Part shown: positions 1 through 64,000 of the stretch, one piece after another
Numbering within the stretch: position 1 is the first letter of the stretch
Layout of the letters: every line of letters starts with the position of its first letter
Assembly: GCA_020161505.1 (NCBI GenBank)
Contig: JAIUNY010000014.1
Location: forward strand, 1-64,000
DNA length: 64,000 bases
Direction of reading: 5' to 3'
Source: Armatimonadota bacterium
GTDB taxonomy: Bacteria > Armatimonadota > Fimbriimonadia > Fimbriimonadales > Fimbriimonadaceae
Made by a program: the position numbers and the translations under genes
Notes under the pieces: model-generated
What the model was told of the DNA's origin: nothing
The model's input: the letters and a program-made list of their open reading frames with translations, nothing else
Databases searched by the model: none

Positions 1-61
1 GCGCCCCTTCCTTGGTCGTGGTATCCACATCATAGCAACACAAGAAATAGAGGCGGGTCAT
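1..61 (-). CDS. cas2: Cas2, CRISPR adaptation endonuclease subunit (N-terminal part, cut by window edge)
   Basis: Only the first 20 codons are inside the window. They read MTRLYFLCCYDVDTTTKEGA, which matches the first beta strand of Cas2 with its conserved Asp after the Tyr (CYDVDT). The ATG lies 6 bases after the cas1 stop, as expected at the end of a type I-C operon. Cas2 forms the dimeric core of the Cas1-Cas2 spacer integrase. The rest of the gene, and probably the CRISPR array, lie to the left of the window. Confidence 0.85.
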   Translation of the reverse strand, partial: MTRLYFLCCYDVDTTTKEGA

Positions 62-67
62 GGGATT

Positions 68-1096
68 TCACGGTTGGTAAGGCAAATAGGTTTCCGCGTC
101 GCCCCGGATCACACGCGCCAGCAGACGCGCCTGGACATGAGGAAGCAGGCCGATAGGAACTTTCTCCTTGAACAATGGATGCCGGACTTCCTGATGCTTG
201 CGTGTTTGATACGCGGTCAGGAGAATCTTGCGCCCCTCATCGGTGAGCAACACGCTGCCCCCGTCTCGGGGCATAAAGTGATCGGCTTGGAGCTGCTTGC
301 GGTTCACCAGGCTCAGGGCTAGGCGGTCGAGGATGACGGCACGAAACTCCTCGACGAGATCGAGCGCGAGCGCGGGGCGCCCGGGTCGAGCCACGTGGAG
401 GAATCCGAATTGAGGATCCAGACCTACACCCTCAAGGGCAGCGACGCAATCGGTGGTGCCGAGACTATAGAGGAATGAAAGGAGGCAGTTGATGCGATCT
501 CTGGGCGGGCGACGGGAGCGACCGCTGAATCCGAAATCGGTCTTTTGAGAAGTGATGAGGTGGTCAAACACGTTAAAGTACGATTGTGCGGCGGTACCTT
601 CGTGGCCTCGGATTTCGTCGATCGTTGGAACCGTTGCGAGGTCGGCAAGAGCTTTCTCGTGGACTTCGATGGCCAACGTGATGCCTTCGCGCAACGGTTC
701 TCGGGAATCTCTCCGACCTCGGAGCAGCACTTGTCGAGCGTTTTGGAGCTTGCCAGCAACCATCTGACGCGCGATTTCGGTAGCGATGATGGGCTCGCGG
801 TGGCACTCGTATTGATCCCGGCGAAGGTAGACGTTTCCGCTTGTTTTGCCGACGACCCGCGCTCGGAATCGGCCCATCTCATTGAGGAAAACAACCGCCC
901 GACCATCATCGGCGCATCGCATGAGCAGAGGGCCACTGAGGGTAACAAGTCCAAAAAAGGTGATTGATCCGAGGTGATGGAGCGGCACTTGGAGCAGCTT
1001 TTCGCCTTCTAGCTCGACCCTCACTTGGTCATTTTCGAGCCTGAGGTACGCACCTTGCGTCCCTACGAACAGCGTGTTGAGTAGAATCTTGGTCAT
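68..1096 (-). CDS. cas1: Cas1, CRISPR spacer integrase (type I-C)
   Basis: Cas1 is the metal-dependent integrase that inserts new spacers together with Cas2. The 342-residue product has the usual length and layout: an N-terminal beta domain (MTKILLNTLFVGTQGAYLRL) and a helical catalytic domain. The metal-site segments are visible as EIARQMVAGKLQNAR, the conserved GHEGTAAQSYF segment, and FLHVARPGRPALALDLVEEF. I chose the ATG at 1096 because its first bases overlap the cas4 stop as ATGA. An upstream in-frame extension would run into cas4 and has no Cas1 similarity. Identity is certain from the motifs and the neighbours. Confidence 0.96.
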   Translation of the reverse strand: MTKILLNTLFVGTQGAYLRLENDQVRVELEGEKLLQVPLHHLGSITFFGLVTLSGPLLMRCADDGRAVVFLNEMGRFRARVVGKTSGNVYLRRDQYECHREPIIATEIARQMVAGKLQNARQVLLRGRRDSREPLREGITLAIEVHEKALADLATVPTIDEIRGHEGTAAQSYFNVFDHLITSQKTDFGFSGRSRRPPRDRINCLLSFLYSLGTTDCVAALEGVGLDPQFGFLHVARPGRPALALDLVEEFRAVILDRLALSLVNRKQLQADHFMPRDGGSVLLTDEGRKILLTAYQTRKHQEVRHPLFKEKVPIGLLPHVQARLLARVIRGDAETYLPYQP

Positions 1097-1713
1097 GGCA
1101 GGTCGGCCTCGGTGCGGGGTTGGAAGGGGCTGACTTTCTGGCTTTCTGCAGCGGTGAGGGCTTGGGGTAGGCAGGCATCGATGAGCGAGCACTTGAAGCA
1201 CCGGCGATCCCACCTCACCTCCGGGAGCACTCCGGATTCGATGGAAGCGCGGATTTCGGCGATGGCTTGAACGGTTTGTGAACGCAGATCAGCCGTCAGC
1301 TCCACGGTTTGCCTTTGTCTTGTCTTGATGAAATACAGCGCGCCTTCGGGGATCGCCTGGCCGAACATCTCTTCCAGACACAGCGCTTGGGCGCAGAGTT
1401 GGAGGGAGGCATGGACGGCCTGCGAGCCATCGCCGATTTTGTACTCGATGGGAGTGATTTTCCCGTTCCGAAACTCGACGGCGTCGGCCTTACCGGTGAG
1501 CCCGTGTACTTCCGACCAGAGGGGGAGGGCGCGCTCGACACGCGCTCCCCGTTCAGAACGCGTGACTGGCTCATCCACCCTCTCGTGGGCGATTTGCCCA
1601 CGGAGGGTGAAGAGATTTTCGTCCCACACGTGCTCGATATGGATCAGGCCGCACTGGCGTGGGCAATAGCTCCAGTGTTCCAGGGCACTGATCAGGATCG
1701 GCTCTGGATGCAT
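1093..1713 (-). CDS. cas4: Cas4, PAM-selecting nuclease of CRISPR adaptation
   Basis: The 206-residue protein is a RecB-like Cas4. It trims prespacers and helps choose PAM-proximal ends for Cas1-Cas2. An N-terminal cysteine (YCPRQC, about residues 16-21) and a C-terminal cluster (CFKCSLIDAC) would hold the iron-sulfur cluster. The nuclease core shows H (AHERVDEP), D (GKADAVEF) and the E-x-K pair in PIEYKIG. The start lies 11 bases after the cas7 stop, and the stop overlaps cas1 as ATGA, so the genes are translationally coupled. Confidence 0.95.
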   Translation of the reverse strand: MHPEPILISALEHWSYCPRQCGLIHIEHVWDENLFTLRGQIAHERVDEPVTRSERGARVERALPLWSEVHGLTGKADAVEFRNGKITPIEYKIGDGSQAVHASLQLCAQALCLEEMFGQAIPEGALYFIKTRQRQTVELTADLRSQTVQAIAEIRASIESGVLPEVRWDRRCFKCSLIDACLPQALTAAESQKVSPFQPRTEADLP

Positions 1714-1724
1714 GGTTTGTCAGG

Positions 1725-2639
1725 CTAGTCGAGGAGGCAGTGCAAGGTGACCCCGTTGGGCAAGTTCGCGGGGGCTTGTACCTCTTGGTAGTCGGAGAAA
1801 GCTCGGATCGGTTTGCTCGGATCCTTAGCCTTGAGCTGGTCTTGGATCGTGTCGAACAATCGGCCTGACGGAGCGTTTCCGAGCTTGTTCTCGTGAGCGA
1901 AGACGTACACCTGCCGGAGTCGCATATCGCCCCGCGCAGCAGAATGGTCGTGCTCGAACATGTTGGTGACCGCTTGCCAGAAGATTTCCAGGTCTTCTTT
2001 GGTCACGCCGGTTCCGCGCGGGCCGGTGCCAAGAGACGGCGAGTAGAAGCCTTTGCCCACGTAGAGGCCGTAGGGCACGACCGATTTGCGGCCCATCTCG
2101 GTTTCCTTATTTTCGCCTTCCTTGGTGATCGCGACTCGGGTGATGGAGACGTCGCTAGCAATGATGGGATCAACCGATCGTGAGAACGTGAGTTGCATCG
2201 GCCCGCGGACTTGCCCGCAGTTGATTTCTCCGGTGGAGAGGACGCCTCCGAACATACGGACGTCGAAGTAGCGGCGGCACATCTCGGCGCGGCCTTTGTC
2301 GTTGGTGGTTTTCACCTTTTTTTCGGCGACGGTTTCTCCCACGGCGAGTGCGGCGGCCTTGATTTTTGTGTTGAGGGCGATGCTGCTGTCGCGCACGAAG
2401 ATCCCGTAGCCGTCGGCTTGATCCACCTCATCAAAATTGTCCGCGTGGTGGAGCTCGATGAAGTTTCTGATTTTGCGCTTCAGGCAGACGTCGGTGACAA
2501 TTCCCTGCATCGTCTCGGGGTCGAGGCGGGGCATGTTACCGGCATCAGGATCGCCGTTCGGGTTTCCGTCGGTGACATCGAAGACGAGGAGAAAGTCGTA
2601 GCGCTTTTCGGGGTTGGTGATTTCGGGTGAGATATTCAT
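1725..2639 (-). CDS. cas7: Cas7 (Csd2), backbone subunit of the type I-C Cascade
   Basis: The 304-residue protein starts with the Csd2 signature: KRYDFLLVFDVTDGNPNGDPD is split over about residues 12-32 and is followed by the glycine-rich loop RLDPETMQG. Several copies form the filament that holds the crRNA guide. The segment after residue 115 (RRYFDVRMFGGVLSTG) is also typical of type I-C Cas7. The ATG directly abuts the cas8c stop codon with no spacer, so expression follows cas8c in one operon. Confidence 0.95.
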   Translation of the reverse strand: MNISPEITNPEKRYDFLLVFDVTDGNPNGDPDAGNMPRLDPETMQGIVTDVCLKRKIRNFIELHHADNFDEVDQADGYGIFVRDSSIALNTKIKAAALAVGETVAEKKVKTTNDKGRAEMCRRYFDVRMFGGVLSTGEINCGQVRGPMQLTFSRSVDPIIASDVSITRVAITKEGENKETEMGRKSVVPYGLYVGKGFYSPSLGTGPRGTGVTKEDLEIFWQAVTNMFEHDHSAARGDMRLRQVYVFAHENKLGNAPSGRLFDTIQDQLKAKDPSKPIRAFSDYQEVQAPANLPNGVTLHCLLD

Positions 2640-3056
2640 TTAGTTGTTCCCCTCGGGGGAGTCAGAGGCCGCGTCGGCCTTAGCGTCTCGCTTTGCGATG
2701 GCGGTTTCGATGTCGTGGCTCTTTTGTTGATAGAAGCCGAGGCTGAATATCGCTTGCTGTTGCAGACTCAAGGTTCTCGGAAACTCTGAGCCGAGGGCCG
2801 AGAGCACTTCGCTGAGCTGCTTCTCAAAGATCGTGTGCATCCCGCCTTTCTCTTTGCGGATCTTTGGCATGTGGGAGCGCGTGGCGTTGGTGAGCAGTGT
2901 GCCAAAAACCGATGCAGGACTGGCGCATGCTGCTCCGTAGTGGCGATCGACGACCGTGGCATTGAGCCCGGAAATCGCGTTTTTCTGGATCGATTCCAGG
3001 ACGGCGAGCAGTCGCCCGCAGTGATACGCAGGCTCTGGGTGGGTGGGATTGAGCAT
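2640..3056 (-). CDS. cas11c: Predicted Cas11c, small Cascade subunit from an internal start in cas8c
   Basis: Type I-C Cascade needs a small subunit that is translated separately from the 3' end of cas8c; this is established for other I-C systems. An in-frame ATG at codon 496 (MLNPTHPEP) would give a helical protein of 138 residues, about the right size. A purine-rich AAGAAGAG stretch sits about 6 bases before it and could bind the ribosome, though it is not a strong Shine-Dalgarno sequence. The exact start is a guess based on size and this stretch. Confidence 0.4.
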   Translation of the reverse strand: MLNPTHPEPAYHCGRLLAVLESIQKNAISGLNATVVDRHYGAACASPASVFGTLLTNATRSHMPKIRKEKGGMHTIFEKQLSEVLSALGSEFPRTLSLQQQAIFSLGFYQQKSHDIETAIAKRDAKADAASDSPEGNN

Positions 3057-4541
3057 TTTGAACTCTTCTTTTCTTTGGGGGTTTTCGAGTAGTTCCGCTT
3101 GAAGGAGGGGATCATCGAGAAGGGCGGCTTTGATGAGAGCCATCCGTGCGTGCGCGAGGCCCTTTCCGCCGCCCTTGAACACGGTGTAAGGGCCTTGCAT
3201 GGCAAGATTCCGCTTGACAGCAAGCCCAAGAATAGAACTCGGCATGGGTCGCCCGAGGAGGGCGCACCATGCCAAGGTGTTGGTCACGTGGGCCGGGATG
3301 TCTTTGGCCTCTCGGTAGAGCGAAGTAGCCAGTTGATAGAGCGAGTGGCGTTTTGGGTGTCCCGCCAGACTCAACTTCTCGAACCAAGCCTCGCGCCGCT
3401 CGATGAGATCGCCTAGGGTCATGGTGTGGAAATCCCGCACGATGATGCGCGCGGCATTCGCACTCAAGGCAAGCATGTAGAAATGCTCTGCTTCGATTTC
3501 CTGCGGAATCATGGCAGGGGCGAGACGGATCGCTCTCGTGCGACCTGCCTTGTCGGTGGTCGTGTTGAACAAGTCTCCCTGGAGACCCACGCTCGTGATT
3601 TGCCCTTTGCTCTTTCCGGCTTCTTTGATGCCCCGTACACGGGCGATTTCTCGAAGTTCCGCCTCGTCCAAGTCGTCATCGCCCGCGTCTGCATTGTCGG
3701 GGTCGAGAATGGCCCGGATCTGTCCTTTGCCAGCATCTACGCGTGACCATCCGACAAAGGCGACTTTTCCAACCTTGACAGTGTAGATGAGTTCGTCACC
3801 GAGCCGTTCGCTGAGGAGGTGGTTTAGGGCATTTCCGATTTTTTCTCCAGCGTCGGGTGAGATCGGAGAATTGTAGGCTGCTTCCAGGCCATAGCTATTG
3901 CCAGCCGTGAAGTTGACACTCACCAGGGCGGTTCCCGACATTTGCCCATCGGGAATACCTCTGATCATGGCGGGCATTCGCTCCAGAATCGGCCCCTCGA
4001 TCCCCGTGACAAGACAGGTGCCCCGCTCTGGGGTGTCAGTTTGATTGGCCCACCAAGTCCGCACTTCGGGCAACTCGGTCACAATTTGTCCGCTCACGCT
4101 GATCGTGAAGTAGTCGTCTGGCTGAAGCGATGAATCCTGCGCGAGCTGCGTTGGCCCATCATTGCGTACCCAAGCTGCAACAGCCTGGACTTCGGGGTTA
4201 TCAATTTCGGCCGCGCACGTTAACACGCTCTCGCGCCATGCTTCGTGCCTGAGCCTGACCTTCGATTGATCGGCACCTTCAAAGACCTTTCCAAGAAGGT
4301 ATTCGCAGTTGTCTGCAAAGGGCCGCGCTCGAATGCCGCTGGCTCGGCGAGGAGCCTCTTGAGGTTCGTGGCGATTTTCTCCATCACGTTTTCCCCGTTT
4401 ATCCTTGGAAAGCTGAATAAGGCGAGCGCTCTTTACTTCCCGATCTAGCTCAACTACCTTAGTGACAAACTGCGGCTGATACCCGCTGGGAATGGAAGCC
4501 CCGAGCGTTTCCGCGAACTCCACCAATCGGTTGAGAATCAT
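2640..4541 (-). CDS. cas8c: Cas8c (Csd1), large subunit of the type I-C Cascade
   Basis: The 633-residue protein has the length and position of Csd1/Cas8c, which recognises the PAM and helps recruit Cas3. Recognisable Csd1 segments include CLVTGIEGPI near residue 175, SVNFTAGNSYG near residue 207, and the helical C-terminal third. In type I-C systems the small subunit Cas11c is made from an internal start within this gene; see the separate entry. The start overlaps the cas5 stop by four bases (ATGA). The final 20 residues are charged and probably disordered. Confidence 0.93.
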   Translation of the reverse strand: MILNRLVEFAETLGASIPSGYQPQFVTKVVELDREVKSARLIQLSKDKRGKRDGENRHEPQEAPRRASGIRARPFADNCEYLLGKVFEGADQSKVRLRHEAWRESVLTCAAEIDNPEVQAVAAWVRNDGPTQLAQDSSLQPDDYFTISVSGQIVTELPEVRTWWANQTDTPERGTCLVTGIEGPILERMPAMIRGIPDGQMSGTALVSVNFTAGNSYGLEAAYNSPISPDAGEKIGNALNHLLSERLGDELIYTVKVGKVAFVGWSRVDAGKGQIRAILDPDNADAGDDDLDEAELREIARVRGIKEAGKSKGQITSVGLQGDLFNTTTDKAGRTRAIRLAPAMIPQEIEAEHFYMLALSANAARIIVRDFHTMTLGDLIERREAWFEKLSLAGHPKRHSLYQLATSLYREAKDIPAHVTNTLAWCALLGRPMPSSILGLAVKRNLAMQGPYTVFKGGGKGLAHARMALIKAALLDDPLLQAELLENPQRKEEFKMLNPTHPEPAYHCGRLLAVLESIQKNAISGLNATVVDRHYGAACASPASVFGTLLTNATRSHMPKIRKEKGGMHTIFEKQLSEVLSALGSEFPRTLSLQQQAIFSLGFYQQKSHDIETAIAKRDAKADAASDSPEGNN

Positions 4542-5158
4542 CGGAGCACCTCGCGGGGATCGGGGAGAGAGAGGATGCCTTGCTCCAGCCTGGCCTCGAA
4601 GAACATCGGACGGATGCGCTTTTTGTCGGCATAGTTCATATCGAAGAGCATCCGGCCGAGGTCGCGGTCTTCCTGGATGGGCGTTTCGCCGGGGCGCACT
4701 GGCCCGAACTCGGCAGCGAATTCACGACAACCCAGTGCTGGCCTGTGGAAGCACTGGCCTTTCTCGACCCGGTCGCGGAACTGAGCGCGGAACTTGGCGT
4801 GGTCCTCTGTCACGCCGGGGCGGACGTTGGCATCGGCGTAGATCTCGTACGCGACATCACGCAGGAGCACGCTGTGTCGCTGCATCCGGTCATGGTCGGC
4901 GTAGTAGGGCTCCGTGCGGCTGGGTGACATCTTGCTGGCCACCTCATTGCGGAAGATGCCCGTTGTTTGGATGGGTCGGAGGACGCGGATCTCTCGGATG
5001 ACCCAGTCGAACTGGGGATGCCAGTAGATGGCCTCTAAGATTCCCCTTGCCGCCGACGGAGTGATCACCTCGTAGGTGACGCGCTCCGCCTTCGATTCAG
5101 GGCGGGTGAAGAGGGCAAAATCGCCGCTCACCCGTACGGATATATAGCGTTCATTCAT
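4538..5158 (-). CDS. cas5: Cas5c (Csd5), crRNA-processing endonuclease of type I-C
   Basis: In type I-C systems Cas5 replaces Cas6: it cleaves the repeat RNA and stays on the 5' handle of the crRNA. The 206-residue product shows the Cas5d-type beginning (ISVRVSGDFALFTRPE), followed by ERVTYEVITPSAARGILEAIYW. Its C-terminus reads MLFDMNY...RPMFFEARLEQGIL, with a glycine-containing loop. No clear Shine-Dalgarno sequence precedes the ATG. The gene has its own promoter about 80 bases upstream and begins a tight run cas5-cas8c-cas7-cas4-cas1-cas2. Confidence 0.94.
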   Translation of the reverse strand: MNERYISVRVSGDFALFTRPESKAERVTYEVITPSAARGILEAIYWHPQFDWVIREIRVLRPIQTTGIFRNEVASKMSPSRTEPYYADHDRMQRHSVLLRDVAYEIYADANVRPGVTEDHAKFRAQFRDRVEKGQCFHRPALGCREFAAEFGPVRPGETPIQEDRDLGRMLFDMNYADKKRIRPMFFEARLEQGILSLPDPREVLR

Positions 5159-5238
5159 GACGGAAAAATGTTGAATGTCTGGTTCTTTCGCGGTAGAAAG
5201 GTAGGTTTTCTTCTCCAGAACTCCACCTTGTGTCTATC

Positions 5239-5267
5239 ACTCTACCGTGGTTCGGCGTGACTGTCAA
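5239..5267 (-). promoter_or_regulatory. Promoter of the cas5-cas8c-cas7-cas4-cas1-cas2 operon
   Basis: On the minus strand a perfect -35 hexamer TTGACA (5262-5267) is followed after exactly 17 bases by TAGAGT (5239-5244), a good -10 match. It points at cas5, leaving an untranslated leader of about 75 bases. A terminator-like hairpin lies just upstream, so the downstream cas genes appear to be transcribed independently of cas3. Confidence 0.7.
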
Positions 5268-5301
5268 GGGGGTTATAGAGGGAATTTTTTTGAGACGGTG
5301 G

Positions 5302-5344
5302 AAAACCCTTTCCCCCACCTGCCAACGAGCAAGACGGGGGAGGG
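5302..5344 (-). terminator. Rho-independent terminator closing the cas3-cas5 gap transcript
   Basis: Read on the minus strand, CCCTCCCCC (5336-5344) pairs with GGGGGAAAGGG (5306-5316), and four T follow. It sits 12 bases after the stop of the 75-residue small ORF and just before the cas5 promoter. The gap cassette therefore looks like a self-contained transcription unit. The loop is long (19 bases), which lowers certainty. Confidence 0.5.
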
Positions 5345-5355
5345 CGACGCGCCGT

Positions 5356-5583
5356 TTACATGTGGCGATCGAGGTAGCGGTCGTTCATTACGTGAGCTTT
5401 CGTACAGGCCTCATGAAATGTCCGCATTCGGAGGAGCCGGAGGACCCGAAACAAACCAAAAGCCTCCACGAGGAACGCCAGAAGCGACTCGAAGAAGCGG
5501 TAGTCGGTCACCGGGATGTAGTAGCGAGCGCCAGAGGCGGCGCGAATGACGATAATTGCGGGAGACAAGGAGTCTGTCTTCAT
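5356..5583 (-). CDS. Small hypothetical protein (75 aa) inside the cas3-cas5 gap
   Basis: I do not recognise a family. The peptide has a beta-rich start (AIIVIRAASGARYYIPVTDY), a hydrophobic helix (FFESLLAFLVEAFGLFRVLRLL) and a basic tail. It is read in the same direction as the cas genes. Its ATG overlaps the stop of a shorter ORF as ATGA, and it ends just before a terminator hairpin. There is no convincing Shine-Dalgarno sequence. Its place downstream of a promoter with a crRNA-like target site makes it a possible CRISPR-controlled product, but it could equally be non-coding. Confidence 0.35.
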   Translation of the reverse strand: MKTDSLSPAIIVIRAASGARYYIPVTDYRFFESLLAFLVEAFGLFRVLRLLRMRTFHEACTKAHVMNDRYLDRHM

Positions 5584-5681
5584 TTTCTTGGTTTCGTAGT
5601 AGACTCCGGATAGCTCAGCTTCTCGAAGTCTGGGTCGTGGGTGGTGGCGGTTGAACTTTGCAGGCTTTTCCGCCCCACCAT
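5580..5681 (-). CDS. Very small ORF (33 aa) coupled to the 75-residue ORF
   Basis: The peptide begins MVGRKSLQSS and ends ESTTKPRK. It is hydrophilic and has no recognisable domain. Its stop overlaps the next ATG as ATGA, the coupling seen between the real cas genes, which is the only argument for translation. The start lies inside the spacer-like part of the crRNA-like element, so it may simply be chance. Confidence 0.2.
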   Translation of the reverse strand: MVGRKSLQSSTATTHDPDFEKLSYPESTTKPRK

Positions 5682-5717
5682 TATTCTCGTTAAGGGTTAC
5701 ATAACGGTTTCAATCCT
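5640..5717 (-). ncRNA. crRNA-like RNA with degenerate I-C repeat end (CreA/CreR-like)
   Basis: On the minus strand GGATTGAAAC (5716 to 5707) equals the 3' end of the type I-C repeat, which supplies the 11-base 5' handle of a crRNA. The bases that follow (from 5706 downward, beginning CGTTATGTAAC) would be the guide. The guide matches the promoter just upstream at positions 1-5, 7-11, 13-15 and 17-18. After the guide a 10-bp hairpin with one bulge (GGTGGGGCGG with CCGCC-A-CCACC, 5640-5679) could protect the 3' end. No second repeat is visible. Known CreA and CreR RNAs have the same layout. Expression and processing by Cas5 are inferred. Confidence 0.6.
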
Positions 5718-5734
5718 AGTCGCTGGCGGAGCAT
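5690..5734 (-). CDS. CreT-like mini-ORF in front of the crRNA-like element
   Basis: A Shine-Dalgarno-like AGAGGAG (5738-5744) is followed after only three bases by ATG and a 14-codon frame, MLRQRLGLKPLCNP. The frame includes CGA, CTA and TTA codons, which should be uncommon in a genome this GC-rich. The ribosome site and start lie in a perfect 14-bp palindrome (GGAGCATATGCTCC, 5728-5741). Characterised CreT toxins are short RNAs with a strong ribosome site and rare codons that trap tRNAs. Position and form fit, but toxicity is pure inference. Confidence 0.35.
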   Translation of the reverse strand: MLRQRLGLKPLCNP

Positions 5735-5763
5735 ATGCTCCTCTAGACAACTCGACGTGCATC

Positions 5764-5808
5764 ACTGTACCCCGGATTCCTTTGTTTGTCAAGTGTTACT
5801 TAACGGAA
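5764..5808 (-). promoter_or_regulatory. Promoter with overlapping self-target protospacer and TTC PAM
   Basis: The minus strand carries TTGACA (5787-5792), a 17-base spacer and TACAGT (5764-5769), 25 bases after the cas3 stop. Overlapping the -35 element is a protospacer-like stretch that begins CGTTAAGTAAC at 5805 and is preceded directly by TTC (5806-5808), the established type I-C PAM. The crRNA-like guide 90 bases downstream matches 15 of its first 18 bases. Cascade bound here would block RNA polymerase. An alternative reading is a repeated operator, because GTTA-N2-TAAC occurs at both sites. Confidence 0.65.
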
Positions 5809-5816
5809 AAGTAAAT

Positions 5817-8063
5817 TCAGAAAACCAGGGCTCCGGGTTCAACCGCGCCTAGATTCAGCCCAGTCTCTTCCGAATACTGGCCCTCGGCGAAGACGAGCAC
5901 GGGCATGCCGGATTCGTGCATCTCGACCACCCCCGTGCGAACCAACTCGGCCAGCTTCTCGCGCGGAACGGTGACCATGAAGGGCTGGAGAACCCGAAAC
6001 CAGCGACGGGGAGATGTGCGATCCCAAAGCGTATCGATAGCGGCACGAGCATCGGCGGACTCATCGATCAAGCCTGGGCTCAGCCGATTCACATAGTCGG
6101 GCAGTGCGCGGTGCGGAACCAGAATCGACTCAGAAATCTCGTCGATCATCTTGAACTCGGCGGCGACTTGCGAGAATCGCAGAAGCCGCTGCATCGTCAG
6201 GATGTCATTCCTCTCGGTGCCCGTGTTGGTTCGGCTGAAATACATGCGCCAGTACGCCCGGCCCGCCGCCTCCGAGTCGAATGGCTGTAAGGTTTGGTCG
6301 TCGACAACTCCATGCGTGGCATCAATCCCCGTTTTGTAGGCTCCGCCGGGTGCCTTACCTTCTTCAAGTTTGAACACTATCACCTCGCCCAACGTCTCAC
6401 GGAGACCCTCTCGATTACACCTCCCTGCCGCCTGGATCACACGATCGAGCGGACCGAAAGCGCGCAGAACGGTGGGGAAATCTACATCAACGCCGGCTTC
6501 CACGACTTGAGTACTGATGAGCCGAATCGTGTCTCCTGATCTCAATCGGTCCCTCGCCTCTGCCAGAATCCTCCGCCTGTCGAACCCGCACAGATTGGTG
6601 CTGAGGTGCATCACACCGGGAACGTCCTCCAACATTCGAGTCAGTTCCACCGCCTCACCTCGCGTGTTCAGAATCGCGAGCACCTGGTCTCGACTCCGAA
6701 TCTCGTCAGCTAAGCGATCCTTCGACCAGGTCTCCTCAGGAAACGTGAACTCAACGCGTCGAAGAGCGGCGAAGTGATCCTGATAGTTCGGCACGATCTC
6801 TTTCGCCTTCACGTCCTTGCCGAGTGCTTCCCAAATGGGGTCGAAATCGGGCTGGGTCGCGGTGCACATCACCACCGAGCATCCGAAATGTGTCACTAGG
6901 AGCCAGAGGCAGTTGAGGATCGGCCCGAGGCGACACGGCGGAAGAGTTTGCACCTCGTCGAGGATAATCACGCTCCGCGCGATGTTGTGGAGCTTGCGGC
7001 ACGCCGCCGGGCGGTTGCTGAAGAGGCTCTCGAACAACTGCACCGTGGTGGTGATGATAAGGGATTCATCCCAGTTTTGCGCCGCGTTGGCCTGACGCCG
7101 ACCGCTTGATTCTTGGGCAGCTGCATCGGCGATGTCCTTATCGGATCCGAATTCCCGTGGCATCAGGGCGGAGTGGTGGTCAAGCAGGGCATCTTCGCCA
7201 AAGGTCTCGCGGCAGACTTGCGCGGTTTGCTCGATGATGCTGGTGTAGGGGATCGCGACGATCACTCGGTCGAGCCCGTGCTGGGCGGCGTGTTCGAAGG
7301 CAAAGCTCAGCCCAGAGAGGGTTTTTCCACCTCCCGTTGGCACCGTAAGGGTGAAGAATCCTGGGGTCTCCATTGCCGCCGTTCGGCATGCCTCAAGAAC
7401 CTCCGCGCGGATCTGATTTGTAGTGGTTCCCTCCAATCCCCGCTCTCGGATTTGCGTGGCTTTTTCCGACATGTGGGCTCGGAGTTGTCCGGCGTACTCG
7501 GAGATCGGCTGGAAAGCACCTCGAAAGTCGCGAGCGTCAGGCTGATCGAATGCTTCGGAGTCGAGGCGATCTGCGTCGATGAGAGCGCTGAAGACCATGC
7601 GGATGAGTACTTCGCGTTGCACAGTGTCTGGCGCGGCCCATCTTGGCCACTTCGCAGAGGGCAAATCAAGGTCGAGGGATCGACTGAGAAACTCTCGCGC
7701 CGGCTCGAAGGCAGTTAAATGCATGGCCTCCTTCACGAGGGAGTCAGGGCCATCCCAATTCGGCATCCCTGCGTGGTGGCCCATGATGATCGGAGCGAGA
7801 TCGCCCAGGATTTCGGCCGCCGCAGCCGCGCCGGGGTAAGCATGACCACCGACGTGCTTTCCCTTGGCGTCCTTGGGGCGGCGGATGAAATCCTGGAATT
7901 TGGGATCTGCTTTCCCAATATCGTGGAGAATCCCACAGAGGTATCCCAACTCGCCTGCCCCAAATTTCTGACTGAAAGCTCTGGCAAGATCGGCCACCCC
8001 CTTCAAGTGGTCGATCAGCGGCTGCTCGCCGTGTTCATTCCGATGCGCGATGAGCGGATACAT
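5817..8063 (-). CDS. cas3: Cas3, HD nuclease-helicase of the type I-C system
   Basis: Cas3 degrades the DNA bound by Cascade. The N-terminal HD nuclease shows H in IDHLKGVADLA, HDIGK near residue 48, and a HH pair in IIMGHHAGM. The helicase part shows Walker A TGGGKT, the DEVQ box, TATQ, VVEAGVDVDFP and the arginine-finger motif QAAGRCNREG. I chose the ATG at 8063 (MYPLIAHRNE) because AGGA lies 5 bases upstream of it; a TTG five codons earlier is possible. At 748 residues it is full length, with a C-terminal accessory domain. It is separated from cas5 by the regulatory cassette. Confidence 0.95.
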   Translation of the reverse strand: MYPLIAHRNEHGEQPLIDHLKGVADLARAFSQKFGAGELGYLCGILHDIGKADPKFQDFIRRPKDAKGKHVGGHAYPGAAAAAEILGDLAPIIMGHHAGMPNWDGPDSLVKEAMHLTAFEPAREFLSRSLDLDLPSAKWPRWAAPDTVQREVLIRMVFSALIDADRLDSEAFDQPDARDFRGAFQPISEYAGQLRAHMSEKATQIRERGLEGTTTNQIRAEVLEACRTAAMETPGFFTLTVPTGGGKTLSGLSFAFEHAAQHGLDRVIVAIPYTSIIEQTAQVCRETFGEDALLDHHSALMPREFGSDKDIADAAAQESSGRRQANAAQNWDESLIITTTVQLFESLFSNRPAACRKLHNIARSVIILDEVQTLPPCRLGPILNCLWLLVTHFGCSVVMCTATQPDFDPIWEALGKDVKAKEIVPNYQDHFAALRRVEFTFPEETWSKDRLADEIRSRDQVLAILNTRGEAVELTRMLEDVPGVMHLSTNLCGFDRRRILAEARDRLRSGDTIRLISTQVVEAGVDVDFPTVLRAFGPLDRVIQAAGRCNREGLRETLGEVIVFKLEEGKAPGGAYKTGIDATHGVVDDQTLQPFDSEAAGRAYWRMYFSRTNTGTERNDILTMQRLLRFSQVAAEFKMIDEISESILVPHRALPDYVNRLSPGLIDESADARAAIDTLWDRTSPRRWFRVLQPFMVTVPREKLAELVRTGVVEMHESGMPVLVFAEGQYSEETGLNLGAVEPGALVF

Positions 8064-8100
8064 TGTCTTCCTGTCCAATTGCTTTCTCTAGGCTGAGCTT

Positions 8101-8119
8101 ATGAGTGTCTCATTGTCAA
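8101..8119 (-). promoter_or_regulatory. Possible cas3 promoter -35 with adjacent dyad
   Basis: A TTGACA on the minus strand (8114-8119) is followed at once by the inverted repeat ATGAG-ACA-CTCAT (8101-8113), about 40 bases before the cas3 ATG. No good -10 sits at the ideal distance, so the promoter assignment is weak. The dyad could be a repressor site. Confidence 0.35.
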
Positions 8120-8215
8120 GAAGATGATGCCCTTTGATCGAATCTGTCCCCAAGCTGCGCTTCCACCACGCGCATTCTTACGCGACACGCTGGCAGGTTG
8201 CGGGACCCACTATTC

Positions 8216-8322
8216 TCACTCTACCAGTCTCGCTCTTGCCCGGACGTTTTAGCACTGGCCGCCGAGGCCAATGGAAACGAAGACATCACTCTACCAGTCT
8301 CGCTCTTGCACGGACGTTTTAG
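8216..8322. repeat. Two copies of a 37-bp repeat with CRISPR-like spacing
   Basis: The units at 8216-8252 and 8286-8322 begin TCACTCTACCAGTC and end GGACGTTTTAG. They differ at a single position (C at 8240, A at 8310) and are separated by 33 unrelated bases. Repeat and spacer lengths both fall in the CRISPR range. The sequence does not resemble a type I-C repeat and has only a weak stem (GTC-CG with CGGAC). It may be a two-repeat mini-array, a remnant of another CRISPR type, or a local duplication next to the RHS fragment. Confidence 0.5.
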
Positions 8323-8336
8323 GGCTCGCCCGGCTA

Positions 8337-9946
8337 ATGGCGGGTAATCAGACCACCGTGCAGAATGCTCGGGGCTTCATCTCGACATCGGTCTACGCCA
8401 CCAACTCTAACCGACAGATTGCCAGCCAAGATGCCCTCGGTAATCGAACGACCATGACCTTCAACATGGCCGGCGAGCAAACCCAGGTTCAGGATGCGCG
8501 TGGATCTGTCACCACCTACGCCTATGATCTTGCCGGACGGCTTCGAACCGTGCAAGAACCCACGGGCGGCGTGACCACCTACGCCTACGACGCAGCAGGC
8601 CGGCAAGTATCGATCACCGATGCGCTTGGACGAATCTCGACCACCCTCTACGATGCGGTTGGCCAAGCCACGACCATGATCTCGCCGCTGGGCGCGTGGT
8701 GACCATGCAGAATGCCCTTGGCTTCATCACCACCTATGCCTACGATCCCGTGGGCAACAACACCACCATCACTAACGCTCGCGGAGTGAACACGGTGAGC
8801 ACCTATGATGCGGTGGATCAGCTCACGGCGACTACCGATGGCCTCGGGCACCGAACCACCTATTCCTACGACCCCACCGGGAACAACACGGTCATCCTGG
8901 ATGCCCGGGGTGGGCGAATCACCATGGCCTACACGGCTCGCGGTGAGATGGATGTCATCCAGAACCAACTCGGGCAAGCCACCACCTACACCTTCCTCCC
9001 CACCGGAGAAACCGAGTCTCGCCGGTTCCCGAATGGAGACCGCACCACCTACACGTATGATGCAGTGGGTCGGCTGGTCACCACGGTCTATGCCGATGGA
9101 ACCAGGGTCACCTTTGGCTATGATGCCACGGGCAACCGCACGACCATGGTGGATTCCACCGGAACCACCACCTATGCCTACGATAACCTGGGCCGCCTGA
9201 TTGACAAAACCGATCCCGGAGCTCTGCGCCAGCAGTATTCCTACGATCTCGCCAGCCAGCGCACCAAACTCATCGATCCGGATGGAGGCGTGCGAACGTT
9301 CCAATATGATGCCGATGGGCGTATGACCACGCTTGTCACGGGCAAAGGGACAACGACGTATACCTTCGATAATGCCGGGCGGCAGGTGAATAATCGACTG
9401 CCGAATGGCATGAGCGAGCAAACCAGCTACGATGCTGTAGGTCAGGTAACACTTCGCACCTTTGCCAACATCATCCGAACCACCTACACCTACGATTCCG
9501 TCGGGAATACAGAGAGTATTCGAACATTCAATGGTCGGGTGAAGACCTTTACCTACGACAATGCCGACAGGCTCACTCGTCAGCAGACATCGGGAGCATC
9601 GACTGTGGGATACACCTACACCTATGACTCTGTTTATAACCGAACTTACTCAACCGAGTGGGATGCACCGACCACGACGTCTTATGATCTCGCCGGAAGA
9701 GCCACCACCATGGCTTATGGCGCGACCCGAACGACCTACACCTACGATGACAATGGCAACCTCACCAAGATTGTTGGCTTCGAGCCACCAACCGGAACCG
9801 TTGCCATCACCACCACGATGACCTACGATATGGAAAACCGGATGAAAGTTCTTGAACACAATGGAGCCAAAACCACTTATACTTATGACGGTGATGGTCT
9901 GAAGCGGAGCGAGAGTGTCTCGGGAACTATGACGACTGCGCAGTGA
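8337..9946 (+). pseudogene. YD-repeat (RHS family) protein fragment, frameshifted and truncated
   Basis: The region encodes about 25 tandem YD repeats of roughly 20 residues (for example TTYAYDPVGNNTT, TTYTYDAVGRLV). RHS proteins are large secreted shells, often carrying a C-terminal toxin. No signal peptide or N-terminal part is present, since the similarity starts abruptly after the second 37-bp repeat. Near 8695 the frame breaks: the first frame ends at a TGA in PLGAW and the repeats continue in another frame from a GTG at 8696. The end lacks the conserved RHS core boundary and any toxin domain. It is most likely a decayed piece of a larger gene. Confidence 0.75.
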
Positions 9947-9986
9947 AGTCTTTCGTACTGAGCATCGCGCTCCATTCACAAGCCAT

Positions 9987-10790
9987 TTACCGCGGATTCA
10001 CCTCGCGGATCTCGCCCAGTAGCCTCCTCGCCTCGATCTGGGCGCTTGGTGGGATATCTTCGAGTTCTCCGGTGATGCCGGCAACTTGGCTGTAGGTGCT
10101 CGTCACCGCATCCAGCAGAGCCTGGCGCGCTCCGACCACCTCGGCCAGCGCCCGTTGGAGTCGCCAGCGACGATCAAGGCATGAGAGCCCGTACGCTCTC
10201 CCCAAGGCTTCATCGCTCCGCATCTGATCCAGGTCGGCCGCAGGCTCCATAAAGATGCGCTGCTCCTGAATAGTGGTGCTGGGATCGGACAGGGCTTCGA
10301 TGAGCAGCCGAAGACATTCCTTGGCTTTGAAATACTGCTCCACACTCAGCTCCGCTGGTGGAATCAGGGCTTCGTCAATCTTGGGCCCGGTCAGCCCCAC
10401 CACTTGCACCGTCCACCGCCCTTCAATCTGTCCAATCTCGGCAGAAGCGGCAAGGAACGGCAGCGAGAGCTTCGCATTCGCCTCAAGACGATTCACGGTA
10501 ACCGCCAGCCGGATCGTGTACCCAATATATTCCACGCCTCCCGCGACGGGCTGCTTGCGATAGGCCCGCCGCTCGAGCACCACGACCCGCTTGCTTGCCC
10601 CGCCCGAAACCGTCCCCATCACGGGAACATTGAGGGATTGAGCCGCCGTGATCGTGAGTTCGTACGACGAACTCTCGATGAACGGGTAAGGGCTTGGGCT
10701 TCTGAGGCCAGCTCCGCTCGGGCGATCCGGCGACGGCTGAAGATCATTCAAGCCGCGCAGGAGTTGGTGAACAAGAATCTCGCTATTCAT
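9987..10790 (-). CDS. Unknown 267-residue protein coupled to the hydrolase-caspase gene
   Basis: I do not recognise a family. The N-terminal helix (SEILVHQLLRGLNDL) and a proline-rich linker lead to a probable beta-rich domain at about residues 42-135 with alternating strands (RVVVLERRAYRK, YIGYTIRLAVTV, WTVQVVGLTG). A helical C-terminal half of about 110 residues follows. There is no signal peptide or clear membrane segment. The ATG overlaps the stop of the caspase gene as ATGA, so it is co-translated. As the last gene of the operon it could be the substrate or effector of the protease. A longer upstream frame lies inside the caspase gene and was not used. Confidence 0.75.
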   Translation of the reverse strand: MNSEILVHQLLRGLNDLQPSPDRPSGAGLRSPSPYPFIESSSYELTITAAQSLNVPVMGTVSGGASKRVVVLERRAYRKQPVAGGVEYIGYTIRLAVTVNRLEANAKLSLPFLAASAEIGQIEGRWTVQVVGLTGPKIDEALIPPAELSVEQYFKAKECLRLLIEALSDPSTTIQEQRIFMEPAADLDQMRSDEALGRAYGLSCLDRRWRLQRALAEVVGARQALLDAVTSTYSQVAGITGELEDIPPSAQIEARRLLGEIREVNPR

Positions 10791-12658
10791 TCGGGTGTGT
10801 CCTTTTTGCTGATCGATCGGGAGTCTCCAAACTGGAAGAAGTCGGTGACTCGTTGCTCCAGAAGTGTCTTCGGCCCAGCGACCTCCGGGTCTTGGGCGTA
10901 GTTCAGTCGCTTGAGCTGCGTCTTGATCCGGCCCACCATCGCGTCGATGGATGTGCTGGGCTTCTCGGCCAAAATCTCTCGAAGCGTGCGCGTGAAGGCA
11001 TAGGTGAAGACGCCATAAGTGATGCTGCCATGCAGATATTCGCTCGCGAGCTGATCCGCCCGGCACGCCTGGAAGACAACCGGTATGAATGGTCCATCGT
11101 GACCCTTGCTGGATCGCGTTTGCTCAAACGCGGCGCGCTTGCCCCGGGCAGCATAGGCTCTTCCCAGGCGATAGACGTTGCCCTCTTCGCCTACCATCGC
11201 GTGCTGGAGCTTCTTGCTCCGGGCAAACTTGCTGTTCTGCGGATCAATCGCGACCGGCTTTCGCGGAACCCACATCTGTTCGCGCTTATCCCACTGGAGG
11301 CTTTCATGCCGCAGGTCGTCAGGCGGGGGAACCCCGCGCACTTGCGCCCCGACACTTCGCCATACCCCGCCGGAGTGACAACAGTCCAGCAGCATCACAA
11401 AGTTCACCCCGTAGGGCAGATCCGCGTAAAGCTGCACAAGGCTGGAGTCGGAAAGCATCGTCGGCGGAGTCCAATCGCAGTCGTAGGGGATCAGGCACTC
11501 CATATGAGCTTCTGGCATCCCGTCATGGCCTCTCGGCGTGATCTGGGCTCCATGCCCGCTGAAGGCAAAGAAAAGCGTGTCGCCCGGCATAGCCTCATCA
11601 AAGAGCCAGCGCAGCCGCTCGATAATCCCCCTGGAGGTCGCGTGCTGGTTGAACAGAGCCCGGATATCCTGAGGGGCAAATCCGCACTCTTGGAGCGTCG
11701 CGCTGAGTTCAAACTGATCGTTCACGCATCCCTTCAGATTGCTGATCCCGTCTTGGTATTGATCAATCCCGACGAGCACCGCGCGGGTTCGGGGTTTGCG
11801 GGTTTCTCGCACCGTCTCCGCTACTGGCGAGAATAGCTGAGATCCACCATGCTTCAAAGCATCGACTCCGATCGCGTTCCGTGCAAAGGTTCGAATCGCG
11901 GCGGGGCTTGGTTGCTCCTCAGAATCAAGCATCTTCTGGAGCATCGGAAGCAATGTTGACCTTGTGCTGTCGTGGCCAAGATAGAACTCAGCCTCGTGGT
12001 TGAAGGGCGATGGTGAATCAAACTCCGTCGCCAGCTGCAGGAAGTCGCCTTCGCCGGCCGGATGCAAGGACTTGGTGAAGACCCGATCTTGCCGGTTGAA
12101 GAGGTTGACCCACGTGCCTTGAAGAGTAACAATCCGCCCGCCAAACGCAGCTCGGACGGCTGGGTGACCAATTTGCGAGCCATAGGTGATATACAGTCGC
12201 CCATCGAGCAGACTCCGGTGCTTTGTCTCGGAGAACGTATCGTAGGAAATGAGCGACCCAAGGCTATGGCCGATGATCACCTTCGGATCGTGCTCCTCTA
12301 TCGCGGTACGCAACCGTTCCTGGAGTTCCGCCCGCAGATCCGGAAGCGCCGCCCACTGGGCGATCATGCCAACCGTCCATCGAAATGTGGGACTCCAGCC
12401 TCCCCGATCCCGACTCACGCCCAGGAAATCCTCGAGACCATATTCCATCAGGGAGTCCAGAAGCTGGCGCCCGCCTCGGAAAACGATTGCCGGATTGAAT
12501 TCAGCATCCCGGAAGAGATCATCGTAGGCGAACGAGAACACGCTTGGCCGGATCCCGAGATGCTCAACCGCTTGGTGGACAAGCCTTGTCTGGGCATCCT
12601 GCCAATCCGGCTCCTTTTCTGGGTTTCCGACGCCGTGGAGGTAAAGGATATCTGCCAT
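10787..12658 (-). CDS. Alpha/beta hydrolase - metacaspase fusion protein
   Basis: Two enzymes are joined in 623 residues. The first 250 residues form an alpha/beta hydrolase: LHGVGNPE opens the fold, GHSLGS holds the nucleophile (Ser132), and NRQDRVF offers the acid. From about residue 290 a caspase-like (peptidase C14) domain begins with RAVLVGIDQY. It has catalytic His369 in FSGHGAQ and Cys427 in LLDCCHSGG, both intact. The N-terminal part suggests a lipase or esterase. Start and stop overlap the neighbours (TGATG before, ATGA after), so the three genes form one coupled operon. A role in regulated cell death or phage defence is inferred from context. Confidence 0.88.
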   Translation of the reverse strand: MADILYLHGVGNPEKEPDWQDAQTRLVHQAVEHLGIRPSVFSFAYDDLFRDAEFNPAIVFRGGRQLLDSLMEYGLEDFLGVSRDRGGWSPTFRWTVGMIAQWAALPDLRAELQERLRTAIEEHDPKVIIGHSLGSLISYDTFSETKHRSLLDGRLYITYGSQIGHPAVRAAFGGRIVTLQGTWVNLFNRQDRVFTKSLHPAGEGDFLQLATEFDSPSPFNHEAEFYLGHDSTRSTLLPMLQKMLDSEEQPSPAAIRTFARNAIGVDALKHGGSQLFSPVAETVRETRKPRTRAVLVGIDQYQDGISNLKGCVNDQFELSATLQECGFAPQDIRALFNQHATSRGIIERLRWLFDEAMPGDTLFFAFSGHGAQITPRGHDGMPEAHMECLIPYDCDWTPPTMLSDSSLVQLYADLPYGVNFVMLLDCCHSGGVWRSVGAQVRGVPPPDDLRHESLQWDKREQMWVPRKPVAIDPQNSKFARSKKLQHAMVGEEGNVYRLGRAYAARGKRAAFEQTRSSKGHDGPFIPVVFQACRADQLASEYLHGSITYGVFTYAFTRTLREILAEKPSTSIDAMVGRIKTQLKRLNYAQDPEVAGPKTLLEQRVTDFFQFGDSRSISKKDTPE

Positions 12659-13305
12659 CAGCCCACCCAGTTCGATTCGTTCGGCCTCGTGTCCACGTGG
12701 ACGAAGGTGGCGTAAACCCCAATTCCGCCGCGGAAAGTGAAGCTCTTGTTTGTCGCCGGGTTCAGGAACACCTTGCCACGAAGGCTTCGCAGAACCTGCG
12801 CGACTTGAGCGGGAAGTAGTCCCGAGACTTGAAAGTCAATGGCTCGGAACTTCACGTGCTCCGATTGCGACGCTCCCCCGACCGCCCGGTTGTAGTCTGG
12901 AGATCGGTACGTTGACGCGAGGGTGATCGGTCTCCCCAAGACTTGGCGGAGATGTTGGAGCACGACCACTGTCTGGATGAAGTTCGGCCACAGGTGTTTC
13001 GGCGGCACAGAATTGGAGACGCCGCCTCTGGTGCGGCTGAAATACGGCGTGATCTCGCCCCCCGAAAAGTTCGGAAAATCGAAGCCATCAAAGTAGGCTG
13101 CGAACTCTTGCGCGGTTGGCCCGCCGCGCGTCGCAGCCATGCTTATGTCGTCTTCAGTAACTCCCTCATCCTCCACTGGCTCGGGGCCTTCCTCGCCTGA
13201 CGAGGCGTCAGAGGCCAGGTTTGATTCGGGAAGGAGGGATGCGACCAGTGCCGTCAATTGATCGATGCGCTGCTCGAGTTGGTCAATGCGATCTTGCTCT
13301 GCCAT
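12658..13305 (-). CDS. M15-like peptidase domain protein with N-terminal coiled coil
   Basis: The first 25 residues form a short coiled coil (EQDRIDQLEQRIDQLTALVA), followed by an acidic linker. The C-terminal 120 residues match the peptidase M15A fold: a TYRSPDYN loop, the zinc motif SEHVKFRAIDF, and the late zinc ligand in FVHVDTRP. M15 enzymes cut D-amino-acid bonds in peptidoglycan, and similar domains occur in phage endolysins. There is no signal peptide, so the enzyme would act inside the cell unless released. The ATG at 13305 was chosen because the coiled coil starts there. It is the first gene of the caspase operon. Confidence 0.8.
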   Translation of the reverse strand: MAEQDRIDQLEQRIDQLTALVASLLPESNLASDASSGEEGPEPVEDEGVTEDDISMAATRGGPTAQEFAAYFDGFDFPNFSGGEITPYFSRTRGGVSNSVPPKHLWPNFIQTVVVLQHLRQVLGRPITLASTYRSPDYNRAVGGASQSEHVKFRAIDFQVSGLLPAQVAQVLRSLRGKVFLNPATNKSFTFRGGIGVYATFVHVDTRPNESNWVG

Positions 13306-13338
13306 GAGATCAGTATAGAGATCGCTCAGAAAGGGGGT

Positions 13339-13358
13339 GTGAAATTTACGTGAAATTT
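13339..13358. promoter_or_regulatory. Tandem GTGAAATTT operator-like repeats
   Basis: GTGAAATTT occurs at 13339-13347 and again at 13350-13358, an 11-base period that places both copies on the same face of the DNA. They lie 34 bases upstream of the first gene of the M15-caspase operon. The surrounding 500-base region (13306-13822) otherwise holds only a terminator for tRNA-Asn and no convincing gene. Confidence 0.35.
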
Positions 13359-13780
13359 CGGACGTGCACGGAAAATCGTGGTGGAGCATGTTCTTTGGAT
13401 CGTTGCAGTCCCGTCATTCCGAAATGCTTTGCTTGATTTTTCAGGCAACGCCCGGCAGCGCAAGTTTCGGCTGGTGCTCAGTCGGCGGCAACGGTTGGTG
13501 CTGCCGGGTCAGTTCAGTAGCGATCACTTCATTGAGCATCGAAACCAGTAGCGATGGCGACTATAGGCTTAACTTGGCACCAAGGTGAGGCTTGCTCCTC
13601 ACGAATTTCTCGCGGTAAGCCGCCAGGCTTCAATCTCTGGGATTTTCCGAAAATTCGGAGCGCCTTTTGAACCTGAGCAGAGAGTAAACTGTGATCCCGG
13701 TCACCAAATTCCCCCGGATTTCACTCAAATACCCCATCAACTCTTCCCAGAACTCTTCCCAGACCCCGAATTTGGGCAAC

Positions 13781-13809
13781 AAAAAAGCCCCCATGCGGGA
13801 GCTCTTTTA
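13781..13809 (-). terminator. Terminator of tRNA-Asn
   Basis: Read leftwards, AGCTCCCGCATGGGGGCT forms a short GC-rich hairpin followed by six T. It lies 14 bases past the 3' end of tRNA-Asn. The other side of the hairpin is also bounded by T, so it could work in both directions. Confidence 0.7.
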
Positions 13810-13822
13810 GATTCAAATGGAG

Positions 13823-13897
13823 TGGCTGCCGCAGTAAGATTCGAACTTACGACCCGCTGATTAACAGTCAGCTGCTCTACCGCTGAGCTATGCGGCA
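13823..13897 (-). tRNA. tRNA-Asn (anticodon GTT)
   Basis: The minus strand folds as a complete cloverleaf. The acceptor stem is TGCCGCA with TGCGGCA, the anticodon loop is CTGTTAA with anticodon GTT, and the T loop is TTCGAAT. The 3' CCA is encoded. The discriminator base is G, as expected for Asn. Confidence 0.97.
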
Positions 13898-14008
13898 ACT
13901 CAGATTCCGAAGAATACCACAGGAATCTTCGGCCGGAGGAAGGCGGAACATTAGGAGAGGGACGAAAGGGCAGTCAATACTGGTCACAACGGGCTCGGCG
14001 AACCAGAG

Positions 14009-14500
14009 TCAAGCCACCTGAGAACGATGGAGGCGCCCCAACTCACCAGAAAGCCAGTGCACGTCCTTCAAGGTCACTCCACTGGACCGAGCCTGAGCGA
14101 TCGCCGACTGCGAAAACACGGAACTTGCGACCACCCAGGCCTCATCGGCTTGGTAGCGATCCCGAGCCCCAAGGGCCTCCTGCACCGCGCGGATTCCCAC
14201 CGACTTCTTCCAGCGCTTGGCCTGCACAACCACCGACCTCCCGGCTCGGCGGAGCAATAGATCGCCGCCAAAATCCCGACTCTTGGGCGTGAGCGAAACC
14301 GACCAACCGTCGCGTTCGAAAATCTGGCGCAACGCCCGCTCAAATTCTACGCCAGACATCTGGTGGATCTCATAGAGCGAGGGCAGCTTGCGCCATCGAC
14401 GCCAGAGCCTGCCGGCGAGCAACCCCAGAAGCGAGAGCACCAAAGGCACCGCTGCCACGGCGATCAGCGGCCAGAGGTTCCGAAAAAGGTCAATCCCCAC
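14009..14500 (-). CDS. Membrane-anchored Mrr-type restriction endonuclease-like protein
   Basis: One hydrophobic helix at residues 9-31 (WPLIAVAAVPLVLSLLGLLAG) is followed by basic residues, which places the catalytic domain in the cytosol. Residues 48-150 match the Mrr_cat domain: GVEFERALRQIFERDGW, the acidic residue in DFGGDLLL, and the Q-x-K motif in VVVQAKRW. Mrr-type nucleases cut modified or foreign DNA. At 163 residues it is a short single-domain form without a separate DNA-recognition domain. It stands alone between tRNA-Asn and a PEP-CTERM gene. Its substrate is unknown. Confidence 0.82.
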   Translation of the reverse strand: MGIDLFRNLWPLIAVAAVPLVLSLLGLLAGRLWRRWRKLPSLYEIHQMSGVEFERALRQIFERDGWSVSLTPKSRDFGGDLLLRRAGRSVVVQAKRWKKSVGIRAVQEALGARDRYQADEAWVVASSVFSQSAIAQARSSGVTLKDVHWLSGELGRLHRSQVA

Positions 14501-14580
14501 GTTTCAAAGATCGGCACACCGCGCCGCCAGCTCTCCCGGCATTCAAACGAGTATGAGAATTCAAGCTCGACAAAATCCGA

Positions 14581-14610
14581 CTCCCCCACCCGCCAAAGCG
14601 GATGAGGGAG
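14581..14610 (-). terminator. Probable terminator of the PEP-CTERM gene
   Basis: CTCCCCCACCCGC pairs imperfectly with GCGGATGAGGGAG around a CAAA loop, 29 bases downstream of the stop. Only a short T run follows on the transcribed strand. Confidence 0.45.
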
Positions 14611-14638
14611 CCGACCCTTTAGCCCAAGGGAGGATGGC

Positions 14639-15514
14639 TTACGCCGACTTCTTGTTCTTGCGGCGCTTAAGAGCTGCCAGAGCGAGAAGAGCCATCGTTG
14701 CCGGTTCGGGAACCGCTTCGCCCGTGCCAATGATCTTGAAGTCAGGAGCCAGATCCTGACCGCCGCCTAGGCCGCTGAACACCAGGCCATTGCCGTACAT
14801 CACACCCTTCTGAGGAGTGAACACGCGCAGGAAGTCGACTTGGTTCACGCCCAGGTCGCGCTTCACATCCAGAGCCAGGATGCTCAGGTCTTGAGTGCCA
14901 TGGAACACCGGATTGTCGCTGCGGCTGTAAATCGCCACATCTTGGCCCGTGTCCTTCATGCTGTGAGGATTCACCAGGTAGTTCTTGCCCACCTTGTTGC
15001 CATTGGCGTCCACGGCTTGAATCACAACCCAGCTGTTCGATCCGCCCGAACCGCGCTCGGTGTAGAGAATCTTGTCCTTCAGCGGATTGTTCCGATAGTC
15101 GATCGTCAGGCCAAACGGATCGCAATTAGTGTGAACATCAAAGAAGTGGTTCAGATTGCGGTTCTGGAACACATCCTCCGCACGATCCAAGAAGGTCGTC
15201 AGGTTCACTTCCTTGCCGGAAAGGTGGCTGTCGCCCAAAACCGTGACCTTGTTGCTGATGCTCGTGTTCGGACCGGCCACCACGCGGTAGTCGTTCGGCG
15301 AATGCTGATTGTAGGTGAGGTTGCGCACGTCTTGTGCGTATTTAAAACTGTTGTAAACGGTGCCGTCGCTGAAGCGAATGCTATTCAGGTTGTAGTCTCC
15401 CTTGCCGTCGTTCGCAGGTCGCGAGATATCCAGGGTGAAACCCGTCGCCATCGCGCTGGAAGCTAAAGCAGAGAGAACCATCACAGAAAACAAAGAACGA
15501 TTGATCATAGTCAT
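14639..15514 (-). CDS. PEP-CTERM sorted secreted protein
   Basis: The 291-residue precursor has a signal peptide (NRSLFSVMVLSALASSAMA), a beta-rich exported domain, and the C-terminal tag PEPAT plus a hydrophobic stretch and the basic end LKRRKNKKSA. PEP-CTERM tags are cut by an exosortase at the membrane, and the proteins go to the envelope or extracellular matrix. The function of the central domain is unknown. I used the ATG at 15514, preceded by GAGG; a second ATG two codons later is equally possible. The gene is monocistronic. Confidence 0.85.
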   Translation of the reverse strand: MTMINRSLFSVMVLSALASSAMATGFTLDISRPANDGKGDYNLNSIRFSDGTVYNSFKYAQDVRNLTYNQHSPNDYRVVAGPNTSISNKVTVLGDSHLSGKEVNLTTFLDRAEDVFQNRNLNHFFDVHTNCDPFGLTIDYRNNPLKDKILYTERGSGGSNSWVVIQAVDANGNKVGKNYLVNPHSMKDTGQDVAIYSRSDNPVFHGTQDLSILALDVKRDLGVNQVDFLRVFTPQKGVMYGNGLVFSGLGGGQDLAPDFKIIGTGEAVPEPATMALLALAALKRRKNKKSA

Positions 15515-15670
15515 CAGACCTCGATCTGTTCGTTCCGCAAATGGCGTGCCAACCTGTTTGAAGGCGGTGAAGTAAATGTACTGGTTTTCCCCCCGACATG
15601 CTCGCTTGGCCCGAGGAACTCTCAGGGAGACGAAAGAGTCAGGCACCGAAATGTCGGTCGATGAATGCTC

Positions 15671-15698
15671 CCTCGCCGCCCCTTAAGCAGCGGCGAGG
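15671..15698 (-). terminator. Terminator-like hairpin after the first short-chain dehydrogenase gene
   Basis: CCTCGCCGC (15671-15679) pairs perfectly with GCGGCGAGG (15690-15698) across a 10-base loop. It lies 20 bases downstream of the stop on the minus strand. No long T tract follows. Confidence 0.5.
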
Positions 15699-15718
15699 GT
15701 GCCAGAGATCTGCATCCT

Positions 15719-16552
15719 TCAGGCGTCGGCTGCCGTCGAAAGCGTCACGTCCTTCATCCGCTCGAAGTCCCGCTCCAGCATTTCGCGCTTTCCTTGGTAC
15801 CGATCCCAAGCATCTTTGCCCAGCATCAAGCGGAGGGGCGGCTCTTCCAAATCGGTCACCGCGATCATCGCCGCCACGCCTTTAACGGGATCGCCTTCCT
15901 GCGTGCCGTTGATAGCATTCAGCCACTCAATCGTGCCGTTCAGCTGCTCGTCGTACGCCGAAAGACGATTCCCCGTCAGACGAATCGACTGGCCATCCGC
16001 GAACCTCGTGCGGAATCCGCCCGGCTCGATGATCGTCACCTTGATGCCGAACTCAGCCACGCTCGCCGCCAAGCCTTCGCTGATCGCCTCCAGAGCATGC
16101 TTGCTTGCGGAGTAAAGAGGGAAAGTGGCCCCGGCAACAAGTCCGGCAATGCTCGAGACGTTCAGAACATGTCCTGCACCTTGGGCTCGCATCGTCGGCA
16201 AAACCGCTCGGGTTACGTTCAGCGCTCCGAAAACATTTGTGTCGAACTGAGCCCGCGCTTCCGCATCTGTGACTTCCTCGACCGTCCCCACCAGGCCATA
16301 GCCGGCGTTGTTCACGAGCACGTCAATCCGCCCAAATTTCGCGAGGGCCTCAGCAACCGCCGCCTCCACAGTTTCAGGAAGATTCACATCCAACCGAGGC
16401 GCAATCACCCTATCCGGATGCGCGGCCACGTACTCGGCGAGAACTTCCGGACGGCGAGCTGTCGCCACCACAGCATCGCCGCGAGCGATCAGCTGCTCCA
16501 CCATTTCCAATCCAAATCCCGCCGAAGAACCAGTGATAAACCAAACTTTCAT
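15719..16552 (-). CDS. Short-chain dehydrogenase/reductase (classical SDR)
   Basis: The 277-residue enzyme has the NAD(P)-binding motif TGSSAGFG at residues 7-14, the NNAG motif (VLVNNAGYG), the catalytic Ser in NVSSIAG, and the active-site YSASK. ARRPE after the second strand suggests a preference for NADP. The C-terminal extension resembles oxidoreductases of the fungal-type SDR group often found in bacteria. The substrate cannot be predicted. It lies in the same direction as the next SDR upstream, about 100 bases apart, and they may be co-transcribed. Confidence 0.85.
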   Translation of the reverse strand: MKVWFITGSSAGFGLEMVEQLIARGDAVVATARRPEVLAEYVAAHPDRVIAPRLDVNLPETVEAAVAEALAKFGRIDVLVNNAGYGLVGTVEEVTDAEARAQFDTNVFGALNVTRAVLPTMRAQGAGHVLNVSSIAGLVAGATFPLYSASKHALEAISEGLAASVAEFGIKVTIIEPGGFRTRFADGQSIRLTGNRLSAYDEQLNGTIEWLNAINGTQEGDPVKGVAAMIAVTDLEEPPLRLMLGKDAWDRYQGKREMLERDFERMKDVTLSTAADA

Positions 16553-16649
16553 AGTGTTTTCTTGTTGTATTCAGTTAAAAAGCATTGTTCCCAGGCCATC
16601 CGTGGCCCAGGAACTCGTTGGGTCAAAAGAGGCTACCAGACCAAGGAAC

Positions 16650-17387
16650 TTACCAAGGCAAGGTCTCGCCCATGTGGAAGAGTCCGCCGCTTGGCCCGTC
16701 TGCAGGGAGCGTGGCCAGAGCCACCGAAGTCTTGGCTCCATCCACAATCTCCATCGGCGCACCCTCCCCGCCCATGTCTGTTTTCACCCAGCCAGGATGA
16801 GCCGCGTTGACCTTGATTGGCGTGTTGCGAAGAGAATAAGCGAGGTGGACCGTGAATGCATTGACCGTCGTCTTGCTGGCATCATACGCCGGGGCCTTGA
16901 AATCGTAGATCGGAGAGCCGGGATCAGCATGAAGGGCCAAAGAACTGAGAATGCTGCTGAGATTCACAATCCGCGCCGCCGGAGCCTTCTCCAAGAGCGG
17001 CAAGAATTCGCGGGTGACGTCAATGAGTCCAAAAACGTTGGCCTCAAAGGTGTTGCGATAGGTTTGGGTGTCAAGAGTTGAATCTGCCCCACCAAATGGT
17101 TCAATACTGATCCCAGCATTGTTGATCAGAGCGTCCAGGTGACCGAACTTTGACTCGACTTCCGCGCGTGCGAATTGAACCGAACTGAGGTTTGTGACAT
17201 CCAACGCCAGAGCGTGGGCATCGATCCCTTCGCCCCGCAACTCTGCCACCGCCGATTCTCCTCGGGCAAGATCCCGCGATCCGACCAGCACCGTGTATCC
17301 CAACTGTCCCAATTGTCGCGCCGTTTCTTTCCCAATCCCCTTGTTTGCGCCCGTGATGAGGGCAATCTTTTGCGATGTGTCTGCCAT
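16650..17387 (-). CDS. Short-chain dehydrogenase/reductase
   Basis: The 245-residue protein shows TGANKGIG for cofactor binding, NNAGIS, a catalytic Ser in NLSSILSS, and YDASKTTVNAF with the catalytic Tyr and Lys. GSRDLARG after strand two points to NADP. The C-terminal part AHPGWVKTDMGG is typical of carbonyl-reductase-like SDRs. I chose the ATG at 17387 (MADTSQK) because the fold begins there; a longer frame adds unrelated sequence. Substrate unknown. Confidence 0.85.
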   Translation of the reverse strand: MADTSQKIALITGANKGIGKETARQLGQLGYTVLVGSRDLARGESAVAELRGEGIDAHALALDVTNLSSVQFARAEVESKFGHLDALINNAGISIEPFGGADSTLDTQTYRNTFEANVFGLIDVTREFLPLLEKAPAARIVNLSSILSSLALHADPGSPIYDFKAPAYDASKTTVNAFTVHLAYSLRNTPIKVNAAHPGWVKTDMGGEGAPMEIVDGAKTSVALATLPADGPSGGLFHMGETLPW

Positions 17388-17571
17388 TGTCTTCGTTTTC
17401 CCGCGCCCGATTGTCCAGGCACAGTTGGCTTTACGATACGCAGGGTCTCGATATTCGCGGGCCTGAGAAAAAGATCGAAAGGTCCTCCTTTGGCACACTC
17501 CCCGGAGGCATTAGAAGCCAGGAGAGCCAGGAGGACCGTGAAGTCTCACGCCCGCGCTGAACCGCCAACCC

Positions 17572-19134
17572 TCACTTCGGCTGAAACACGTAGTGCACCG
17601 CCGACCGCCTGGGGATCGTGGTCTCAAAGCCAGCGGCCCCTCCCACCGGCAGAGCCCGGCTCTTCAACTCTGGCGAAGACTCGTCAAAGCCAAAGGCCGC
17701 CGCCGCCGTCCAATTCCCAGGAATCTGGAACTGCGTGGTCAGGGTTGCGTGCAGGTTTTTGTTGAACACCACTACGTGCAACCGACCGCTTTTCGCATCG
17801 ACCGAGGCGTAAACCGGCGCGCGATCCGGGTTATCGCCCAGGCACTCGACCCGCGTGTCGCCGTATCGGCCGCCTTGGCCATCGAAGTTCAAGAACAGTT
17901 GCCGCCCCGCCACAAAGTAGGGTGCAGGGTTCTCTTGATCGAACCCGCTGAGCGGCCACGCGGTCGCCAAATGGAGATCCTCCTCAATAAAGGTCGCCAG
18001 CAGATCGCCCATGGCAATCCCGCCGAAGACCTTGTCCGCCATCGCCCGCTCGTATTCCGTCACACCAATCAGAGTTCCGGGATAGTACTGAGCAACGCTC
18101 CGCTTGAGGTTCGGGATCACGGGCAAGTGTTCGGTGAGAATTTCGCTAATCCAGCTCGCTTCGCGAAAACCCGATTCGCGGAGCGTTCGGTGCGCGTTCA
18201 TCACCCCCAGCGCGCCGCCGTGCTCAATAATCTCGCCCTCCGTGTAGTAGTGAAAATTCACGACGTCCAAGAGCCGCTTGCCCTCCTTCTTGCTCGCCTT
18301 GGCGAACTCGTCGAGCACAAAATCCATGTACCACCGGTATCCGCCGGCCTTTTTCACCTCCGGCCAATCCGGAGCATCGACAAAGCCGACCATCTCATAA
18401 ACTCCAAAACCCGATGGCCCGATGATCCTGGCCGTGGGATCCACCCGCTTGATCGCGATCGCGTTGGCGATTGCCCGACTGATGTGCTCGCGGCAGCTCA
18501 CCTTTTGAGGCTGAATCCGAGGGTGCGTGTGGTTCCACAAGCCCGGTTCATTTCCTACCGAGTAGTAGGCAATCCCCGTTTTCGAGTTGCTCTTCCCGAA
18601 GGTGTGGGTCAAAAAGTGGATCAGTTCGTCGGTGTAGACGACCTCGTCGGTCAGGTCCGGTTGGAGGCTGAAGGGTTTTCCCTTTTGCGGCACCACCTTC
18701 TTCCACCGCTTCGAGGGAGCGGTTTCAGCTTCGGTGACCGGGCCGTTGCCGTCTGCGGTCACCCAGCCGAGAGTCGGGATGTTCACGATGCTCGGCACGC
18801 CGCGCCGAATGGATTCCCGATGCCATGTCACGATCGCCGCGGCAGGATTCGTTTTCTCCGCATCAGGGGTGTATCGGTTCAGCCAGCTCCCGGAGTCCTG
18901 CTGCCAGTCGGTGCCGGAGTTGTTGTTGTTCGTCTCCCAGTTGTAGTTCTCGGTGGAGTTTCCACCCCACCGACGAATCGTGCCGTCCTTCGGGCCAGGG
19001 AAATCATGATTCACCCCGAAGATCAGGGGCGAAATCGGTCGCCGTCCTTTGCTCGGATCAATCTTCGCCGTCAAAGAATCAGCCACGCCCGCACTCACCG
19101 CAAGCCCCACGAGAACCACGACTGATATTTTCAT
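17572..19134 (-). CDS. Glycoside hydrolase family 44-like secreted endoglucanase
   Basis: The product starts with a signal peptide (ISVVVLVGLAVSAGVADS). It continues with the GH44 pattern: ISPLIFGVNHD, then RWGGNSTENYNWE, and NNNNSGTDW. The acid/base Glu is in YSVGNEPGLW and the nucleophile Glu is in GVTEYERAM. GH44 enzymes cut beta-1,4-glucans and xyloglucan. At 520 residues it contains the TIM barrel plus the C-terminal beta domain and no carbohydrate-binding module. The ATG is only 24 bases past the end of rloB, so its own promoter, if any, lies within rloB. Confidence 0.85.
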   Translation of the reverse strand: MKISVVVLVGLAVSAGVADSLTAKIDPSKGRRPISPLIFGVNHDFPGPKDGTIRRWGGNSTENYNWETNNNNSGTDWQQDSGSWLNRYTPDAEKTNPAAAIVTWHRESIRRGVPSIVNIPTLGWVTADGNGPVTEAETAPSKRWKKVVPQKGKPFSLQPDLTDEVVYTDELIHFLTHTFGKSNSKTGIAYYSVGNEPGLWNHTHPRIQPQKVSCREHISRAIANAIAIKRVDPTARIIGPSGFGVYEMVGFVDAPDWPEVKKAGGYRWYMDFVLDEFAKASKKEGKRLLDVVNFHYYTEGEIIEHGGALGVMNAHRTLRESGFREASWISEILTEHLPVIPNLKRSVAQYYPGTLIGVTEYERAMADKVFGGIAMGDLLATFIEEDLHLATAWPLSGFDQENPAPYFVAGRQLFLNFDGQGGRYGDTRVECLGDNPDRAPVYASVDAKSGRLHVVVFNKNLHATLTTQFQIPGNWTAAAAFGFDESSPELKSRALPVGGAAGFETTIPRRSAVHYVFQPK

Positions 19135-19158
19135 ATGTCTGATGCCTTACAAGCCCAA

Positions 19159-19794
19159 TTAGTCTGTCTGATCCGCGTCACTCGGACGACTTTTGCTGAG
19201 ACTTTGGAGCAGCGCTTCAGCCAATCGGTGTACTTTTGTGCTGGGATTGGATTCGTCACTGTCATCTTGGGATGCCGCCCTATGGTATTGCAGGACTTTC
19301 TCAGCGCGGCAGCACGCAGTCTGCGTATTCTCGAATAAATTTCTGAAATCATAGCCTCCCTTAGCGTAGTCTGGTAAGAATTGTTTTAGATGCTTCATGA
19401 CATCGTCGCAATTCAGAAACTGTCTTGTTGTGAACTCATTATGCAGTAAAAACCAGAACTCGATCGATGGATTCGAAGTTGCAACAGCGATACCATTTGC
19501 GCTGGCTTTGTCAACAGCAACCCCGAAAGTTGGGTTGTAATTCCATTGTTCACGGTCAAAAACAACCCAAACTTGGTCATACTGTGATCCTTTCTTGCTG
19601 AGCCGTTTGATCGCCTCATCCACGACACTAATGGGAGCGGAGCCAGGACTTGTGATCACTTCAACGGATGCGGGCATTTGTAAGTAATTGGTGAGGCCTT
19701 TGAAGTAGGAAGGCTCCGTTTTACTTCCTTCGCAAACAATCAAGAATCTGTCCCTGGGTTGCCGAGATGATTGAGCTCTTTTGATACTGCTCAT
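19159..19794 (-). CDS. rloB: RloB-like (AbiLii-like) protein of a two-gene abortive infection system
   Basis: RloB proteins have a TOPRIM-like fold and occur beside the ATPase RloA in restriction and phage-defence loci. Visible family motifs are LIVCEGSKTEPSYFKG with an acidic residue (about residues 18-33), WVVFDREQW, and SNPSIEFWFLLHNEF. The 211-residue length is typical. The gene lies 15 bases after rloA and is clearly AT-richer than its neighbours, which suggests recent acquisition. The closest known defence system is AbiL (AbiLi/AbiLii). Confidence 0.85.
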   Translation of the reverse strand: MSSIKRAQSSRQPRDRFLIVCEGSKTEPSYFKGLTNYLQMPASVEVITSPGSAPISVVDEAIKRLSKKGSQYDQVWVVFDREQWNYNPTFGVAVDKASANGIAVATSNPSIEFWFLLHNEFTTRQFLNCDDVMKHLKQFLPDYAKGGYDFRNLFENTQTACCRAEKVLQYHRAASQDDSDESNPSTKVHRLAEALLQSLSKSRPSDADQTD

Positions 19795-19809
19795 TGATGC
19801 CGTGCTCCT

Positions 19810-21078
19810 CTATATGTATGGGATCGCCCCATATCTTCCGCCCAAATAACCCTTATAAGCCGACTCGTTCTCGAGCTTGTGGAAATCGGAAAGCGCATAC
19901 GTTCTTGAAGCTCCGTGCCGATCTTTCTCCACAAACCAAATCTGATCTCTACGTAGTAAGCCTGAATCCAATAAAGTTGCATCGTGAGTCGTAAAAATGA
20001 TCTGGGCGATCTGTTTGCCTTTGCTCCTGGCCTGAAACTCTCGGATCAGAAATCTGATGAGTAATGGATGCAGACTAGAGTCAAGTTCATCTACAATGAT
20101 GACATGGCCTCCCTCAAATGACTTTAGTAAGGGGCCGGCTAGCAGATACATTTGAATCGTGCCCTTCGATTGCTCGTCTAGGCCCATCGTTACCTGGGCA
20201 TTGCCAGCAAAGTGCTTGAATGTCACATCGAAGTGCCTGTGTTTCATCAGCTCAGCCTTGACAAGATCTAACAGTTCTCGCGGTACGTTGGGCTCGAATT
20301 TCACGTCTTCCAGACGCAAGTCTTTTTCCTCTACTTCGATTTCAGCGATTCCCAAATCGGCCGCCCGCACAAGATCTTTGATTTTCTGTCGATAGCCTTC
20401 ATTGTCGGCGAACAATTCTCCGGTTCGGTTGGTTAAGGCGATGTTCGATAGTTCTTGTATGCTGATTGGCCGAAGAATATCCTCGAACCACCTAAAAACA
20501 CTCGTTAGTAACGGTGAATTGAATTGTGCGCCAACTGTGATATACGCAACATTTGGACGTGTCTTATGTTCTAATGATGCATCCTGGGACAATCGTGTCG
20601 TCTGATATGTATAAGTATGTGTCCCAGAGGCGTGTGCTAGTCTCTCGAACGCGAGTTTCTCTACTCCATTTTGCCTAATAAAAAGGGCTTCCCGCTCGAC
20701 TTGGGTTTCGCTCAGCTCGAGGACGTACCGCATGATTTCGTCCTCGATCTGGAAAATCAATTCGAAATAGGATGGTTTTGTGCTAGCATCATCCAGTTTG
20801 AACGGTACAGTCCCGGTGACCTGTGTTGGGTTAGAAGCTAGACCTGAAGTTACAAACCTTTTGACAGTGGTAAGTGCTTGCAGAAGATTTGACTTTCCCG
20901 CTGCATTTGCACCGAAAATAGCAGCAACTTTTAGCACCCGCAATTTTCGTTTCTGCTCCTGACCGACATGTTCCCAATTTTCAGGCAATGCCCTTGAGTA
21001 GTTGTTGGCGAGCATGGAAAACTCAGTCATGCTCCGAAATGACTTGAAGTTTTTCACTCTGAAAAGAAGCAGCATCAC
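19810..21078 (-). CDS. rloA: RloA-like (AbiLi-like) AAA ATPase
   Basis: This 422-residue SMC/OLD-like ATPase has the N-terminal FRVKNFKSFRS, Walker A GANAAGKSN near residue 55, a signature region around LDEQSKGTIQMYLL, Walker B VIIVDELDSSLHP, and the switch histidine in IIFTTHDATLL. These ATPases are thought to sense phage signals and activate the partner RloB. Base composition is lower in GC than the flanks. The 5' region shows no obvious promoter. Two in-frame ATG codons (21078 and 21075) are possible starts. Confidence 0.87.
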   Translation of the reverse strand: MMLLLFRVKNFKSFRSMTEFSMLANNYSRALPENWEHVGQEQKRKLRVLKVAAIFGANAAGKSNLLQALTTVKRFVTSGLASNPTQVTGTVPFKLDDASTKPSYFELIFQIEDEIMRYVLELSETQVEREALFIRQNGVEKLAFERLAHASGTHTYTYQTTRLSQDASLEHKTRPNVAYITVGAQFNSPLLTSVFRWFEDILRPISIQELSNIALTNRTGELFADNEGYRQKIKDLVRAADLGIAEIEVEEKDLRLEDVKFEPNVPRELLDLVKAELMKHRHFDVTFKHFAGNAQVTMGLDEQSKGTIQMYLLAGPLLKSFEGGHVIIVDELDSSLHPLLIRFLIREFQARSKGKQIAQIIFTTHDATLLDSGLLRRDQIWFVEKDRHGASRTYALSDFHKLENESAYKGYLGGRYGAIPYI

Positions 21079-21523
21079 GCGACTATACCTCCTGCGGTCA
21101 AAATGACGGCAGGATTATCATCGGGTCGGCGTCACGCACCTATAGTGAGGTCACCAGCCTGGGTATCAGGGCGAACGCTTGCGCAGGTCGGCTCCAGTCG
21201 GACACAGTTCAGGTCTCCGACGATGCGAGCCAGATTTAGAGCGTGGGACGTTCAGCCTGAATCATTTGGCCCCGGCGCTGTGTTTTTGTCCGTAGCAGCG
21301 AGGTCGTCGTTGCCACGGGCGACTCTTGTGGCCGCCTGCGGGTTATTTAGGGGTATCACGGGTTGCCGTAATAAATTCATTCCAGTTGCTGGTCTGCGTG
21401 TCCGCTTCAGTTGTTTTCCCTGACAGAACTACCAGATTTTGGCGACTCTGCTGACTTGCCACAACGTTATCACGTATGATCCGAAACGTTTCGCGATTTC
21501 TTCATCGCAGAGGAAAAAACAAA
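21079..21523. promoter_or_regulatory. Intergenic region with a palindrome before the second PEP-CTERM gene
   Basis: This 445-base stretch between divergent genes holds no convincing gene. A perfect 12-bp palindrome CGAAACGTTTCG at 21482-21493 lies about 30 bases before the ATG of the PEP-CTERM gene, close to its ribosome site (AGAGGA). It could be a repressor operator. Nothing else stands out. Confidence 0.35.
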
Positions 21524-22261
21524 ATGAAAACTCGTGCTTCACGATCTCTGATGGTCGGCCTCGCCGCCCTCGTTGCCGCTTCTTCTCAAGCCGCTCTCAC
21601 CACCTACTCCCAAGACTTTGAGTCTCTCAACCTCAGCTCGCCAACCGCACTCGGCGACAATGGCTGGAAGATTTTTGCCAACGTATTCGACAACAGCTCG
21701 AATCATCTCTATGGCTACGGAGTCTTTCCCGCACCAAACGGAGGCAATGGATTTTCGTCCATTGCAACCGGTGAAGGGGGAGCGGCGCAGGGAAGCCAGT
21801 ATCTCAACGTGTTCAGTGACTACAACAACACCGATCACGGTAACAATCGATTTATCGAAGCGAATGTCTTCCAGGAGCAGACAATTTCGGCTGCGGATCT
21901 CGGCAAGGTTGCCACCTTCACCTTTGATTACAAGGCGTCTTCGCAGTTCGGCCCGGCTGGCTCCGCGAGCGCCCTTGCATTCATCAAGGTCCTGGACTCC
22001 ACAAACTTCTCGCTCCTCGCCTTCCCAACTCTTGTGACCACGACGGCCTCCGGCTCGAGCTGGGCGACAGGAAGCGTGAGCCTGACTATCGATAATGCTT
22101 GGACGGGGCAAATCCTCCAGTTCGGATTCCTCAACCGAGCCACGAACTACGACCCGACCGGCGTGTACTACGATAACATCAATTTCGAGGCCGTCCCCGA
22201 GCCAGCGACGCTCTCGCTGCTTGCTTTGGCCGCGATCGCCGCTCGAAGACGACGAAAGTAA
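21524..22261 (+). CDS. PEP-CTERM sorted secreted protein
   Basis: The 245-residue precursor has a signal peptide (SLMVGLAALVAASSQA), a beta-sandwich-like exported domain (TYSQDFESLNL at its start and YYDNINFEAVPEPAT at its end), and the PEP-CTERM anchor ending AARRRRK. Such domains often bind carbohydrates or matrix, but this is not shown by any residue here. I chose the ATG at 21524 because it is preceded by AGAGGA and starts the signal peptide. It is sorted by an exosortase that is not encoded in this window. Confidence 0.85.
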   Translation: MKTRASRSLMVGLAALVAASSQAALTTYSQDFESLNLSSPTALGDNGWKIFANVFDNSSNHLYGYGVFPAPNGGNGFSSIATGEGGAAQGSQYLNVFSDYNNTDHGNNRFIEANVFQEQTISAADLGKVATFTFDYKASSQFGPAGSASALAFIKVLDSTNFSLLAFPTLVTTTASGSSWATGSVSLTIDNAWTGQILQFGFLNRATNYDPTGVYYDNINFEAVPEPATLSLLALAAIAARRRRK

Positions 22262-22280
22262 GGCTCGTCAAACGACAGTT

Positions 22281-22330
22281 CGGCCCTGCGTCCAACCCTT
22301 TGTGGAGTTGGGAGCAGGGCCGCTTTGCTT
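22281..22330 (+). terminator. Terminator of the second PEP-CTERM gene
   Basis: CGGCCCTGC (22281-22289) pairs with GCAGGGCCG (22314-22322), with a nested CCAAC/GTTGG stem inside, followed by a T-containing CTTTGCTTCT. It lies 20 bases after the stop. The rest of the 320-base stretch up to tRNA-Ala holds no gene that I can support. Confidence 0.65.
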
Positions 22331-22584
22331 CTCAGTTGGCTCTGGTTTCCGCAGACTGTTCCGCAGCTACCGACGACTCTCTCCGGAACTCAAATCGTCG
22401 CGGAGTGCCGCCTTTCAACTGACCGATCGTCGCCACCAGAACACCCTCTAGCGAGAGCTCATCGGTGATCTTGCGGGAAGCCCAGGCACCGCAATCAACG
22501 TCAATGCCCAGACCAATCAACGATGAGCGAAAAAGGTGTTACCGATGTGTCCGGTACAGATCACCAGGACAGCGAGGGAGATTT

Positions 22585-22660
22585 TGGTGGAGCATAGGGG
22601 ATTCGAACCCCTGACCTCTTCCATGCCATGGAAGCGCTCTCCCAGCTGAGCTAATGCCCC
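22585..22660 (-). tRNA. tRNA-Ala (anticodon GGC)
   Basis: A full cloverleaf is read on the minus strand: acceptor GGGGCAT with ATGCTCC, anticodon stem CTTCC/GGAAG around the loop ATGGCAT with anticodon GGC, T loop TTCGAAT, discriminator A, and encoded CCA. Confidence 0.97.
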
Positions 22661-22786
22661 ACGAGGCTTTTCATTACACCACCAAACCCAAAGCAAGGTC
22701 AAGGACCGACCCACCAAACCAGCAACCCCACCAGACAAACCCGCCCTCGAACGCGGCATATCTCACCCGGCTCTGCCAACCTTCTC

Positions 22787-23590
22787 ATGATCCTTTCCCT
22801 CTTCCAAAAAGAACAGCCGCTTCTCCAACCGATTCTCCTCCACCTCGCTCAAAATGCCCCCGAAGCGTGGCAAGCCTCTCTCTGGGCTCAGGCCGAGGCG
22901 GATTCCTCCCTGCGCACCGATAAGTCAAGTTGCACGAGGGCGATTGAGTGGCACTCCGTTCTTCCCGAGAGCGATCATCTCCCCGGAGGAGCCACTACGT
23001 GGCGACTCGCCAAGCTGAAGGCGCAAACCCCAGGAGCCACTTTCCGATTCGATGTCTGGGCCGAAAATGGCCTGATCTGCTTGGTCGCAGACAACGATCA
23101 AGCATGGCGGCACAAATGGCGGCCCGACCAAGCGGAATGGTCATCCACTTTCCTCACTTGGGATGCCGAAGACCTCCGCACCCATGCCCAGCGATATTCC
23201 GATGAAGCTGAAACTTGGCTCACACGCAGGGCGCCCGACAAGTCGTCGAGCCCGCTTGGAGAAGAAGATCTGCTCCCCTTCTTTGCCACATTCAAGCCCC
23301 TTCTCCCGCCCGACGCCTGGAGCCTCTTGACCAAAATTGATGGCGGTCAGTGGGGAGGTGCCGAGTTCTATGGCGGCGCGAACAGCCCGCTTGTCTTCGC
23401 CGGTGATGAAGCGCTCCTCACGCTGGGAGCGACTGGAAACGGTAAGCACTTTGGGATCCGTCTGGGCGATGCCACCAAGACAATCTGGCAGTTCGACCAC
23501 GAACTCACCGAGTTCAAGCCCCTCGCCCAATCACTGATCGGAGCCCTCGAAGAAGTCGTCAGATCTCAAGGAAGGCTCGCCTTTGCCTAG
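22787..23590 (+). CDS. Hypothetical protein (267 aa)
   Basis: I do not recognise a family. The protein is soluble, rich in Trp (for example WQASLW, WRHKWRPDQAEW), and has no signal peptide. The last 100 residues (LLTKIDGGQWGGAEFYGG, then HFGIRLGD and QFDHELTEFKPLAQSL) faintly resemble SMI1/KNR4-like domains, but this is a weak impression. It stands alone downstream of tRNA-Ala and upstream of the S41 protease. The weak start context leaves the exact N-terminus open. Confidence 0.65.
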   Translation: MILSLFQKEQPLLQPILLHLAQNAPEAWQASLWAQAEADSSLRTDKSSCTRAIEWHSVLPESDHLPGGATTWRLAKLKAQTPGATFRFDVWAENGLICLVADNDQAWRHKWRPDQAEWSSTFLTWDAEDLRTHAQRYSDEAETWLTRRAPDKSSSPLGEEDLLPFFATFKPLLPPDAWSLLTKIDGGQWGGAEFYGGANSPLVFAGDEALLTLGATGNGKHFGIRLGDATKTIWQFDHELTEFKPLAQSLIGALEEVVRSQGRLAFA

Positions 23591-23678
23591 AGCCGTTTCA
23601 ACCGAATTCCCGCGACCGCGTCCGCCCAACTGAAAATCGGGCGAACATTTTCGCCGAATCTGCGTTATCACTCTTATC

Positions 23679-24989
23679 GTGTCGTTGCGTATCAAATTTG
23701 TGTGTGCCCTGGCCCTCGCGGCTCTCGGCATCGCCCAAGCTCAAACCGGAGGCCAACCAGGATCCCAGCCCGGGACTGGTCAGCCAGCCCAAGCTACTCC
23801 CGCGCCGTTCAATGAAGAAACGAAAGCCAAAATTCTTGATGGAATCAAGCAGATTCTTCAAGAGCGAGCCTTCGTCCCTGGCCTCGATTTCAAGCGGTGG
23901 GATGACATGGTCGAAAAGGGCAAAGCGGAAATTGATGCCGCCAAGACCGAGACCGATTTCGTCCGGGTCGTCAATCGACAACTGCGGGAGTTTCGGATTA
24001 GCCATGTGTCGTTGCGCACGCCACGAGCGGCGGAAACACGTCGAACGGGAACCACAGTCGGGTTTGGTCTTTCGGCTCGCGTCAACGGAACCGTCATGGT
24101 CGTCGAGATCGTCGCCCCGGGTTCTCCGGCTGATCAAGCCGGGCTCAAAGTCGGCGACAAAATCACGATGATCGCCGGCAACCCCATCAACGCCGATTCG
24201 CGCATGCCGAGCGGTCAGCAAGAGGTCATCCTTCGAGTGATGGGTGCCGACAACACGGAGCGGGATGTCACGCTGAAGGCCGCTGCCTTTGTCAACACGC
24301 GCGCTGACTCCCTCAAGTGGATCGACGAGGAAACCGCGATCCTCCGCATCAACACCTTTGCCCGCGGTTACGAACGAGAGGCCATCGACAAGTTCGTCGA
24401 AGAAGCTCGTAAGTCGAAGCGACTCATCATCGACCTGCGGAACAACGGCGGTGGCGCGGTGAACAACCTGGCCCACCTGCTCGGCCTCTTCATCCCGGAA
24501 ACCGAAGCCGTAGGAACCTTCGTGAACCGGCGGATTGTCGACGAGTACGCCAAGGAGTTCCCTGAGAAGCCAGTAGAGCTCAAGGAAATCGCGAACTGGA
24601 CGACCCGCAAGTTCCGACCCACCACGCCGAAAGTTGCTCGGTACAACGGTCAGGTTGCGGTTCTCATCAATCGGGCATCCGCAAGCGCATCTGAAATCTT
24701 TGCCGCCGCGATGAAGGAAGTGGGGGGCGGCACCATCGTCGGACAAAACTCCATGGGCGCCGTGCTCGCCTCAGTGTATGGGCGCCTTGAGGGAGGATTC
24801 GAAATCCAATACCCGGTCAGCGACTATGTCACCGTCAAGGGGCAACGCCTGGAAGGCGACCCGGTCAGGCCCCATGTCGAAGCCACCGGGCGCACAGAGA
24901 ATGGCGTTGATCCCGTGGTGAATGCCGCGATCGCCGCCATGAACGATGCCCGGTTCATCCCGCCGCGCATCGGGCAAATGCTCCGCTAA
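23679..24989 (+). CDS. S41 family C-terminal processing protease with PDZ domain
   Basis: The 436-residue protein begins with a signal peptide (FVCALALAALGIAQAQ) and a Gln/Pro-rich linker. A helical region follows, then a PDZ domain at about residues 125-205 (VVEIVAPGSPADQAGLKVGD) and the S41 core: LIIDLRNNGGGAVNNL, the nucleophile in RASASASEIFAAAM, and GQNSMG, where a Lys would be expected in classical CtpA. It probably cleaves C-termini of exported proteins. The start is a GTG and there is a -10-like element close by. It is monocistronic. Confidence 0.87.
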   Translation: MSLRIKFVCALALAALGIAQAQTGGQPGSQPGTGQPAQATPAPFNEETKAKILDGIKQILQERAFVPGLDFKRWDDMVEKGKAEIDAAKTETDFVRVVNRQLREFRISHVSLRTPRAAETRRTGTTVGFGLSARVNGTVMVVEIVAPGSPADQAGLKVGDKITMIAGNPINADSRMPSGQQEVILRVMGADNTERDVTLKAAAFVNTRADSLKWIDEETAILRINTFARGYEREAIDKFVEEARKSKRLIIDLRNNGGGAVNNLAHLLGLFIPETEAVGTFVNRRIVDEYAKEFPEKPVELKEIANWTTRKFRPTTPKVARYNGQVAVLINRASASASEIFAAAMKEVGGGTIVGQNSMGAVLASVYGRLEGGFEIQYPVSDYVTVKGQRLEGDPVRPHVEATGRTENGVDPVVNAAIAAMNDARFIPPRIGQMLR

Positions 24990-25047
24990 AGTCCGGATCG
25001 CTATAGACACGCCGCCATCGCTCCCTCTGCCCGCGTAGTACGGGTCG

Positions 25048-25773
25048 ATGGAGCGATGGCGTACTTACATGCTTCCCGGGCTCGGGGCAGATGGTCGCCT
25101 ATTTACGTCTCTCGCACCCCACCTCGCTGAGCCTTCGACCCCCAAATGGATCGAGCCCTCCATCAAAGAGAGCCTCAGTGACTACTCTTTCCGATTCGCA
25201 GAATCCCTCGACCTCTCCCGTCCATTTGTGGTCGTTGGGTTTTCGTTCGGCGGGCAAGTCGCCATGGAGGCGGCGGCCCGACATGAAGGATTCCGCGAGG
25301 CCTGCCGAGGGATTCTGCTGGTCAGCAGTTGCCGGAATCAGGAAGCGATCACCAAGCAGTTTGCTTCGCGCGTTCAACTCATGCGCTATCTTCCGGATGC
25401 GTTTCTGCGCACGGGCTTGGTGGCGTTTAGCGCTCGATTTTCTCCCACTGATCCCCTCACGAAGGAGCAGCGCGCTTGGCTCCAAGAAATGGCGGAGAGC
25501 ACCGATCTCTCCTTCTTTCGATGGGCGGCGGGAGCCTGCTCAGATTGGGGTTTCGCGGGGCCGCACACCGGCGAGGGCCATCCTGCCATTCATCAGATCC
25601 ACGGAGGCAAAGACGATATCATCCCTTTGGTTCCTGGTCATGCCGAAGTAGTGTGGGACGATGCCGGGCACCTGCTGACCTACACTCACCCTGAGCAAAT
25701 AGCGGAGGCGTTGGATCGTCTGACGCAACCTGCCGGAGCCTCGGTTCTAGCCGAGCGTGTCCGGGTTCGCTGA
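25048..25773 (+). CDS. Alpha/beta hydrolase
   Basis: The 241-residue enzyme has an oxyanion region MLPGLGADGRLF, the nucleophile elbow VGFSFGGQ (Ser near residue 69), an acid in GGKDDIIPL, and the catalytic His in DAGHLLTY. The substrate is unknown. TAGTAC lies 6 bases before the ATG, fitting a leaderless message. Its 3' end overlaps the convergent DCC-family gene by 27 bases. Confidence 0.82.
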   Translation: MERWRTYMLPGLGADGRLFTSLAPHLAEPSTPKWIEPSIKESLSDYSFRFAESLDLSRPFVVVGFSFGGQVAMEAAARHEGFREACRGILLVSSCRNQEAITKQFASRVQLMRYLPDAFLRTGLVAFSARFSPTDPLTKEQRAWLQEMAESTDLSFFRWAAGACSDWGFAGPHTGEGHPAIHQIHGGKDDIIPLVPGHAEVVWDDAGHLLTYTHPEQIAEALDRLTQPAGASVLAERVRVR

Positions 25774-26217
25774 GTCACGCGAGTTTGGAGGCAAAGCCTC
25801 ACTTGAAGGCATTCGATTTTCGAGCCCGCAGGCTTTTTTCCCGAAAAACGCCTTGCTGATCACCGAGCGATTCATCGCGACGAGGCGGTACCCAATCCGG
25901 GCGAACCAGATGAACGGCAGTGCGCGCAAAATGCCGATTCCCCAGCTTCCACCTGTCATGTGGAGACTGTAGAGCACAGCGTCAGCCCCGCCCAGCACCT
26001 CGCCCGAGGCCGTCACGATCACCATTTCCCGCTTGCACCGCGCCATGATCTCGGCCGTCATTGGCGGAGTGGGGCAGTGTTGGAACGCACAAATCTCAAA
26101 TCGGCCTCTGGTATCTCGGCGACGCGCAACCCCGGCAAAGTGAGAACACATCCCACATTGCCCGTCCCAAAGGAGCCAGTCGCGCTTCACCATTCCTTCA
26201 CTCGATTCCTCGTTCAC
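25747..26217 (-). CDS. DCC family thiol-disulfide oxidoreductase-like protein (DUF393)
   Basis: The signature DGQCGMCS at about residues 18-25 matches the D-x-x-C-x-x-C motif that defines the DCC family, which has a thioredoxin-like fold. GGADAVLYSL and the hydrophobic helix region GILRALPFIWFARIGYRLVAMNR are also typical. The protein is 156 residues long. The start codon is one base before the preceding gene's stop on the same strand, so it is probably the last gene of the pxpB-pxpAC unit. Confidence 0.85.
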   Translation of the reverse strand: MNEESSEGMVKRDWLLWDGQCGMCSHFAGVARRRDTRGRFEICAFQHCPTPPMTAEIMARCKREMVIVTASGEVLGGADAVLYSLHMTGGSWGIGILRALPFIWFARIGYRLVAMNRSVISKAFFGKKACGLENRMPSSEALPPNSRDSANPDTLG

Positions 26218-27822
26218 TCATTCTACGCCCGCGCCGCGCGATGGTGGCGGCGGGAGTTCAAAAGTACGCGTGCTAAGCGGGGCCTGCCTTGCTGCCGGGT
26301 ACGGAATTCCCGAGTCTTCCGCTCCCCAGGAGCGATAGCCATGCTCGCTCAGCCTCCGACCAGGGGTCTGCCTCGGCTGGAGCACCACAGTGTCGCCGAT
26401 TCGCAGGAGGCTGGCATCCTCGAGTTCGAATTGATCAAGAACCCCCACCTTCGGGTAGCCCGAGATCGTTGGCCCATCGGGGCCATGGATGATCCATTCT
26501 CCTTGGGGCGTCTGCTGGATGACGCCCGGAACGCTCGGCTCGCTGGTTGCAAGGGGGGGGACGCTCGTCAAGTCGCTCGCAGGAACAAGCCGGATGCCGA
26601 CCCGGCTGGAATGGTGATGGACGGTGAAGGTCATCGGGGCAACTCTCCCAACAAAAGACTCGAAAGTGAGCTCACGTGGCGGGCTCAAGCAAGCACCGGG
26701 AACCGGAGAAAAACGTCGGTACGGCGTGGCGGCAAGGAACTCGTCACCGGTACGCAGCAGCCGAGGCGTCAAGCCGGGACTCTCCAGCCCCGCCCACGAG
26801 ATCCATCGTCGAGCGGCCTGGCTCGGAGCCCCCAGCTCAAGCACGCCGCCAGCAGGAACCATCCGGGTGACGGGATGGGCAATCAACTCGCCATTCAAAA
26901 GCGTCACCTCCGCACCACCGTAGAGCGCGACCGCCGTCGGGATCAAAAACTCAAGCGTGATCGGTCCGGAGAGCTCCAGAATCCCCTCGCTGTCGAGGAG
27001 CGCACACGAGATGCTCCCGAACTCAGAGTAAAACGAGTGGCCGCTGGGAACCCCGAACCTCCTAAGTTCATCCTCCGTGCTCAGGGACCGAACCCAAAAA
27101 TTGGGCCCTAGCGAAGACTTAACGCGCACCGTCCCAAGCATCCCACTCGATACCTTGAACCCGGCGCCTTCGAGCGCGGCTCGGGCGATCCGCGCGACTC
27201 CGACTGGATCATCGCCATCTCCATGTAAGCAGAGCGAATCACATTTCTCGGCGAGCCGCACCGCTTGTTCTGCGATTTCGCGGGAGTCGTGGAGCATCGC
27301 ACCCGGGTGCCCCCTTGGCACGAGCCTTCCATCCGGTTGCATCCTTCGATCCACGAAACCTTCTCGGATCAGAGGCACACCCGCTTCCAGCGCGAGAGTT
27401 TCGTGCTCGCTCTCAGGCATACCCATCAGAGGCAACTTCGTTGCCCGGAGCATTTCTCGCACGACGGTTCGAGGGTATCCCGGGAGAAGGCAATCGTGAT
27501 ACAGCGCGCCATGGGGTTTGAGATACCGGGCTTCCGAAGGAATTTTCCGGAGGGATTCCTCGAAGGACTCTTTTAACCGACTCACGATTTCGTCAGGGAG
27601 ATCCGCAAAGGGCCGACGCCCGAAGGTGTCTGGATCGGGATATCCCGGGTGAAAGCCAACGCGCACTTTCGACTTCACCGCTGCCCCGAGCAGATGGTGG
27701 TCAATCTGGCCTGTCGCAGTGTATTTCCCGCACGATACATTCGCGCTGGTGACCACCGAAAGCAACTCCAGGTCACTTGCGAACCCCTCCCCCATATCCG
27801 CATTGAGATCGATGCATTTCAT
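26218..27822 (-). CDS. 5-oxoprolinase subunit A - subunit C fusion
   Basis: The first 225 residues are PxpA (LamB/YcsF family): DLNADMGEGF, SANVSCGKYTAT, and VGFHPGYPDPDTFGRR, with LKPHGALYHD after them. From about residue 235 a PxpC (KipA, biotin-dependent carboxyltransferase-like) domain continues without a linker (FGVPSGHSFYSEFGS, LELSGPITLEFLIPTAVALYGG). PxpABC hydrolyses 5-oxoproline to glutamate using ATP. Usually A and C are separate and PxpB-PxpC are the partners that fuse. The ATG overlaps the pxpB stop as ATGA. Confidence 0.87.
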   Translation of the reverse strand: MKCIDLNADMGEGFASDLELLSVVTSANVSCGKYTATGQIDHHLLGAAVKSKVRVGFHPGYPDPDTFGRRPFADLPDEIVSRLKESFEESLRKIPSEARYLKPHGALYHDCLLPGYPRTVVREMLRATKLPLMGMPESEHETLALEAGVPLIREGFVDRRMQPDGRLVPRGHPGAMLHDSREIAEQAVRLAEKCDSLCLHGDGDDPVGVARIARAALEGAGFKVSSGMLGTVRVKSSLGPNFWVRSLSTEDELRRFGVPSGHSFYSEFGSISCALLDSEGILELSGPITLEFLIPTAVALYGGAEVTLLNGELIAHPVTRMVPAGGVLELGAPSQAARRWISWAGLESPGLTPRLLRTGDEFLAATPYRRFSPVPGACLSPPRELTFESFVGRVAPMTFTVHHHSSRVGIRLVPASDLTSVPPLATSEPSVPGVIQQTPQGEWIIHGPDGPTISGYPKVGVLDQFELEDASLLRIGDTVVLQPRQTPGRRLSEHGYRSWGAEDSGIPYPAARQAPLSTRTFELPPPPSRGAGVE

Positions 27823-28478
27823 CGAACGGCCTCCAGGCGACGTCCTTCGAATTCGCGGGCTTCCGCCTCGGAAACAGCGAAAAACTCCACCGTATCTCCC
27901 ACTTCCAGCGGGAAGAATCGCTCCTCCACGTTCACAAACTCAAGCGGCGTCCGCCCGATCAGCCACCACCCGCCCGGCCTCTCCATCGGATAGACCGCTG
28001 ACTGATCTCCCATGATCGCCACCGATCCAGGAGCCACGCGCGGGCGAGGGGAATCCAGGCGGAACAGCCCGCTCAGTGCTGGATGAAGCCCGGTGAGATA
28101 GCCGAATCCTGGGCAGAATCCCACCGCTTCGCAGAGAAATTTCGACTCCTGGTGCCGAGCAACGACCTCGCTCGCATCGAGCCCAAGTCGAGCAGCGACC
28201 GCCTCGAGATCCTCCCCGTCGTACACCACCGGAACTCGAAAATGCCGACCCTCGAACGATGCCGGCAAATCACTCCAGTCCAACGCCGCGATCTCTTCCG
28301 AGGGGTGCTTCCCGCGTGGCTCATGCACCCCCAGGTAGATCCCCACGCAGTCGAAGCACGGCACGGCGTCGATCACACCGGCAACCTTGGCCTCCCGAAT
28401 CTTCTTCGCGACAGCGGGCGCAGGGCCGGGGCAATCCTTCATAATCACGAGGAAATCACCGACGCGCTCGAACCGCAT
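27819..28478 (-). CDS. pxpB: 5-oxoprolinase subunit B (KipI family)
   Basis: The 219-residue protein follows the PxpB pattern: an N-terminal segment, FRVPVVYDGEDLEAVA in the middle, EAVGFCPGFGYLTGL as the family signature, VAPGSVAIMGDQSAVYP, and GGWWLIGRTPL near the end. With the PxpA-PxpC fusion it completes 5-oxoprolinase. Its ATG is only 19 bases from that of the divergent dut, so both promoters must overlap the genes or each other. Confidence 0.9.
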   Translation of the reverse strand: MRFERVGDFLVIMKDCPGPAPAVAKKIREAKVAGVIDAVPCFDCVGIYLGVHEPRGKHPSEEIAALDWSDLPASFEGRHFRVPVVYDGEDLEAVAARLGLDASEVVARHQESKFLCEAVGFCPGFGYLTGLHPALSGLFRLDSPRPRVAPGSVAIMGDQSAVYPMERPGGWWLIGRTPLEFVNVEERFFPLEVGDTVEFFAVSEAEAREFEGRRLEAVR

Positions 28479-28497
28479 CCCCCACTCTTACCCCAAC

Positions 28498-28932
28498 ATG
28501 ACCCCGGAACTCCGAATCACTGCTGAACCAGGCGCCGAACTCCCCTCATACGCCACCGAAGGAGCCGCCGGACTCGATCTGCGCGCGTTCGAAGATGTCC
28601 ACCTCAACCCCCTGGAGCGTAAGCTCATCCGCACCGGACTCAAGATGGCGATTCCCGAAGGATTCGAGGGCCAAGTCCGCCCGCGATCCGGCCTCGCCCT
28701 CCGACTCGGACTGAGCATGGTGAATACCCCCGGCACCATCGACAGCGATTTTCGTGGAGAAGTTGGAGTGATTTTGATCAATCTGAGCGATTCTGTCGTC
28801 CAACTTTCCAAAGGCGAACGGATCGCCCAACTCGTGATCTGCCCGGTGGCAAAGGCACGAGTTGTGCAAGTGGACGATCTCGACTCGACCGAACGAGGAG
28901 GTGGCGGATTTGGAAGCACAGGGACAAAATGA
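28498..28932 (+). CDS. dut: dUTP diphosphatase
   Basis: All five dUTPase motifs are present in 144 residues: AAGLDLRAFED (1), RPRSGLALR (2), GTIDSDFRGEVGV (3), GERIAQLVI (4), and the C-terminal glycine-rich ERGGGGFGSTG (5). The enzyme forms a trimer and turns dUTP into dUMP, keeping uracil out of DNA and feeding thymidylate synthesis. The ATG at 28498 starts just after an N-terminal extension without similarity. The 3' end overlaps the start of the next gene. Confidence 0.96.
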   Translation: MTPELRITAEPGAELPSYATEGAAGLDLRAFEDVHLNPLERKLIRTGLKMAIPEGFEGQVRPRSGLALRLGLSMVNTPGTIDSDFRGEVGVILINLSDSVVQLSKGERIAQLVICPVAKARVVQVDDLDSTERGGGGFGSTGTK

Positions 28933-30121
28933 CAACAAGCGGAGTTGCCCGCGATGCTTTGCCGTGAATACGGCAGCGGCAACTTTCTGCACCGACTGCG
29001 GGGCCAGTCTCGATGGAACGCGCAGCAGCAGCGATAGCGACGTCAGCGGGCAAATTGCCAACGCCAACGTCTTGCGCATGCGGAACCAGCTTCAGGAGGC
29101 CATTGATGCCTGCCTCGCAATTCTGCGCCGCTATCCCAACAATGTCACCGCCCACTCGCTTCTCGGCGAAATCTATCTCGAACGAGATGAACCCGATCAA
29201 GCGGTGCAGTGGTTCGAGATGGCACTTGATCTCGATCCGAAGAACGCTCGAGATCAAGCCATGCTCGCCAAGGCCAAGTCTCAGCTCGAAGCTGCCAACA
29301 AGAAGCAAACCATTGAGCAGCTTGAGATTCAGCCCCGCTCGTTTACCACGGCATACGTCGTGGGGGTCGCCGCGCTGATCCTGGCCGTGGGTTTGGCGGC
29401 CTTCTTTATCGGATCCGCAACCAGCAAAAACCGCCTCGCTCAAATGAAGCCCGAGGCATCAGAGCCGATTCAGATCCCCGCCGGTAAGCCCGCCCAACCT
29501 CTCGGAAACCCTGCCACCAAAATGAGTGCTGATGGCAAAACGAGCTCCAACACCGATCTGACGGCACTGCGAGCGATTCAATCAACCGGTGAGCGCGGCA
29601 ACTTGATCACGTCTCTGCTGGTAGACCCCGCAACAGAATTGGTTACGGTCACTGCGACCATGGCCGAAGATGAGGCAGCGGATGTGACTGCCACTCGACT
29701 GGCTTGGAGTGTTTTTGCGGGGAGGAGAGAGACTCGAACCGCGACGATCAGGCTTACGGTTGATCGGAACCTGGTGTTCGTGGGAACCGTCTCACGGGAT
29801 GCATTCGATGAGGCCGCAGCAGCATCTCAGCCCGTCGAAGCCCTCGCTAAGGTGCTCTTCCCGAATCCCTGGGCCACCGGAGCCGGTGCGAGTGGCGCCC
29901 CCGTGACGGGCAACGCCCAGCAACCCCAAAACCCGGTGACCCCGCCGGTGGATCCCCAGCAACCACCGAACGGAACCGGAGACCCCAACCCCGGTCAGAC
30001 AACCGATGGCTCGGCTACAAACGGAGGAGCCACCGGCGATCAAACCACCGGTGGCTCGGGCTCCACGACCTCGGGAGATCCGGGGGCTACGAACCCCACA
30101 CCAGATCAGGCCGGAGGATAA
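28910..30121 (+). CDS. Zinc-ribbon, TPR and membrane-anchored protein with Pro/Gly-rich tail
   Basis: The protein has a zinc ribbon (CPRCFAVNTAAATFCTDCG), two to three TPR-like repeats (ANVLRMRNQLQEAIDACLAI, then LLGEIYLERDEPDQAVQWFEMA), a transmembrane helix (VVGVAALILAVGLAAFFIG), a possible exported domain, and a low-complexity tail of Pro, Gly, Thr and Gln. Function unknown; it may be an envelope scaffold. I placed the start at a TTG (28910) because GAGGAGG lies 8 bases upstream; a GTG at 28901 and an ATG at 28862 are alternatives, all overlapping dut. The 3' end overlaps convergent purA by 35 bases. Confidence 0.75.
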   Translation: MEAQGQNDNKRSCPRCFAVNTAAATFCTDCGASLDGTRSSSDSDVSGQIANANVLRMRNQLQEAIDACLAILRRYPNNVTAHSLLGEIYLERDEPDQAVQWFEMALDLDPKNARDQAMLAKAKSQLEAANKKQTIEQLEIQPRSFTTAYVVGVAALILAVGLAAFFIGSATSKNRLAQMKPEASEPIQIPAGKPAQPLGNPATKMSADGKTSSNTDLTALRAIQSTGERGNLITSLLVDPATELVTVTATMAEDEAADVTATRLAWSVFAGRRETRTATIRLTVDRNLVFVGTVSRDAFDEAAAASQPVEALAKVLFPNPWATGAGASGAPVTGNAQQPQNPVTPPVDPQQPPNGTGDPNPGQTTDGSATNGGATGDQTTGGSGSTTSGDPGATNPTPDQAGG

Positions 30122-31379
30122 TCGTCTCGTCGCGATCCGGGCCAATGCTCAGGATCGCGGCGGGAGTCCCCGTGAACTCCTCAATGAAGCGCACGTAATC
30201 TTGGGTCGCCTTCGGGAGATCGTCCCAGCTTCGCGCGCCTTGGATATCCTCGCTCCAACCCTTGAGCGTCTGGGTTTGAGCCTCAACACCTTCCCATTCT
30301 TCGATGGAGTAGGGAAGGTGCCCGAGCGGGCCACCGTGCGCGTGATACGCCGTGCAGACTTCAAGATCACCCACTCCGCTGAGCACATCGAGCCGTGTGA
30401 TGATCAGTCCGCTGAGCGAGTTCAGTCGGCACGAGTGCTTGAGGGCAACCAAATCCAGCCATCCGCAACGCCGAGGCCGACCCGTGGTCGTGCCATATTC
30501 GTGGCCCTGATCGCGGATCTGCTGCCCAATTTCGTTGTCCAGCTCAGTCGGGAACGGGCCTTCGCCGACCCGAGTGGTGTAGGCCTTGCAGACTCCAAGC
30601 GCGTTATGGATATCCCGCGGCCCGATCCCCGTGCCGAGACACGCGCCGCCCGCTGTCGGGTGGCTGCTTGTCACATAAGGGTACGTGCCGTGGTCGAGAT
30701 CCAGGAACGTGCCCTGAGCACCCTCGAAAAGCACCCTTTCACCTCGGCGAACCGCTTCCTGAAGAATCGCCTCCGTATCCATCACGTAAGGTCGAATTCG
30801 GTCGGCGTAAGCGGTGTACTCCTCCAACAGGGGTTCGTAGGCAATCGGTTCGCCACCGAGAAGTTGCATCAAGCGATTCTTGAACTCCAGCACCTCGCGG
30901 AGCCGTACCGGGAACTTCTTCGCATCGACAAACTCGCCCATCCGAATCCCGATTCGCTGAACCTTATCGGTATACATCGGGCCGATGCCTCGGCTCGTCG
31001 TGCCGATCTTGTTGTCCCCGCGCGCCGCTTCTTCCAGTCGATCGAGTTCGCGGTGGTAGGGAAACACGACGTGCGCCGCCGGAGACACCCGAAGTTCACC
31101 GAGTTCCGGCTTTTGAGCCCTGGTTCGATCAAGCTCTTCCAGAAGGCTCTTCGGACAGACCGCCATCCCTCCAGCAAGAATCGAGACCGCATTCGGGTGA
31201 AGAATCCCGGCGGGAAGAAGGTGGAATTTATAGGTTTGTCCACCCGTGATCACGGTGTGACCAGCGTTGTTTCCGCCGCTGTATCGGACGACAAACGTCG
31301 CCTGATCCCCCAAAACGTCAACGATTTTTCCTTTCGCTTCGTCGCCCCATTGCGCGCCCACGATGACGAGAGTTGCCAT
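30087..31379 (-). CDS. purA: Adenylosuccinate synthetase
   Basis: The 430-residue enzyme joins IMP and aspartate with GTP in AMP synthesis. Hallmarks are GAQWGDEAKGKIVD at the N-terminus with catalytic Asp and Lys, NNAGHTV, IGTTSRGIGPMY, the loop FEGAQGTFLDLDHGTYPYVTSS, and EYGTTTGRPRRCGW. I used the ATG at 31379, which is preceded by GAGAAAGAAAAA and starts the known N-terminus. A 20-residue upstream extension lacks similarity. It is monocistronic. Confidence 0.97.
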   Translation of the reverse strand: MATLVIVGAQWGDEAKGKIVDVLGDQATFVVRYSGGNNAGHTVITGGQTYKFHLLPAGILHPNAVSILAGGMAVCPKSLLEELDRTRAQKPELGELRVSPAAHVVFPYHRELDRLEEAARGDNKIGTTSRGIGPMYTDKVQRIGIRMGEFVDAKKFPVRLREVLEFKNRLMQLLGGEPIAYEPLLEEYTAYADRIRPYVMDTEAILQEAVRRGERVLFEGAQGTFLDLDHGTYPYVTSSHPTAGGACLGTGIGPRDIHNALGVCKAYTTRVGEGPFPTELDNEIGQQIRDQGHEYGTTTGRPRRCGWLDLVALKHSCRLNSLSGLIITRLDVLSGVGDLEVCTAYHAHGGPLGHLPYSIEEWEGVEAQTQTLKGWSEDIQGARSWDDLPKATQDYVRFIEEFTGTPAAILSIGPDRDETIILRPDLVWGS

Positions 31380-31548
31380 AGATTTTTCTTTCTCCTCAAC
31401 CGGAGAGCCGACGTCGCACACAGAGAGAAGCCGACGCATCCCGGTTGGTGATGATTCACCATGCGAGGATCCGCCGGCTTCGCCGTTGCGCCTTATCTCG
31501 ACGCCGCTATTGTATCAGGCTCCTTGCGTGACGAGGGTAAGGATGGGC

Positions 31549-32490
31549 CTAAGGCAGAGCCTCACCCCGGGCTGCGAGATAGAGCCGATACCACTCCTCG
31601 CGACTCAGCTCGATCTCTGTTGCCTTCACCGCCGAGGAAATCCGCTTCGGATCCGTCGATCCCACAATCGGGATCATCCGGCTGGGATGCTTCAGGAGCC
31701 ACGCAAAGCAAATCTCTGCATTGCTGACCCCATGAGCCTTCGCGGTGGCAGAAATCGTGCTGTGGAGCTTGGCGCGAGCCGGATCCCAGTCCGAGCCAGG
31801 ATCAAATGTGTCACTGGCAAGCCACCCTCCGCCGACCGGAGACCAGGCGAGCGGCGTGATCGTGTCCTTTTGACACTGATCCAGAGTGCCATCGGTGAAG
31901 GGATGTAGGTGAGACAGGCTCACCTCGATCTGATTCACGACCAGAGGATCGGGCAACCTCGATTGCAGCAAGTCCACAAAACTGGGGCTGAAGTTGCTGA
32001 CGCCGAAAAACCGCACCTTGCCTTGCTCCTTGAGTTTGGCAAAGGCCTCGGCAACTTCGCCCACATCCATAAGGACATCCGGCCGATGGAGTTGGTAGAT
32101 ATCCACGTAGTCCGTGTTAAGCCGAGTAAGCGACTGCTCGCAGCTCCAAACAATATGCTCACCTGCGAAGTCGTAGCGGTGCGGAGAATCGGGTTGGGGA
32201 TCGCCGCCAAACCGGATGCCGCACTTGGTCGCGATCATGGCCTTCTCGCGCAGACTGGGCTCCTCTTTCAGAAGCTTGCCGTGCAGAGATTCGCAGCCAG
32301 TTTGAGCATAGATGTCGGCGTGGTCGAACAGGGTGTAGCCTGCCTCGTAAGCCGCGCGGAGTGAAGCAAAGGCCGCTGCTTCTCGAGCCGCTGTGATCTC
32401 CTTAGGATCCCACGTTCCGGCGATTCTCATGCATCCGTAGGCGAGTCGGGAGACGGAGAGGCCAGTTTTGCCCAGGGGCTGCGTGATCAT
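31549..32490 (-). CDS. Aldo/keto reductase
   Basis: The 313-residue protein shows the AKR barrel with catalytic Asp in FDHADIY, Lys in IATKCGI, and His in YQLHRPD. The NADPH-binding stretch near the end is IVGSTDPKRI. It resembles the YdhF group. Substrate unknown. The sequence TAAGAC lies 6 bases before the ATG and AAGGA directly in front of it, so either a leaderless or a short-leader message is possible. It is divergent from the GyrI-like gene. Confidence 0.88.
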   Translation of the reverse strand: MITQPLGKTGLSVSRLAYGCMRIAGTWDPKEITAAREAAAFASLRAAYEAGYTLFDHADIYAQTGCESLHGKLLKEEPSLREKAMIATKCGIRFGGDPQPDSPHRYDFAGEHIVWSCEQSLTRLNTDYVDIYQLHRPDVLMDVGEVAEAFAKLKEQGKVRFFGVSNFSPSFVDLLQSRLPDPLVVNQIEVSLSHLHPFTDGTLDQCQKDTITPLAWSPVGGGWLASDTFDPGSDWDPARAKLHSTISATAKAHGVSNAEICFAWLLKHPSRMIPIVGSTDPKRISSAVKATEIELSREEWYRLYLAARGEALP

Positions 32491-32579
32491 TCCTTGGTCT
32501 TACCTGGTCGGGCTTCGGGGCAGTGGGGAAGTTCTGTAATTGTCTTGACAGAATCGTGTGATTCAGGCAGACTGCGGGC

Positions 32580-33035
32580 ATGGAATCGTTGATTGTTTCG
32601 CTCCCCGCCAAGCGCTATCTCACCTTGCGTCATCACGGGCCGTTTCATCACATCGGGGGCACGTTTGAGGCGTTTTTCGGGAAGGCGATGCCGCTGGGCG
32701 TTCCCGTGCTGGGGGTCGTCGGGTTCTACATGAGTGGCCCCGATCTGCCGGAAGATCAGCTGGAAAGCTACGCGGGATGCGAAGTTCCTCTGGATTTCGA
32801 ATCGCCAAGCGAGAAGTTCACCGTACTCGACGTGCCAGCGGGCGACTTTCTGAAAGCGACCCACATGGGTGCTTACGAGGGCCTCGGCGCGGCATGGGGC
32901 GAGTTCATGGGGCCAGTTCTCTCGGGATGCGGTCGCGAGCTGAATCCGGCTTGGACTTATGAGCACTATGTCAACGACTGCACCGAGGTGCCGCTGGAGG
33001 AAGTCCAGACTGATCTCTTTGCGTCGCTGAGGTGA
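32580..33035 (+). CDS. GyrI-like (AraC effector-binding fold) small-molecule-binding protein
   Basis: The 151-residue protein has the two-repeat GyrI fold: AKRYLTLRHHGPFHHIGGTFEAF at the start and FTVLDVPAGDFLKATHMGAYEGLGAAWGEF in the second repeat, with the conserved Glu in NPAWTYEHYVND. Such stand-alone domains bind drugs or act as gyrase inhibitors or hydrolases. No DNA-binding domain is present. TTGACA at 32545-32550 lies so close to the ATG that a very short or absent leader is likely. It ends four bases from the convergent mutS stop. Confidence 0.8.
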   Translation: MESLIVSLPAKRYLTLRHHGPFHHIGGTFEAFFGKAMPLGVPVLGVVGFYMSGPDLPEDQLESYAGCEVPLDFESPSEKFTVLDVPAGDFLKATHMGAYEGLGAAWGEFMGPVLSGCGRELNPAWTYEHYVNDCTEVPLEEVQTDLFASLR

Positions 33036-33039
33036 AGGG

Positions 33040-35595
33040 TCAAACCTTCCGCTTCAACTCTTCCAGCATCAGCAGAGCCTGGATCGGGGTGAGGGAGTTC
33101 ACATCGAGCCCTTCCAGGGCTTTCACGACTTCGTGCGATTCCACCTCGAACAAGGTCATCTGTAGGTTTTGCACCGAGGCCGCGACTTGTACTGGCTCCT
33201 CGCGGGAATCGACGCTGGCGAGAACCTCTTCGGCCCGGCGTACGACGCTTGGCGGAACCCCCGCCATTTTGGCGACCTGCAATCCGTAGCTTCGATCCGT
33301 GCCGCCGGGCAGAACCCGGTGCGTCCAAATCACTCGATCCCCGATCTCCTCCACCGAGACCCGGAAGTTTGCGACGCCGCTCATCTGCTCGGCAATCGCG
33401 TTCATCTGGTGATAGTGAGTGGCGAAAAGCGTCTTCACCCTTAGCTTGGCAAGATGCTCCGCCATCGCCCACGCAATCGCAAGGCCATCAAACGTGCTCG
33501 TCCCCCGGCCTACTTCGTCGAGAATCACCAGGCTGCGCTCGGTGGCGTTGTTCAGAATGTTCGCGCTCTCGACCATCTCAACCATAAAGGTCGATTGCCC
33601 AAGCGCGATCTCGTCTTTCGCCCCGATGCGGGTGAAAATGCGGTCGCAGAGTCCAAGTTTGCATGAACTAGCCGGAACAAAACTCCCGATCTGCGCCATG
33701 AGGGCGATCAGTGCACTTTGCCGCAAATATGTCGATTTCCCGCTCATGTTCGGGCCAGTCAGCACGACAAGCCGCGTCTGATCGCCGAGCGATAGATCGT
33801 TGGGGACAAACTTGCCCACCTGGGCATCGACCACCGGGTGCCGACCCTCGTGGATCTCGATGATGTCCTCCTCCACGAGTTCGGGGCGGACGTATCGGTT
33901 TCGCAGGGCGGCTTCCGTTAGGCTCCCCAGCACGTCGAGCTCGGCAATGGCCCGTGCGGTCTTGAGCAACGCGGGGCCATGCGCAGAAACCTTGTCCCGA
34001 ATCTTCTCGAAAAGGCTGACTTCCAGAGCAATCGCTTTTTCTTCGGCACCCAGGACGGCAGACTCGTGCTCTTTGAGCTCGGCGGTGATGTACCGCTCCG
34101 CATTCGCGAGAGTCTGCTTGCGGATGTAGTGCTCTGGCACCTTGCTCAGATGCGCGGCACTGACTTCCAGGTAGTAGCCAAACACGGAGTTGTAGCCAAC
34201 CTTCAGCTTGTCGATTCCTGTAGCCGCCCTTTCTTGGCTTTCCAGCTTGGCGATGAACTGCTTGCCGTTCTTGCTCAGCTCGCGCAAAGCATCAAGTTCT
34301 GCGTCATATCCTGGACGAATCACGCCACCATCCCGGGCGACCAGAGGGGCCTCCGCGACGATGGAGCGGCGCAGAATATCGGCGAGATCTTCGTGCAAGT
34401 GAAGGTTCTGGCGAAGCGTGTGCAGATGCTCCAAGGCGACTTTGCGCAAGGCATCGTCCACATCGGGCAGGGCTTCGAGCGATTGGAGAAGGCTCGAAAG
34501 ATCACGCGGGGAGGCCAGCCCGGTCGCACACCGAGACACCAACCGCTCGATATCGGCAATCTTCTTGAGGGCATCCCGCAGATCGCCCCGAACCAGCGCA
34601 TGCCCCGCGAGGCGCTCTATCGCGCCATGCCTCTGGGTGATCTCAGCGCGATCCAGAAGCGGTTGATCGATCCAGCGACGGAGCAGCCGCGCTCCCATGC
34701 TCGTGATCGTGTGATCCAGCGTCTGCAGGAGCGTGTTGCGCTTGGTTCCATCGCTGAGGTTTTGCGTCAGCTCAAGACTCCGCCGAGTACTCGGATCGAG
34801 GCGCATGAAGCCATCGACCGAATAAGTCGCGAGGCTATCAACGTGACTCAGATTGAGGCCATTGGACTGAGCGTAGTCGAGCACCATGGTCGCAGCGACA
34901 ATCGCGCCGGTTTTGCCCGCGATGCCAAATCCACCGAGGTTCGCAACCTGAAACTGCTTGAGGAGAGTTTGCTCGGCACGGTGAGCATCGGGCGGAGCCT
35001 TCTCCGTTGTCACGATTCCCAAGCTCTGCTTGGCTGCTTCTGGCCATTCTTCCGTGCCGGGAGTGGTCAGGAGCTCGGCAGGCATCAGCCGCGAAAGCTC
35101 CTGGAGAATGCGCTCGGGGACGCGATCTCCGTCGATTTCGGTGACCAAAAACTCTCCCGTGCTGGGGTCTAACGTGGCGAGCCCGGCCTTTCCATCCACG
35201 ATGCTCACCGCGGCGAGGAAGTTGTTCGCGCCTGCTTGAAGCATCGCATCTTCGAGCAGAGTGCCCGCAGTCAGAACCCGAGTGACCTCCCGACGAACGA
35301 GCCCCTTGGCCTTCTTAGGATCCTCGACCTGATCGCACAGAGCGACCTTGTGCCCCGCCGCCACCAGCCGAGCGAGATACTTCTCGACACTGTGGAACGG
35401 CACGCCGGCCATCGAGATGCGACCATTCTTGCCATCTTCTCGCCCGGTCAGAGTGATTTCCAGAGTGGCGGCGGCGGTCTCAGCGTCCTCCCCATAGAAC
35501 TCATAAAAGTCCCCCACGCGCATCGCCACCAAGACCCCGGGATGGGCATCTTTGGCTTGAAAATACTGCTGAAGCATGGGAGTTTGCGGAATCAC
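33040..35595 (-). CDS. mutS: DNA mismatch repair protein MutS
   Basis: The 851-residue protein has the mismatch-binding FYEFYG (GDFYEFYGED), the clamp and lever domains, and the ATPase: Walker A TGPNMSGKSTYLRQ, LVILDEVGRGTSTFDG as Walker B and signature, and ATHYHQM. MutS finds mismatches and recruits MutL. I chose the GTG at 35595 because the family-conserved TPM-QQY is then at residues 5-10; the first ATG (35577) would cut into it. No strong Shine-Dalgarno sequence is visible. Confidence 0.96.
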   Translation of the reverse strand: MIPQTPMLQQYFQAKDAHPGVLVAMRVGDFYEFYGEDAETAAATLEITLTGREDGKNGRISMAGVPFHSVEKYLARLVAAGHKVALCDQVEDPKKAKGLVRREVTRVLTAGTLLEDAMLQAGANNFLAAVSIVDGKAGLATLDPSTGEFLVTEIDGDRVPERILQELSRLMPAELLTTPGTEEWPEAAKQSLGIVTTEKAPPDAHRAEQTLLKQFQVANLGGFGIAGKTGAIVAATMVLDYAQSNGLNLSHVDSLATYSVDGFMRLDPSTRRSLELTQNLSDGTKRNTLLQTLDHTITSMGARLLRRWIDQPLLDRAEITQRHGAIERLAGHALVRGDLRDALKKIADIERLVSRCATGLASPRDLSSLLQSLEALPDVDDALRKVALEHLHTLRQNLHLHEDLADILRRSIVAEAPLVARDGGVIRPGYDAELDALRELSKNGKQFIAKLESQERAATGIDKLKVGYNSVFGYYLEVSAAHLSKVPEHYIRKQTLANAERYITAELKEHESAVLGAEEKAIALEVSLFEKIRDKVSAHGPALLKTARAIAELDVLGSLTEAALRNRYVRPELVEEDIIEIHEGRHPVVDAQVGKFVPNDLSLGDQTRLVVLTGPNMSGKSTYLRQSALIALMAQIGSFVPASSCKLGLCDRIFTRIGAKDEIALGQSTFMVEMVESANILNNATERSLVILDEVGRGTSTFDGLAIAWAMAEHLAKLRVKTLFATHYHQMNAIAEQMSGVANFRVSVEEIGDRVIWTHRVLPGGTDRSYGLQVAKMAGVPPSVVRRAEEVLASVDSREEPVQVAASVQNLQMTLFEVESHEVVKALEGLDVNSLTPIQALLMLEELKRKV

Positions 35596-35645
35596 GGGCC
35601 AGTGCAAGTATGCCGGGTTTCGGCGGCATGCGCAGAGAGAATGGC

Positions 35646-36419
35646 TCAGAGATCGTCGGATTCTGGCATCAAGCGCGAGTAGTCCACATCGCTGTTGCTC
35701 CAACCGCCATCGATCTTGAGGGTTTGACCGATCATGTAGGGGATTTGCCCATCGAGGAGGGCAATCACGGCGGTTGCGACTTCACGGGCCTCCGCGATTC
35801 TGCGGATCGGCAGCCTGCGCTCGACCATGCGTTTGCGCTCGCCTACCAGCGATTGGCGACTCATCTCGGTAAACGTGAACCCTGGTGCGATCGCGTTGAC
35901 GATGATGCCGTACTGCCCGAGCTCGACGGCGCAGTTGCGGGTGAAGGCCTCGATCGCGGCCTTGCTGGAAGCGTACGCCGTGCGGTCGTATCCACCGATA
36001 CTCGCATGGCCGCTGCTGATGTTCACGATCTGCCCGCCGAGTTCCGCTGCTCTCCAAACCTTCGCCATGGCTTGAGTGAAGTGAAAAACGCCGCCCAAGT
36101 TGATGCGGATAAGCTCATGAAACTCGTCCGGCGACGTCTCCAGAACAGGTTTGCGGAGGATGATCCCCGCGTTGTTGACGAGCCCCGACGGGGTTTTCAT
36201 CGTCTCCTGGATGTCCTCCATGGTGCGGCGCACCTGATCCGGGTCGCCGACATCGCAGCGGAACGACATCGCCCCGTTTCGACACGCAAAAGCGGTCTCG
36301 ATCGCGGCGGACTCGTTGCGATCCACGCAGGCAACCCGATCTCCCTTTTCCGAGAGCGCAAGGGCGATTTCCCGGCCGATTCCCGCTCCCGCTCCCGTAA
36401 CGATGATGACCCTGGGCAC
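35646..36419 (-). CDS. Short-chain dehydrogenase/reductase
   Basis: The 257-residue SDR carries TGAGAGIG for cofactor binding, CVDRNE after strand two (NAD preference), NNAGIIL, catalytic Ser in NISSGHAS, and YASSKAAIEAF. The end MIGQTLKIDGGWS is typical of the FabG/3-oxoacyl-reductase-like group. The GTG start is preceded by CATAAT 6 bases upstream, suggesting a leaderless message. The divergent CCA-adding gene shares a 35-base promoter region. Confidence 0.87.
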   Translation of the reverse strand: MPRVIIVTGAGAGIGREIALALSEKGDRVACVDRNESAAIETAFACRNGAMSFRCDVGDPDQVRRTMEDIQETMKTPSGLVNNAGIILRKPVLETSPDEFHELIRINLGGVFHFTQAMAKVWRAAELGGQIVNISSGHASIGGYDRTAYASSKAAIEAFTRNCAVELGQYGIIVNAIAPGFTFTEMSRQSLVGERKRMVERRLPIRRIAEAREVATAVIALLDGQIPYMIGQTLKIDGGWSNSDVDYSRLMPESDDL

Positions 36420-36454
36420 GGCCTGATTATGTCAAGTCCGCCCATAATCATGCC
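36420..36454. promoter_or_regulatory. Compact divergent promoter region with two leaderless starts
   Basis: Only 35 bases separate the two GTG starts. CATAAT sits exactly 6 bases before each of them (36443-36448 on the plus strand; near 36427-36432 on the minus strand). The plus-strand element is TATAAT-like and both messages would begin at the start codon itself. Confidence 0.55.
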
Positions 36455-37822
36455 GTGATCCATCCGACGCTGGAGCGAATGGCGTTGGCTCTGCGAGCCG
36501 ATGGTTTCACTGCCCCAATTCACTTGGTGGGAGGGGCGGTGCGGGATCACCTGCTCCAGCTTCCCCCACAGAACGACTTTGATCTGGTGGTCGAAGTGGA
36601 TGCAGCGGCGCTTGCTCAGAGAGTCTTTGACCTGGGACTGGCCGATCATCCCCCCGCGATCTACCCCCGATTTGGCACGGCGATGGTCTCGGTGGATGGG
36701 CTCAAAATCGAATTTGTCACCGCCCGCAAAGAGAGCTACGATGCGGATTCCCGCAAGCCCCATGTCGAGCCAGCGTCGTTCCTCGAAGACGCGCTTCGTC
36801 GTGATTTCACGGTCAACGCCCTGGCGATGGATCTCGATTCCGGCGAGGTGATTGATCTCCTTGGCACAGGCCTTGAAGATTTGAAAGCAGGAATCCTGCG
36901 CACCCCGCTCGATCCCCGAGTGACGTTCCAGGATGACCCTCTGCGGATGCTCCGCGCGGTGCGATTCCGCTGGCGATTGGGATTCGCGTACGCCCCAGGC
37001 CTCGCCGAGGCGATCCGGGAATCGAGCCACCGACTCAGCGTGATCAGCCAGGAGAGAATCACCGAGGAGTTCACCAAGATTCTCCTGGGACGAAACCCGC
37101 ACCGCGCGCTTGAAGAGCTTCGCACTCTCGGGCTTCTAAACGGCTGGGCGGACGAACTCTTGGCGATGGTGGGAGTGGAACAAGGGAAGTGGCACCACTT
37201 GGACGTGTGGGGGCACACCTTGGAGGTGGTGAACCATGCAAGTGGCGGGAGTTTGATACTCATGCTCGCGGCACTTCTCCACGATATTGCCAAGCCTCGC
37301 ACTCGGAGCATCGATGAGGCTGGTCAAACGCGGTTTTTCAGCCATGAAAACATCGGGGCTGAGATGGCGCATGAGATGTGCGTCCGCTGGAGATTCTCCC
37401 AAGAAACCGCCCGCGACGTCGCGCTGCTCGTGAAAAACCACATGCGGCTCTGTTCTGCGCCGGAACTCAGCGATTCCGCCGCGCGTCGAATCATCCGCGA
37501 CCTCGGGCCGCTGCTCGAAACGTGGCTCGATCTGATCGACTGCGACGCCAAGGGACTCAAGGCCGGGGTTCGAACGCTTGATATCGAGAAAGTCCGGGCC
37601 CAGCTGCGTGAGGTTGAACAAGCGACCCCGGCAAAGATGCTCGAAAGCCCGCTCACCGGACGGCAGATCATGTCGATCCTTGGCGTGGAGTCGGGTGAGA
37701 TCGTTGGGCAGGCAAAGGCTTTTCTGACCGAGCAAGTTTTGATCGGCGAACTGATCCCGGGCGATGAGGCGAAGGCAACCGACGTCTTGAAAGAGTGGGC
37801 CCGCAACCGGGAGAATTCGTAA
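36455..37822 (+). CDS. CCA-adding tRNA nucleotidyltransferase / poly(A) polymerase family
   Basis: The N-terminal catalytic head has LVGGAVRDHLL and DFDLVVE, the metal-binding acidic pair, followed by FLEDALRRDFTVNALAMD and the neck segment DDPLRMLRAVRF. After about residue 250 an HD domain follows (HHLDVWGHTLEVV, LLHDIAKP). The 455-residue enzyme adds or repairs the CCA end of tRNAs. Since the three tRNA genes here encode CCA, its main role may be repair. The class assignment is firm; distinguishing CCA addition from A-addition is not possible by eye. Confidence 0.9.
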   Translation: MIHPTLERMALALRADGFTAPIHLVGGAVRDHLLQLPPQNDFDLVVEVDAAALAQRVFDLGLADHPPAIYPRFGTAMVSVDGLKIEFVTARKESYDADSRKPHVEPASFLEDALRRDFTVNALAMDLDSGEVIDLLGTGLEDLKAGILRTPLDPRVTFQDDPLRMLRAVRFRWRLGFAYAPGLAEAIRESSHRLSVISQERITEEFTKILLGRNPHRALEELRTLGLLNGWADELLAMVGVEQGKWHHLDVWGHTLEVVNHASGGSLILMLAALLHDIAKPRTRSIDEAGQTRFFSHENIGAEMAHEMCVRWRFSQETARDVALLVKNHMRLCSAPELSDSAARRIIRDLGPLLETWLDLIDCDAKGLKAGVRTLDIEKVRAQLREVEQATPAKMLESPLTGRQIMSILGVESGEIVGQAKAFLTEQVLIGELIPGDEAKATDVLKEWARNRENS

Positions 37823-37874
37823 GCCGTACAATCTGCCAAACTGGCGCAGAACCACCAAGTTTCCTGGAGCAAGC

Positions 37875-38966
37875 GTGACGGAACACACCTCAAAAAACGG
37901 GCTGATCATTTTCTGGCTCATCACCATCGCCCTCGTTGTGGCGGCGTCGATGATCGTCTCGCCCTTCCTGCCCGCGATCCTCTGGGCCACCGTGTTCAGC
38001 ATCCTGCTGTACCCGCAGTTTCTCAAGATGGTCGAGAAGGGTTGGAATCGCACAGTGGCGGCTCTCACCGTGACCCTGATGCCTGCATTCATCCTGATTC
38101 TTCCGGTTGTCGTGATGGGAAGCATTGCCGGTGTTCAGGTGGTGAGCTACGCCAATGAGCTCTTCCAGCAGACCAAAACTGGCGGTAGCTCCGCGCTGCT
38201 TCACACCGTCGCTTCGGAAATCGACTCGGCGATCCAGCCGATTTTGCTCCAGGTGGGGGTGGCGAACGTCAACCTCGCGGACGTGATCACCAAGAACAGC
38301 GACAAGATCACGGAAAACATCTCTGGCCCGCTCACCAATGGCCTCAAGAGTTTTGTCATCACGATCGTCACCCTCGTCATCTCGCTGCTGACGATGTTCT
38401 TCATGGTCCGCGATGGGCACAACATGAAGGGAGTGCTCGAAGAAATCATCCCTCTGCCGAAGGACGTCGTCGAAGGGATTCTCCAGCGAGTTGCGATCAC
38501 GGTGCGCTCGGTGTTCATCGGCGTGGTGATGGTCTCGATCATTCAAGGCACGCTCGCGGGAATCGCTTACTGGATTTGCGGAGTTCCGGGAGCCCTTGTT
38601 TGGATGCTCGTCACGACCGTTCTCTGCATGATCCCGCTTCTCGGATCGCCGATTGCCTACGTGCCGATCAGTCTTTCGCTCATCCTCCAGGGCAAGACCA
38701 CTGAGGGCGTTGGTCTGCTGCTCTTCGGCTTCCTCGTGATTTCGCAGATCGACAACATCTTGAGGCCGTTCTTCATCGGGGCCAGCGCAAAGCTTCATCC
38801 GATGCCGATCTTCTTCTCGCTTCTGGGTGGAGTGCTCGTGCTCGGGCCGGTCGGCCTGATGGCGGGGCCGATGATCCTCACGCTCCTGCTTGCCGTCACC
38901 GATATCCTGCGCGCCAAAAAGAAACTCGACGACGAACAAGCCGAGTTGACCCCGGACCCGGCATGA
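37875..38966 (+). CDS. AI-2E family transporter (PerM-like)
   Basis: The 363-residue membrane protein has about eight hydrophobic segments (LIIFWLITIALVVAASMIV near the start, then FVITIVTLVISLLTMFF and others). It carries the family's conserved PFLPAILWA, the middle PLPKDVVEGI and the late VLVLGPVGLMAGP. AI-2E proteins were named for autoinducer export but also act as ion antiporters; which applies here is unknown. The C-terminus is charged and cytosolic. The start is GTG. Confidence 0.88.
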   Translation: MTEHTSKNGLIIFWLITIALVVAASMIVSPFLPAILWATVFSILLYPQFLKMVEKGWNRTVAALTVTLMPAFILILPVVVMGSIAGVQVVSYANELFQQTKTGGSSALLHTVASEIDSAIQPILLQVGVANVNLADVITKNSDKITENISGPLTNGLKSFVITIVTLVISLLTMFFMVRDGHNMKGVLEEIIPLPKDVVEGILQRVAITVRSVFIGVVMVSIIQGTLAGIAYWICGVPGALVWMLVTTVLCMIPLLGSPIAYVPISLSLILQGKTTEGVGLLLFGFLVISQIDNILRPFFIGASAKLHPMPIFFSLLGGVLVLGPVGLMAGPMILTLLLAVTDILRAKKKLDDEQAELTPDPA

Positions 38967-38995
38967 GCAGAGGGTGCAGGCTGTAAGCTAGCGCC

Positions 38996-40441
38996 ATGTC
39001 TGAAGCCACCGAATCGACCACGAAGCCGGAAGAGAAGAAGAAAGAACCGAAGGTTCTCGTCGAAGAGCCAGCCGTGATTCGCCAAGGTGAAGTCGCGGGA
39101 ATCCGCTACACCGTCGAGACCGGTCGTCTTCCGATCAAAAACGAGAAGGAAGAGATCGAGGCTCTTGTTTTTTATCACTACTACAAGCGAGAGGGCGCGG
39201 GCGAGAATCGCCCTCTGATGTTCAGCTTCAACGGGGGGCCGGGCTCGCCGTCGCTTTGGCTTCACCTCGGTGCGCTTGGCCCCTATCGGGCGCAGATGAC
39301 TCCGGAGGGTGATATGCCTCCGCCACCTTTCAAGCTCGTTCCGAACCCCGAGACCTGGCTGGAATTTGCCGATTTGGTGCTCATCGATCCGGTTGGAACG
39401 GGATTTAGCCGGGCCAAGGACGAGGAAACGGCGAAGAAATTCTGGGGCGTCAAGGGGGATATCGAGGGCAACGCTGAGTTCATTCGGCTTTTCCTGACCC
39501 GCAAGTGCCGGTTCGCCTCACCGCTCTATCTCGCCGGGGAAAGCTACGGAACCACGCGAGCCGCAGGAATCTCCGGGCACCTTATCGAGCGGGGCATCGC
39601 CTTCAATGGCATTGTGCTTGTCAGTTCGATTATCAACTTCCAGACCGCTGATTTCACCAAGGGCAACGATCTTCCGTACACCCTGTATCTGCCGACCTAC
39701 ACCGCGACCGCGCACTATCACGGGCAGATCACGGGCGACTTGCAAGATCGAATCAACGAGGCCCGAGAATTTGCTCTTGGGGATTACACGCTCGCCCTTG
39801 CCCAAGGCGACAACCTGAGCGACGAACGGCGGGCGGATATCCGCAAGCGACTCAGCGGCCTCACCGGCCTCAGCGAGGAGTATCTCGACTTGTGCGATCT
39901 TCGCCCTCATATCTGGAAGTTCTGCAAGGAGCTCCTGCGCAAGGAGCGCCGATCCGTGGGGCGGCTCGACAGCCGGTTCAAGGGCATCGATGACCTCTCG
40001 CAAGGGGTGAATGAAGGCCCGGAACACGACCCGAGCATGAGCCTTCTGATGGGGCCCTATGCGTCGCTCTACTGCCAGTACGCCCGCGAGCAGTGCGGAT
40101 TCGAGACCGATCTCGAATATCACATCTTCCGCGGGATCAAAAAGCCATGGGATTGGGGCTCCGCCCGAGATGGCTTCCCGGATACGAGCGATGCCCTTCG
40201 CAAAGCGATGAGCCGGAACCCTCACATGGGCGTGTTTGTCGCGAGTGGATACTACGATCTGGCAACCCCGTTCTTTGCGACGGAGTACACGGTCAGTCAC
40301 ATGGGACTCGACCCCTCGCTCAAGAAGAACATCGAGATTCGCGAATACGAGGCGGGCCACATGATGTATATCCACGAGGGATCGCTGAGCAAGCTCGCCA
40401 CCGAGGTACGGGAGTTTGTCGCTCGAACGCGGGGTTCTTGA
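38996..40441 (+). CDS. S10 family serine carboxypeptidase-like peptidase
   Basis: The 481-residue protein has the oxyanion region FSFNGGPGSPSLWLHLG, the nucleophile motif AGESYGTTR, the acid in VASGYYDLATPF, and the catalytic His in YEAGHMMY. These are diagnostic of S10 peptidases, which remove C-terminal residues. The N-terminus is Glu/Lys-rich and shows no signal peptide, so it seems to act in the cytosol. TAAGCT lies 6 bases before the ATG, a leaderless-type start. Confidence 0.9.
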   Translation: MSEATESTTKPEEKKKEPKVLVEEPAVIRQGEVAGIRYTVETGRLPIKNEKEEIEALVFYHYYKREGAGENRPLMFSFNGGPGSPSLWLHLGALGPYRAQMTPEGDMPPPPFKLVPNPETWLEFADLVLIDPVGTGFSRAKDEETAKKFWGVKGDIEGNAEFIRLFLTRKCRFASPLYLAGESYGTTRAAGISGHLIERGIAFNGIVLVSSIINFQTADFTKGNDLPYTLYLPTYTATAHYHGQITGDLQDRINEAREFALGDYTLALAQGDNLSDERRADIRKRLSGLTGLSEEYLDLCDLRPHIWKFCKELLRKERRSVGRLDSRFKGIDDLSQGVNEGPEHDPSMSLLMGPYASLYCQYAREQCGFETDLEYHIFRGIKKPWDWGSARDGFPDTSDALRKAMSRNPHMGVFVASGYYDLATPFFATEYTVSHMGLDPSLKKNIEIREYEAGHMMYIHEGSLSKLATEVREFVARTRGS

Positions 40442-40477
40442 GCCGGGAGCGGCTCTCTTTTGAGGTAAACCACCAGC

Positions 40478-41677
40478 ATGAACCCCACCCTGCAGAACTG
40501 GCTCGCCGATGAGATTCAAGGCCTGAAGGATCAGCATCTCTACAAAACTCCCCGCATCCTGGAGAGCCCAGCCGGCGGGCGAGTGATGATGGACGGGAAG
40601 TCGGTCATCAACCTGAGCAGCAACAACTATCTCGGCCTCGCGAATCACCCCAAGGTGCGCGAGGCGGCGTTGGAAGCGGTCGAAAAGTGGGGCGTCGGGG
40701 CCGGCGCGGTTCGATGGATCGGCGGCACGATGTCGGTTCACCAGGAGCTGGAGGAGCGTCTTGCCAAGTTCAAAAAAACCGAGGCCGTTCTCGTCTTCAC
40801 CGGCGGATTCACCGCGAACTCGGGTTGTATCCCGGCGGTTCTCACGAAGGAAGATGTGGTCATCAGCGATGAACTGAACCACGCTTCGATCATCGACGGC
40901 GTCCGACTTTCTCCTGCGGCGTACCGGAAGTCGGAAGGCTGGGTGTATGGCCACAAGAACATGGATGAACTGGAGGATTGTCTCCAGCGAGCGCAGGGCT
41001 TCAAGAAGCGCATGATCATCACCGACGGCGTGTTCAGCATGGATGGCGACATCGCCCCCTTGCCGCAGATCGTTGAGTTGGCGGAAAAGTACGATGCCTT
41101 CGTGATGGTGGATGATGCCCACGCGAGCGGCGTTCTCGGCAAAAATGGCGCGGGAACCGCGAGTCACTTCGACCTCTATGGCCGGGTGGATATCCAGCTC
41201 GGCACCCTCAGCAAGGCTCTTGGCGTGATCGGCGGATACATCGCAGGGTCGGCTTCCCTGAAGGAATGGCTGATCAATCGCGGGCGACCGTATCTATTCA
41301 GCACCGCGCATCCTCCGATGGTCGCGGCGGCCCTCATTGCCGCGCTGGAAATCATGGAGAACGATCCTGAGCCGATGCGCAAGCTCTGGGACAACGCTCG
41401 CAAGTGGAAGGAGATGCTCCACGGAGCCGGGTTCGATACGATGGGGAGCGAGACTCCGATCACCCCGGTGGTGTTCGGGGAAGAGAAGGCGGCTCAGCTC
41501 GCCGAAAAGCTCCTCTGGGAAGAAGGAGTTTATGCCCTCGCGATTGTCTATCCCACGGTGGGGCTCGGCAAGGCTCGCATCCGCACGATGCCCAACGCGA
41601 CTCACACTGATCAAGATCTCGAAGACGCGCTGAAGGCTTTCATCAAGGTTCGGGATGCGGTGAAGGCTGCGGTTTAG
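40478..41677 (+). CDS. kbl: Glycine C-acetyltransferase (2-amino-3-ketobutyrate CoA ligase)
   Basis: The 399-residue alpha-oxoamine synthase has [14 protein letters not shown], the [10 protein letters not shown] segment, [21 protein letters not shown], and the PLP lysine in GTLSKALG. Kbl turns 2-amino-3-ketobutyrate and CoA into glycine and acetyl-CoA in threonine breakdown; related synthases use other amino acids. No threonine dehydrogenase gene lies next to it. It is monocistronic and followed by strong hairpins. Confidence 0.9.
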
Positions 41678-41702
41678 GCCTCTCCTGCCGAAGTAGCTTG
41701 CC

Positions 41703-41748
41703 AAAAACGAAAAAAGGCCGGACGCTCACCCTTGCGGGCCGTCCGGCC
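41703..41748 (-). terminator. Terminator of the PDZ-hydrolase gene
   Basis: A perfect 9-bp stem (GGCCGGACG at 41716-41724 with CGTCCGGCC at 41740-41748) is followed on the minus strand by TTTTTTCGTTTTT. It serves the leftward hydrolase gene that ends 90 bases before it. Confidence 0.75.
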
Positions 41749-41781
41749 GAACTGTGTCGCATGCCTTACCGTGCGATACAG

Positions 41782-41809
41782 AACCGGGGAACCTGCTGGT
41801 TCCCCGGTT
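41782..41809 (+). terminator. Strong 11-bp hairpin between kbl and the PDZ-hydrolase gene
   Basis: AACCGGGGAAC (41782-41792) pairs perfectly with GTTCCCCGGTT (41799-41809) around a 6-base loop. A T-rich stretch (TCTCGGTGCTTTT) follows on the plus strand, so it may end kbl transcription; it may also act on the opposite strand. Confidence 0.55.
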
Positions 41810-41838
41810 TCTCGGTGCTTTTCCCGGATATCCGGGAG

Positions 41839-43176
41839 TCAGTTCTGCTTGTCCGCGTCCGCGAGCTGCTGATCGATCCAGTCGGACATCGTCTTGACCG
41901 CGTTGCTATTGAACGTCCCCGTCATCATGGATCGATAGGATTCTTGCCAGCCCGTGGTGGTTCTGAACCCGTGATCGGCGTTGTCGATTCGCACATAGGT
42001 TGCCATGCCGGGCTTGCGCGCGTTCAGATGATCGCGGATCATGAAGTGATCCTCCTCGGTCGAGACAAAATCCCACTGACCCCACATCACGAGGGTTCGG
42101 GCATCGACCTTGTCCCAGAGTTCCGGATAGTTCAGCTGGGCGAGCTGTCGCCAGAACCCGAGCGTTCGGCCCTGGTAGCGGTCGCCTTGAGGGAATTCGG
42201 CGGCGATTTCCTCCTTGAACTGCGGATACCGTTCGGCGACTTCGGACGGCGCGATACCCTCTTGCATCACGAGCGAGTGGATGACCGCGGTGGACTTCAG
42301 CCTGTTCTGGACTTCGGCCCGGCCCGCGCCGCCCAGGATCAGCTGTCGGCGGATGTTCTCCAGCCAGTACTCCGTCCAGGTTTTGTAGATGGTCGAGGCG
42401 GGAATGAACCCAAACACCGGCTCCTGGCTGACCACCCACGGGCCGAAGGTGCCCCCCATGCTGTGGCCGAAAATGAAGGTTCGGTCGGCGCGGGCGTAGG
42501 GTTGCTTCTTGATGTATCGCAGGGCTTGCAGATAGACATCCCCTTCGGTGACGAAATCGGTATCGTTGTAAGGGCCACCTTCGGCATCGCCCATCCCGGG
42601 CTTTTCCACGCGAAGCGTCACAAAATCACGCTTGGCAAATGGCTGAAGGAACTCGATGTAGGGCCCACTTTGTCCGCTGAGCGCGTAATCCATGCTGAAG
42701 GCACCCAGGCCTTGCATCATCATGAACACAGGGAACTTGCCCGCCTTTTTCGGCTTGGTGATAATGACCCGGATCCGTTTTCCGTTGCTCACGACGTGCT
42801 CGTAGAGAACATCGTAGTCGGGCGAGACTTCGCGCGGTCGCTCCTTGAGGAGCAGTTTGATCTCCGTCTCTTTGCCGTCTCGCTTGATGACGAGCGTCAT
42901 GGTCTCGCCGGAGACGCGCTTCATCAGGGCCTGAGTGATCTCAGCGGGGCTGGCGACCGAGACTCCATCCATCTTGAGGATTTGATCGCCGACTCTGAGG
43001 GTGCCCTCAGCGGAGAGACCAGGCAACACGCCTTGGATCGTCGTGGTGCCTTGCTGGAACTGAGCACCGAGCGCCGGCTTTCGGGGAAGCGGATTTCGAG
43101 TCGCTGAAACAGCGGCGGGGTTCGCGGCGGAAAGCAGGCTCACCACAGAGAGGGCGGCCGTCGCGGAGATAAACAT
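41839..43176 (-). CDS. Exported alpha/beta hydrolase with N-terminal PDZ domain
   Basis: The 445-residue protein has a probable signal peptide (FISATAALSVVSLLSAANPAA). A PDZ domain follows at residues 40-110 (VLPGLSAEGTLRVGDQILKMDG), then an alpha/beta hydrolase with nucleophile in FGHSMGGTFG, acid region WGQWDFVS, and His in IDNADHGFR. The hydrolase resembles S9-type peptidases and acyl esterases. PDZ domains joined to such hydrolases may guide protein substrates. It lies alone and convergent with kbl. Confidence 0.8.
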   Translation of the reverse strand: MFISATAALSVVSLLSAANPAAVSATRNPLPRKPALGAQFQQGTTTIQGVLPGLSAEGTLRVGDQILKMDGVSVASPAEITQALMKRVSGETMTLVIKRDGKETEIKLLLKERPREVSPDYDVLYEHVVSNGKRIRVIITKPKKAGKFPVFMMMQGLGAFSMDYALSGQSGPYIEFLQPFAKRDFVTLRVEKPGMGDAEGGPYNDTDFVTEGDVYLQALRYIKKQPYARADRTFIFGHSMGGTFGPWVVSQEPVFGFIPASTIYKTWTEYWLENIRRQLILGGAGRAEVQNRLKSTAVIHSLVMQEGIAPSEVAERYPQFKEEIAAEFPQGDRYQGRTLGFWRQLAQLNYPELWDKVDARTLVMWGQWDFVSTEEDHFMIRDHLNARKPGMATYVRIDNADHGFRTTTGWQESYRSMMTGTFNSNAVKTMSDWIDQQLADADKQN

Positions 43177-43315
43177 CGCCTTTCCATACGGACGGGCGCG
43201 CCGGAGCGGTTCCGGAAATTATTCCATTCTGTAATAAAGAAGTCGGAAGGGGCTTCCGAACGGAAAAGGGCTCCGGCTCAGTCGCCGAAGCCCTCGTCCG
43301 CCCGGTCGCCCTCAA

Positions 43316-43978
43316 TCAGTTTCCCTGGACCAACTTCGCGCGAACAGCTTTCATCGCGGCTTCGGTTCGGGAGTTGACTTGCAATGCTTTGAGAATGTTG
43401 CTGACGTGGTTCTTCACCGTCTTTTCAGCAATGCTCAGATGATTCGCGATTTCCTTGTTGCGCATGCCCTTGGCAATGAGCTCGAGGATTTCGGTTTCGC
43501 GATCACTGAGGACGTAGAGTTCGGTGTCATCCGTCTCATCGTCATCCTTCACGCGGCGGAAGTCTTCGATCACTTTGGTGGCGATCTTCGGCGTGATCTT
43601 GGCCTCGCCACGGTGGGCCAGGCGGATCGCATCGATGACTTCCTGCGGGGTCGAGGTCTTGAGAAGGTATCCCAAGGCTCCGGCCCGGAAGGCCTCGAAG
43701 ACGGTCTCGTCTTCTTCGTTAATGGTCAGAACCACCACCTGAATATCCTTCTCTTTTTTGAGAAGGCGGCGCATCAGTTCAATACCGTCCATCCGCGGCA
43801 TATTGATATCAGTAAGGACGACGTCGGGGGGATCTTGAAGGCACGCTTCAAGGGCTTCTTGACCGTCTTTGCAGACGGCGAGAATCTGGCACTCGGGCAT
43901 GAGTGTCAGTGTCCGCTGGATGGCGTTCCGATACGCGGGTTCGTCATCGCTGATGACGACTCGAATGGTGGACGACAT
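43316..43978 (-). CDS. NarL/FixJ family response regulator
   Basis: The 220-residue regulator has a receiver domain with acidic pocket SDDEPA, phospho-acceptor Asp in VVLTDINMPRMDG, Thr in VVVLTINEEDE, and Lys in GYLLKTSTP. A LuxR-type helix-turn-helix follows (LSDRETEILELIAKGMRNKEIANHL). It activates or represses genes upon phosphorylation. No kinase gene is adjacent; the histidine kinase 10 kb away is a possible but unproven partner. The start codon at 43978 has TATAAT 7 bases before it. Confidence 0.93.
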   Translation of the reverse strand: MSSTIRVVISDDEPAYRNAIQRTLTLMPECQILAVCKDGQEALEACLQDPPDVVLTDINMPRMDGIELMRRLLKKEKDIQVVVLTINEEDETVFEAFRAGALGYLLKTSTPQEVIDAIRLAHRGEAKITPKIATKVIEDFRRVKDDDETDDTELYVLSDRETEILELIAKGMRNKEIANHLSIAEKTVKNHVSNILKALQVNSRTEAAMKAVRAKLVQGN

Positions 43979-43985
43979 GCGGGTG

Positions 43986-43991
43986 ATTATA
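43986..43991 (-). promoter_or_regulatory. Perfect TATAAT -10 element of the response regulator gene
   Basis: TATAAT on the minus strand ends 7 bases before the ATG, so transcription should begin at or within a base or two of the start codon. It is the clearest of several leaderless-type promoters in this window. Confidence 0.6.
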
Positions 43992-44082
43992 CACAGTTGA
44001 AGCGGTTGATGCTTGCCCCGCTGGGCGATTCTACTGGGATCTCGCGACGAGAATCCGCTAGGGAACGGGGCATAATGATCCC

Positions 44083-45063
44083 ATGTCCTTGCTGGAAGTC
44101 CACGATCTGCACGTCTCGATCGGCTCGACCGAGATTTTGCGCGGTGTGGCTTTGCACGTCGATGCGGGCGAAACGGTCGGGGTTGTGGGCGAATCTGGGT
44201 GCGGAAAGTCGATGACCGGGCTCGCGCTGATGGGAATGCTCCCAACGGGGGGAAGAATCACTCGGGGCACCATCAACCTGGCAGGGCGCGACATGACGCA
44301 TCTGACCGACAAGCAGTGGAATGGTGTGCGCGGACAGGATATTGCTCTGGTGATGCAGGATCCGTTCACCAGCCTCAACCCGCTCATGCGCGTCGGGGAT
44401 CAGATAGCGGAAGTCTTCACGCTCCACAAAGGGCTGACCAAGCAGCAAGCTCGCAAAGAGGCCGTGGACATGCTCCGCAAGGTCGGGGTGCCTTCGCCCG
44501 AAGATTCGGCGCGCAAGTATCCGCACCAGATGAGCGGCGGGCAGAGGCAGCGGGTGGTGATTGCGATTGCGTTTGCTGCGCGCCCCAAAATTCTCATCGC
44601 CGACGAGCCGACGACCGCACTCGACGTGACGCTTCAGGCGCAAATTCTGCGGCTTCTAAAGGAGCTCCAACGCGAGGAGAAGACGGGAGTGATTCTCATC
44701 TCTCACGACATTGGAGTCATCGCCAGCGTCGCCGACCAAGTGAGCGTTTATTACGCCGGTCGCGTGGTGGAACACGGCGTGGTTTCGGATGTTCTCACCC
44801 GACCGAGGCATCCGTATACCGAAGCTCTCATGGCAGCGATGCCATCCACTGGGCAGGATCGCTTGACAGTGATCAGCGGTCAGCCGCCGTTGCTTCAAGA
44901 TCTCCCTCCGGGATGCGCCTTTGCTCCCCGGTGCCCCTATCGGTTTGAACCATGCGGTGAAGAGCCGGGCCTGATGAGCACGGATACCGCTTCCCAGGCC
45001 GCCTGCTGGAAGGTGGATCAGTCCCGCGTGATCGCCGGAACTGATCCAAACGAGTGGGTTTAA
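44083..45063 (+). CDS. Oligopeptide/dipeptide ABC transporter ATP-binding protein (OppD/DppD type)
   Basis: The 326-residue ATPase has Walker [10 protein letters not shown], the Q-loop [10 protein letters not shown], signature MSGGQRQR, Walker [13 protein letters not shown], and the switch His in LISHDIG. The C-terminal oligopeptide transporter extension has [14 protein letters not shown], four cysteines that bind an iron-sulfur cluster in relatives. No permease or second ATPase is adjacent, so its partners are elsewhere. CATAAT lies 6 bases before the ATG. Its stop codon overlaps the convergent TetR stop (TTAA). Confidence 0.92.
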
Positions 45064-45611
45064 CCAAACATTGAGGTGAAAACCTCGTCGATCTTCGCTT
45101 GGGCATTGAAGGCCCCGTCGGTGAGGTGCGAGGCGATGATGAACCCGAAGAGGCTCCCCACCAAGAGGTCAGCATCTCGATACGGGGTTGATTTTCGGAG
45201 CTTTGCCTTCGCCAAGTGCGGGGTGAGTTCGCCCGTCCACTCGCGCCAGATTTCGTTGATGCGATCCTTCACCTCAGGCTCAGAAGTTGCCGCAGCGGTG
45301 AGGCCAGCGAGAACTTTCCCAAATCGGCTGGTTGGCTTGCTATAGGCTTCGGCTAGAGCAAGCTCGCCTTCAATCTTGTCCTCCGCCGACTTCAGGCCTT
45401 CTTGGAACTTGGCGCGGTCGGCTCGCAAAAGGTTGAGGGCATGCTCAGCTACCCCCACCAAAAGGTCGGTGCGTCGGGGGAAGTAGTAGTGCACGGTGGC
45501 ATGGTTGATCCCGACCGCTTGGGCCACGGTGCGAGCATGAACCGCCTCCAATCCACTTTGACCGAGCATGTCGTACGCGACTTGCATGATTTCGGAACGT
45601 CGTGCCTTCAT
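45060..45611 (-). CDS. TetR/AcrR family transcriptional regulator
   Basis: The first 50 residues form the TetR DNA-binding domain (IMQVAYDMLGQSGLEAVHARTVAQAVGINHATVHYYF split into helices), followed by a ligand-binding region of about 130 residues. It likely represses a transporter or enzyme gene in response to a small molecule. The target is unknown; alr is divergent, 70 bases away, and is an obvious candidate, though no clear operator is visible. Confidence 0.88.
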   Translation of the reverse strand: MKARRSEIMQVAYDMLGQSGLEAVHARTVAQAVGINHATVHYYFPRRTDLLVGVAEHALNLLRADRAKFQEGLKSAEDKIEGELALAEAYSKPTSRFGKVLAGLTAAATSEPEVKDRINEIWREWTGELTPHLAKAKLRKSTPYRDADLLVGSLFGFIIASHLTDGAFNAQAKIDEVFTSMFG

Positions 45612-45679
45612 ATCTCTATTCTAACCCACCAGATGGTGATTTCCAACAGACTTGGGCTTTTGATCAAGGATTCAGTAGA

Positions 45680-46795
45680 ATGAACGGTGTGCAGCCCTAC
45701 CCGCGCACCTGGATTGAATTGAACCTGGAGAATCTACGGCACAACCTCGCCGTGGTGAAGCGGGATTGGCGTCCGGGTCAGTTGCTTGCCCTGGTATGCA
45801 AAGCCGATGCGTATGGGCACGGGTTGGTGCCGATTGGGCGGTTTGCAGCGCAGAACGGCGCTGATTGGCTCGCCGTCGCGACGGTTCAGGAAGGCGTGGC
45901 TCTACGTGACGCCGGGGTTGATGTGCCGATCATGGTCATGTCGCCCGTCCTCACCATTGAAGCAGATCAGGCCGTTTTCTACCAACTGGATATCTTTGTG
46001 GAATCGTCGGAAATGGTCGAAGCAGTTTCCCGAGCGGCGGTGCACCAGGGGCGCACGGGATTTGTCCACATCAAGGTCGACACCGGGCTTCACCGATTCG
46101 GGGTCCAACCGGATGGTGTTGCAGCGCTCCTGAACACGATTCTCACGTCAAAGCAGGTGGAGCTCCGTGGGATTGCCCAGCACTACATCGATAGCTTGAA
46201 TGATCCCGAGCGGACGGCTCAGCAAACCAAGGCCTTTGAGGCATGCCTGGCCAAGGTTCCCAGTGGCACTTTGGTTCATGCGGCGAATTCCGCAGCGGCC
46301 CGGCACCTGGGCGAATCAGGGACGTCTCTCGCACGGGTTGGAATTCATGCCTACGGACTCGCCCCCGGAGGCAGATTCCAAGATGATCTTCGTCCTGTGA
46401 TGACCTGGCGAGCGAGGCTCACCAGCTTGCGGCGAATCGCGCAGGGAGAAACGGTGAGCTACTCCGGCACATGGCAGGCAGACCGTCCTTCTCTGATCGG
46501 GACGCTCGGGGTCGGCTACGGAGACGGATATCCTCGATCACTGAGCAGTAAGGGCGTCGTGTGGATGGCAGGGCAGAGGTGCCCGATCGTGGGGCTGGTC
46601 TGTATGGATCAAATGATGATCGACCTGACCGATTTCCAGGGAAATCCTCAAATTGGCGATGTCGTCGAGCTCTTGGGCGAAAATCTACTCGCGACCGAAC
46701 TGGCGAAGCGGGCAGGGACAAACACTCACGAAATCGTCACCCGGATCATGACCCGGGTGTCGCGTCGGTATCTTCATCCCCGATCTGGGGGCTGA
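45680..46795 (+). CDS. alr: Alanine racemase
   Basis: The 371-residue enzyme interconverts L- and D-alanine for peptidoglycan. The PLP lysine is in VCKADAYGHG, the catalytic tyrosine in VGYGDGYPR, and CMDQMMID carries the other substrate-binding cysteine and acid. HIKVDTGLHRFG is also conserved. The ATG at 45680 begins the family's usual N-terminus (RTWIELNLENLRHN). It is convergent with serA, 8 bases apart. Confidence 0.95.
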   Translation: MNGVQPYPRTWIELNLENLRHNLAVVKRDWRPGQLLALVCKADAYGHGLVPIGRFAAQNGADWLAVATVQEGVALRDAGVDVPIMVMSPVLTIEADQAVFYQLDIFVESSEMVEAVSRAAVHQGRTGFVHIKVDTGLHRFGVQPDGVAALLNTILTSKQVELRGIAQHYIDSLNDPERTAQQTKAFEACLAKVPSGTLVHAANSAAARHLGESGTSLARVGIHAYGLAPGGRFQDDLRPVMTWRARLTSLRRIAQGETVSYSGTWQADRPSLIGTLGVGYGDGYPRSLSSKGVVWMAGQRCPIVGLVCMDQMMIDLTDFQGNPQIGDVVELLGENLLATELAKRAGTNTHEIVTRIMTRVSRRYLHPRSGG

Positions 46796-46803
46796 CCTTA
46801 CGG

Positions 46804-48015
46804 TTAGCTGCCGCTGAGATCGATCAGGTTGGCATCGAAAATGGAAGGGTGCGTCTTGATTGCCGTGAGGCCATCCGCACTTGGGGATTTGTCCAGAGCG
46901 ATCTGAGCAATCGCCGATGAGGCCCCTCCCAAGATGATGTTTTCCATCTCTTGCACGTTGACACCTTCCTCTTTCAAGACCCCGAGAACGTGACTGAGAA
47001 CACCAACCTTGTCTTGGTGTCGAACCACCAGGAGGTGCGTGGCCACGGCGCCCTTGGTGATGTTGACCACGTTCGGCACCACGCCGGTCGTCTTGAATTC
47101 GGCCACGATCCGCACGACTTCTTGAGCCACCGCTTCTTGAGCTTGATTGGTGCTCGCACCGATGTGGTGGGTGCAGTAAACGTTCTTCGCACTCGTCATC
47201 GGGCCTTCGTAGGAACCCTCTCCACCAGATGGTTCGCCATCAAAAACGTCGAGTCCCGCTTTGATGTGACCGCTCTCCGTATGCTTCAGCAGATCGCCCT
47301 GATGAATGACTTCGGCGCGGCTTGTGTTGATGAGGAAGCTGCCTGGCTTCATCGCGCTGAGAAAAGCGTCGTCAATGATTCCCTTGGTTTCCGGTCGGAG
47401 CGAGACGTGGATCGAGACGATGTCGGCTTGCCGAGCCAAGTCCTCCATGCTGTCGGCGCGGGCGATGCCAAGCGCAGCGGCCGATTCCGGCATCATCCAG
47501 CGGGAATAAGCGATCACGTTCATGCCAAATGCCTTGGCTCGCGGGATCATCTCCTGGGCGATGTTGCCCATCCCCACCAGGCCGAGGGTGCAGCCATAGA
47601 GACCGCGACCCTTGCTGAATGCCTTCTTGTTCCACTTGCCCTCTTTCAGGCAACTCACGTTATCGGGGATCGACCGGTCGAGTGCGAGCATCAAGCCAAA
47701 AGCAAGTTCGGCGACGGCAATTGAATTCTTTCCGGGACAGTTCGCGACGTAAACCCCGCGCTCACTCGCCGCTTCAACGTCGATTGTGTTGTATCCCGCT
47801 CCGGCCCGAATGATGAGATCAAGGCCTGTGCAGGCCTCAATGGCCGCACGCGGAACCTTGGTCGAGCGCACAACCAAAACGTCCGGATTGTGGCTGGCCA
47901 GAGCGGCCACCAGGGCGTCGTCGACGAGATCGGGTTCCGAAATCACCTCGCACCCGAGGGCTTTCATTCCGTTCAGGGCAGTCGCTTCGAGCTTATCGGC
48001 AACAAGGATCTTCAT
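46804..48015 (-). CDS. serA: D-3-phosphoglycerate dehydrogenase
   Basis: SerA oxidises 3-phosphoglycerate in serine synthesis. The 403-residue protein has the substrate domain (VVRSTKV), the NAD-binding motif GLVGMGNIAQ, the catalytic Arg in NTSRAEVIHQ, and the His in HHIGASTNQAQE in place of the Glu-His pair of long forms. The C-terminal ACT domain begins near LLVVRHQDKVGVLSHVLG and may sense serine. TAAACT lies 6 bases before the ATG. It is monocistronic. Confidence 0.93.
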   Translation of the reverse strand: MKILVADKLEATALNGMKALGCEVISEPDLVDDALVAALASHNPDVLVVRSTKVPRAAIEACTGLDLIIRAGAGYNTIDVEAASERGVYVANCPGKNSIAVAELAFGLMLALDRSIPDNVSCLKEGKWNKKAFSKGRGLYGCTLGLVGMGNIAQEMIPRAKAFGMNVIAYSRWMMPESAAALGIARADSMEDLARQADIVSIHVSLRPETKGIIDDAFLSAMKPGSFLINTSRAEVIHQGDLLKHTESGHIKAGLDVFDGEPSGGEGSYEGPMTSAKNVYCTHHIGASTNQAQEAVAQEVVRIVAEFKTTGVVPNVVNITKGAVATHLLVVRHQDKVGVLSHVLGVLKEEGVNVQEMENIILGGASSAIAQIALDKSPSADGLTAIKTHPSIFDANLIDLSGS

Positions 48016-48057
48016 GCCCCGAGTTTACTTCGGTTGACCGGCTCGAATCGTGGACGG

Positions 48058-50193
48058 CTAGGCATGATCGATGCTACCGGCAATGATCGCCCGGGAAGGC
48101 AAAAGGCATTCGGAATCCGAACAGAGTTGATAGTCGATTGCCACCGTGAACGTATCCGTTTCGCCCCTTTGCCGCAGTCGAAGCGGTACCTCCAGCTCAC
48201 CTGTAAACTGGGCCTCGTCGGTGAAGGCTGCCTCGGCAAAGGCTCCTTCCACCGTCAGGCGAGTCGGGACCAACCAATCGGCGGAAGCTTCTGTGCCGTT
48301 GATGTGATAACCATTCGGAATGCGAAGAGTCAGGGTTGTGTGAGCCCAGCCATCTTCACCGAACCTTAACGAGGCCGGGGCAAGGCTGAGGGTGATCTGC
48401 GGAGCATCGTCAGAGGAGAGTGAAGCTTGCCGCGCATCAAGCAGATGCTCCAGGGCCTCCGAGAGCAGCGTCGCCGCGCCCGTCGGGAACCGCTGAGCCC
48501 AGCCCAGACTGCTGCTCAGGTGAATCAGGGCCTCCTGATGCCGACCGAGCCGTCGCAACACCCGACATGCCACTCCATTCGGACTTGGGGTGGCGTTGTC
48601 GAGACAAGGTTTCTGAACGCCGATCAAGACCTCGTGCTTGCGACCCGTGAAGGTGAAACCTCCCCGTGGATCCCCAAAAAGATCGACCATCTCGTCACAA
48701 ATTCTTTCGGAGACCTCAAGATACTCTCCGTTCCCTGTTACCTCGTGCAGGGTGATCAGGCTCTCAATGAAGTAAGCATAGTCTTCAAGAAAGGCTGACC
48801 CCGAATGTTTGCCTTTCACCACTTGGTGGGGGAGGTCATCGGACAAGGCGATCCATGCCCGCGCCGCTCGTTCGGCTTCCGGAATATATCCCGCTTCCGC
48901 GAGGGCCCCGATCATCAGGCCGTTCCAACCAAGCAAACACTTGTCATCTAGCCCAGGTTGAGGCCAGCGGAGTCTCGCTGCCAAAAGATCATCCAATGCG
49001 GGATCCCTGAGCACGCGCTCGCGGAGGAACGGAATGTTCCGACCCGTCGATTCTCCCGTAGCTTCATCGTAGCTATTCCCGTCGAGTTCAATTCCGTATT
49101 TCTCCATGAGCGAAGGATCTCCGGCAACCAATGCCCAGTCTTCATACCGCCAGGTGTAGCTCAAACCTTCCTCATGGTGGGTGTCTGCATCCAAGGCGCT
49201 CATGAACAAGCCTTCGGAGGTCGTCATTTCTCGGGTCACCCAACCTACGAGTTGATCAGTCACTTCGGCGAAGAATTCACGAAGCCCTGGATCATCCGTC
49301 GCCGCCGCTCCTTGAGTGTAAGCACTCAGCAACTGAGCATTGTCGTAGAGCATCTTCTCAAAGTGAGGAAGAAACCAATTCTCATCCGTGGCGTACCGGT
49401 GAAATCCTCCCCCGACATGATCGCGAATCCCCCCAAGAGCCATGGAGTCCAAGGTGTGCAGGGCCATCGATCCCGCCTGATTCGAGAGTTCATCTTTCAG
49501 CGCGTCGGCCCCCGCTAAAGCATGGCGCACGCCCGCGTATCGAATCAAAAACTGCAAAGCAGCATGAGGAGGGAACTTCGGTCGAGACCCGAAGCCGCCA
49601 TTTTCCTGATCCCACTGGCCGTGCCAAGCTTGCACCGCTTGATCCAGCAATCCTACGTCCAAGCGATCCCCCACCGCATGCAGAGACCGCTCCAAAACCT
49701 GTTTCAACCCTTCGGTGAACTTTTCCGCCGTGCCCAGAATCTCTTCCTGATCATCCCGCCAACCTGCGGCCAGACCCGTCACCAACTGTAAAAATCCAGG
49801 AACGCCTTGCCGTCCATGACGAGGGAAGTAGGTTCCAGCGAAGAAAGGCTTCTGATCAGGTGTGAGAAACACCGACATGGGCCACCCTCCGTGGCCTGTG
49901 GCGAGCTGAACCGCCGTCATGTAGATGTCATCCACATCAGGGCGTTCCTCACGATCGAGCTTAATGCTCACAAAATCTCGATTCAGTGCCGCTGCAACCT
50001 CGGGATCCTCAAAGCTCTCACTCGCCATCACGTGGCACCAGTGACAACTGGAATACCCGACGCTCAAGAAAACCGGCTTGTTCTCCCGCCTGGCTTGCTC
50101 CCAAGCCTCATCTCCCCATTCCTGCCAGTCCACCGGATTCTCGGCATGTTGGCGGAGGTAAGGCGACGAAGCGTGGGCGAGCCGGTTGGGCAT
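48058..50193 (-). CDS. DUF255 thioredoxin-like / N-acylglucosamine 2-epimerase-like protein with DsbD-like C-terminus
   Basis: The first 160 residues are the YyaL/SSP411-type thioredoxin domain with [17 protein letters not shown]. The next 450 residues form an alpha/alpha barrel ([35 protein letters not shown]-like helices). The last 110 residues ([34 protein letters not shown]) resemble the N-terminal domain of DsbD with a Cys pair ([13 protein letters not shown]). The fusion suggests thiol chemistry, but the substrate is unknown. There is no signal peptide. Confidence 0.85.
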
Positions 50194-50217
50194 GCCTCCC
50201 AGAATACTCAGGCCTGA

Positions 50218-50985
50218 TCAAGGGCGAGGGGGCAGGCCGACCGCTTGGCGAAGCCGCTCGACATCCTTCATGCCCAACAATCGGAGCTCGCCGGAGACCA
50301 TCCCTTTGGTGGTCAGATGGGCAATTCGAACCCGGCGAAGGTTCACCACCGGATGCCCGACCATCTCCATCATCACCCGAATTTGCCGCTTCCGGCCTTC
50401 GTGCAGAATCACGCAGAGATCCGTGGTGCCTGTCTTTTCGCTGTATTTGATGACATCAAACACCGCGGGCGCGGTTCGTTTGCCTTCAATCACCAACCCA
50501 GCACGGAGTCTGCGCAAGGTGCGCTCATCTGGGTATCCCGAAACCGTCGCCTTGTACTCCTTCTCAATCCCATACCGAGCATGGGTGAGGCGCATCGCGA
50601 GGTCGCCATCGTTGGTGAGCAGCAAAAGACCATCCGTCTGGAAGTCAAGCCGTCCAACCGGCTTCACCACCGGGGCGCTCGGCGGCATGTATTGCCGCAC
50701 CGTCGGACGGCCCTGAGGATCGTCCAAGGTGGTCATCACATTGCGTGGCTTGAAAAACAGATACGTGGCATGCTGCGCAAGCCCAACCCGATTCCCATCA
50801 AGAGTGACGACATCGTCCGGCTCAACCTTCGTGCCCAATTCGATGACGGGCTCGCCATTCACCGTCACTCGGCCCGCGAGAATAATCTCCTCGGCTTTCC
50901 GGCGCGAGGCCACGCCGCAGTGGGCAAGAAACTTGTGGAGGCGCATGGGCGCGTTGTCGTCGAAGGTGGGCATAAAACTGGTCAC
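50218..50985 (-). CDS. Pseudouridine synthase of the RluB/RsuA family
   Basis: The protein has an S4 RNA-binding domain (MRLHKFLAHCGVASRRKAEEII) and the catalytic motif GRLDFQTDGLLLLTNDG with the active-site Asp. EGRKRQIRVMMEMVGHPVVNL is the C-terminal family motif. It makes a pseudouridine in rRNA (23S RluB or 16S RsuA type). The GTG at 50985 overlaps the dacA stop (GTGA); ATG codons at 50973 and 50946 are alternatives, the latter fitting the S4 domain start best. Confidence 0.9.
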   Translation of the reverse strand: MTSFMPTFDDNAPMRLHKFLAHCGVASRRKAEEIILAGRVTVNGEPVIELGTKVEPDDVVTLDGNRVGLAQHATYLFFKPRNVMTTLDDPQGRPTVRQYMPPSAPVVKPVGRLDFQTDGLLLLTNDGDLAMRLTHARYGIEKEYKATVSGYPDERTLRRLRAGLVIEGKRTAPAVFDVIKYSEKTGTTDLCVILHEGRKRQIRVMMEMVGHPVVNLRRVRIAHLTTKGMVSGELRLLGMKDVERLRQAVGLPPRP

Positions 50986-52145
50986 ATCAGGCCGCGACGG
51001 GCCCGCTTGCGCATCCAGTATGTCAGTCCGAACGCCCCGGCCAGCACCACGAGACCCAATCCCGTAAAGTTGGATGGCTGTTCTTCCACTGTTTCACCGG
51101 CAAACACGATCGCTTCGAAAGTGGTGCCATCCGGTAGTTTCGCAGTCCCGAAGCCAACCCGGGCCTGCGAGATAATCGGCGCACGAAGAGGCTGCCTGAA
51201 CTTGAGTTCAAGGCTTTTGACATCTTCATCCGAGAGCGGGCTGGAGGTTTGGACGTTGGCCGAAATCCGGGCCGTCTTCCGGTGACCGTTGGAGACTTGT
51301 GCCACTCCAGAAAGCGCAATCCCTTCTGACTCCCGGCTCTTCCATGTCGCATAACCCCAGTCCGCGAGAGCCTGAGAATCTTTGATCCAATCTTCAGAAC
51401 GCATCACGACCGTCACGAACCGGACGCCATCTTTCTCCGTGAGACCCACGAAGCACTTGCCCGCCGGATTGGTGTAGCCCGTCTTGAGCCCGATGAACCG
51501 GGGATCTTCCACCACCAGGTCCATCCGGTTTTTGAGCAGAACATTCTCTTTGCGAATGCTGCGATCAATCGTCACGCTGGTTTTGCGCGTCAGCTCCGTC
51601 AGTTGCTGAAATTTCGAGGCATATCCGGCAAGCCGCGCGAGATCATGCGCCGTGGTGATGTGATCCGATTCGTGCAAACCATGGGGATTCTTGAAAGTCG
51701 TGTTCTCGCATCCGGTCGAGCGAGCAAGCTCCGTCATTTCGGTGGCGAACGCCTCCACAGAACCGGATGCCGCGATAGCAAGGGTTTCTGCTCCATCGTT
51801 GGCACTGCGGAGCATCAGTCCAGCGAGCAGATCACCCACGTTCACCACCTCCCCAGGCTCCATGTAGAGGCTGCTGCCGCCAATCTCTTTGACTTTCTCA
51901 CCCGCTCGAAGCCGTTGATTCAGCGAAAGAGTGCCGTCCTCCACCTTCTTCATCACGAGGAGAGCCGTCGCGATCTTCGTCGTACTCGCGGGATATAGAG
52001 GCAGATCCCCGTTCTTGCTCCACAAAACACGACCGGTTGAAGGATCCATCAGAACCGCGGCTCGGGCACTGATTCGCGGTGCATCCATCGGGCCGGTGAA
52101 CGTAGAAGCCCCTCCGAGCCACGCCAAAACGAGACTCGCGATCAT
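50982..52145 (-). CDS. dacA: D-alanyl-D-alanine carboxypeptidase (DacA/PBP5 type, S11)
   Basis: The 387-residue enzyme trims stem peptides in peptidoglycan. It has the S-x-x-K motif in YPASTTKIATA, the S-x-N in LRSANDGAE, and the KTG in IGLKTGYTNPAGK. A signal peptide (IASLVLAWLGGASTFTG) and a C-terminal transmembrane helix (FTGLGLVVLAGAFGLTYWM) with a basic end keep it on the outer side of the membrane. It is coupled to scpB (ATGA) and to the pseudouridine synthase gene (GTGA). Confidence 0.93.
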   Translation of the reverse strand: MIASLVLAWLGGASTFTGPMDAPRISARAAVLMDPSTGRVLWSKNGDLPLYPASTTKIATALLVMKKVEDGTLSLNQRLRAGEKVKEIGGSSLYMEPGEVVNVGDLLAGLMLRSANDGAETLAIAASGSVEAFATEMTELARSTGCENTTFKNPHGLHESDHITTAHDLARLAGYASKFQQLTELTRKTSVTIDRSIRKENVLLKNRMDLVVEDPRFIGLKTGYTNPAGKCFVGLTEKDGVRFVTVVMRSEDWIKDSQALADWGYATWKSRESEGIALSGVAQVSNGHRKTARISANVQTSSPLSDEDVKSLELKFRQPLRAPIISQARVGFGTAKLPDGTTFEAIVFAGETVEEQPSNFTGLGLVVLAGAFGLTYWMRKRARRGLM

Positions 52146-52720
52146 AGCAAACTTGGGTTTGAGAACTCAGGCAGGGCCGGTTGCTCGGGCGGGACACCTT
52201 GCCCCACCATCTCGGCGATATCGGCATCCCCCATGATCCGCGGAAGATCATCGAGCGACTGCAAGTTGAACGTATGCAAGAACTGCTGAGTGGTGCCATA
52301 AAGCACCGGCCGACCGGGAGTTGAACGACGCCCGACTTCGCACGCCAACCGACGTTCGACTAACTGCCGAACCCCGTACGAGGATTCCACGCCCCGCACC
52401 TCATCAACCTCCGCAATCGTGATCGGCTGCTTATAGGCAATCACCGCGAGAACCTCCATCAGAGACCGAGAGAGCTTCTGCTGTTGCGGTCGCAAAAAGC
52501 GGGTGACAATCTCTGCGTACTCGGGCTTCGTGCAGATCTGATAGCCTCCGGCAATCCGCACGAGCTGCAGAGCCGAGGTATGGATGTAGCGACCTCCCAG
52601 CTTCTCAAGCCCCTCTTCGACTTCGTACGTCGGAACCCCAATCGCCTGGGCCAGCTCTTCCGGAGTCGCTGGGCTGTCGGCAACAAAGAGCAACGCTTCG
52701 ATTGCGTCGAGAACCCTCAG
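52142..52720 (-). CDS. scpB: Segregation and condensation protein B
   Basis: ScpB is a winged-helix subunit of the SMC-ScpAB condensin. The family begin LDAIEALLFVADSPATPEEL and the second winged helix LSRSLMEVLAVIAYKQPITIAEVDEVRGV are present. The natural start seems to be a CTG at 52720: AGGAGG lies 7 bases upstream, it overlaps the scpA stop as CTGA, and it gives the complete N-terminus. The first regular start (TTG at 52693) would remove conserved residues. The product has 192 residues. A sequencing error at the first base is an alternative. Confidence 0.88.
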   Translation of the reverse strand: MRVLDAIEALLFVADSPATPEELAQAIGVPTYEVEEGLEKLGGRYIHTSALQLVRIAGGYQICTKPEYAEIVTRFLRPQQQKLSRSLMEVLAVIAYKQPITIAEVDEVRGVESSYGVRQLVERRLACEVGRRSTPGRPVLYGTTQQFLHTFNLQSLDDLPRIMGDADIAEMVGQGVPPEQPALPEFSNPSLL

Positions 52721-53487
52721 CTTGCTGCCTCCTGGGCTTTCTTGGCGAACTGAACCTCGCCCTCCTCCAATCGGACGGAGGCTTGACCCAGGCGGATCAA
52801 CTCAAGAAGCGCGAGGAACCACCACACCACTTCGCTCCGAGTGAACTCCCCGACCACGATCTCTTCCAGCGACTGAAACTCGCTCGGCAAAGCCTTGAGC
52901 ACGAGGATCATCTGATCGCTCAAACTTCGGCGAGGTCGGCTCAGCGGCTCCACCGTGTCCGGCTTGGCCCGCGAGAGAATGCGCTCAAACGCCCGTGCCA
53001 GATCGTTCGGCGTCACATCTCCTGTGTCAAACGGAACTTCGTAGGGAAGCACAGGATCAGCCGCACGGAAGAACAGGCTCTCCCGCTCCTCACGCCGAGT
53101 CAGCAGATCTTCGATGATCGGCACGAACTCGTGAACATACGGCTCCACTTGATCAAAGAGATCATCCGCCTCCGGTTCATCCACCTCAGGAGCCGGGATC
53201 AACACCCAAGCTTTCCGCTCCAACAAATAGGCCAATGCGGTGAGAGCGACCGCTGAGGACTCCAAGTCATCGGCCGCACTACCAATCACGTACTGGAAGT
53301 AAGCCTCGCAGATCGGGGCGAGCGGCACGTCGAGGAGATCAATCTTGCGTTCTCGGACGCACACAAACAACATCCCAAGCGAGCCGGTGAATGCGGCACA
53401 CTCAATCTGGATATCTGGCGGATCCAGAACACCCAGGGGTCCAATTTGATCATCCCGACGACGGGGCAAAGCAACGGCCATGGCCAC
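52717..53487 (-). CDS. scpA: Segregation and condensation protein A
   Basis: ScpA is the kleisin that links SMC heads with ScpB. The N-terminal pattern (IQIECAAFTGSLGMLFVCVRERKIDLLDVPL) and the acidic middle (PEVDEPEADDLFDQVEPY) followed by a C-terminal winged helix (FTRSEVVWWFLALLELIRLG) match the family. I used the GTG at 53487, 5 bases after GGAGG; an ATG two codons later is also possible. It is 256 residues long and first in the scpA-scpB-dacA-pseudouridine synthase run. Confidence 0.9.
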   Translation of the reverse strand: MAMAVALPRRRDDQIGPLGVLDPPDIQIECAAFTGSLGMLFVCVRERKIDLLDVPLAPICEAYFQYVIGSAADDLESSAVALTALAYLLERKAWVLIPAPEVDEPEADDLFDQVEPYVHEFVPIIEDLLTRREERESLFFRAADPVLPYEVPFDTGDVTPNDLARAFERILSRAKPDTVEPLSRPRRSLSDQMILVLKALPSEFQSLEEIVVGEFTRSEVVWWFLALLELIRLGQASVRLEEGEVQFAKKAQEAAS

Positions 53488-53603
53488 TCTCCCCTCCAGA
53501 CGCTTCCAAGTGAGAGCGGGTAGCACGAAAACGCAAAGGTTTTCCACCAAACCGCGAGAGGGTGCGAGATTAAGAGAACGCTCTTTTCTGTACGCATATT
53601 TAC

Positions 53604-53626
53604 ATTGCAAATATTCTTCTTGCAAT
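53604..53626. promoter_or_regulatory. Inverted repeat ATTGCAA-N9-TTGCAAT between scpA and the histidine kinase
   Basis: Two perfect 7-base half sites separated by 9 bases have their centres 16 bases apart, about 1.5 helical turns. They lie in an AT-rich stretch between two divergent genes, an expected place for a shared operator. Confidence 0.45.
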
Positions 53627-53692
53627 TCATCATCGTCTTTTGTATGCTGAGGGCGGGGTGATCTCGCTCGATACGAGCGAATCGACGCGAGC

Positions 53693-55969
53693 ATGTCTGC
53701 GCAACAAACGGATCCATACGAGGGAGGGCGTTCGCTGCAGGAGCGACTGGATCGCGCTGTCGTGTCCATGAGCCTTCCCAATCAGCTCTATCGAGGCAGT
53801 GGAGATTTCGGCGACATCGTCCTCGAGGTCGACTATCGACCCTTCGCTGATTGGCTCCGTCAGAGCGGCGAAGCCCAAACCCGCGAAAAGGCCGAAACCT
53901 ACATCGCCCAACATGCGCAGGAAGCCGTCGCCGCACTCGGGAAATGCCGCGTCCTCAGACTCAACGATGTCGCCTACGAGGCCTTCGGTCTCTCGCCTGA
54001 TAAGCCGCTGCCCCTGTACGAGCACATTCTCTCGTGCGCAGTGGACTATCGGAGCCAAGCCCAAATCCAGCGACTTGCCGACTTCCTTGGACTCTTCCTT
54101 TCCCGGGATCGCACCTGGACTCATTCTCGTGAGCCGATCAATCCGGCCCAGAAACTCCCCAACATTGTTTCATCGGAAGTCCTCATCGTCGAGAGAGACG
54201 GATTTCTTCCGCTGAGAGGGGTCGTCGTAGGGATCAGTCAGCAAACCGTCGAGGAGATCGCCACCACCCTGACCGCTCTCGATCTGCGTTACCAGAACAT
54301 CTTTGATTCCTCCCCCATCATGCTCCGAGAAGAGAGCATGCTCGAAGTGTGGGATTATTACGATCAGCTGGAGCGCGAACACGGAGTCCCCGCTGAAGAA
54401 GTTCTCGCGCAGCACCCCGAGCTCTTCCACGAAGCAGCCAAGCTCGTCCGCAGACTCCGAACGAATCAATCGGACTACGACTTCCACAAAACCACATCCG
54501 GTGCCGAAATTGTTCGCCGAGCCATGACCCTGCGTGGCACCCAGGTCGCGGATCGCTTGCGCGCGACGAGTGCGGCATTTCGTGAAGGAAAGGGAAGCGG
54601 CCCCTATGTCGGACTGACCCTCTCGGGCGATGGCGACTTGGCCTGGCTGCTTATCACCATCACGCCCTCCCAAAAGGGGGTCACTCGGCCGCCATCCTTC
54701 CTCACCGCGCAGGTTGATGTCACCCAGATGGTGCTGATCGAGGAGACCGAAAAGGCCATTGCCACTGTCTTCTCCGAGGGGGCCCCCTCGCCGGAAGGAG
54801 TGCTGCGCGCGATGCTCCATGTCCTCGGCGGCGAAGAGGTCATGTGGCGCCGATGTCGGGATGGTCGGTGCCTCGATCTCAGAGTTGGGCTCGGAATCCC
54901 CCTCTCCGAGAACGCCACGATCGACCACCCCATGGTTGAGCTGGAAGAGAGCGTCGTCGTGCGACGTTCAGGGGATGTCACGCTTCTCCAGGGCACCGAT
55001 TTCTTCTCGCAATTCCCAGAAAAAGCTGTCGCCCTGAGCTGTGTCCCCGCTGGCCCTGACGAGTGCGCCGCGCTCTGCGTCCGGTTCAGCAAACATCCGT
55101 GGCGAGCCAAAGACCTCGAAACGGTGTGGCTGATCTTCGCCCAAGCCCTTAATTCCGCGCTCCGGATGCAGCAGACCGAACTCGACCGAGCCGCCCACAA
55201 CCAGATCCTCGAAGAGTTGGTGGCCCAGCGCACCTCAGAACTCGAAGAGCTGTATCGCGGCTTGGAGTCGTTCAGCTACTCGGTGAGCCACGACCTTCGC
55301 GCTCCGATCCGGCATGTCTCGTTCAGGATTCAGGAAATTCTCGATCGCGAAGGCGGACTCACCGATGAGAGCATCGAGCAGCTCAATGAGATCCAAGACT
55401 TCAACCGGCGCATGACCCACCTCATCAGCGACCTGCTGAGATTCTCGCAGATCTCCCGCGTCGCCTTGCATCACTCGGTGGTCAATCTCGATCAGCTTGT
55501 GGCTGGCATCATCCGGCGGCAGTTGAAGCCCAACCGAGACGTGCGCTTCGACGTTGAGCCGCTCGGAACCATCGTGGCCGACGTCCGACTGGTCGAGATC
55601 GTCCTCACGAACCTCATCGACAACGCCGTGAAGTATTCTTCCCGCCAGGCGGCCCCCGTTGTGGCCATCCGGCAAGAGATCCATCAGGGGCAACCGTGGA
55701 TCGTGGTGCAAGACAACGGAATCGGCTTCCACGCCGACAACCTCTGGCCTTTTGAGCCCTTCCGCCGACTGGAAGGCACCCAGGATATCCCTGGCTCGGG
55801 TGTTGGCCTTTCTCTCGCCCACCGAATTGTGGAGCGCCACCATGGCGAAATCGAAGCGCGAAGCGAACCGGGACTCGGGGCAACTTTCCGGTGCCACTTC
55901 GGGCAACATGAACCGGGATCGCAAGAGGAAGCTTTTGGAGGCGACGGCCGGATTCGAACCGGCGGATGA
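53693..55969 (+). CDS. Sensor histidine kinase with an uncharacterised N-terminal sensor region
   Basis: The C-terminal 230 residues are a complete kinase: the HisKA helix with phospho-His in SYSVSHDLRAPIRH (about residue 530), the N box LTNLIDNAVKYSSR, G1 VVQDNGIGFHADNLW, and G2 GSGVGLSLAHRIVE. The preceding coiled coil (LVAQRTSELEELYRGLESF) resembles phytochrome-type kinases. The first 500 residues contain no classical PAS or membrane segment that I recognise; part may be GAF-like. The last 10 codons run antisense into tRNA-Cys, so the true C-terminus may be functionally loose. Confidence 0.85.
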   Translation: MSAQQTDPYEGGRSLQERLDRAVVSMSLPNQLYRGSGDFGDIVLEVDYRPFADWLRQSGEAQTREKAETYIAQHAQEAVAALGKCRVLRLNDVAYEAFGLSPDKPLPLYEHILSCAVDYRSQAQIQRLADFLGLFLSRDRTWTHSREPINPAQKLPNIVSSEVLIVERDGFLPLRGVVVGISQQTVEEIATTLTALDLRYQNIFDSSPIMLREESMLEVWDYYDQLEREHGVPAEEVLAQHPELFHEAAKLVRRLRTNQSDYDFHKTTSGAEIVRRAMTLRGTQVADRLRATSAAFREGKGSGPYVGLTLSGDGDLAWLLITITPSQKGVTRPPSFLTAQVDVTQMVLIEETEKAIATVFSEGAPSPEGVLRAMLHVLGGEEVMWRRCRDGRCLDLRVGLGIPLSENATIDHPMVELEESVVVRRSGDVTLLQGTDFFSQFPEKAVALSCVPAGPDECAALCVRFSKHPWRAKDLETVWLIFAQALNSALRMQQTELDRAAHNQILEELVAQRTSELEELYRGLESFSYSVSHDLRAPIRHVSFRIQEILDREGGLTDESIEQLNEIQDFNRRMTHLISDLLRFSQISRVALHHSVVNLDQLVAGIIRRQLKPNRDVRFDVEPLGTIVADVRLVEIVLTNLIDNAVKYSSRQAAPVVAIRQEIHQGQPWIVVQDNGIGFHADNLWPFEPFRRLEGTQDIPGSGVGLSLAHRIVERHHGEIEARSEPGLGATFRCHFGQHEPGSQEEAFGGDGRIRTGG

Positions 55970-56011
55970 GGGATTTGCAGTCCCTTCCCTTAACCACTTG
56001 GGCACGTCGCC
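55936..56011 (-). tRNA. tRNA-Cys (anticodon GCA)
   Basis: Read on the minus strand, acceptor GGCGACG pairs with CGTCGCC, the anticodon loop is CTGCAAA with anticodon GCA, the T loop is TTCGAAT, the discriminator base is T, and CCA is encoded. Its 3' half overlaps the histidine kinase gene on the opposite strand by 34 bases. Confidence 0.97.
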
Positions 56012-56128
56012 TCGGGACTCAGAAGATTACCACTCCTGAGGCCAGGCCCGCCCCGAAGTCCTGATCTCATCGGGCCGATTGGATACCTGACACCGATCAA
56101 TCTGCGCCGTCTGCGTAGAATAGTCAGC

Positions 56129-56584
56129 ATGGCAAAGATGCACGAGTATCCGGTTTCTGTTCAGTGGCAAGGTGGCCGCACGGGCAATGGCAGTGTGAGC
56201 GCACAGCGCAGCGGAGTCACCGCTCCGCTCAGCGTCCCCGACGAATTCGGTGGCCCCGGTGAAGGAACCAACCCCGAAGAGATGCTCGCCAAGGCCGTGA
56301 CGGGATGCTATTCCATCACCTTCGGCATCGTGGCGGAAGCCCGACGCCTCCCGTTCCTCGGAATCGAAACCAAGGCCGTGGGTGAGGTCGAAGAAAACGG
56401 CCCGCAGTTCACTTACAAGAAGATCACCCTTCGCCCGACGATTCGCCTCGCCGCCGACGCCACCGACGACCAAGTCGCTCTCGCTGACCAGATGGCGCAC
56501 AAGGCGGATTCCTACTGCATCATCACCAACGCCCTGCGCGGCAAGGTCGAAATCGAGATCGAGCCCACCATCGTTCGCGGCTAA
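56129..56584 (+). CDS. OsmC family peroxiredoxin
   Basis: The 151-residue protein follows the OsmC fold: GTNPEEMLAKAVTGCYSITFGIVAEA holds the first redox Cys, and ADSYCIITNALRGKVEIEIEP holds the second. OsmC-type enzymes reduce organic hydroperoxides. TAGAAT lies 7 bases before the ATG, pointing to a leaderless message. tpiA follows 34 bases later with its own -10-like element. Confidence 0.92.
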   Translation: MAKMHEYPVSVQWQGGRTGNGSVSAQRSGVTAPLSVPDEFGGPGEGTNPEEMLAKAVTGCYSITFGIVAEARRLPFLGIETKAVGEVEENGPQFTYKKITLRPTIRLAADATDDQVALADQMAHKADSYCIITNALRGKVEIEIEPTIVRG

Positions 56585-56618
56585 CCGAATCGACCCATTT
56601 TCCGGCTAAACTCCGGTC

Positions 56619-57425
56619 ATGCGCAGCAAGCTCGTGGCCGGAAACTGGAAGATGAACAAGACCTCGGCGGAAGGGGAAGCCCTTGTCGAGCAGTTTTTGG
56701 ATGCGATGAACGATCACGTTCCCATCGACGTGATCGTGATCCCTCCCTATCTCTCCATCCCCCGCATCGCCGAGATCTGCCGCCGCGCCCCCGTCAAGCT
56801 CGGCGCCCAAGATGTGTTTTGGATGGACGAAGGCGCGTTCACCAGCCGCGTGAGCGCGAAGCAACTCCACGAATTCTGCGCCGACTACTGCTTGGTCGGT
56901 CACAGCGAAACCCGAGGCAAGTTCGGTCAACTTGAAGTGCCCGAGACCACGGTGGGATACTTCGCCGAAACCGATGAGACGATCAACCTCAAGATCAAAA
57001 AGTTGATGTTCTACGGCATCAAGCCGATCCTCTGCGTGGGTGAAACTCTTGCCGAGCGCGAAGCGGGGAAGACCGATGAGGTCATCGCCAGCCAAATACG
57101 CGGTGCCCTCGATGGATTGGAGGCCGCAGAACTCTACGAACTCATCGTCGCGTACGAACCGGTGTGGGCGATTGGCACCGGCGTCACCTGCGATACCCCG
57201 GAAGCCCAACGGGTCTGCTCTCAAGTGCGGTTGGTGCTCGCTGAAGTTGCGGATGCGGATGTGGCCTCGAATGCAAGGATTCTGTATGGCGGATCGGTCA
57301 AGCCAGGTAACGCACTGGAACTCTTCAGCCAACCTGACATCGACGGCGGCCTCGTCGGAGGTGCCTCCCTTGATCCGAAAGGCTTCGCCGACATCGTCCG
57401 CTCCGCGATCCAAGCCGGCGGGTGA
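56619..57425 (+). CDS. tpiA: Triosephosphate isomerase
   Basis: TpiA interconverts DHAP and glyceraldehyde 3-phosphate. Catalytic Lys is in AGNWKMNK, His in LVGHSET, and Glu in VAYEPVWAIGTG. LYGGSVKPGN and GGLVGGASLDP are also standard. Right after GHSETRGKFG there is an insertion of about 10 residues (QLEVPETTVG) before ETDE, where other TIMs have GHSERR-x-x-FGETDE directly. TAAACT lies 6 bases before the ATG. At 268 residues the protein is slightly longer than usual. Confidence 0.95.
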   Translation: MRSKLVAGNWKMNKTSAEGEALVEQFLDAMNDHVPIDVIVIPPYLSIPRIAEICRRAPVKLGAQDVFWMDEGAFTSRVSAKQLHEFCADYCLVGHSETRGKFGQLEVPETTVGYFAETDETINLKIKKLMFYGIKPILCVGETLAEREAGKTDEVIASQIRGALDGLEAAELYELIVAYEPVWAIGTGVTCDTPEAQRVCSQVRLVLAEVADADVASNARILYGGSVKPGNALELFSQPDIDGGLVGGASLDPKGFADIVRSAIQAGG

Positions 57426-57470
57426 GCGTGCGCCGCTTCTCAAGGCTGTGAGGCCCCCCCAGTTTTGGTG

Positions 57471-57810
57471 CCCCGACCCTTCGGGGTCGGGATACCACCG
57501 AGTGACAATCGACGTCCTCCCCAAAATCTTCGATTTGGGGGAGGATGCCCCGAAGGGGCAGGAGGGGGTTCCGTACTCGGCGGGGCGGTAGCCCAGTCGA
57601 GCCCGCTTGCCACCTGTTTTGACTCGGGCCTTTGGCCCGGCGAATCCTCGAAGAGGATTCGGATTTCCCCCACCCGCCCTTCAGGCACCCTCCCCCGATG
57701 GGAATCGGTGGAGGGCGAGTCCAAAGGTCGTCCGCAAGTTTGGAAGTGAGTTCTCCCGAAGAGCCCCCCTATGAGAACACATTCCGGGTGCCCCGACCCT
57801 TCAGGGTCGG
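57471..57810. repeat. Cluster of short palindromes with TTCG/GAAG-type loops
   Basis: The 434-base gap after tpiA holds at least six hairpins: CCCCGACCCTTCGGGGTCGG (57471-57490), a 29-base CCTCCCC...GGGGGAGG unit (57516-57544), GCCCCGAAGGGGC (57547-57559), CGGGCCTTTGGCCCG (57625-57639), a 21-base CGAATCCTC...GAGGATTCG unit (57641-57661), and a near copy of the first at 57791-57810. The first and last differ at one base. No gene is visible. Such clusters resemble REP/BIME elements. Confidence 0.65.
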
Positions 57811-57859
57811 GATTGCCGCCCCCTCGAACAGACACGCCGAATGGCCAAAAACCCCGGCG

Positions 57860-58549
57860 TCACACTCCCGACACCCCGCCAATCATCTCCGCGCAAAACG
57901 TCAGCAGCAACACCCGCGAAGCCCCCGCTTCCCGCAGAGCCAGAGCGCAGGCGGTTGCTGTCCCCCCGCTTGTCACCACATCGTCGATCAGCAGAATCCG
58001 CCTCCCATTAACCGCCTCGATCGCCCGAAACGCACCGAGGAGATTCTGCGTTCGCTCCTCCCGATTCTTGCCAACCTGCGGTTGCGTATACCGAATCCGG
58101 AGCAAGCCGCCTTGCGCGGATCCCGCATCCAACCCTTCCGCAAGCAGAGCCGCCTGATTGAATCCCCGCTCCTGCTCCCGGGCCCAACTGATCGGAACCG
58201 GAACCACCAAGTCGTACCGATCTTGCAAGTGAGCCGCCGCATATTCCGCCACAAGCTCCGCCATGGGAGCTCCGAGGCTCGTCACCCGCTCATATTTTAG
58301 CCGCCGAACCGCCTGTCCGGCCCGATCTTCATAGTAAAAAACCGCGTGCGATTCGTCCACCCCCGGTGGGGCCGCCAAAGTGCCACGCGGACATGACCGG
58401 AACTTCGCTCGGCAAGTCTCGCAGATCGCGGGCGCGCCTATTCGCCCGCAAAGCCCGCACTTGCTGGGATACAAGGCATCGAGAAGTGTCCCAGAAGCAG
58501 CACCAACGATCTGCTTCCACCACGATTCACCCCGGATCCCCGACGACAC
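57860..58549 (-). CDS. comF: ComF family phosphoribosyltransferase-like protein
   Basis: ComF-type proteins have an N-terminal zinc ribbon (CGLCGRIG with CETC) and a PRPP-binding motif, here ILLIDDVVTSGGTATAC. VVPVPISWAREQERGFNQAALLAEGL and NREERTQNL are also family segments. Some relatives help DNA uptake; the activity is uncertain. I placed the start at the GTG 58549 to avoid overlap with the divergent MFS gene; a GTG at 58570 is possible. Confidence 0.85.
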   Translation of the reverse strand: MSSGIRGESWWKQIVGAASGTLLDALYPSKCGLCGRIGAPAICETCRAKFRSCPRGTLAAPPGVDESHAVFYYEDRAGQAVRRLKYERVTSLGAPMAELVAEYAAAHLQDRYDLVVPVPISWAREQERGFNQAALLAEGLDAGSAQGGLLRIRYTQPQVGKNREERTQNLLGAFRAIEAVNGRRILLIDDVVTSGGTATACALALREAGASRVLLLTFCAEMIGGVSGV

Positions 58550-58593
58550 GATCCGAGTATGCGCGATCACCCCGGGCAATCGTGCCAAACTGA

Positions 58594-59856
58594 ATGCACA
58601 TGTCCGACACAGCACCCCAAGGATATCGCCACACGTTGGGGTGGAATCTCGGATTTTCCAGCTACTGGTTTGCCACCAGTTACAAGTGGTTCATCCTGCT
58701 CTTCATCCTCCTTCCGAGCATGGTGGACGACATGGTGGAGGGCGGCACCAAGAACACGGCTTGGGGGCTCGTGCTCGGAACGGGGGCGGTGTGGGCGCTT
58801 ATCGGGCCTGCAATCTTTGGTCGCCTCAGCGAAACCCTGGGCAGACGATGGCGATCGACTGCGCCTTGGCTCCTCCTCGGCTCCGCGATGACCTGCATCG
58901 CCCTCTTCACCATTCACTCGGCGGATGTCTTGTGGGTGCTGGCGGTCGGCTACTTCCTGCTCCAATTCGGCGACGATCTCGGCACTGGCCCGTATGCCGG
59001 AATGGTTGCCTCCAACGTTCCGGAAGAGCATCGGGGATATGCGAGCTCGATCCTCGGAGCGTGCAAGCTGGCCGGGCAAATCGGCTCGGCGGTCGCCGCC
59101 GTGTTGCTCAAACGCCCAGAACTAATTCTTCTCGGCATTGCCCTGGTGAACGTGATCGCTGCGTTTTCTACGAGCCTCACCATTCGATCTATCCCCCCTC
59201 GCCCGGAGCCAGGCGAGCGCAAGGGGTTCTGGCAGGAATACATCGAGCCATTCGGCGACCACGATTTCCGCATCGTCTGGCTGAACCGCGTGATCGTGAG
59301 CTTCGCGTTCGCCTGCGTGAGTGCCTACACTCTCAACTTCCTCAAGGACATGTTCACCGAGTACCGAATCTTCGGACTCAACCTCGGCTCGGCGGACAAT
59401 GCCGCGATTGCCCTGGCCCTCACGATCTCCTTCGCCGGGATACTCGGGTCAATCTTCAGTGCCAGGGTCAGCGACAAAATTGGCCGCAAGCCACTCTTGG
59501 TGAGATCGGGAATCATTGTCGCCTGCGCTCTCATTCCCATCGGATTTCTCCCCAATCTCACGGCAATCTTCTTTTGTGTGCTGTTGTTCGGCATAGGTAA
59601 CGGCATCTACGCCGCCGCCGACTGGGCGCTTGTCAGCGATATCCTGCCCCAAGGCGAAAAAGCCGCGACTGAAATGGGGGCCTGGCAGAGCAGCGAAACC
59701 GCCGTTCAAATCCCGGCGGGAATCCTCATGGGACTGCTCATCGACACTCTGAACCGATTGCATTTCGGCGCGGGGTACCAGGCGATGATCGCCATTGCCG
59801 GAACCTTGTTCTTCGGCTCGATTTTCCTGGTCAAGCACATTCGGGGCGGTCACTAA
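58594..59856 (+). CDS. Major facilitator superfamily transporter
   Basis: The 420-residue protein has 12 hydrophobic segments and two MFS loops: GRLSETLGRRWRS after helix 2 (the G-x-x-x-D/E-x-x-G-R-R motif) and ARVSDKIGRKPLL in the second half. AYTLNFLKDMF and the central cytosolic loop FWQEYIEPFGDHDFR lie between. It resembles sugar/cation-type MFS carriers, but the substrate cannot be told. It is alone in its direction and divergent from comF. Confidence 0.87.
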   Translation: MHMSDTAPQGYRHTLGWNLGFSSYWFATSYKWFILLFILLPSMVDDMVEGGTKNTAWGLVLGTGAVWALIGPAIFGRLSETLGRRWRSTAPWLLLGSAMTCIALFTIHSADVLWVLAVGYFLLQFGDDLGTGPYAGMVASNVPEEHRGYASSILGACKLAGQIGSAVAAVLLKRPELILLGIALVNVIAAFSTSLTIRSIPPRPEPGERKGFWQEYIEPFGDHDFRIVWLNRVIVSFAFACVSAYTLNFLKDMFTEYRIFGLNLGSADNAAIALALTISFAGILGSIFSARVSDKIGRKPLLVRSGIIVACALIPIGFLPNLTAIFFCVLLFGIGNGIYAAADWALVSDILPQGEKAATEMGAWQSSETAVQIPAGILMGLLIDTLNRLHFGAGYQAMIAIAGTLFFGSIFLVKHIRGGH

Positions 59857-59877
59857 GCCGCTTGAATGGCGACCCGA

Positions 59878-61002
59878 TCATTCGGGCGAGAGTTGAATCG
59901 CGACCTCACTGCAGAAGTGCCGACCCTCTTCGGTAAGTCCCATCCGGGAGCCCTCTTCCCAAATCCAGCCTCGCTCACGGACTTTCTTGAGACCCGCCGG
60001 ATCGAAAGTGAGCCCAGTCGTTTCCATCCCCGAGTTCAGCCGCAGGCCGAGCATAAGCCGCTCGAATGCCTGATCTTCCGCGCTGAGGACATCCGATTCG
60101 CACGCCAGATTCGTCCCCGATTCCACCGCTTCGCAGTAGCCGAGAGGGTGCTTGAGGTTGGTCGAGCGAATCCGTTGCCCGTCCACAACTCGGCACCCCA
60201 CCGCTCCCGGGCCGAAGGCCAAGTAGTCCTCGGCCCGCCAGTAACAAAGATTGTGCTGACTCTCGTGCCCTGGCTTGGCGAAATTGCTGATCTCATACTG
60301 GGCCAGACCTTTCCCTGCACATTTCGTCACCGCCATTTCGTACATCGCGACCTGCGTCGTGTCATCGGGAAGATCGAGCATCCCCCTCAAATGCAGGCGA
60401 TAGTAGCGCGTGTTCGGCTCAATCGTGAGGCAATAGAGGCTCAAATGGTCGGTTTTCAGCCCGAGTGCGAGGTCAAGATTCGTCTCCCACGCCTTCAGGC
60501 TTTGGCCGGGGAGAGCAAACATCAAATCGATGTTGATGCTTCCAAACCCCGCCTTCCGAGCCGCACTCACCGCTTGCGCGACATGGCTCGCCTCATGAAC
60601 CCGGCCCAGCCTGAGCAGATCGCTCGAATCAAAGCTCTGTGCGCCCAGACTGACCCGGTTGAACCCCGCCGCAACCATCGCATCGAACTTCGGCATGTCC
60701 ACCGTGCCAGGGTTCGCCTCGCTCGTGATCTCGGCGCCAGGAATCGGAGGATGGGTTTCCAGCACGGCTCGGAGTAACCCCGTGAGCTGATCTCCGGAGA
60801 GAAAAGTGGGCGTTCCCCCACCAAAGAAAATCGTCTTGGCGGGACGACCGGCTTCCGGAGACTGCCGGATTTCGGTCTCAATCGCCCGCACGGTTCGGTC
60901 GATGATCTCGCCCGTCATGGCGTAGCTATTGAAGTCGCAGTATCCGCACTTGCTCGGACAAAACGGCGTGTGGATGTAGACCGCAATCGGTTCGCCGCTC
61001 AT
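59878..61002 (-). CDS. hemW: HemW-like radical SAM haem chaperone
   Basis: The cluster motif C-x3-C-x2-C is in FCPSKCGYCDF at residues 14-24. The radical SAM glycine-rich GGGTPTFL, NPGTV, and GAQSFD follow. The C-terminal HemW domain starts near ISNFAKPGHESQHNLCYWRAEDYLAFGPGA. HemW binds haem and is related to coproporphyrinogen dehydrogenase HemN, but a second Cys in the cluster region typical of true HemN is absent. The 374-residue length fits HemW. Confidence 0.93.
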   Translation of the reverse strand: MSGEPIAVYIHTPFCPSKCGYCDFNSYAMTGEIIDRTVRAIETEIRQSPEAGRPAKTIFFGGGTPTFLSGDQLTGLLRAVLETHPPIPGAEITSEANPGTVDMPKFDAMVAAGFNRVSLGAQSFDSSDLLRLGRVHEASHVAQAVSAARKAGFGSINIDLMFALPGQSLKAWETNLDLALGLKTDHLSLYCLTIEPNTRYYRLHLRGMLDLPDDTTQVAMYEMAVTKCAGKGLAQYEISNFAKPGHESQHNLCYWRAEDYLAFGPGAVGCRVVDGQRIRSTNLKHPLGYCEAVESGTNLACESDVLSAEDQAFERLMLGLRLNSGMETTGLTFDPAGLKKVRERGWIWEEGSRMGLTEEGRHFCSEVAIQLSPE

Positions 61003-61137
61003 GGTTGAATCAAGCTACCCGGTTACGCCCTCCAGCGAAAGGTCAATCCCGACAACCTAGTCCCGAGACGTGAGCCCGGAAATGAGCCCCAACACCGTCC
61101 CTGCGATCACCGGTACCACCGGCGATTGACATGAGAT

Positions 61138-61248
61138 TCAGCCAGACTTCATCGCGGCCATCACGAGATGATAGCCATATCCCGCGCCCGCGCCGATCAC
61201 CGTCGTGATCACCGTGCGCCGGATCAGAGCGAGAGTTTCTTTCTTCAT
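61138..61248 (-). CDS. Small membrane peptide (36 aa)
   Basis: MKKETLALIRRTVITT is followed by VIGAGAGYGYHLVMAAMKSG: one glycine-rich transmembrane helix. The Shine-Dalgarno sequence GGAGG lies at the end of the upstream gene and its ATG follows the stop at two bases, so it is translationally coupled to the membrane protein gene. Function unknown. Confidence 0.55.
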   Translation of the reverse strand: MKKETLALIRRTVITTVIGAGAGYGYHLVMAAMKSG

Positions 61249-61250
61249 CG

Positions 61251-62624
61251 TTATCCTCCAGAAGGCAACGAACCGGGCGCAGGGTTCACACGTCCTGGGG
61301 CTTGGATCGGCGCGGGAGCGAAAGCGCGACCAACTTGCCGCATCACGACAATCCCGACGACGACCACGAACAGCGCCCACATCGCGCTTGGCCAATACAC
61401 ATAGTGACCGAAATACTTGAGCCACGCCATCGGCAAGTAGCTAAAGAACGCCATCAGGAGTGCCGCGATCCCCAGCCACCGCTCGCGCTCTGTCCACAGA
61501 GAGATCATTGTGGTGACATTGCTGCCGAGCCCGATCATATTCGTCCAGGGTGCCGCAGTAAGGAACAGCAGGATCCCAACATCCATCGAATGCAGGAATT
61601 CGCGTACATTGTTGCCCGCCGGGAAAGACCACTCCAGAAGCGAGAAGAACAGCCCCGGGCCATCCCGAAATTGCTGTGCCTGATACCCGGAGACCTCGCT
61701 CGGAACCAAAGCCCGTCTCAAGACAAAGTAGCCGACCAGAAGTGCCCAGAACCCGACATGAACCCCCCAATGCGGCAGTCGTCGATTGCATCGGAAGAAG
61801 ATCGCGATCCCGAGCAAGATCGCGGGCAGCATCACCGCCTGCTCATACGCGCCCAGCGAGAGCGCGACGCCGACGAACGAGACGCCGAGCCACAGCCAAG
61901 GAGCCCGGCCTGGCTTCGCGACTTCTGTTCCTTTCGTAGCCGGCAGGTCAGTCGCCGTGGGGTCGGGAGCAGAAAGTCGACCGGCGGTCAGCCGCTCGTA
62001 CCGGGCGTAGGCCGCCATGCTGATCAGCACGAAGAGCATCATCGTCGAGGCGGTTCGGCCAGGAAGCCAATAGACTACACGATCACGAAAATCCACCGGC
62101 CCAATCAAGATGGAGGCAAGAAAAACACACCCAAATGACGCAGAAAGCACCGTCCAGAACTTTGCCTTGCCGCCACGCGCGAGTCCAAACCAAACCCCGA
62201 AAGCCACGATCCAAAGCAGCCCACCCAGCGTCTCGAGCACGCCATAGCTGATGTGATAGAGCCCAAAGAGGATTGTCGAAAGCCCCGTGATCAAAGGCGA
62301 TTCCGTTAGCTCCCGCACCAGCCAGAAGAACAAAAGCAAACAAGCCGCTGCGATCAGGGCATTCGTTCGACCGTATCCCGGGGCCCAATCGCCATAGAGG
62401 GCCAGATCGGTCTGGAAGGGAAGCGTGGAGATCGGCCGATAGAAGTGGTTGAACAAGGGCCAATCCCCTTTGAACCAAGCCCAGAAATCCGGCTGGGCTT
62501 TCAAGGCCCGCAAAAGAACCGCGGTGTCCGAATCGTTCAGCAGGTGTCCCGCGCGACCGTGGCTCAGTACGATCCATACCGCCATGATCGCAGGGATCAC
62601 GAACCAGGGGAGCCAGCGCTTCAT
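61251..62624 (-). CDS. Polytopic membrane protein, glycosyltransferase GT-C-like
   Basis: About eleven membrane segments are visible in 457 residues (from WLPWFVIPAIMAVWIVLSHG at the N-terminus to ALFVVVVGIVVM near the end). An early loop contains the acidic pair NDSDTAVLLRAL, and FNHFYRPISTLPF follows. This layout resembles GT-C enzymes and related envelope proteins, but no diagnostic motif is certain. TAATAC lies 6 bases before the ATG. Confidence 0.7.
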   Translation of the reverse strand: MKRWLPWFVIPAIMAVWIVLSHGRAGHLLNDSDTAVLLRALKAQPDFWAWFKGDWPLFNHFYRPISTLPFQTDLALYGDWAPGYGRTNALIAAACLLLFFWLVRELTESPLITGLSTILFGLYHISYGVLETLGGLLWIVAFGVWFGLARGGKAKFWTVLSASFGCVFLASILIGPVDFRDRVVYWLPGRTASTMMLFVLISMAAYARYERLTAGRLSAPDPTATDLPATKGTEVAKPGRAPWLWLGVSFVGVALSLGAYEQAVMLPAILLGIAIFFRCNRRLPHWGVHVGFWALLVGYFVLRRALVPSEVSGYQAQQFRDGPGLFFSLLEWSFPAGNNVREFLHSMDVGILLFLTAAPWTNMIGLGSNVTTMISLWTERERWLGIAALLMAFFSYLPMAWLKYFGHYVYWPSAMWALFVVVVGIVVMRQVGRAFAPAPIQAPGRVNPAPGSLPSGG

Positions 62625-62733
62625 GCGCCTGTATTATCCCCTTTCAAGGGGGTCTAAGCAGTCCCAATCGCGCCGCATCGGTGAACCGGTCACCCATCTG
62701 GTGCGTTATGATTGCAAGCAAGGAAAACCCAAG

Positions 62734-63255
62734 ATGACAAAGTTTCGCACTGGATTGATGATTGCTGCTGTCGCGGTGGCCGCCGCGCTGATCGCGGTTC
62801 CGCAGAACTCCACCGCCAAGCTGGAAGGAAAAGTCGCGCCGAAGTTCAGCCTCAAAACCACCGATGGCAAGACGATCACCAACGATAGCTTCAAGGGCAA
62901 GCTGGTTCTCCTCGACTTCTGGGCCAGCTGGTGCGGACCCTGCAAAAAGGCAACCCCGACCATGGAGGCTCTGCACAAGAAGCACAGCAAGGCTGGACTG
63001 ACCGTGGTCGGCGTGAACTCACTCGAAGATGAGCCAGGCCCGAAGGAAGCCCGTGACTACAAGGCCAAGGGCAAGTACACGTTCACCTTCGCTTACGACG
63101 GCGACAAGGTTGCCAAGGCCTTTGGTGTCAGCGGCATCCCGCAGTTCGTTCTCATCGACCGAAAGGGCCGTGTCATCGAAACCTGGTTCGGATTCGACGA
63201 CAAGATCAAGAAGGACATGGAAGCCCGCGTGGCCAAAGAAGTCGCCAAGAAGTAA
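62734..63255 (+). CDS. TlpA-like thioredoxin family protein
   Basis: The 173-residue protein has a signal peptide or anchor (GLMIAAVAVAAALIAVP) and a thioredoxin fold with active site WASWCGPCKKA, VGVNSLEDEPG, and the cis-Pro in VSGIPQFVLID. It would reduce or form disulfides outside the cytosol, for example in cytochrome c or cell-wall protein maturation. The ATG at 62734 has AAGGAAAA about 8 bases upstream. Confidence 0.92.
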   Translation: MTKFRTGLMIAAVAVAAALIAVPQNSTAKLEGKVAPKFSLKTTDGKTITNDSFKGKLVLLDFWASWCGPCKKATPTMEALHKKHSKAGLTVVGVNSLEDEPGPKEARDYKAKGKYTFTFAYDGDKVAKAFGVSGIPQFVLIDRKGRVIETWFGFDDKIKKDMEARVAKEVAKK

Positions 63256-63281
63256 GGCTCATCGCTCTTTTGCAGTTTCAC

Positions 63282-63312
63282 GATCGCGTCCGCCGATGTG
63301 GGGGACGCGATC
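63282..63312 (+). terminator. Terminator of the tlpA-like gene
   Basis: GATCGCGTCC pairs perfectly with GGACGCGATC across an 11-base loop, followed by TTCTCGTT, 27 bases after the stop. Confidence 0.7.
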
Positions 63313-63397
63313 TTCTCGTTAGACACCTCAAGGTGGAAATCTCCGGGGAAAAGTGGGCCGGGAACCAGGTCGATTGGGGATAACCTGGACGACTGAC

Positions 63398-63919
63398 ATG
63401 AAGTGTCCCTACTGCGGCAATGCCGAACAGAAAGTGCTCGACTCCCGCCCAGCCAGGGAAGGAACAGCTGTCCGCCGCCGCCGAGAGTGTGACCACTGCC
63501 AGCGACGATTCACCACCTTTGAGGAGCCAGAGAAGCCCCGCGTCTTCGTCGTCAAGCGCGATGGCACACGCGAGGACTTCAATCGAGAAAAGCTCATGGG
63601 CTCGATGCTCCTGGCCTGCGGAAAGCGACCCGTGGCCATCCAAGATCTCGAGCATGCCGTGACAAGCATCGAGCGCCACATCTTCGATGAACACGAACAA
63701 GAAATCTCGACCAGCGAAATCGGCGAACTGGTCACCGATGAGCTCTACCGGATCGATTCCATTGCGTACATCCGGTATTCCAGCGTCTATCGAGGGTTCG
63801 AATGTCCGCAACAGTTTGCCGAAATCGTGCGTCGCATGCAAAAAGAAGAGCGCGCCCGCACGGCGGAATCCAAGCCGAATGGCAAGGCATCCCGGAAAGC
63901 TCAGCCCATCGACGTTTGA
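63398..63919 (+). CDS. nrdR: Transcriptional repressor NrdR
   Basis: NrdR represses ribonucleotide reductase genes when dATP is high. It has the N-terminal zinc ribbon (MKCPYCGN...CDHCQRRFTTFE) and the ATP-cone (VVKRDGTREDFNREKLMGSML). The product is 173 residues, with a basic C-terminal tail beyond the usual length. The ATG at 63398 begins the invariant MKCPYCG. It is the last gene in the window. Confidence 0.97.
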   Translation: MKCPYCGNAEQKVLDSRPAREGTAVRRRRECDHCQRRFTTFEEPEKPRVFVVKRDGTREDFNREKLMGSMLLACGKRPVAIQDLEHAVTSIERHIFDEHEQEISTSEIGELVTDELYRIDSIAYIRYSSVYRGFECPQQFAEIVRRMQKEERARTAESKPNGKASRKAQPIDV

Positions 63920-63941
63920 GAACGAGAGCGCACCAACCCAA

Positions 63942-63976
63942 ATTGCCCGGGCGATCCGCATGGATTTCCGGGCAAT
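63942..63976 (+). terminator. Hairpin downstream of nrdR
   Basis: ATTGCCCGG (63942-63950) pairs with CCGGGCAAT (63968-63976), 22 bases after the stop. A T tract is missing, so it may be a terminator of the weak kind or another structural element. Confidence 0.45.
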
Positions 63977-64000
63977 GTGTGTTGAAGGCGGAAATCAGCC

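Follow-up and report, generated by a model that had tools for sequence, protein, structure and literature searches.

The gap between cas3 and cas5c of the type I-C locus in the window, i.e., the whole stretch of 64 kb analysed here, carries a degenerate CRISPR repeat (psi-repeat) and, directly after it, a guide whose PAM-flanked match lies over a promoter in the same gap. It is highly probable that this element is an autorepressor of the CreR/CreA type, guided to its own promoter by Cascade. This is a real type I-C version, so far apparently undescribed, of a known principle of CRISPR self-control, because a dozen loci in several phyla keep the layout with differing, self-matching sequences.

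The cas locus lies on the minus strand at the start of the window and is of type I-C, with Cas3, Cas5c, Cas8c, Cas7c, Cas4 and Cas1 all encoded (Table 1). No cas6-like gene was found among the cas genes; on its cas2 side, the locus is truncated by the contig start, which is window base 1. The gap between cas3 and cas5c measures 658 bp. Read in the direction of the cas genes, it holds the TTC motif, the target, promoter P1, the psi-repeat, the guide, a 3' stem-loop, an ORF of 75 aa, a second promoter P2 and cas5c. Arrays were located by pattern search; that of this genome holds more than 40 copies of the repeat GTCGCTCCCGGCCTAACCCCCGGGAGAGGATTGAAAC and sits at the beginning of a separate contig, C1. 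Two further observations concern the neighbourhood. RHS/YD-repeat ORFs are located on the opposite strand directly upstream of cas3 (8271-9946, +), and a 623-aa protein near the cas locus (10787-12658, -) has a lipase-like N-terminus followed by a caspase-like motif (GHGA...DCCHSGG), which on reading the sequence makes it a possible defence or cell-death gene.

Table 1. Features of the type I-C locus and of the element in its cas3-cas5c gap (window positions).
Feature	Position	Strand	Remark
cas3 (I-C)	5817..8078	-	upstream neighbour of the element
TTC PAM of the target	5806..5808	-	
Target (protospacer)	5774..5805	-	CGTTAAGTAACACTTGACA...; overlaps -35 box of P1; seed 1-5 and 7-11 matches guide 10/10
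Promoter P1	5764..5792	-	TTGACA-17-TACAGT
Degenerate CRISPR repeat (psi-repeat)	5707..5756	-	GTCG start, stem-loop, 11-nt handle AGGATTGAAAC (5717-5707) at the end
Guide (psi-spacer)	5680..5706	-	CGTTATGTAACCCTTAACGAGAATAAT; length judged from the hairpin behind it
3' stem-loop	5640..5679	-	GGTGGGGCGG...CCGCCACCACC; fold z -2.3
Small ORF, 75 aa	5356..5583	-	downstream of guide; candidate cargo, possibly degraded
Second promoter P2	5239..5267	-	TTGACA-17-TAGAGT; directly upstream of cas5
cas5c	4538..5158	-	crRNA-processing and Cascade subunit of I-C; downstream of the element
cas8c (Csd1)	2640..4541	-	
cas7c (Csd2)	1725..2639	-	
cas4	1093..1713	-	
cas1	68..1213	-	

In type I-C systems, crRNAs are cut by Cas5c, and their 5' handle is eleven bases long. 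Of the array repeat, the psi-repeat retains four bases at the start (GTCG) and eleven at the end, while the stem-loop between them is longer and stops directly before the handle (fold z -1.5, weak evidence when taken alone). An earlier note on this DNA had read a lone I-C repeat 3' end followed by a guide, and the repeat end GGATTGAAAC is indeed found at 5716-5707 on the minus strand. The same note had regarded an array repeat with an unlike 3' end as refuting; the repeat on C1 ends exactly in AGGATTGAAAC. The handle thus agrees in all 11 bases with the 3' end of the I-C array repeat of this genome and fits the cognate effector, as in CreR. The 3' stem-loop behind the guide is likely the 3' end feature of a crRNA-like RNA, and similar hairpins occur in the loci G063 (z -5.5), G018 (z -2.1) and L146 (z -3.1). 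A search of Rfam gave no match.

The guide begins with CGTTATGTAAC at 5706-5696 (written CGTTATGTAACCC... from 5706) and lies 99 bp downstream of its target, which starts with CGTTAAGTAAC (5805-5795) directly after the TTC. Both the position of the target next to TTC and its overlap with the TTGACA of a promoter with 17-base spacing had been claimed before, and both hold. The same is true, letter by letter, of the pairing pattern: guide and target agree at positions 1-5, 7-11, 13-15 and 17-18, with mismatches at 6, 12, 16 and 19. Positions 6 and 12 are those expected to stay free in type I Cascade. Promoter sites like P1 were seen twice, compared to 0.3 expected in shuffled sequences.

A chance origin of the match was rejected on three grounds: its uniqueness in the genome, its uniqueness in the window, and the rate at random positions. 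CGTTANGTAAC has exactly two copies in the 3.14 Mb genome, and these are the guide and the target of this element. In the 64 kb window, the threshold of 8 of 10 seed matches next to a TTC or TTT is reached by the cognate target alone. At random positions, a PAM-flanked match was obtained in 26 of 6900 cases under a criterion looser than the 10/10 of the window. By arithmetic with equal base use, about 4e-5 TTC-flanked 10/10 matches are expected within 700 bp on both strands.

The earlier note had also suggested looking for the same layout in related genomes. Searches with Cas8c and Cas5c in Armatimonadota, public genomes and Chloroflexota led to about 120 distinct I-C loci. In twelve of them, including the window, a handle is followed by a guide that matches a nearby PAM-flanked site. 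The eleven others stem from Armatimonadota, Chloroflexota, one Gammaproteobacterium and one Bacillota (G063, G018, G050, G137, G230, two G169 loci, L148 from Oscillochloris, L156 from the Gammaproteobacterium, G570, and L168 from Heyndrickxia acidiproducens). The PAM is TTC in nine of the twelve and TTT in three. Guides are unrelated between loci, and agreement is limited to guide and target within one locus. For example, guide TAGAAcGCATGa and target TTC-TAGAAaGCATGg of G063 have the pattern TAGAAnGCATG in common; in G018, ACAGCtCTGTtTGCAGAA and TTC-ACAGCaCTGTgTGCAGAA share ACAGCnCTGT, and in G050, ATTTAcATGAAt and TTC-ATTTAgATGAAg share ATTTAnATGAA. Across ten loci, the matches per position from 1 to 19 amount to 10, 10, 10, 9, 10, 1, 10, 9, 10, 10, 8, 4, 6, 6, 6, 6, 5, 3 and 1. 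The unpaired position 6 is therefore a recurring trait (10 of the 12 loci), and position 12 is free less sharply. Positions 13-17, which were left out of the hit selection, still show 29 matches out of 50 in the ten loci, with about 12 expected.

In the genomes checked, the local handle and the array repeats have the same final 10-11 bases, and most also agree in the variable base at -11 (A or C). The association with the gap was evaluated on 81 distinct loci with cas3 upstream of cas5. Of the 19 whose gap measures 150 bp or more, 11 have a lone handle in it; among the 62 with a smaller gap there is none. When the handle was not required, the guide-target search returned mostly the same loci together with chance-like matches. 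The recurring layout, the locus-specific agreement of guide and target, the possession of own handles and the association with the gap make an operator or chance very unlikely. Judged from sequence, the co-variation and the array-matching handles give strong support to the proposal that a crRNA-like RNA guides I-C Cascade to its own promoter.

Some loci deviate from this picture. A stem next to the handle does not reach significance in each locus. No close relative conserving the guide of the window was found, with I-C cas8 in 0 of 7 sampled congeners. For the gap handles in G021 and L116, no target was found. In the G021 locus (L058), the handle lies 93 bp upstream of cas5, matches the genome's repeat and is followed by a guide and a strong 3' hairpin, with no clear target. 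In L116, from Dehalococcoidia, a mini-array near 3887 directly upstream of cas5 has two handle-like ends about 48 bases apart.

From the sequence parts, the handle identity, the guide-target agreement and the co-variation across loci, all of which are observed, we infer the RNA and repression steps of the following model. P1 would transcribe the degenerate repeat, the guide and the 3' stem-loop. Cas5c would cut this transcript at the foot of the repeat stem and thereby produce an RNA that consists of the 11-nt handle AGGAUUGAAAC and the guide, which would be loaded into Cas5c-Cas8c-Cas7c. The loaded I-C Cascade would bind the TTC-flanked target over the -35 box of P1 with about 15 base pairs, skipping positions 6 and 12, and would block RNA polymerase. 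This pairing is presumably too short to license Cas3, and cutting would be absent. Loss of Cascade, its titration by array crRNAs or its inhibition by an anti-CRISPR would de-repress P1. As a result, the small ORF would go up and, by read-through presumably extending past P2, so would cas5-cas8-cas7-cas4-cas1.

Which genes the repressed promoter would serve was judged by position. The target lies over the -35 box in the window, in the promoter in G063, G018 and G230, and just downstream of the promoter in G169 and L148. In G169, L148 and L156, the last with its element upstream of cas7-cas5, the leader alone separates the element from the Cascade genes. By position, the promoter should therefore belong to the Cascade genes, which makes these loci CreR by layout. 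Because of these three loci, the autorepressor is favoured over the toxin, the two options that the earlier note had left side by side. In L168 (1283-1768; H. acidiproducens DSM 23148), a lone I-C repeat precedes its target, which is in the leader of cas3, by 472 bp. Positions 1-12 of its guide match the TTC-flanked site, which is on the opposite strand, and the candidate for the repressed promoter adjoins the cas genes by position, as in the three loci above. This element is thus a candidate CreR in a cultured strain of the Bacillota. In the window itself, P1 is followed by the small ORF, P2 and cas5. No seed match of the guide was found at P2, which may serve cas5 independently. Since cas5 has this promoter-like sequence without a matching target, control by P1 may bear on the small ORF more than on the Cascade genes.

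The small genes lead to the strongest rival explanation, a fail-safe similar to CrePA. Repression would be the same, and the selected function would be the silencing of the small gene, such that an anti-CRISPR acting on Cascade releases a harmful protein. As in CrePA, a protein gene follows a CreA-type repressed promoter in several loci: a small gene of variable kind lies between guide and cas5 in about seven. It codes for an HNH nuclease in G230 and an HTH_3 protein with a sub-threshold YdaS-toxin match in G137; a gene for an 84-aa HNH endonuclease-like protein was also noted in L085 (ORF 83-338 bases after the guide, before cas5). The 146-aa protein of L146 (2559-2996), without family assignment, resembles one of L054 near 4728-4919 (48% identity over 64 aa) and may be nuclease-like, given its D...EAE pattern. 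A further family of about 75-83 aa without a name comprises similar proteins in G018 and G050 (E about 5e-6) and a weaker member in G063, whose ORF overlaps the cas5 start. All of these could be CreP-like cargo. In addition, the separate P2 before cas5 in the window would make the Cascade genes independent of the repressed promoter. However, three loci have no such small gene, and none of the small proteins resembles KilA-N, the reviewed CreP type, in place of which we find HNH, HTH, proteins without assignment, or no gene at all.

The window ORF itself also speaks against a fail-safe of this kind. It lacks the KilA-N domain, which is typical of CreP though not a strict feature, and has no match in PHROGs or PADLOC and no significant one in Pfam. 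With the other genes in this slot it shares only the position and a short N-terminal likeness, and it may be degraded. Its GC content by codon position (0.57/0.39/0.71) resembles that of the cas genes. For its relative in G018, AlphaFold gave a model of poor quality (pLDDT 60). Its end (5356-5419) reads MNDRYL... and resembles the start of cas5 (MNERY and MNDRL in relatives), which may be a relic of an earlier junction with cas5. Together with the P2 region (5239-5271), it may point to an insertion or an exchange of cassettes by which cas5 lost its link to the repressed promoter. Altogether, a selected function in silencing the small gene seems rather unlikely to us, while cargo control of this kind is compatible with autorepression and possible alongside it. 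We are similarly doubtful, without dismissing the idea, about a merger of CreR and CrePA, in which Cascade would silence itself and an exchangeable small effector (HNH, HTH/YdaS-like or unnamed) in one operon. If this were true, disabling Cascade would at once boost Cascade synthesis and release a fail-safe protein, and the I-C loci of several phyla would share a switch guided by RNA, in which the place between guide and cas5 is a slot for exchangeable cargo.

A small RNA toxin (CreT) is improbable as the product under repression, in contrast to the CreTA modules of I-B haloarchaea and I-F Acinetobacter. The degenerate repeat, the seed 1-5 and 7-11, the TTC PAM and the layout with an autoregulated operon promoter are common to both, and I-F CreTA is also located in the gap between cas3 and the effector genes. 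Moreover, AGGAG-N3-ATG with a 14-codon ORF does occur between promoter and guide, as the earlier note had stated for its ribosome site and mini-ORF. This ORF, probably not a true gene, is the repeat hairpin itself and runs through handle and guide. The psi-repeat has its first base at 5756, within a few bases of the predicted transcript start of P1, which leaves no room for a creT, and in the window no gene intervenes between the repressed promoter and the creA-like part. The leaders of G063 and G018 (about 35 nt) are too short for a known creT as well. Unlike in CreTA, no sign of an RNA toxin was seen.

That the two GTTA-N2-TAAC sites are operators to which a protein binds, with a repeat end that is there by coincidence, has very little probability left. 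The sequence GTTA-N2-TAAC forms a palindrome, and dyad symmetry beyond chance is seen in the targets of the window (5795-5812; TTACTT-N7-AAGTAA) and of G063 (GCTTTCTAGAAAGC), in these two loci only, whereas 6 of 11 tested targets have no dyad above chance level. The target differs in every locus and yet matches the sequence that immediately follows the local handle, and position 6 stays free; on this ground, the operator was rejected. Hardly any weight remains for an array relic or a solitary repeat acting as RNA anti-CRISPR (Racr) without regulatory target: single degenerate repeats are known as array relics and as phage-borne Racrs, one of them a mimic for I-C, but the present element resides inside a host cas locus, is tied to the cas3-cas5 gap, and in most loci has a guide with a PAM-flanked seed match in its own promoter.

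The preferred reading, a Cascade-guided autorepressor, is in good agreement with known systems. CreA of type I-B autoregulates its own promoter; there, positions 1-5 and 7-11 are paired and the PAM is TTC (PMC8501985). The I-C Cascade of Neisseria lactamica represses promoters without Cas3, and a single repeat-spacer unit is enough, in Neisseria as well as in E. coli (PMC10865793). CreR has been reported for I-B, I-E and V-A and responds to the crRNA level and to anti-CRISPRs (reviews PMC12737573, PMC13131331). With CreR, the element shares the repeat-like nature, the location in a cas locus, partial complementarity of the guide to a site with a PAM in or near the promoter upstream of the cas genes, and autorepression by the Cas effector, which is a prediction in our case. 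In contrast to CreR, for which the types are taken from review, it belongs to type I-C, relies on Cas5c in the absence of Cas6, and is located between cas3 and cas5. It often consists of one repeat plus a 3' hairpin, and in many loci a small gene stands between guide and cas5.

CreR is reportedly termed cas-regulating RNA by Liu et al. 2023 in Cell Host Microbe. Shmakov et al. 2023 in NAR are said to describe standalone repeats or mini-arrays, mostly of type I, that target cas promoters, reportedly with the same general concept of crRNA-like regulatory elements in cas loci. In the literature covered, which does not extend to these two most relevant surveys, we met no I-C case of such RNA-guided self-control (CreR: I-B, I-E, V-A; CreTA: I-B, I-F), in line with the earlier note, which knew of no described I-C example.

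From a biological point of view, RNA-guided self-control of CRISPR effectors would be extended to a subtype that lacks Cas6. The dozen natural guide-target pairs indicate which positions matter: 1-5 and 7-11 are paired, 6 and 12 are free, and the tail is weak. Anti-CRISPRs against I-C are predicted to de-repress these loci, and H. acidiproducens provides a cultured organism in which the element can be tested. The small genes of the cas3-cas5 gap are candidate fail-safe effectors.
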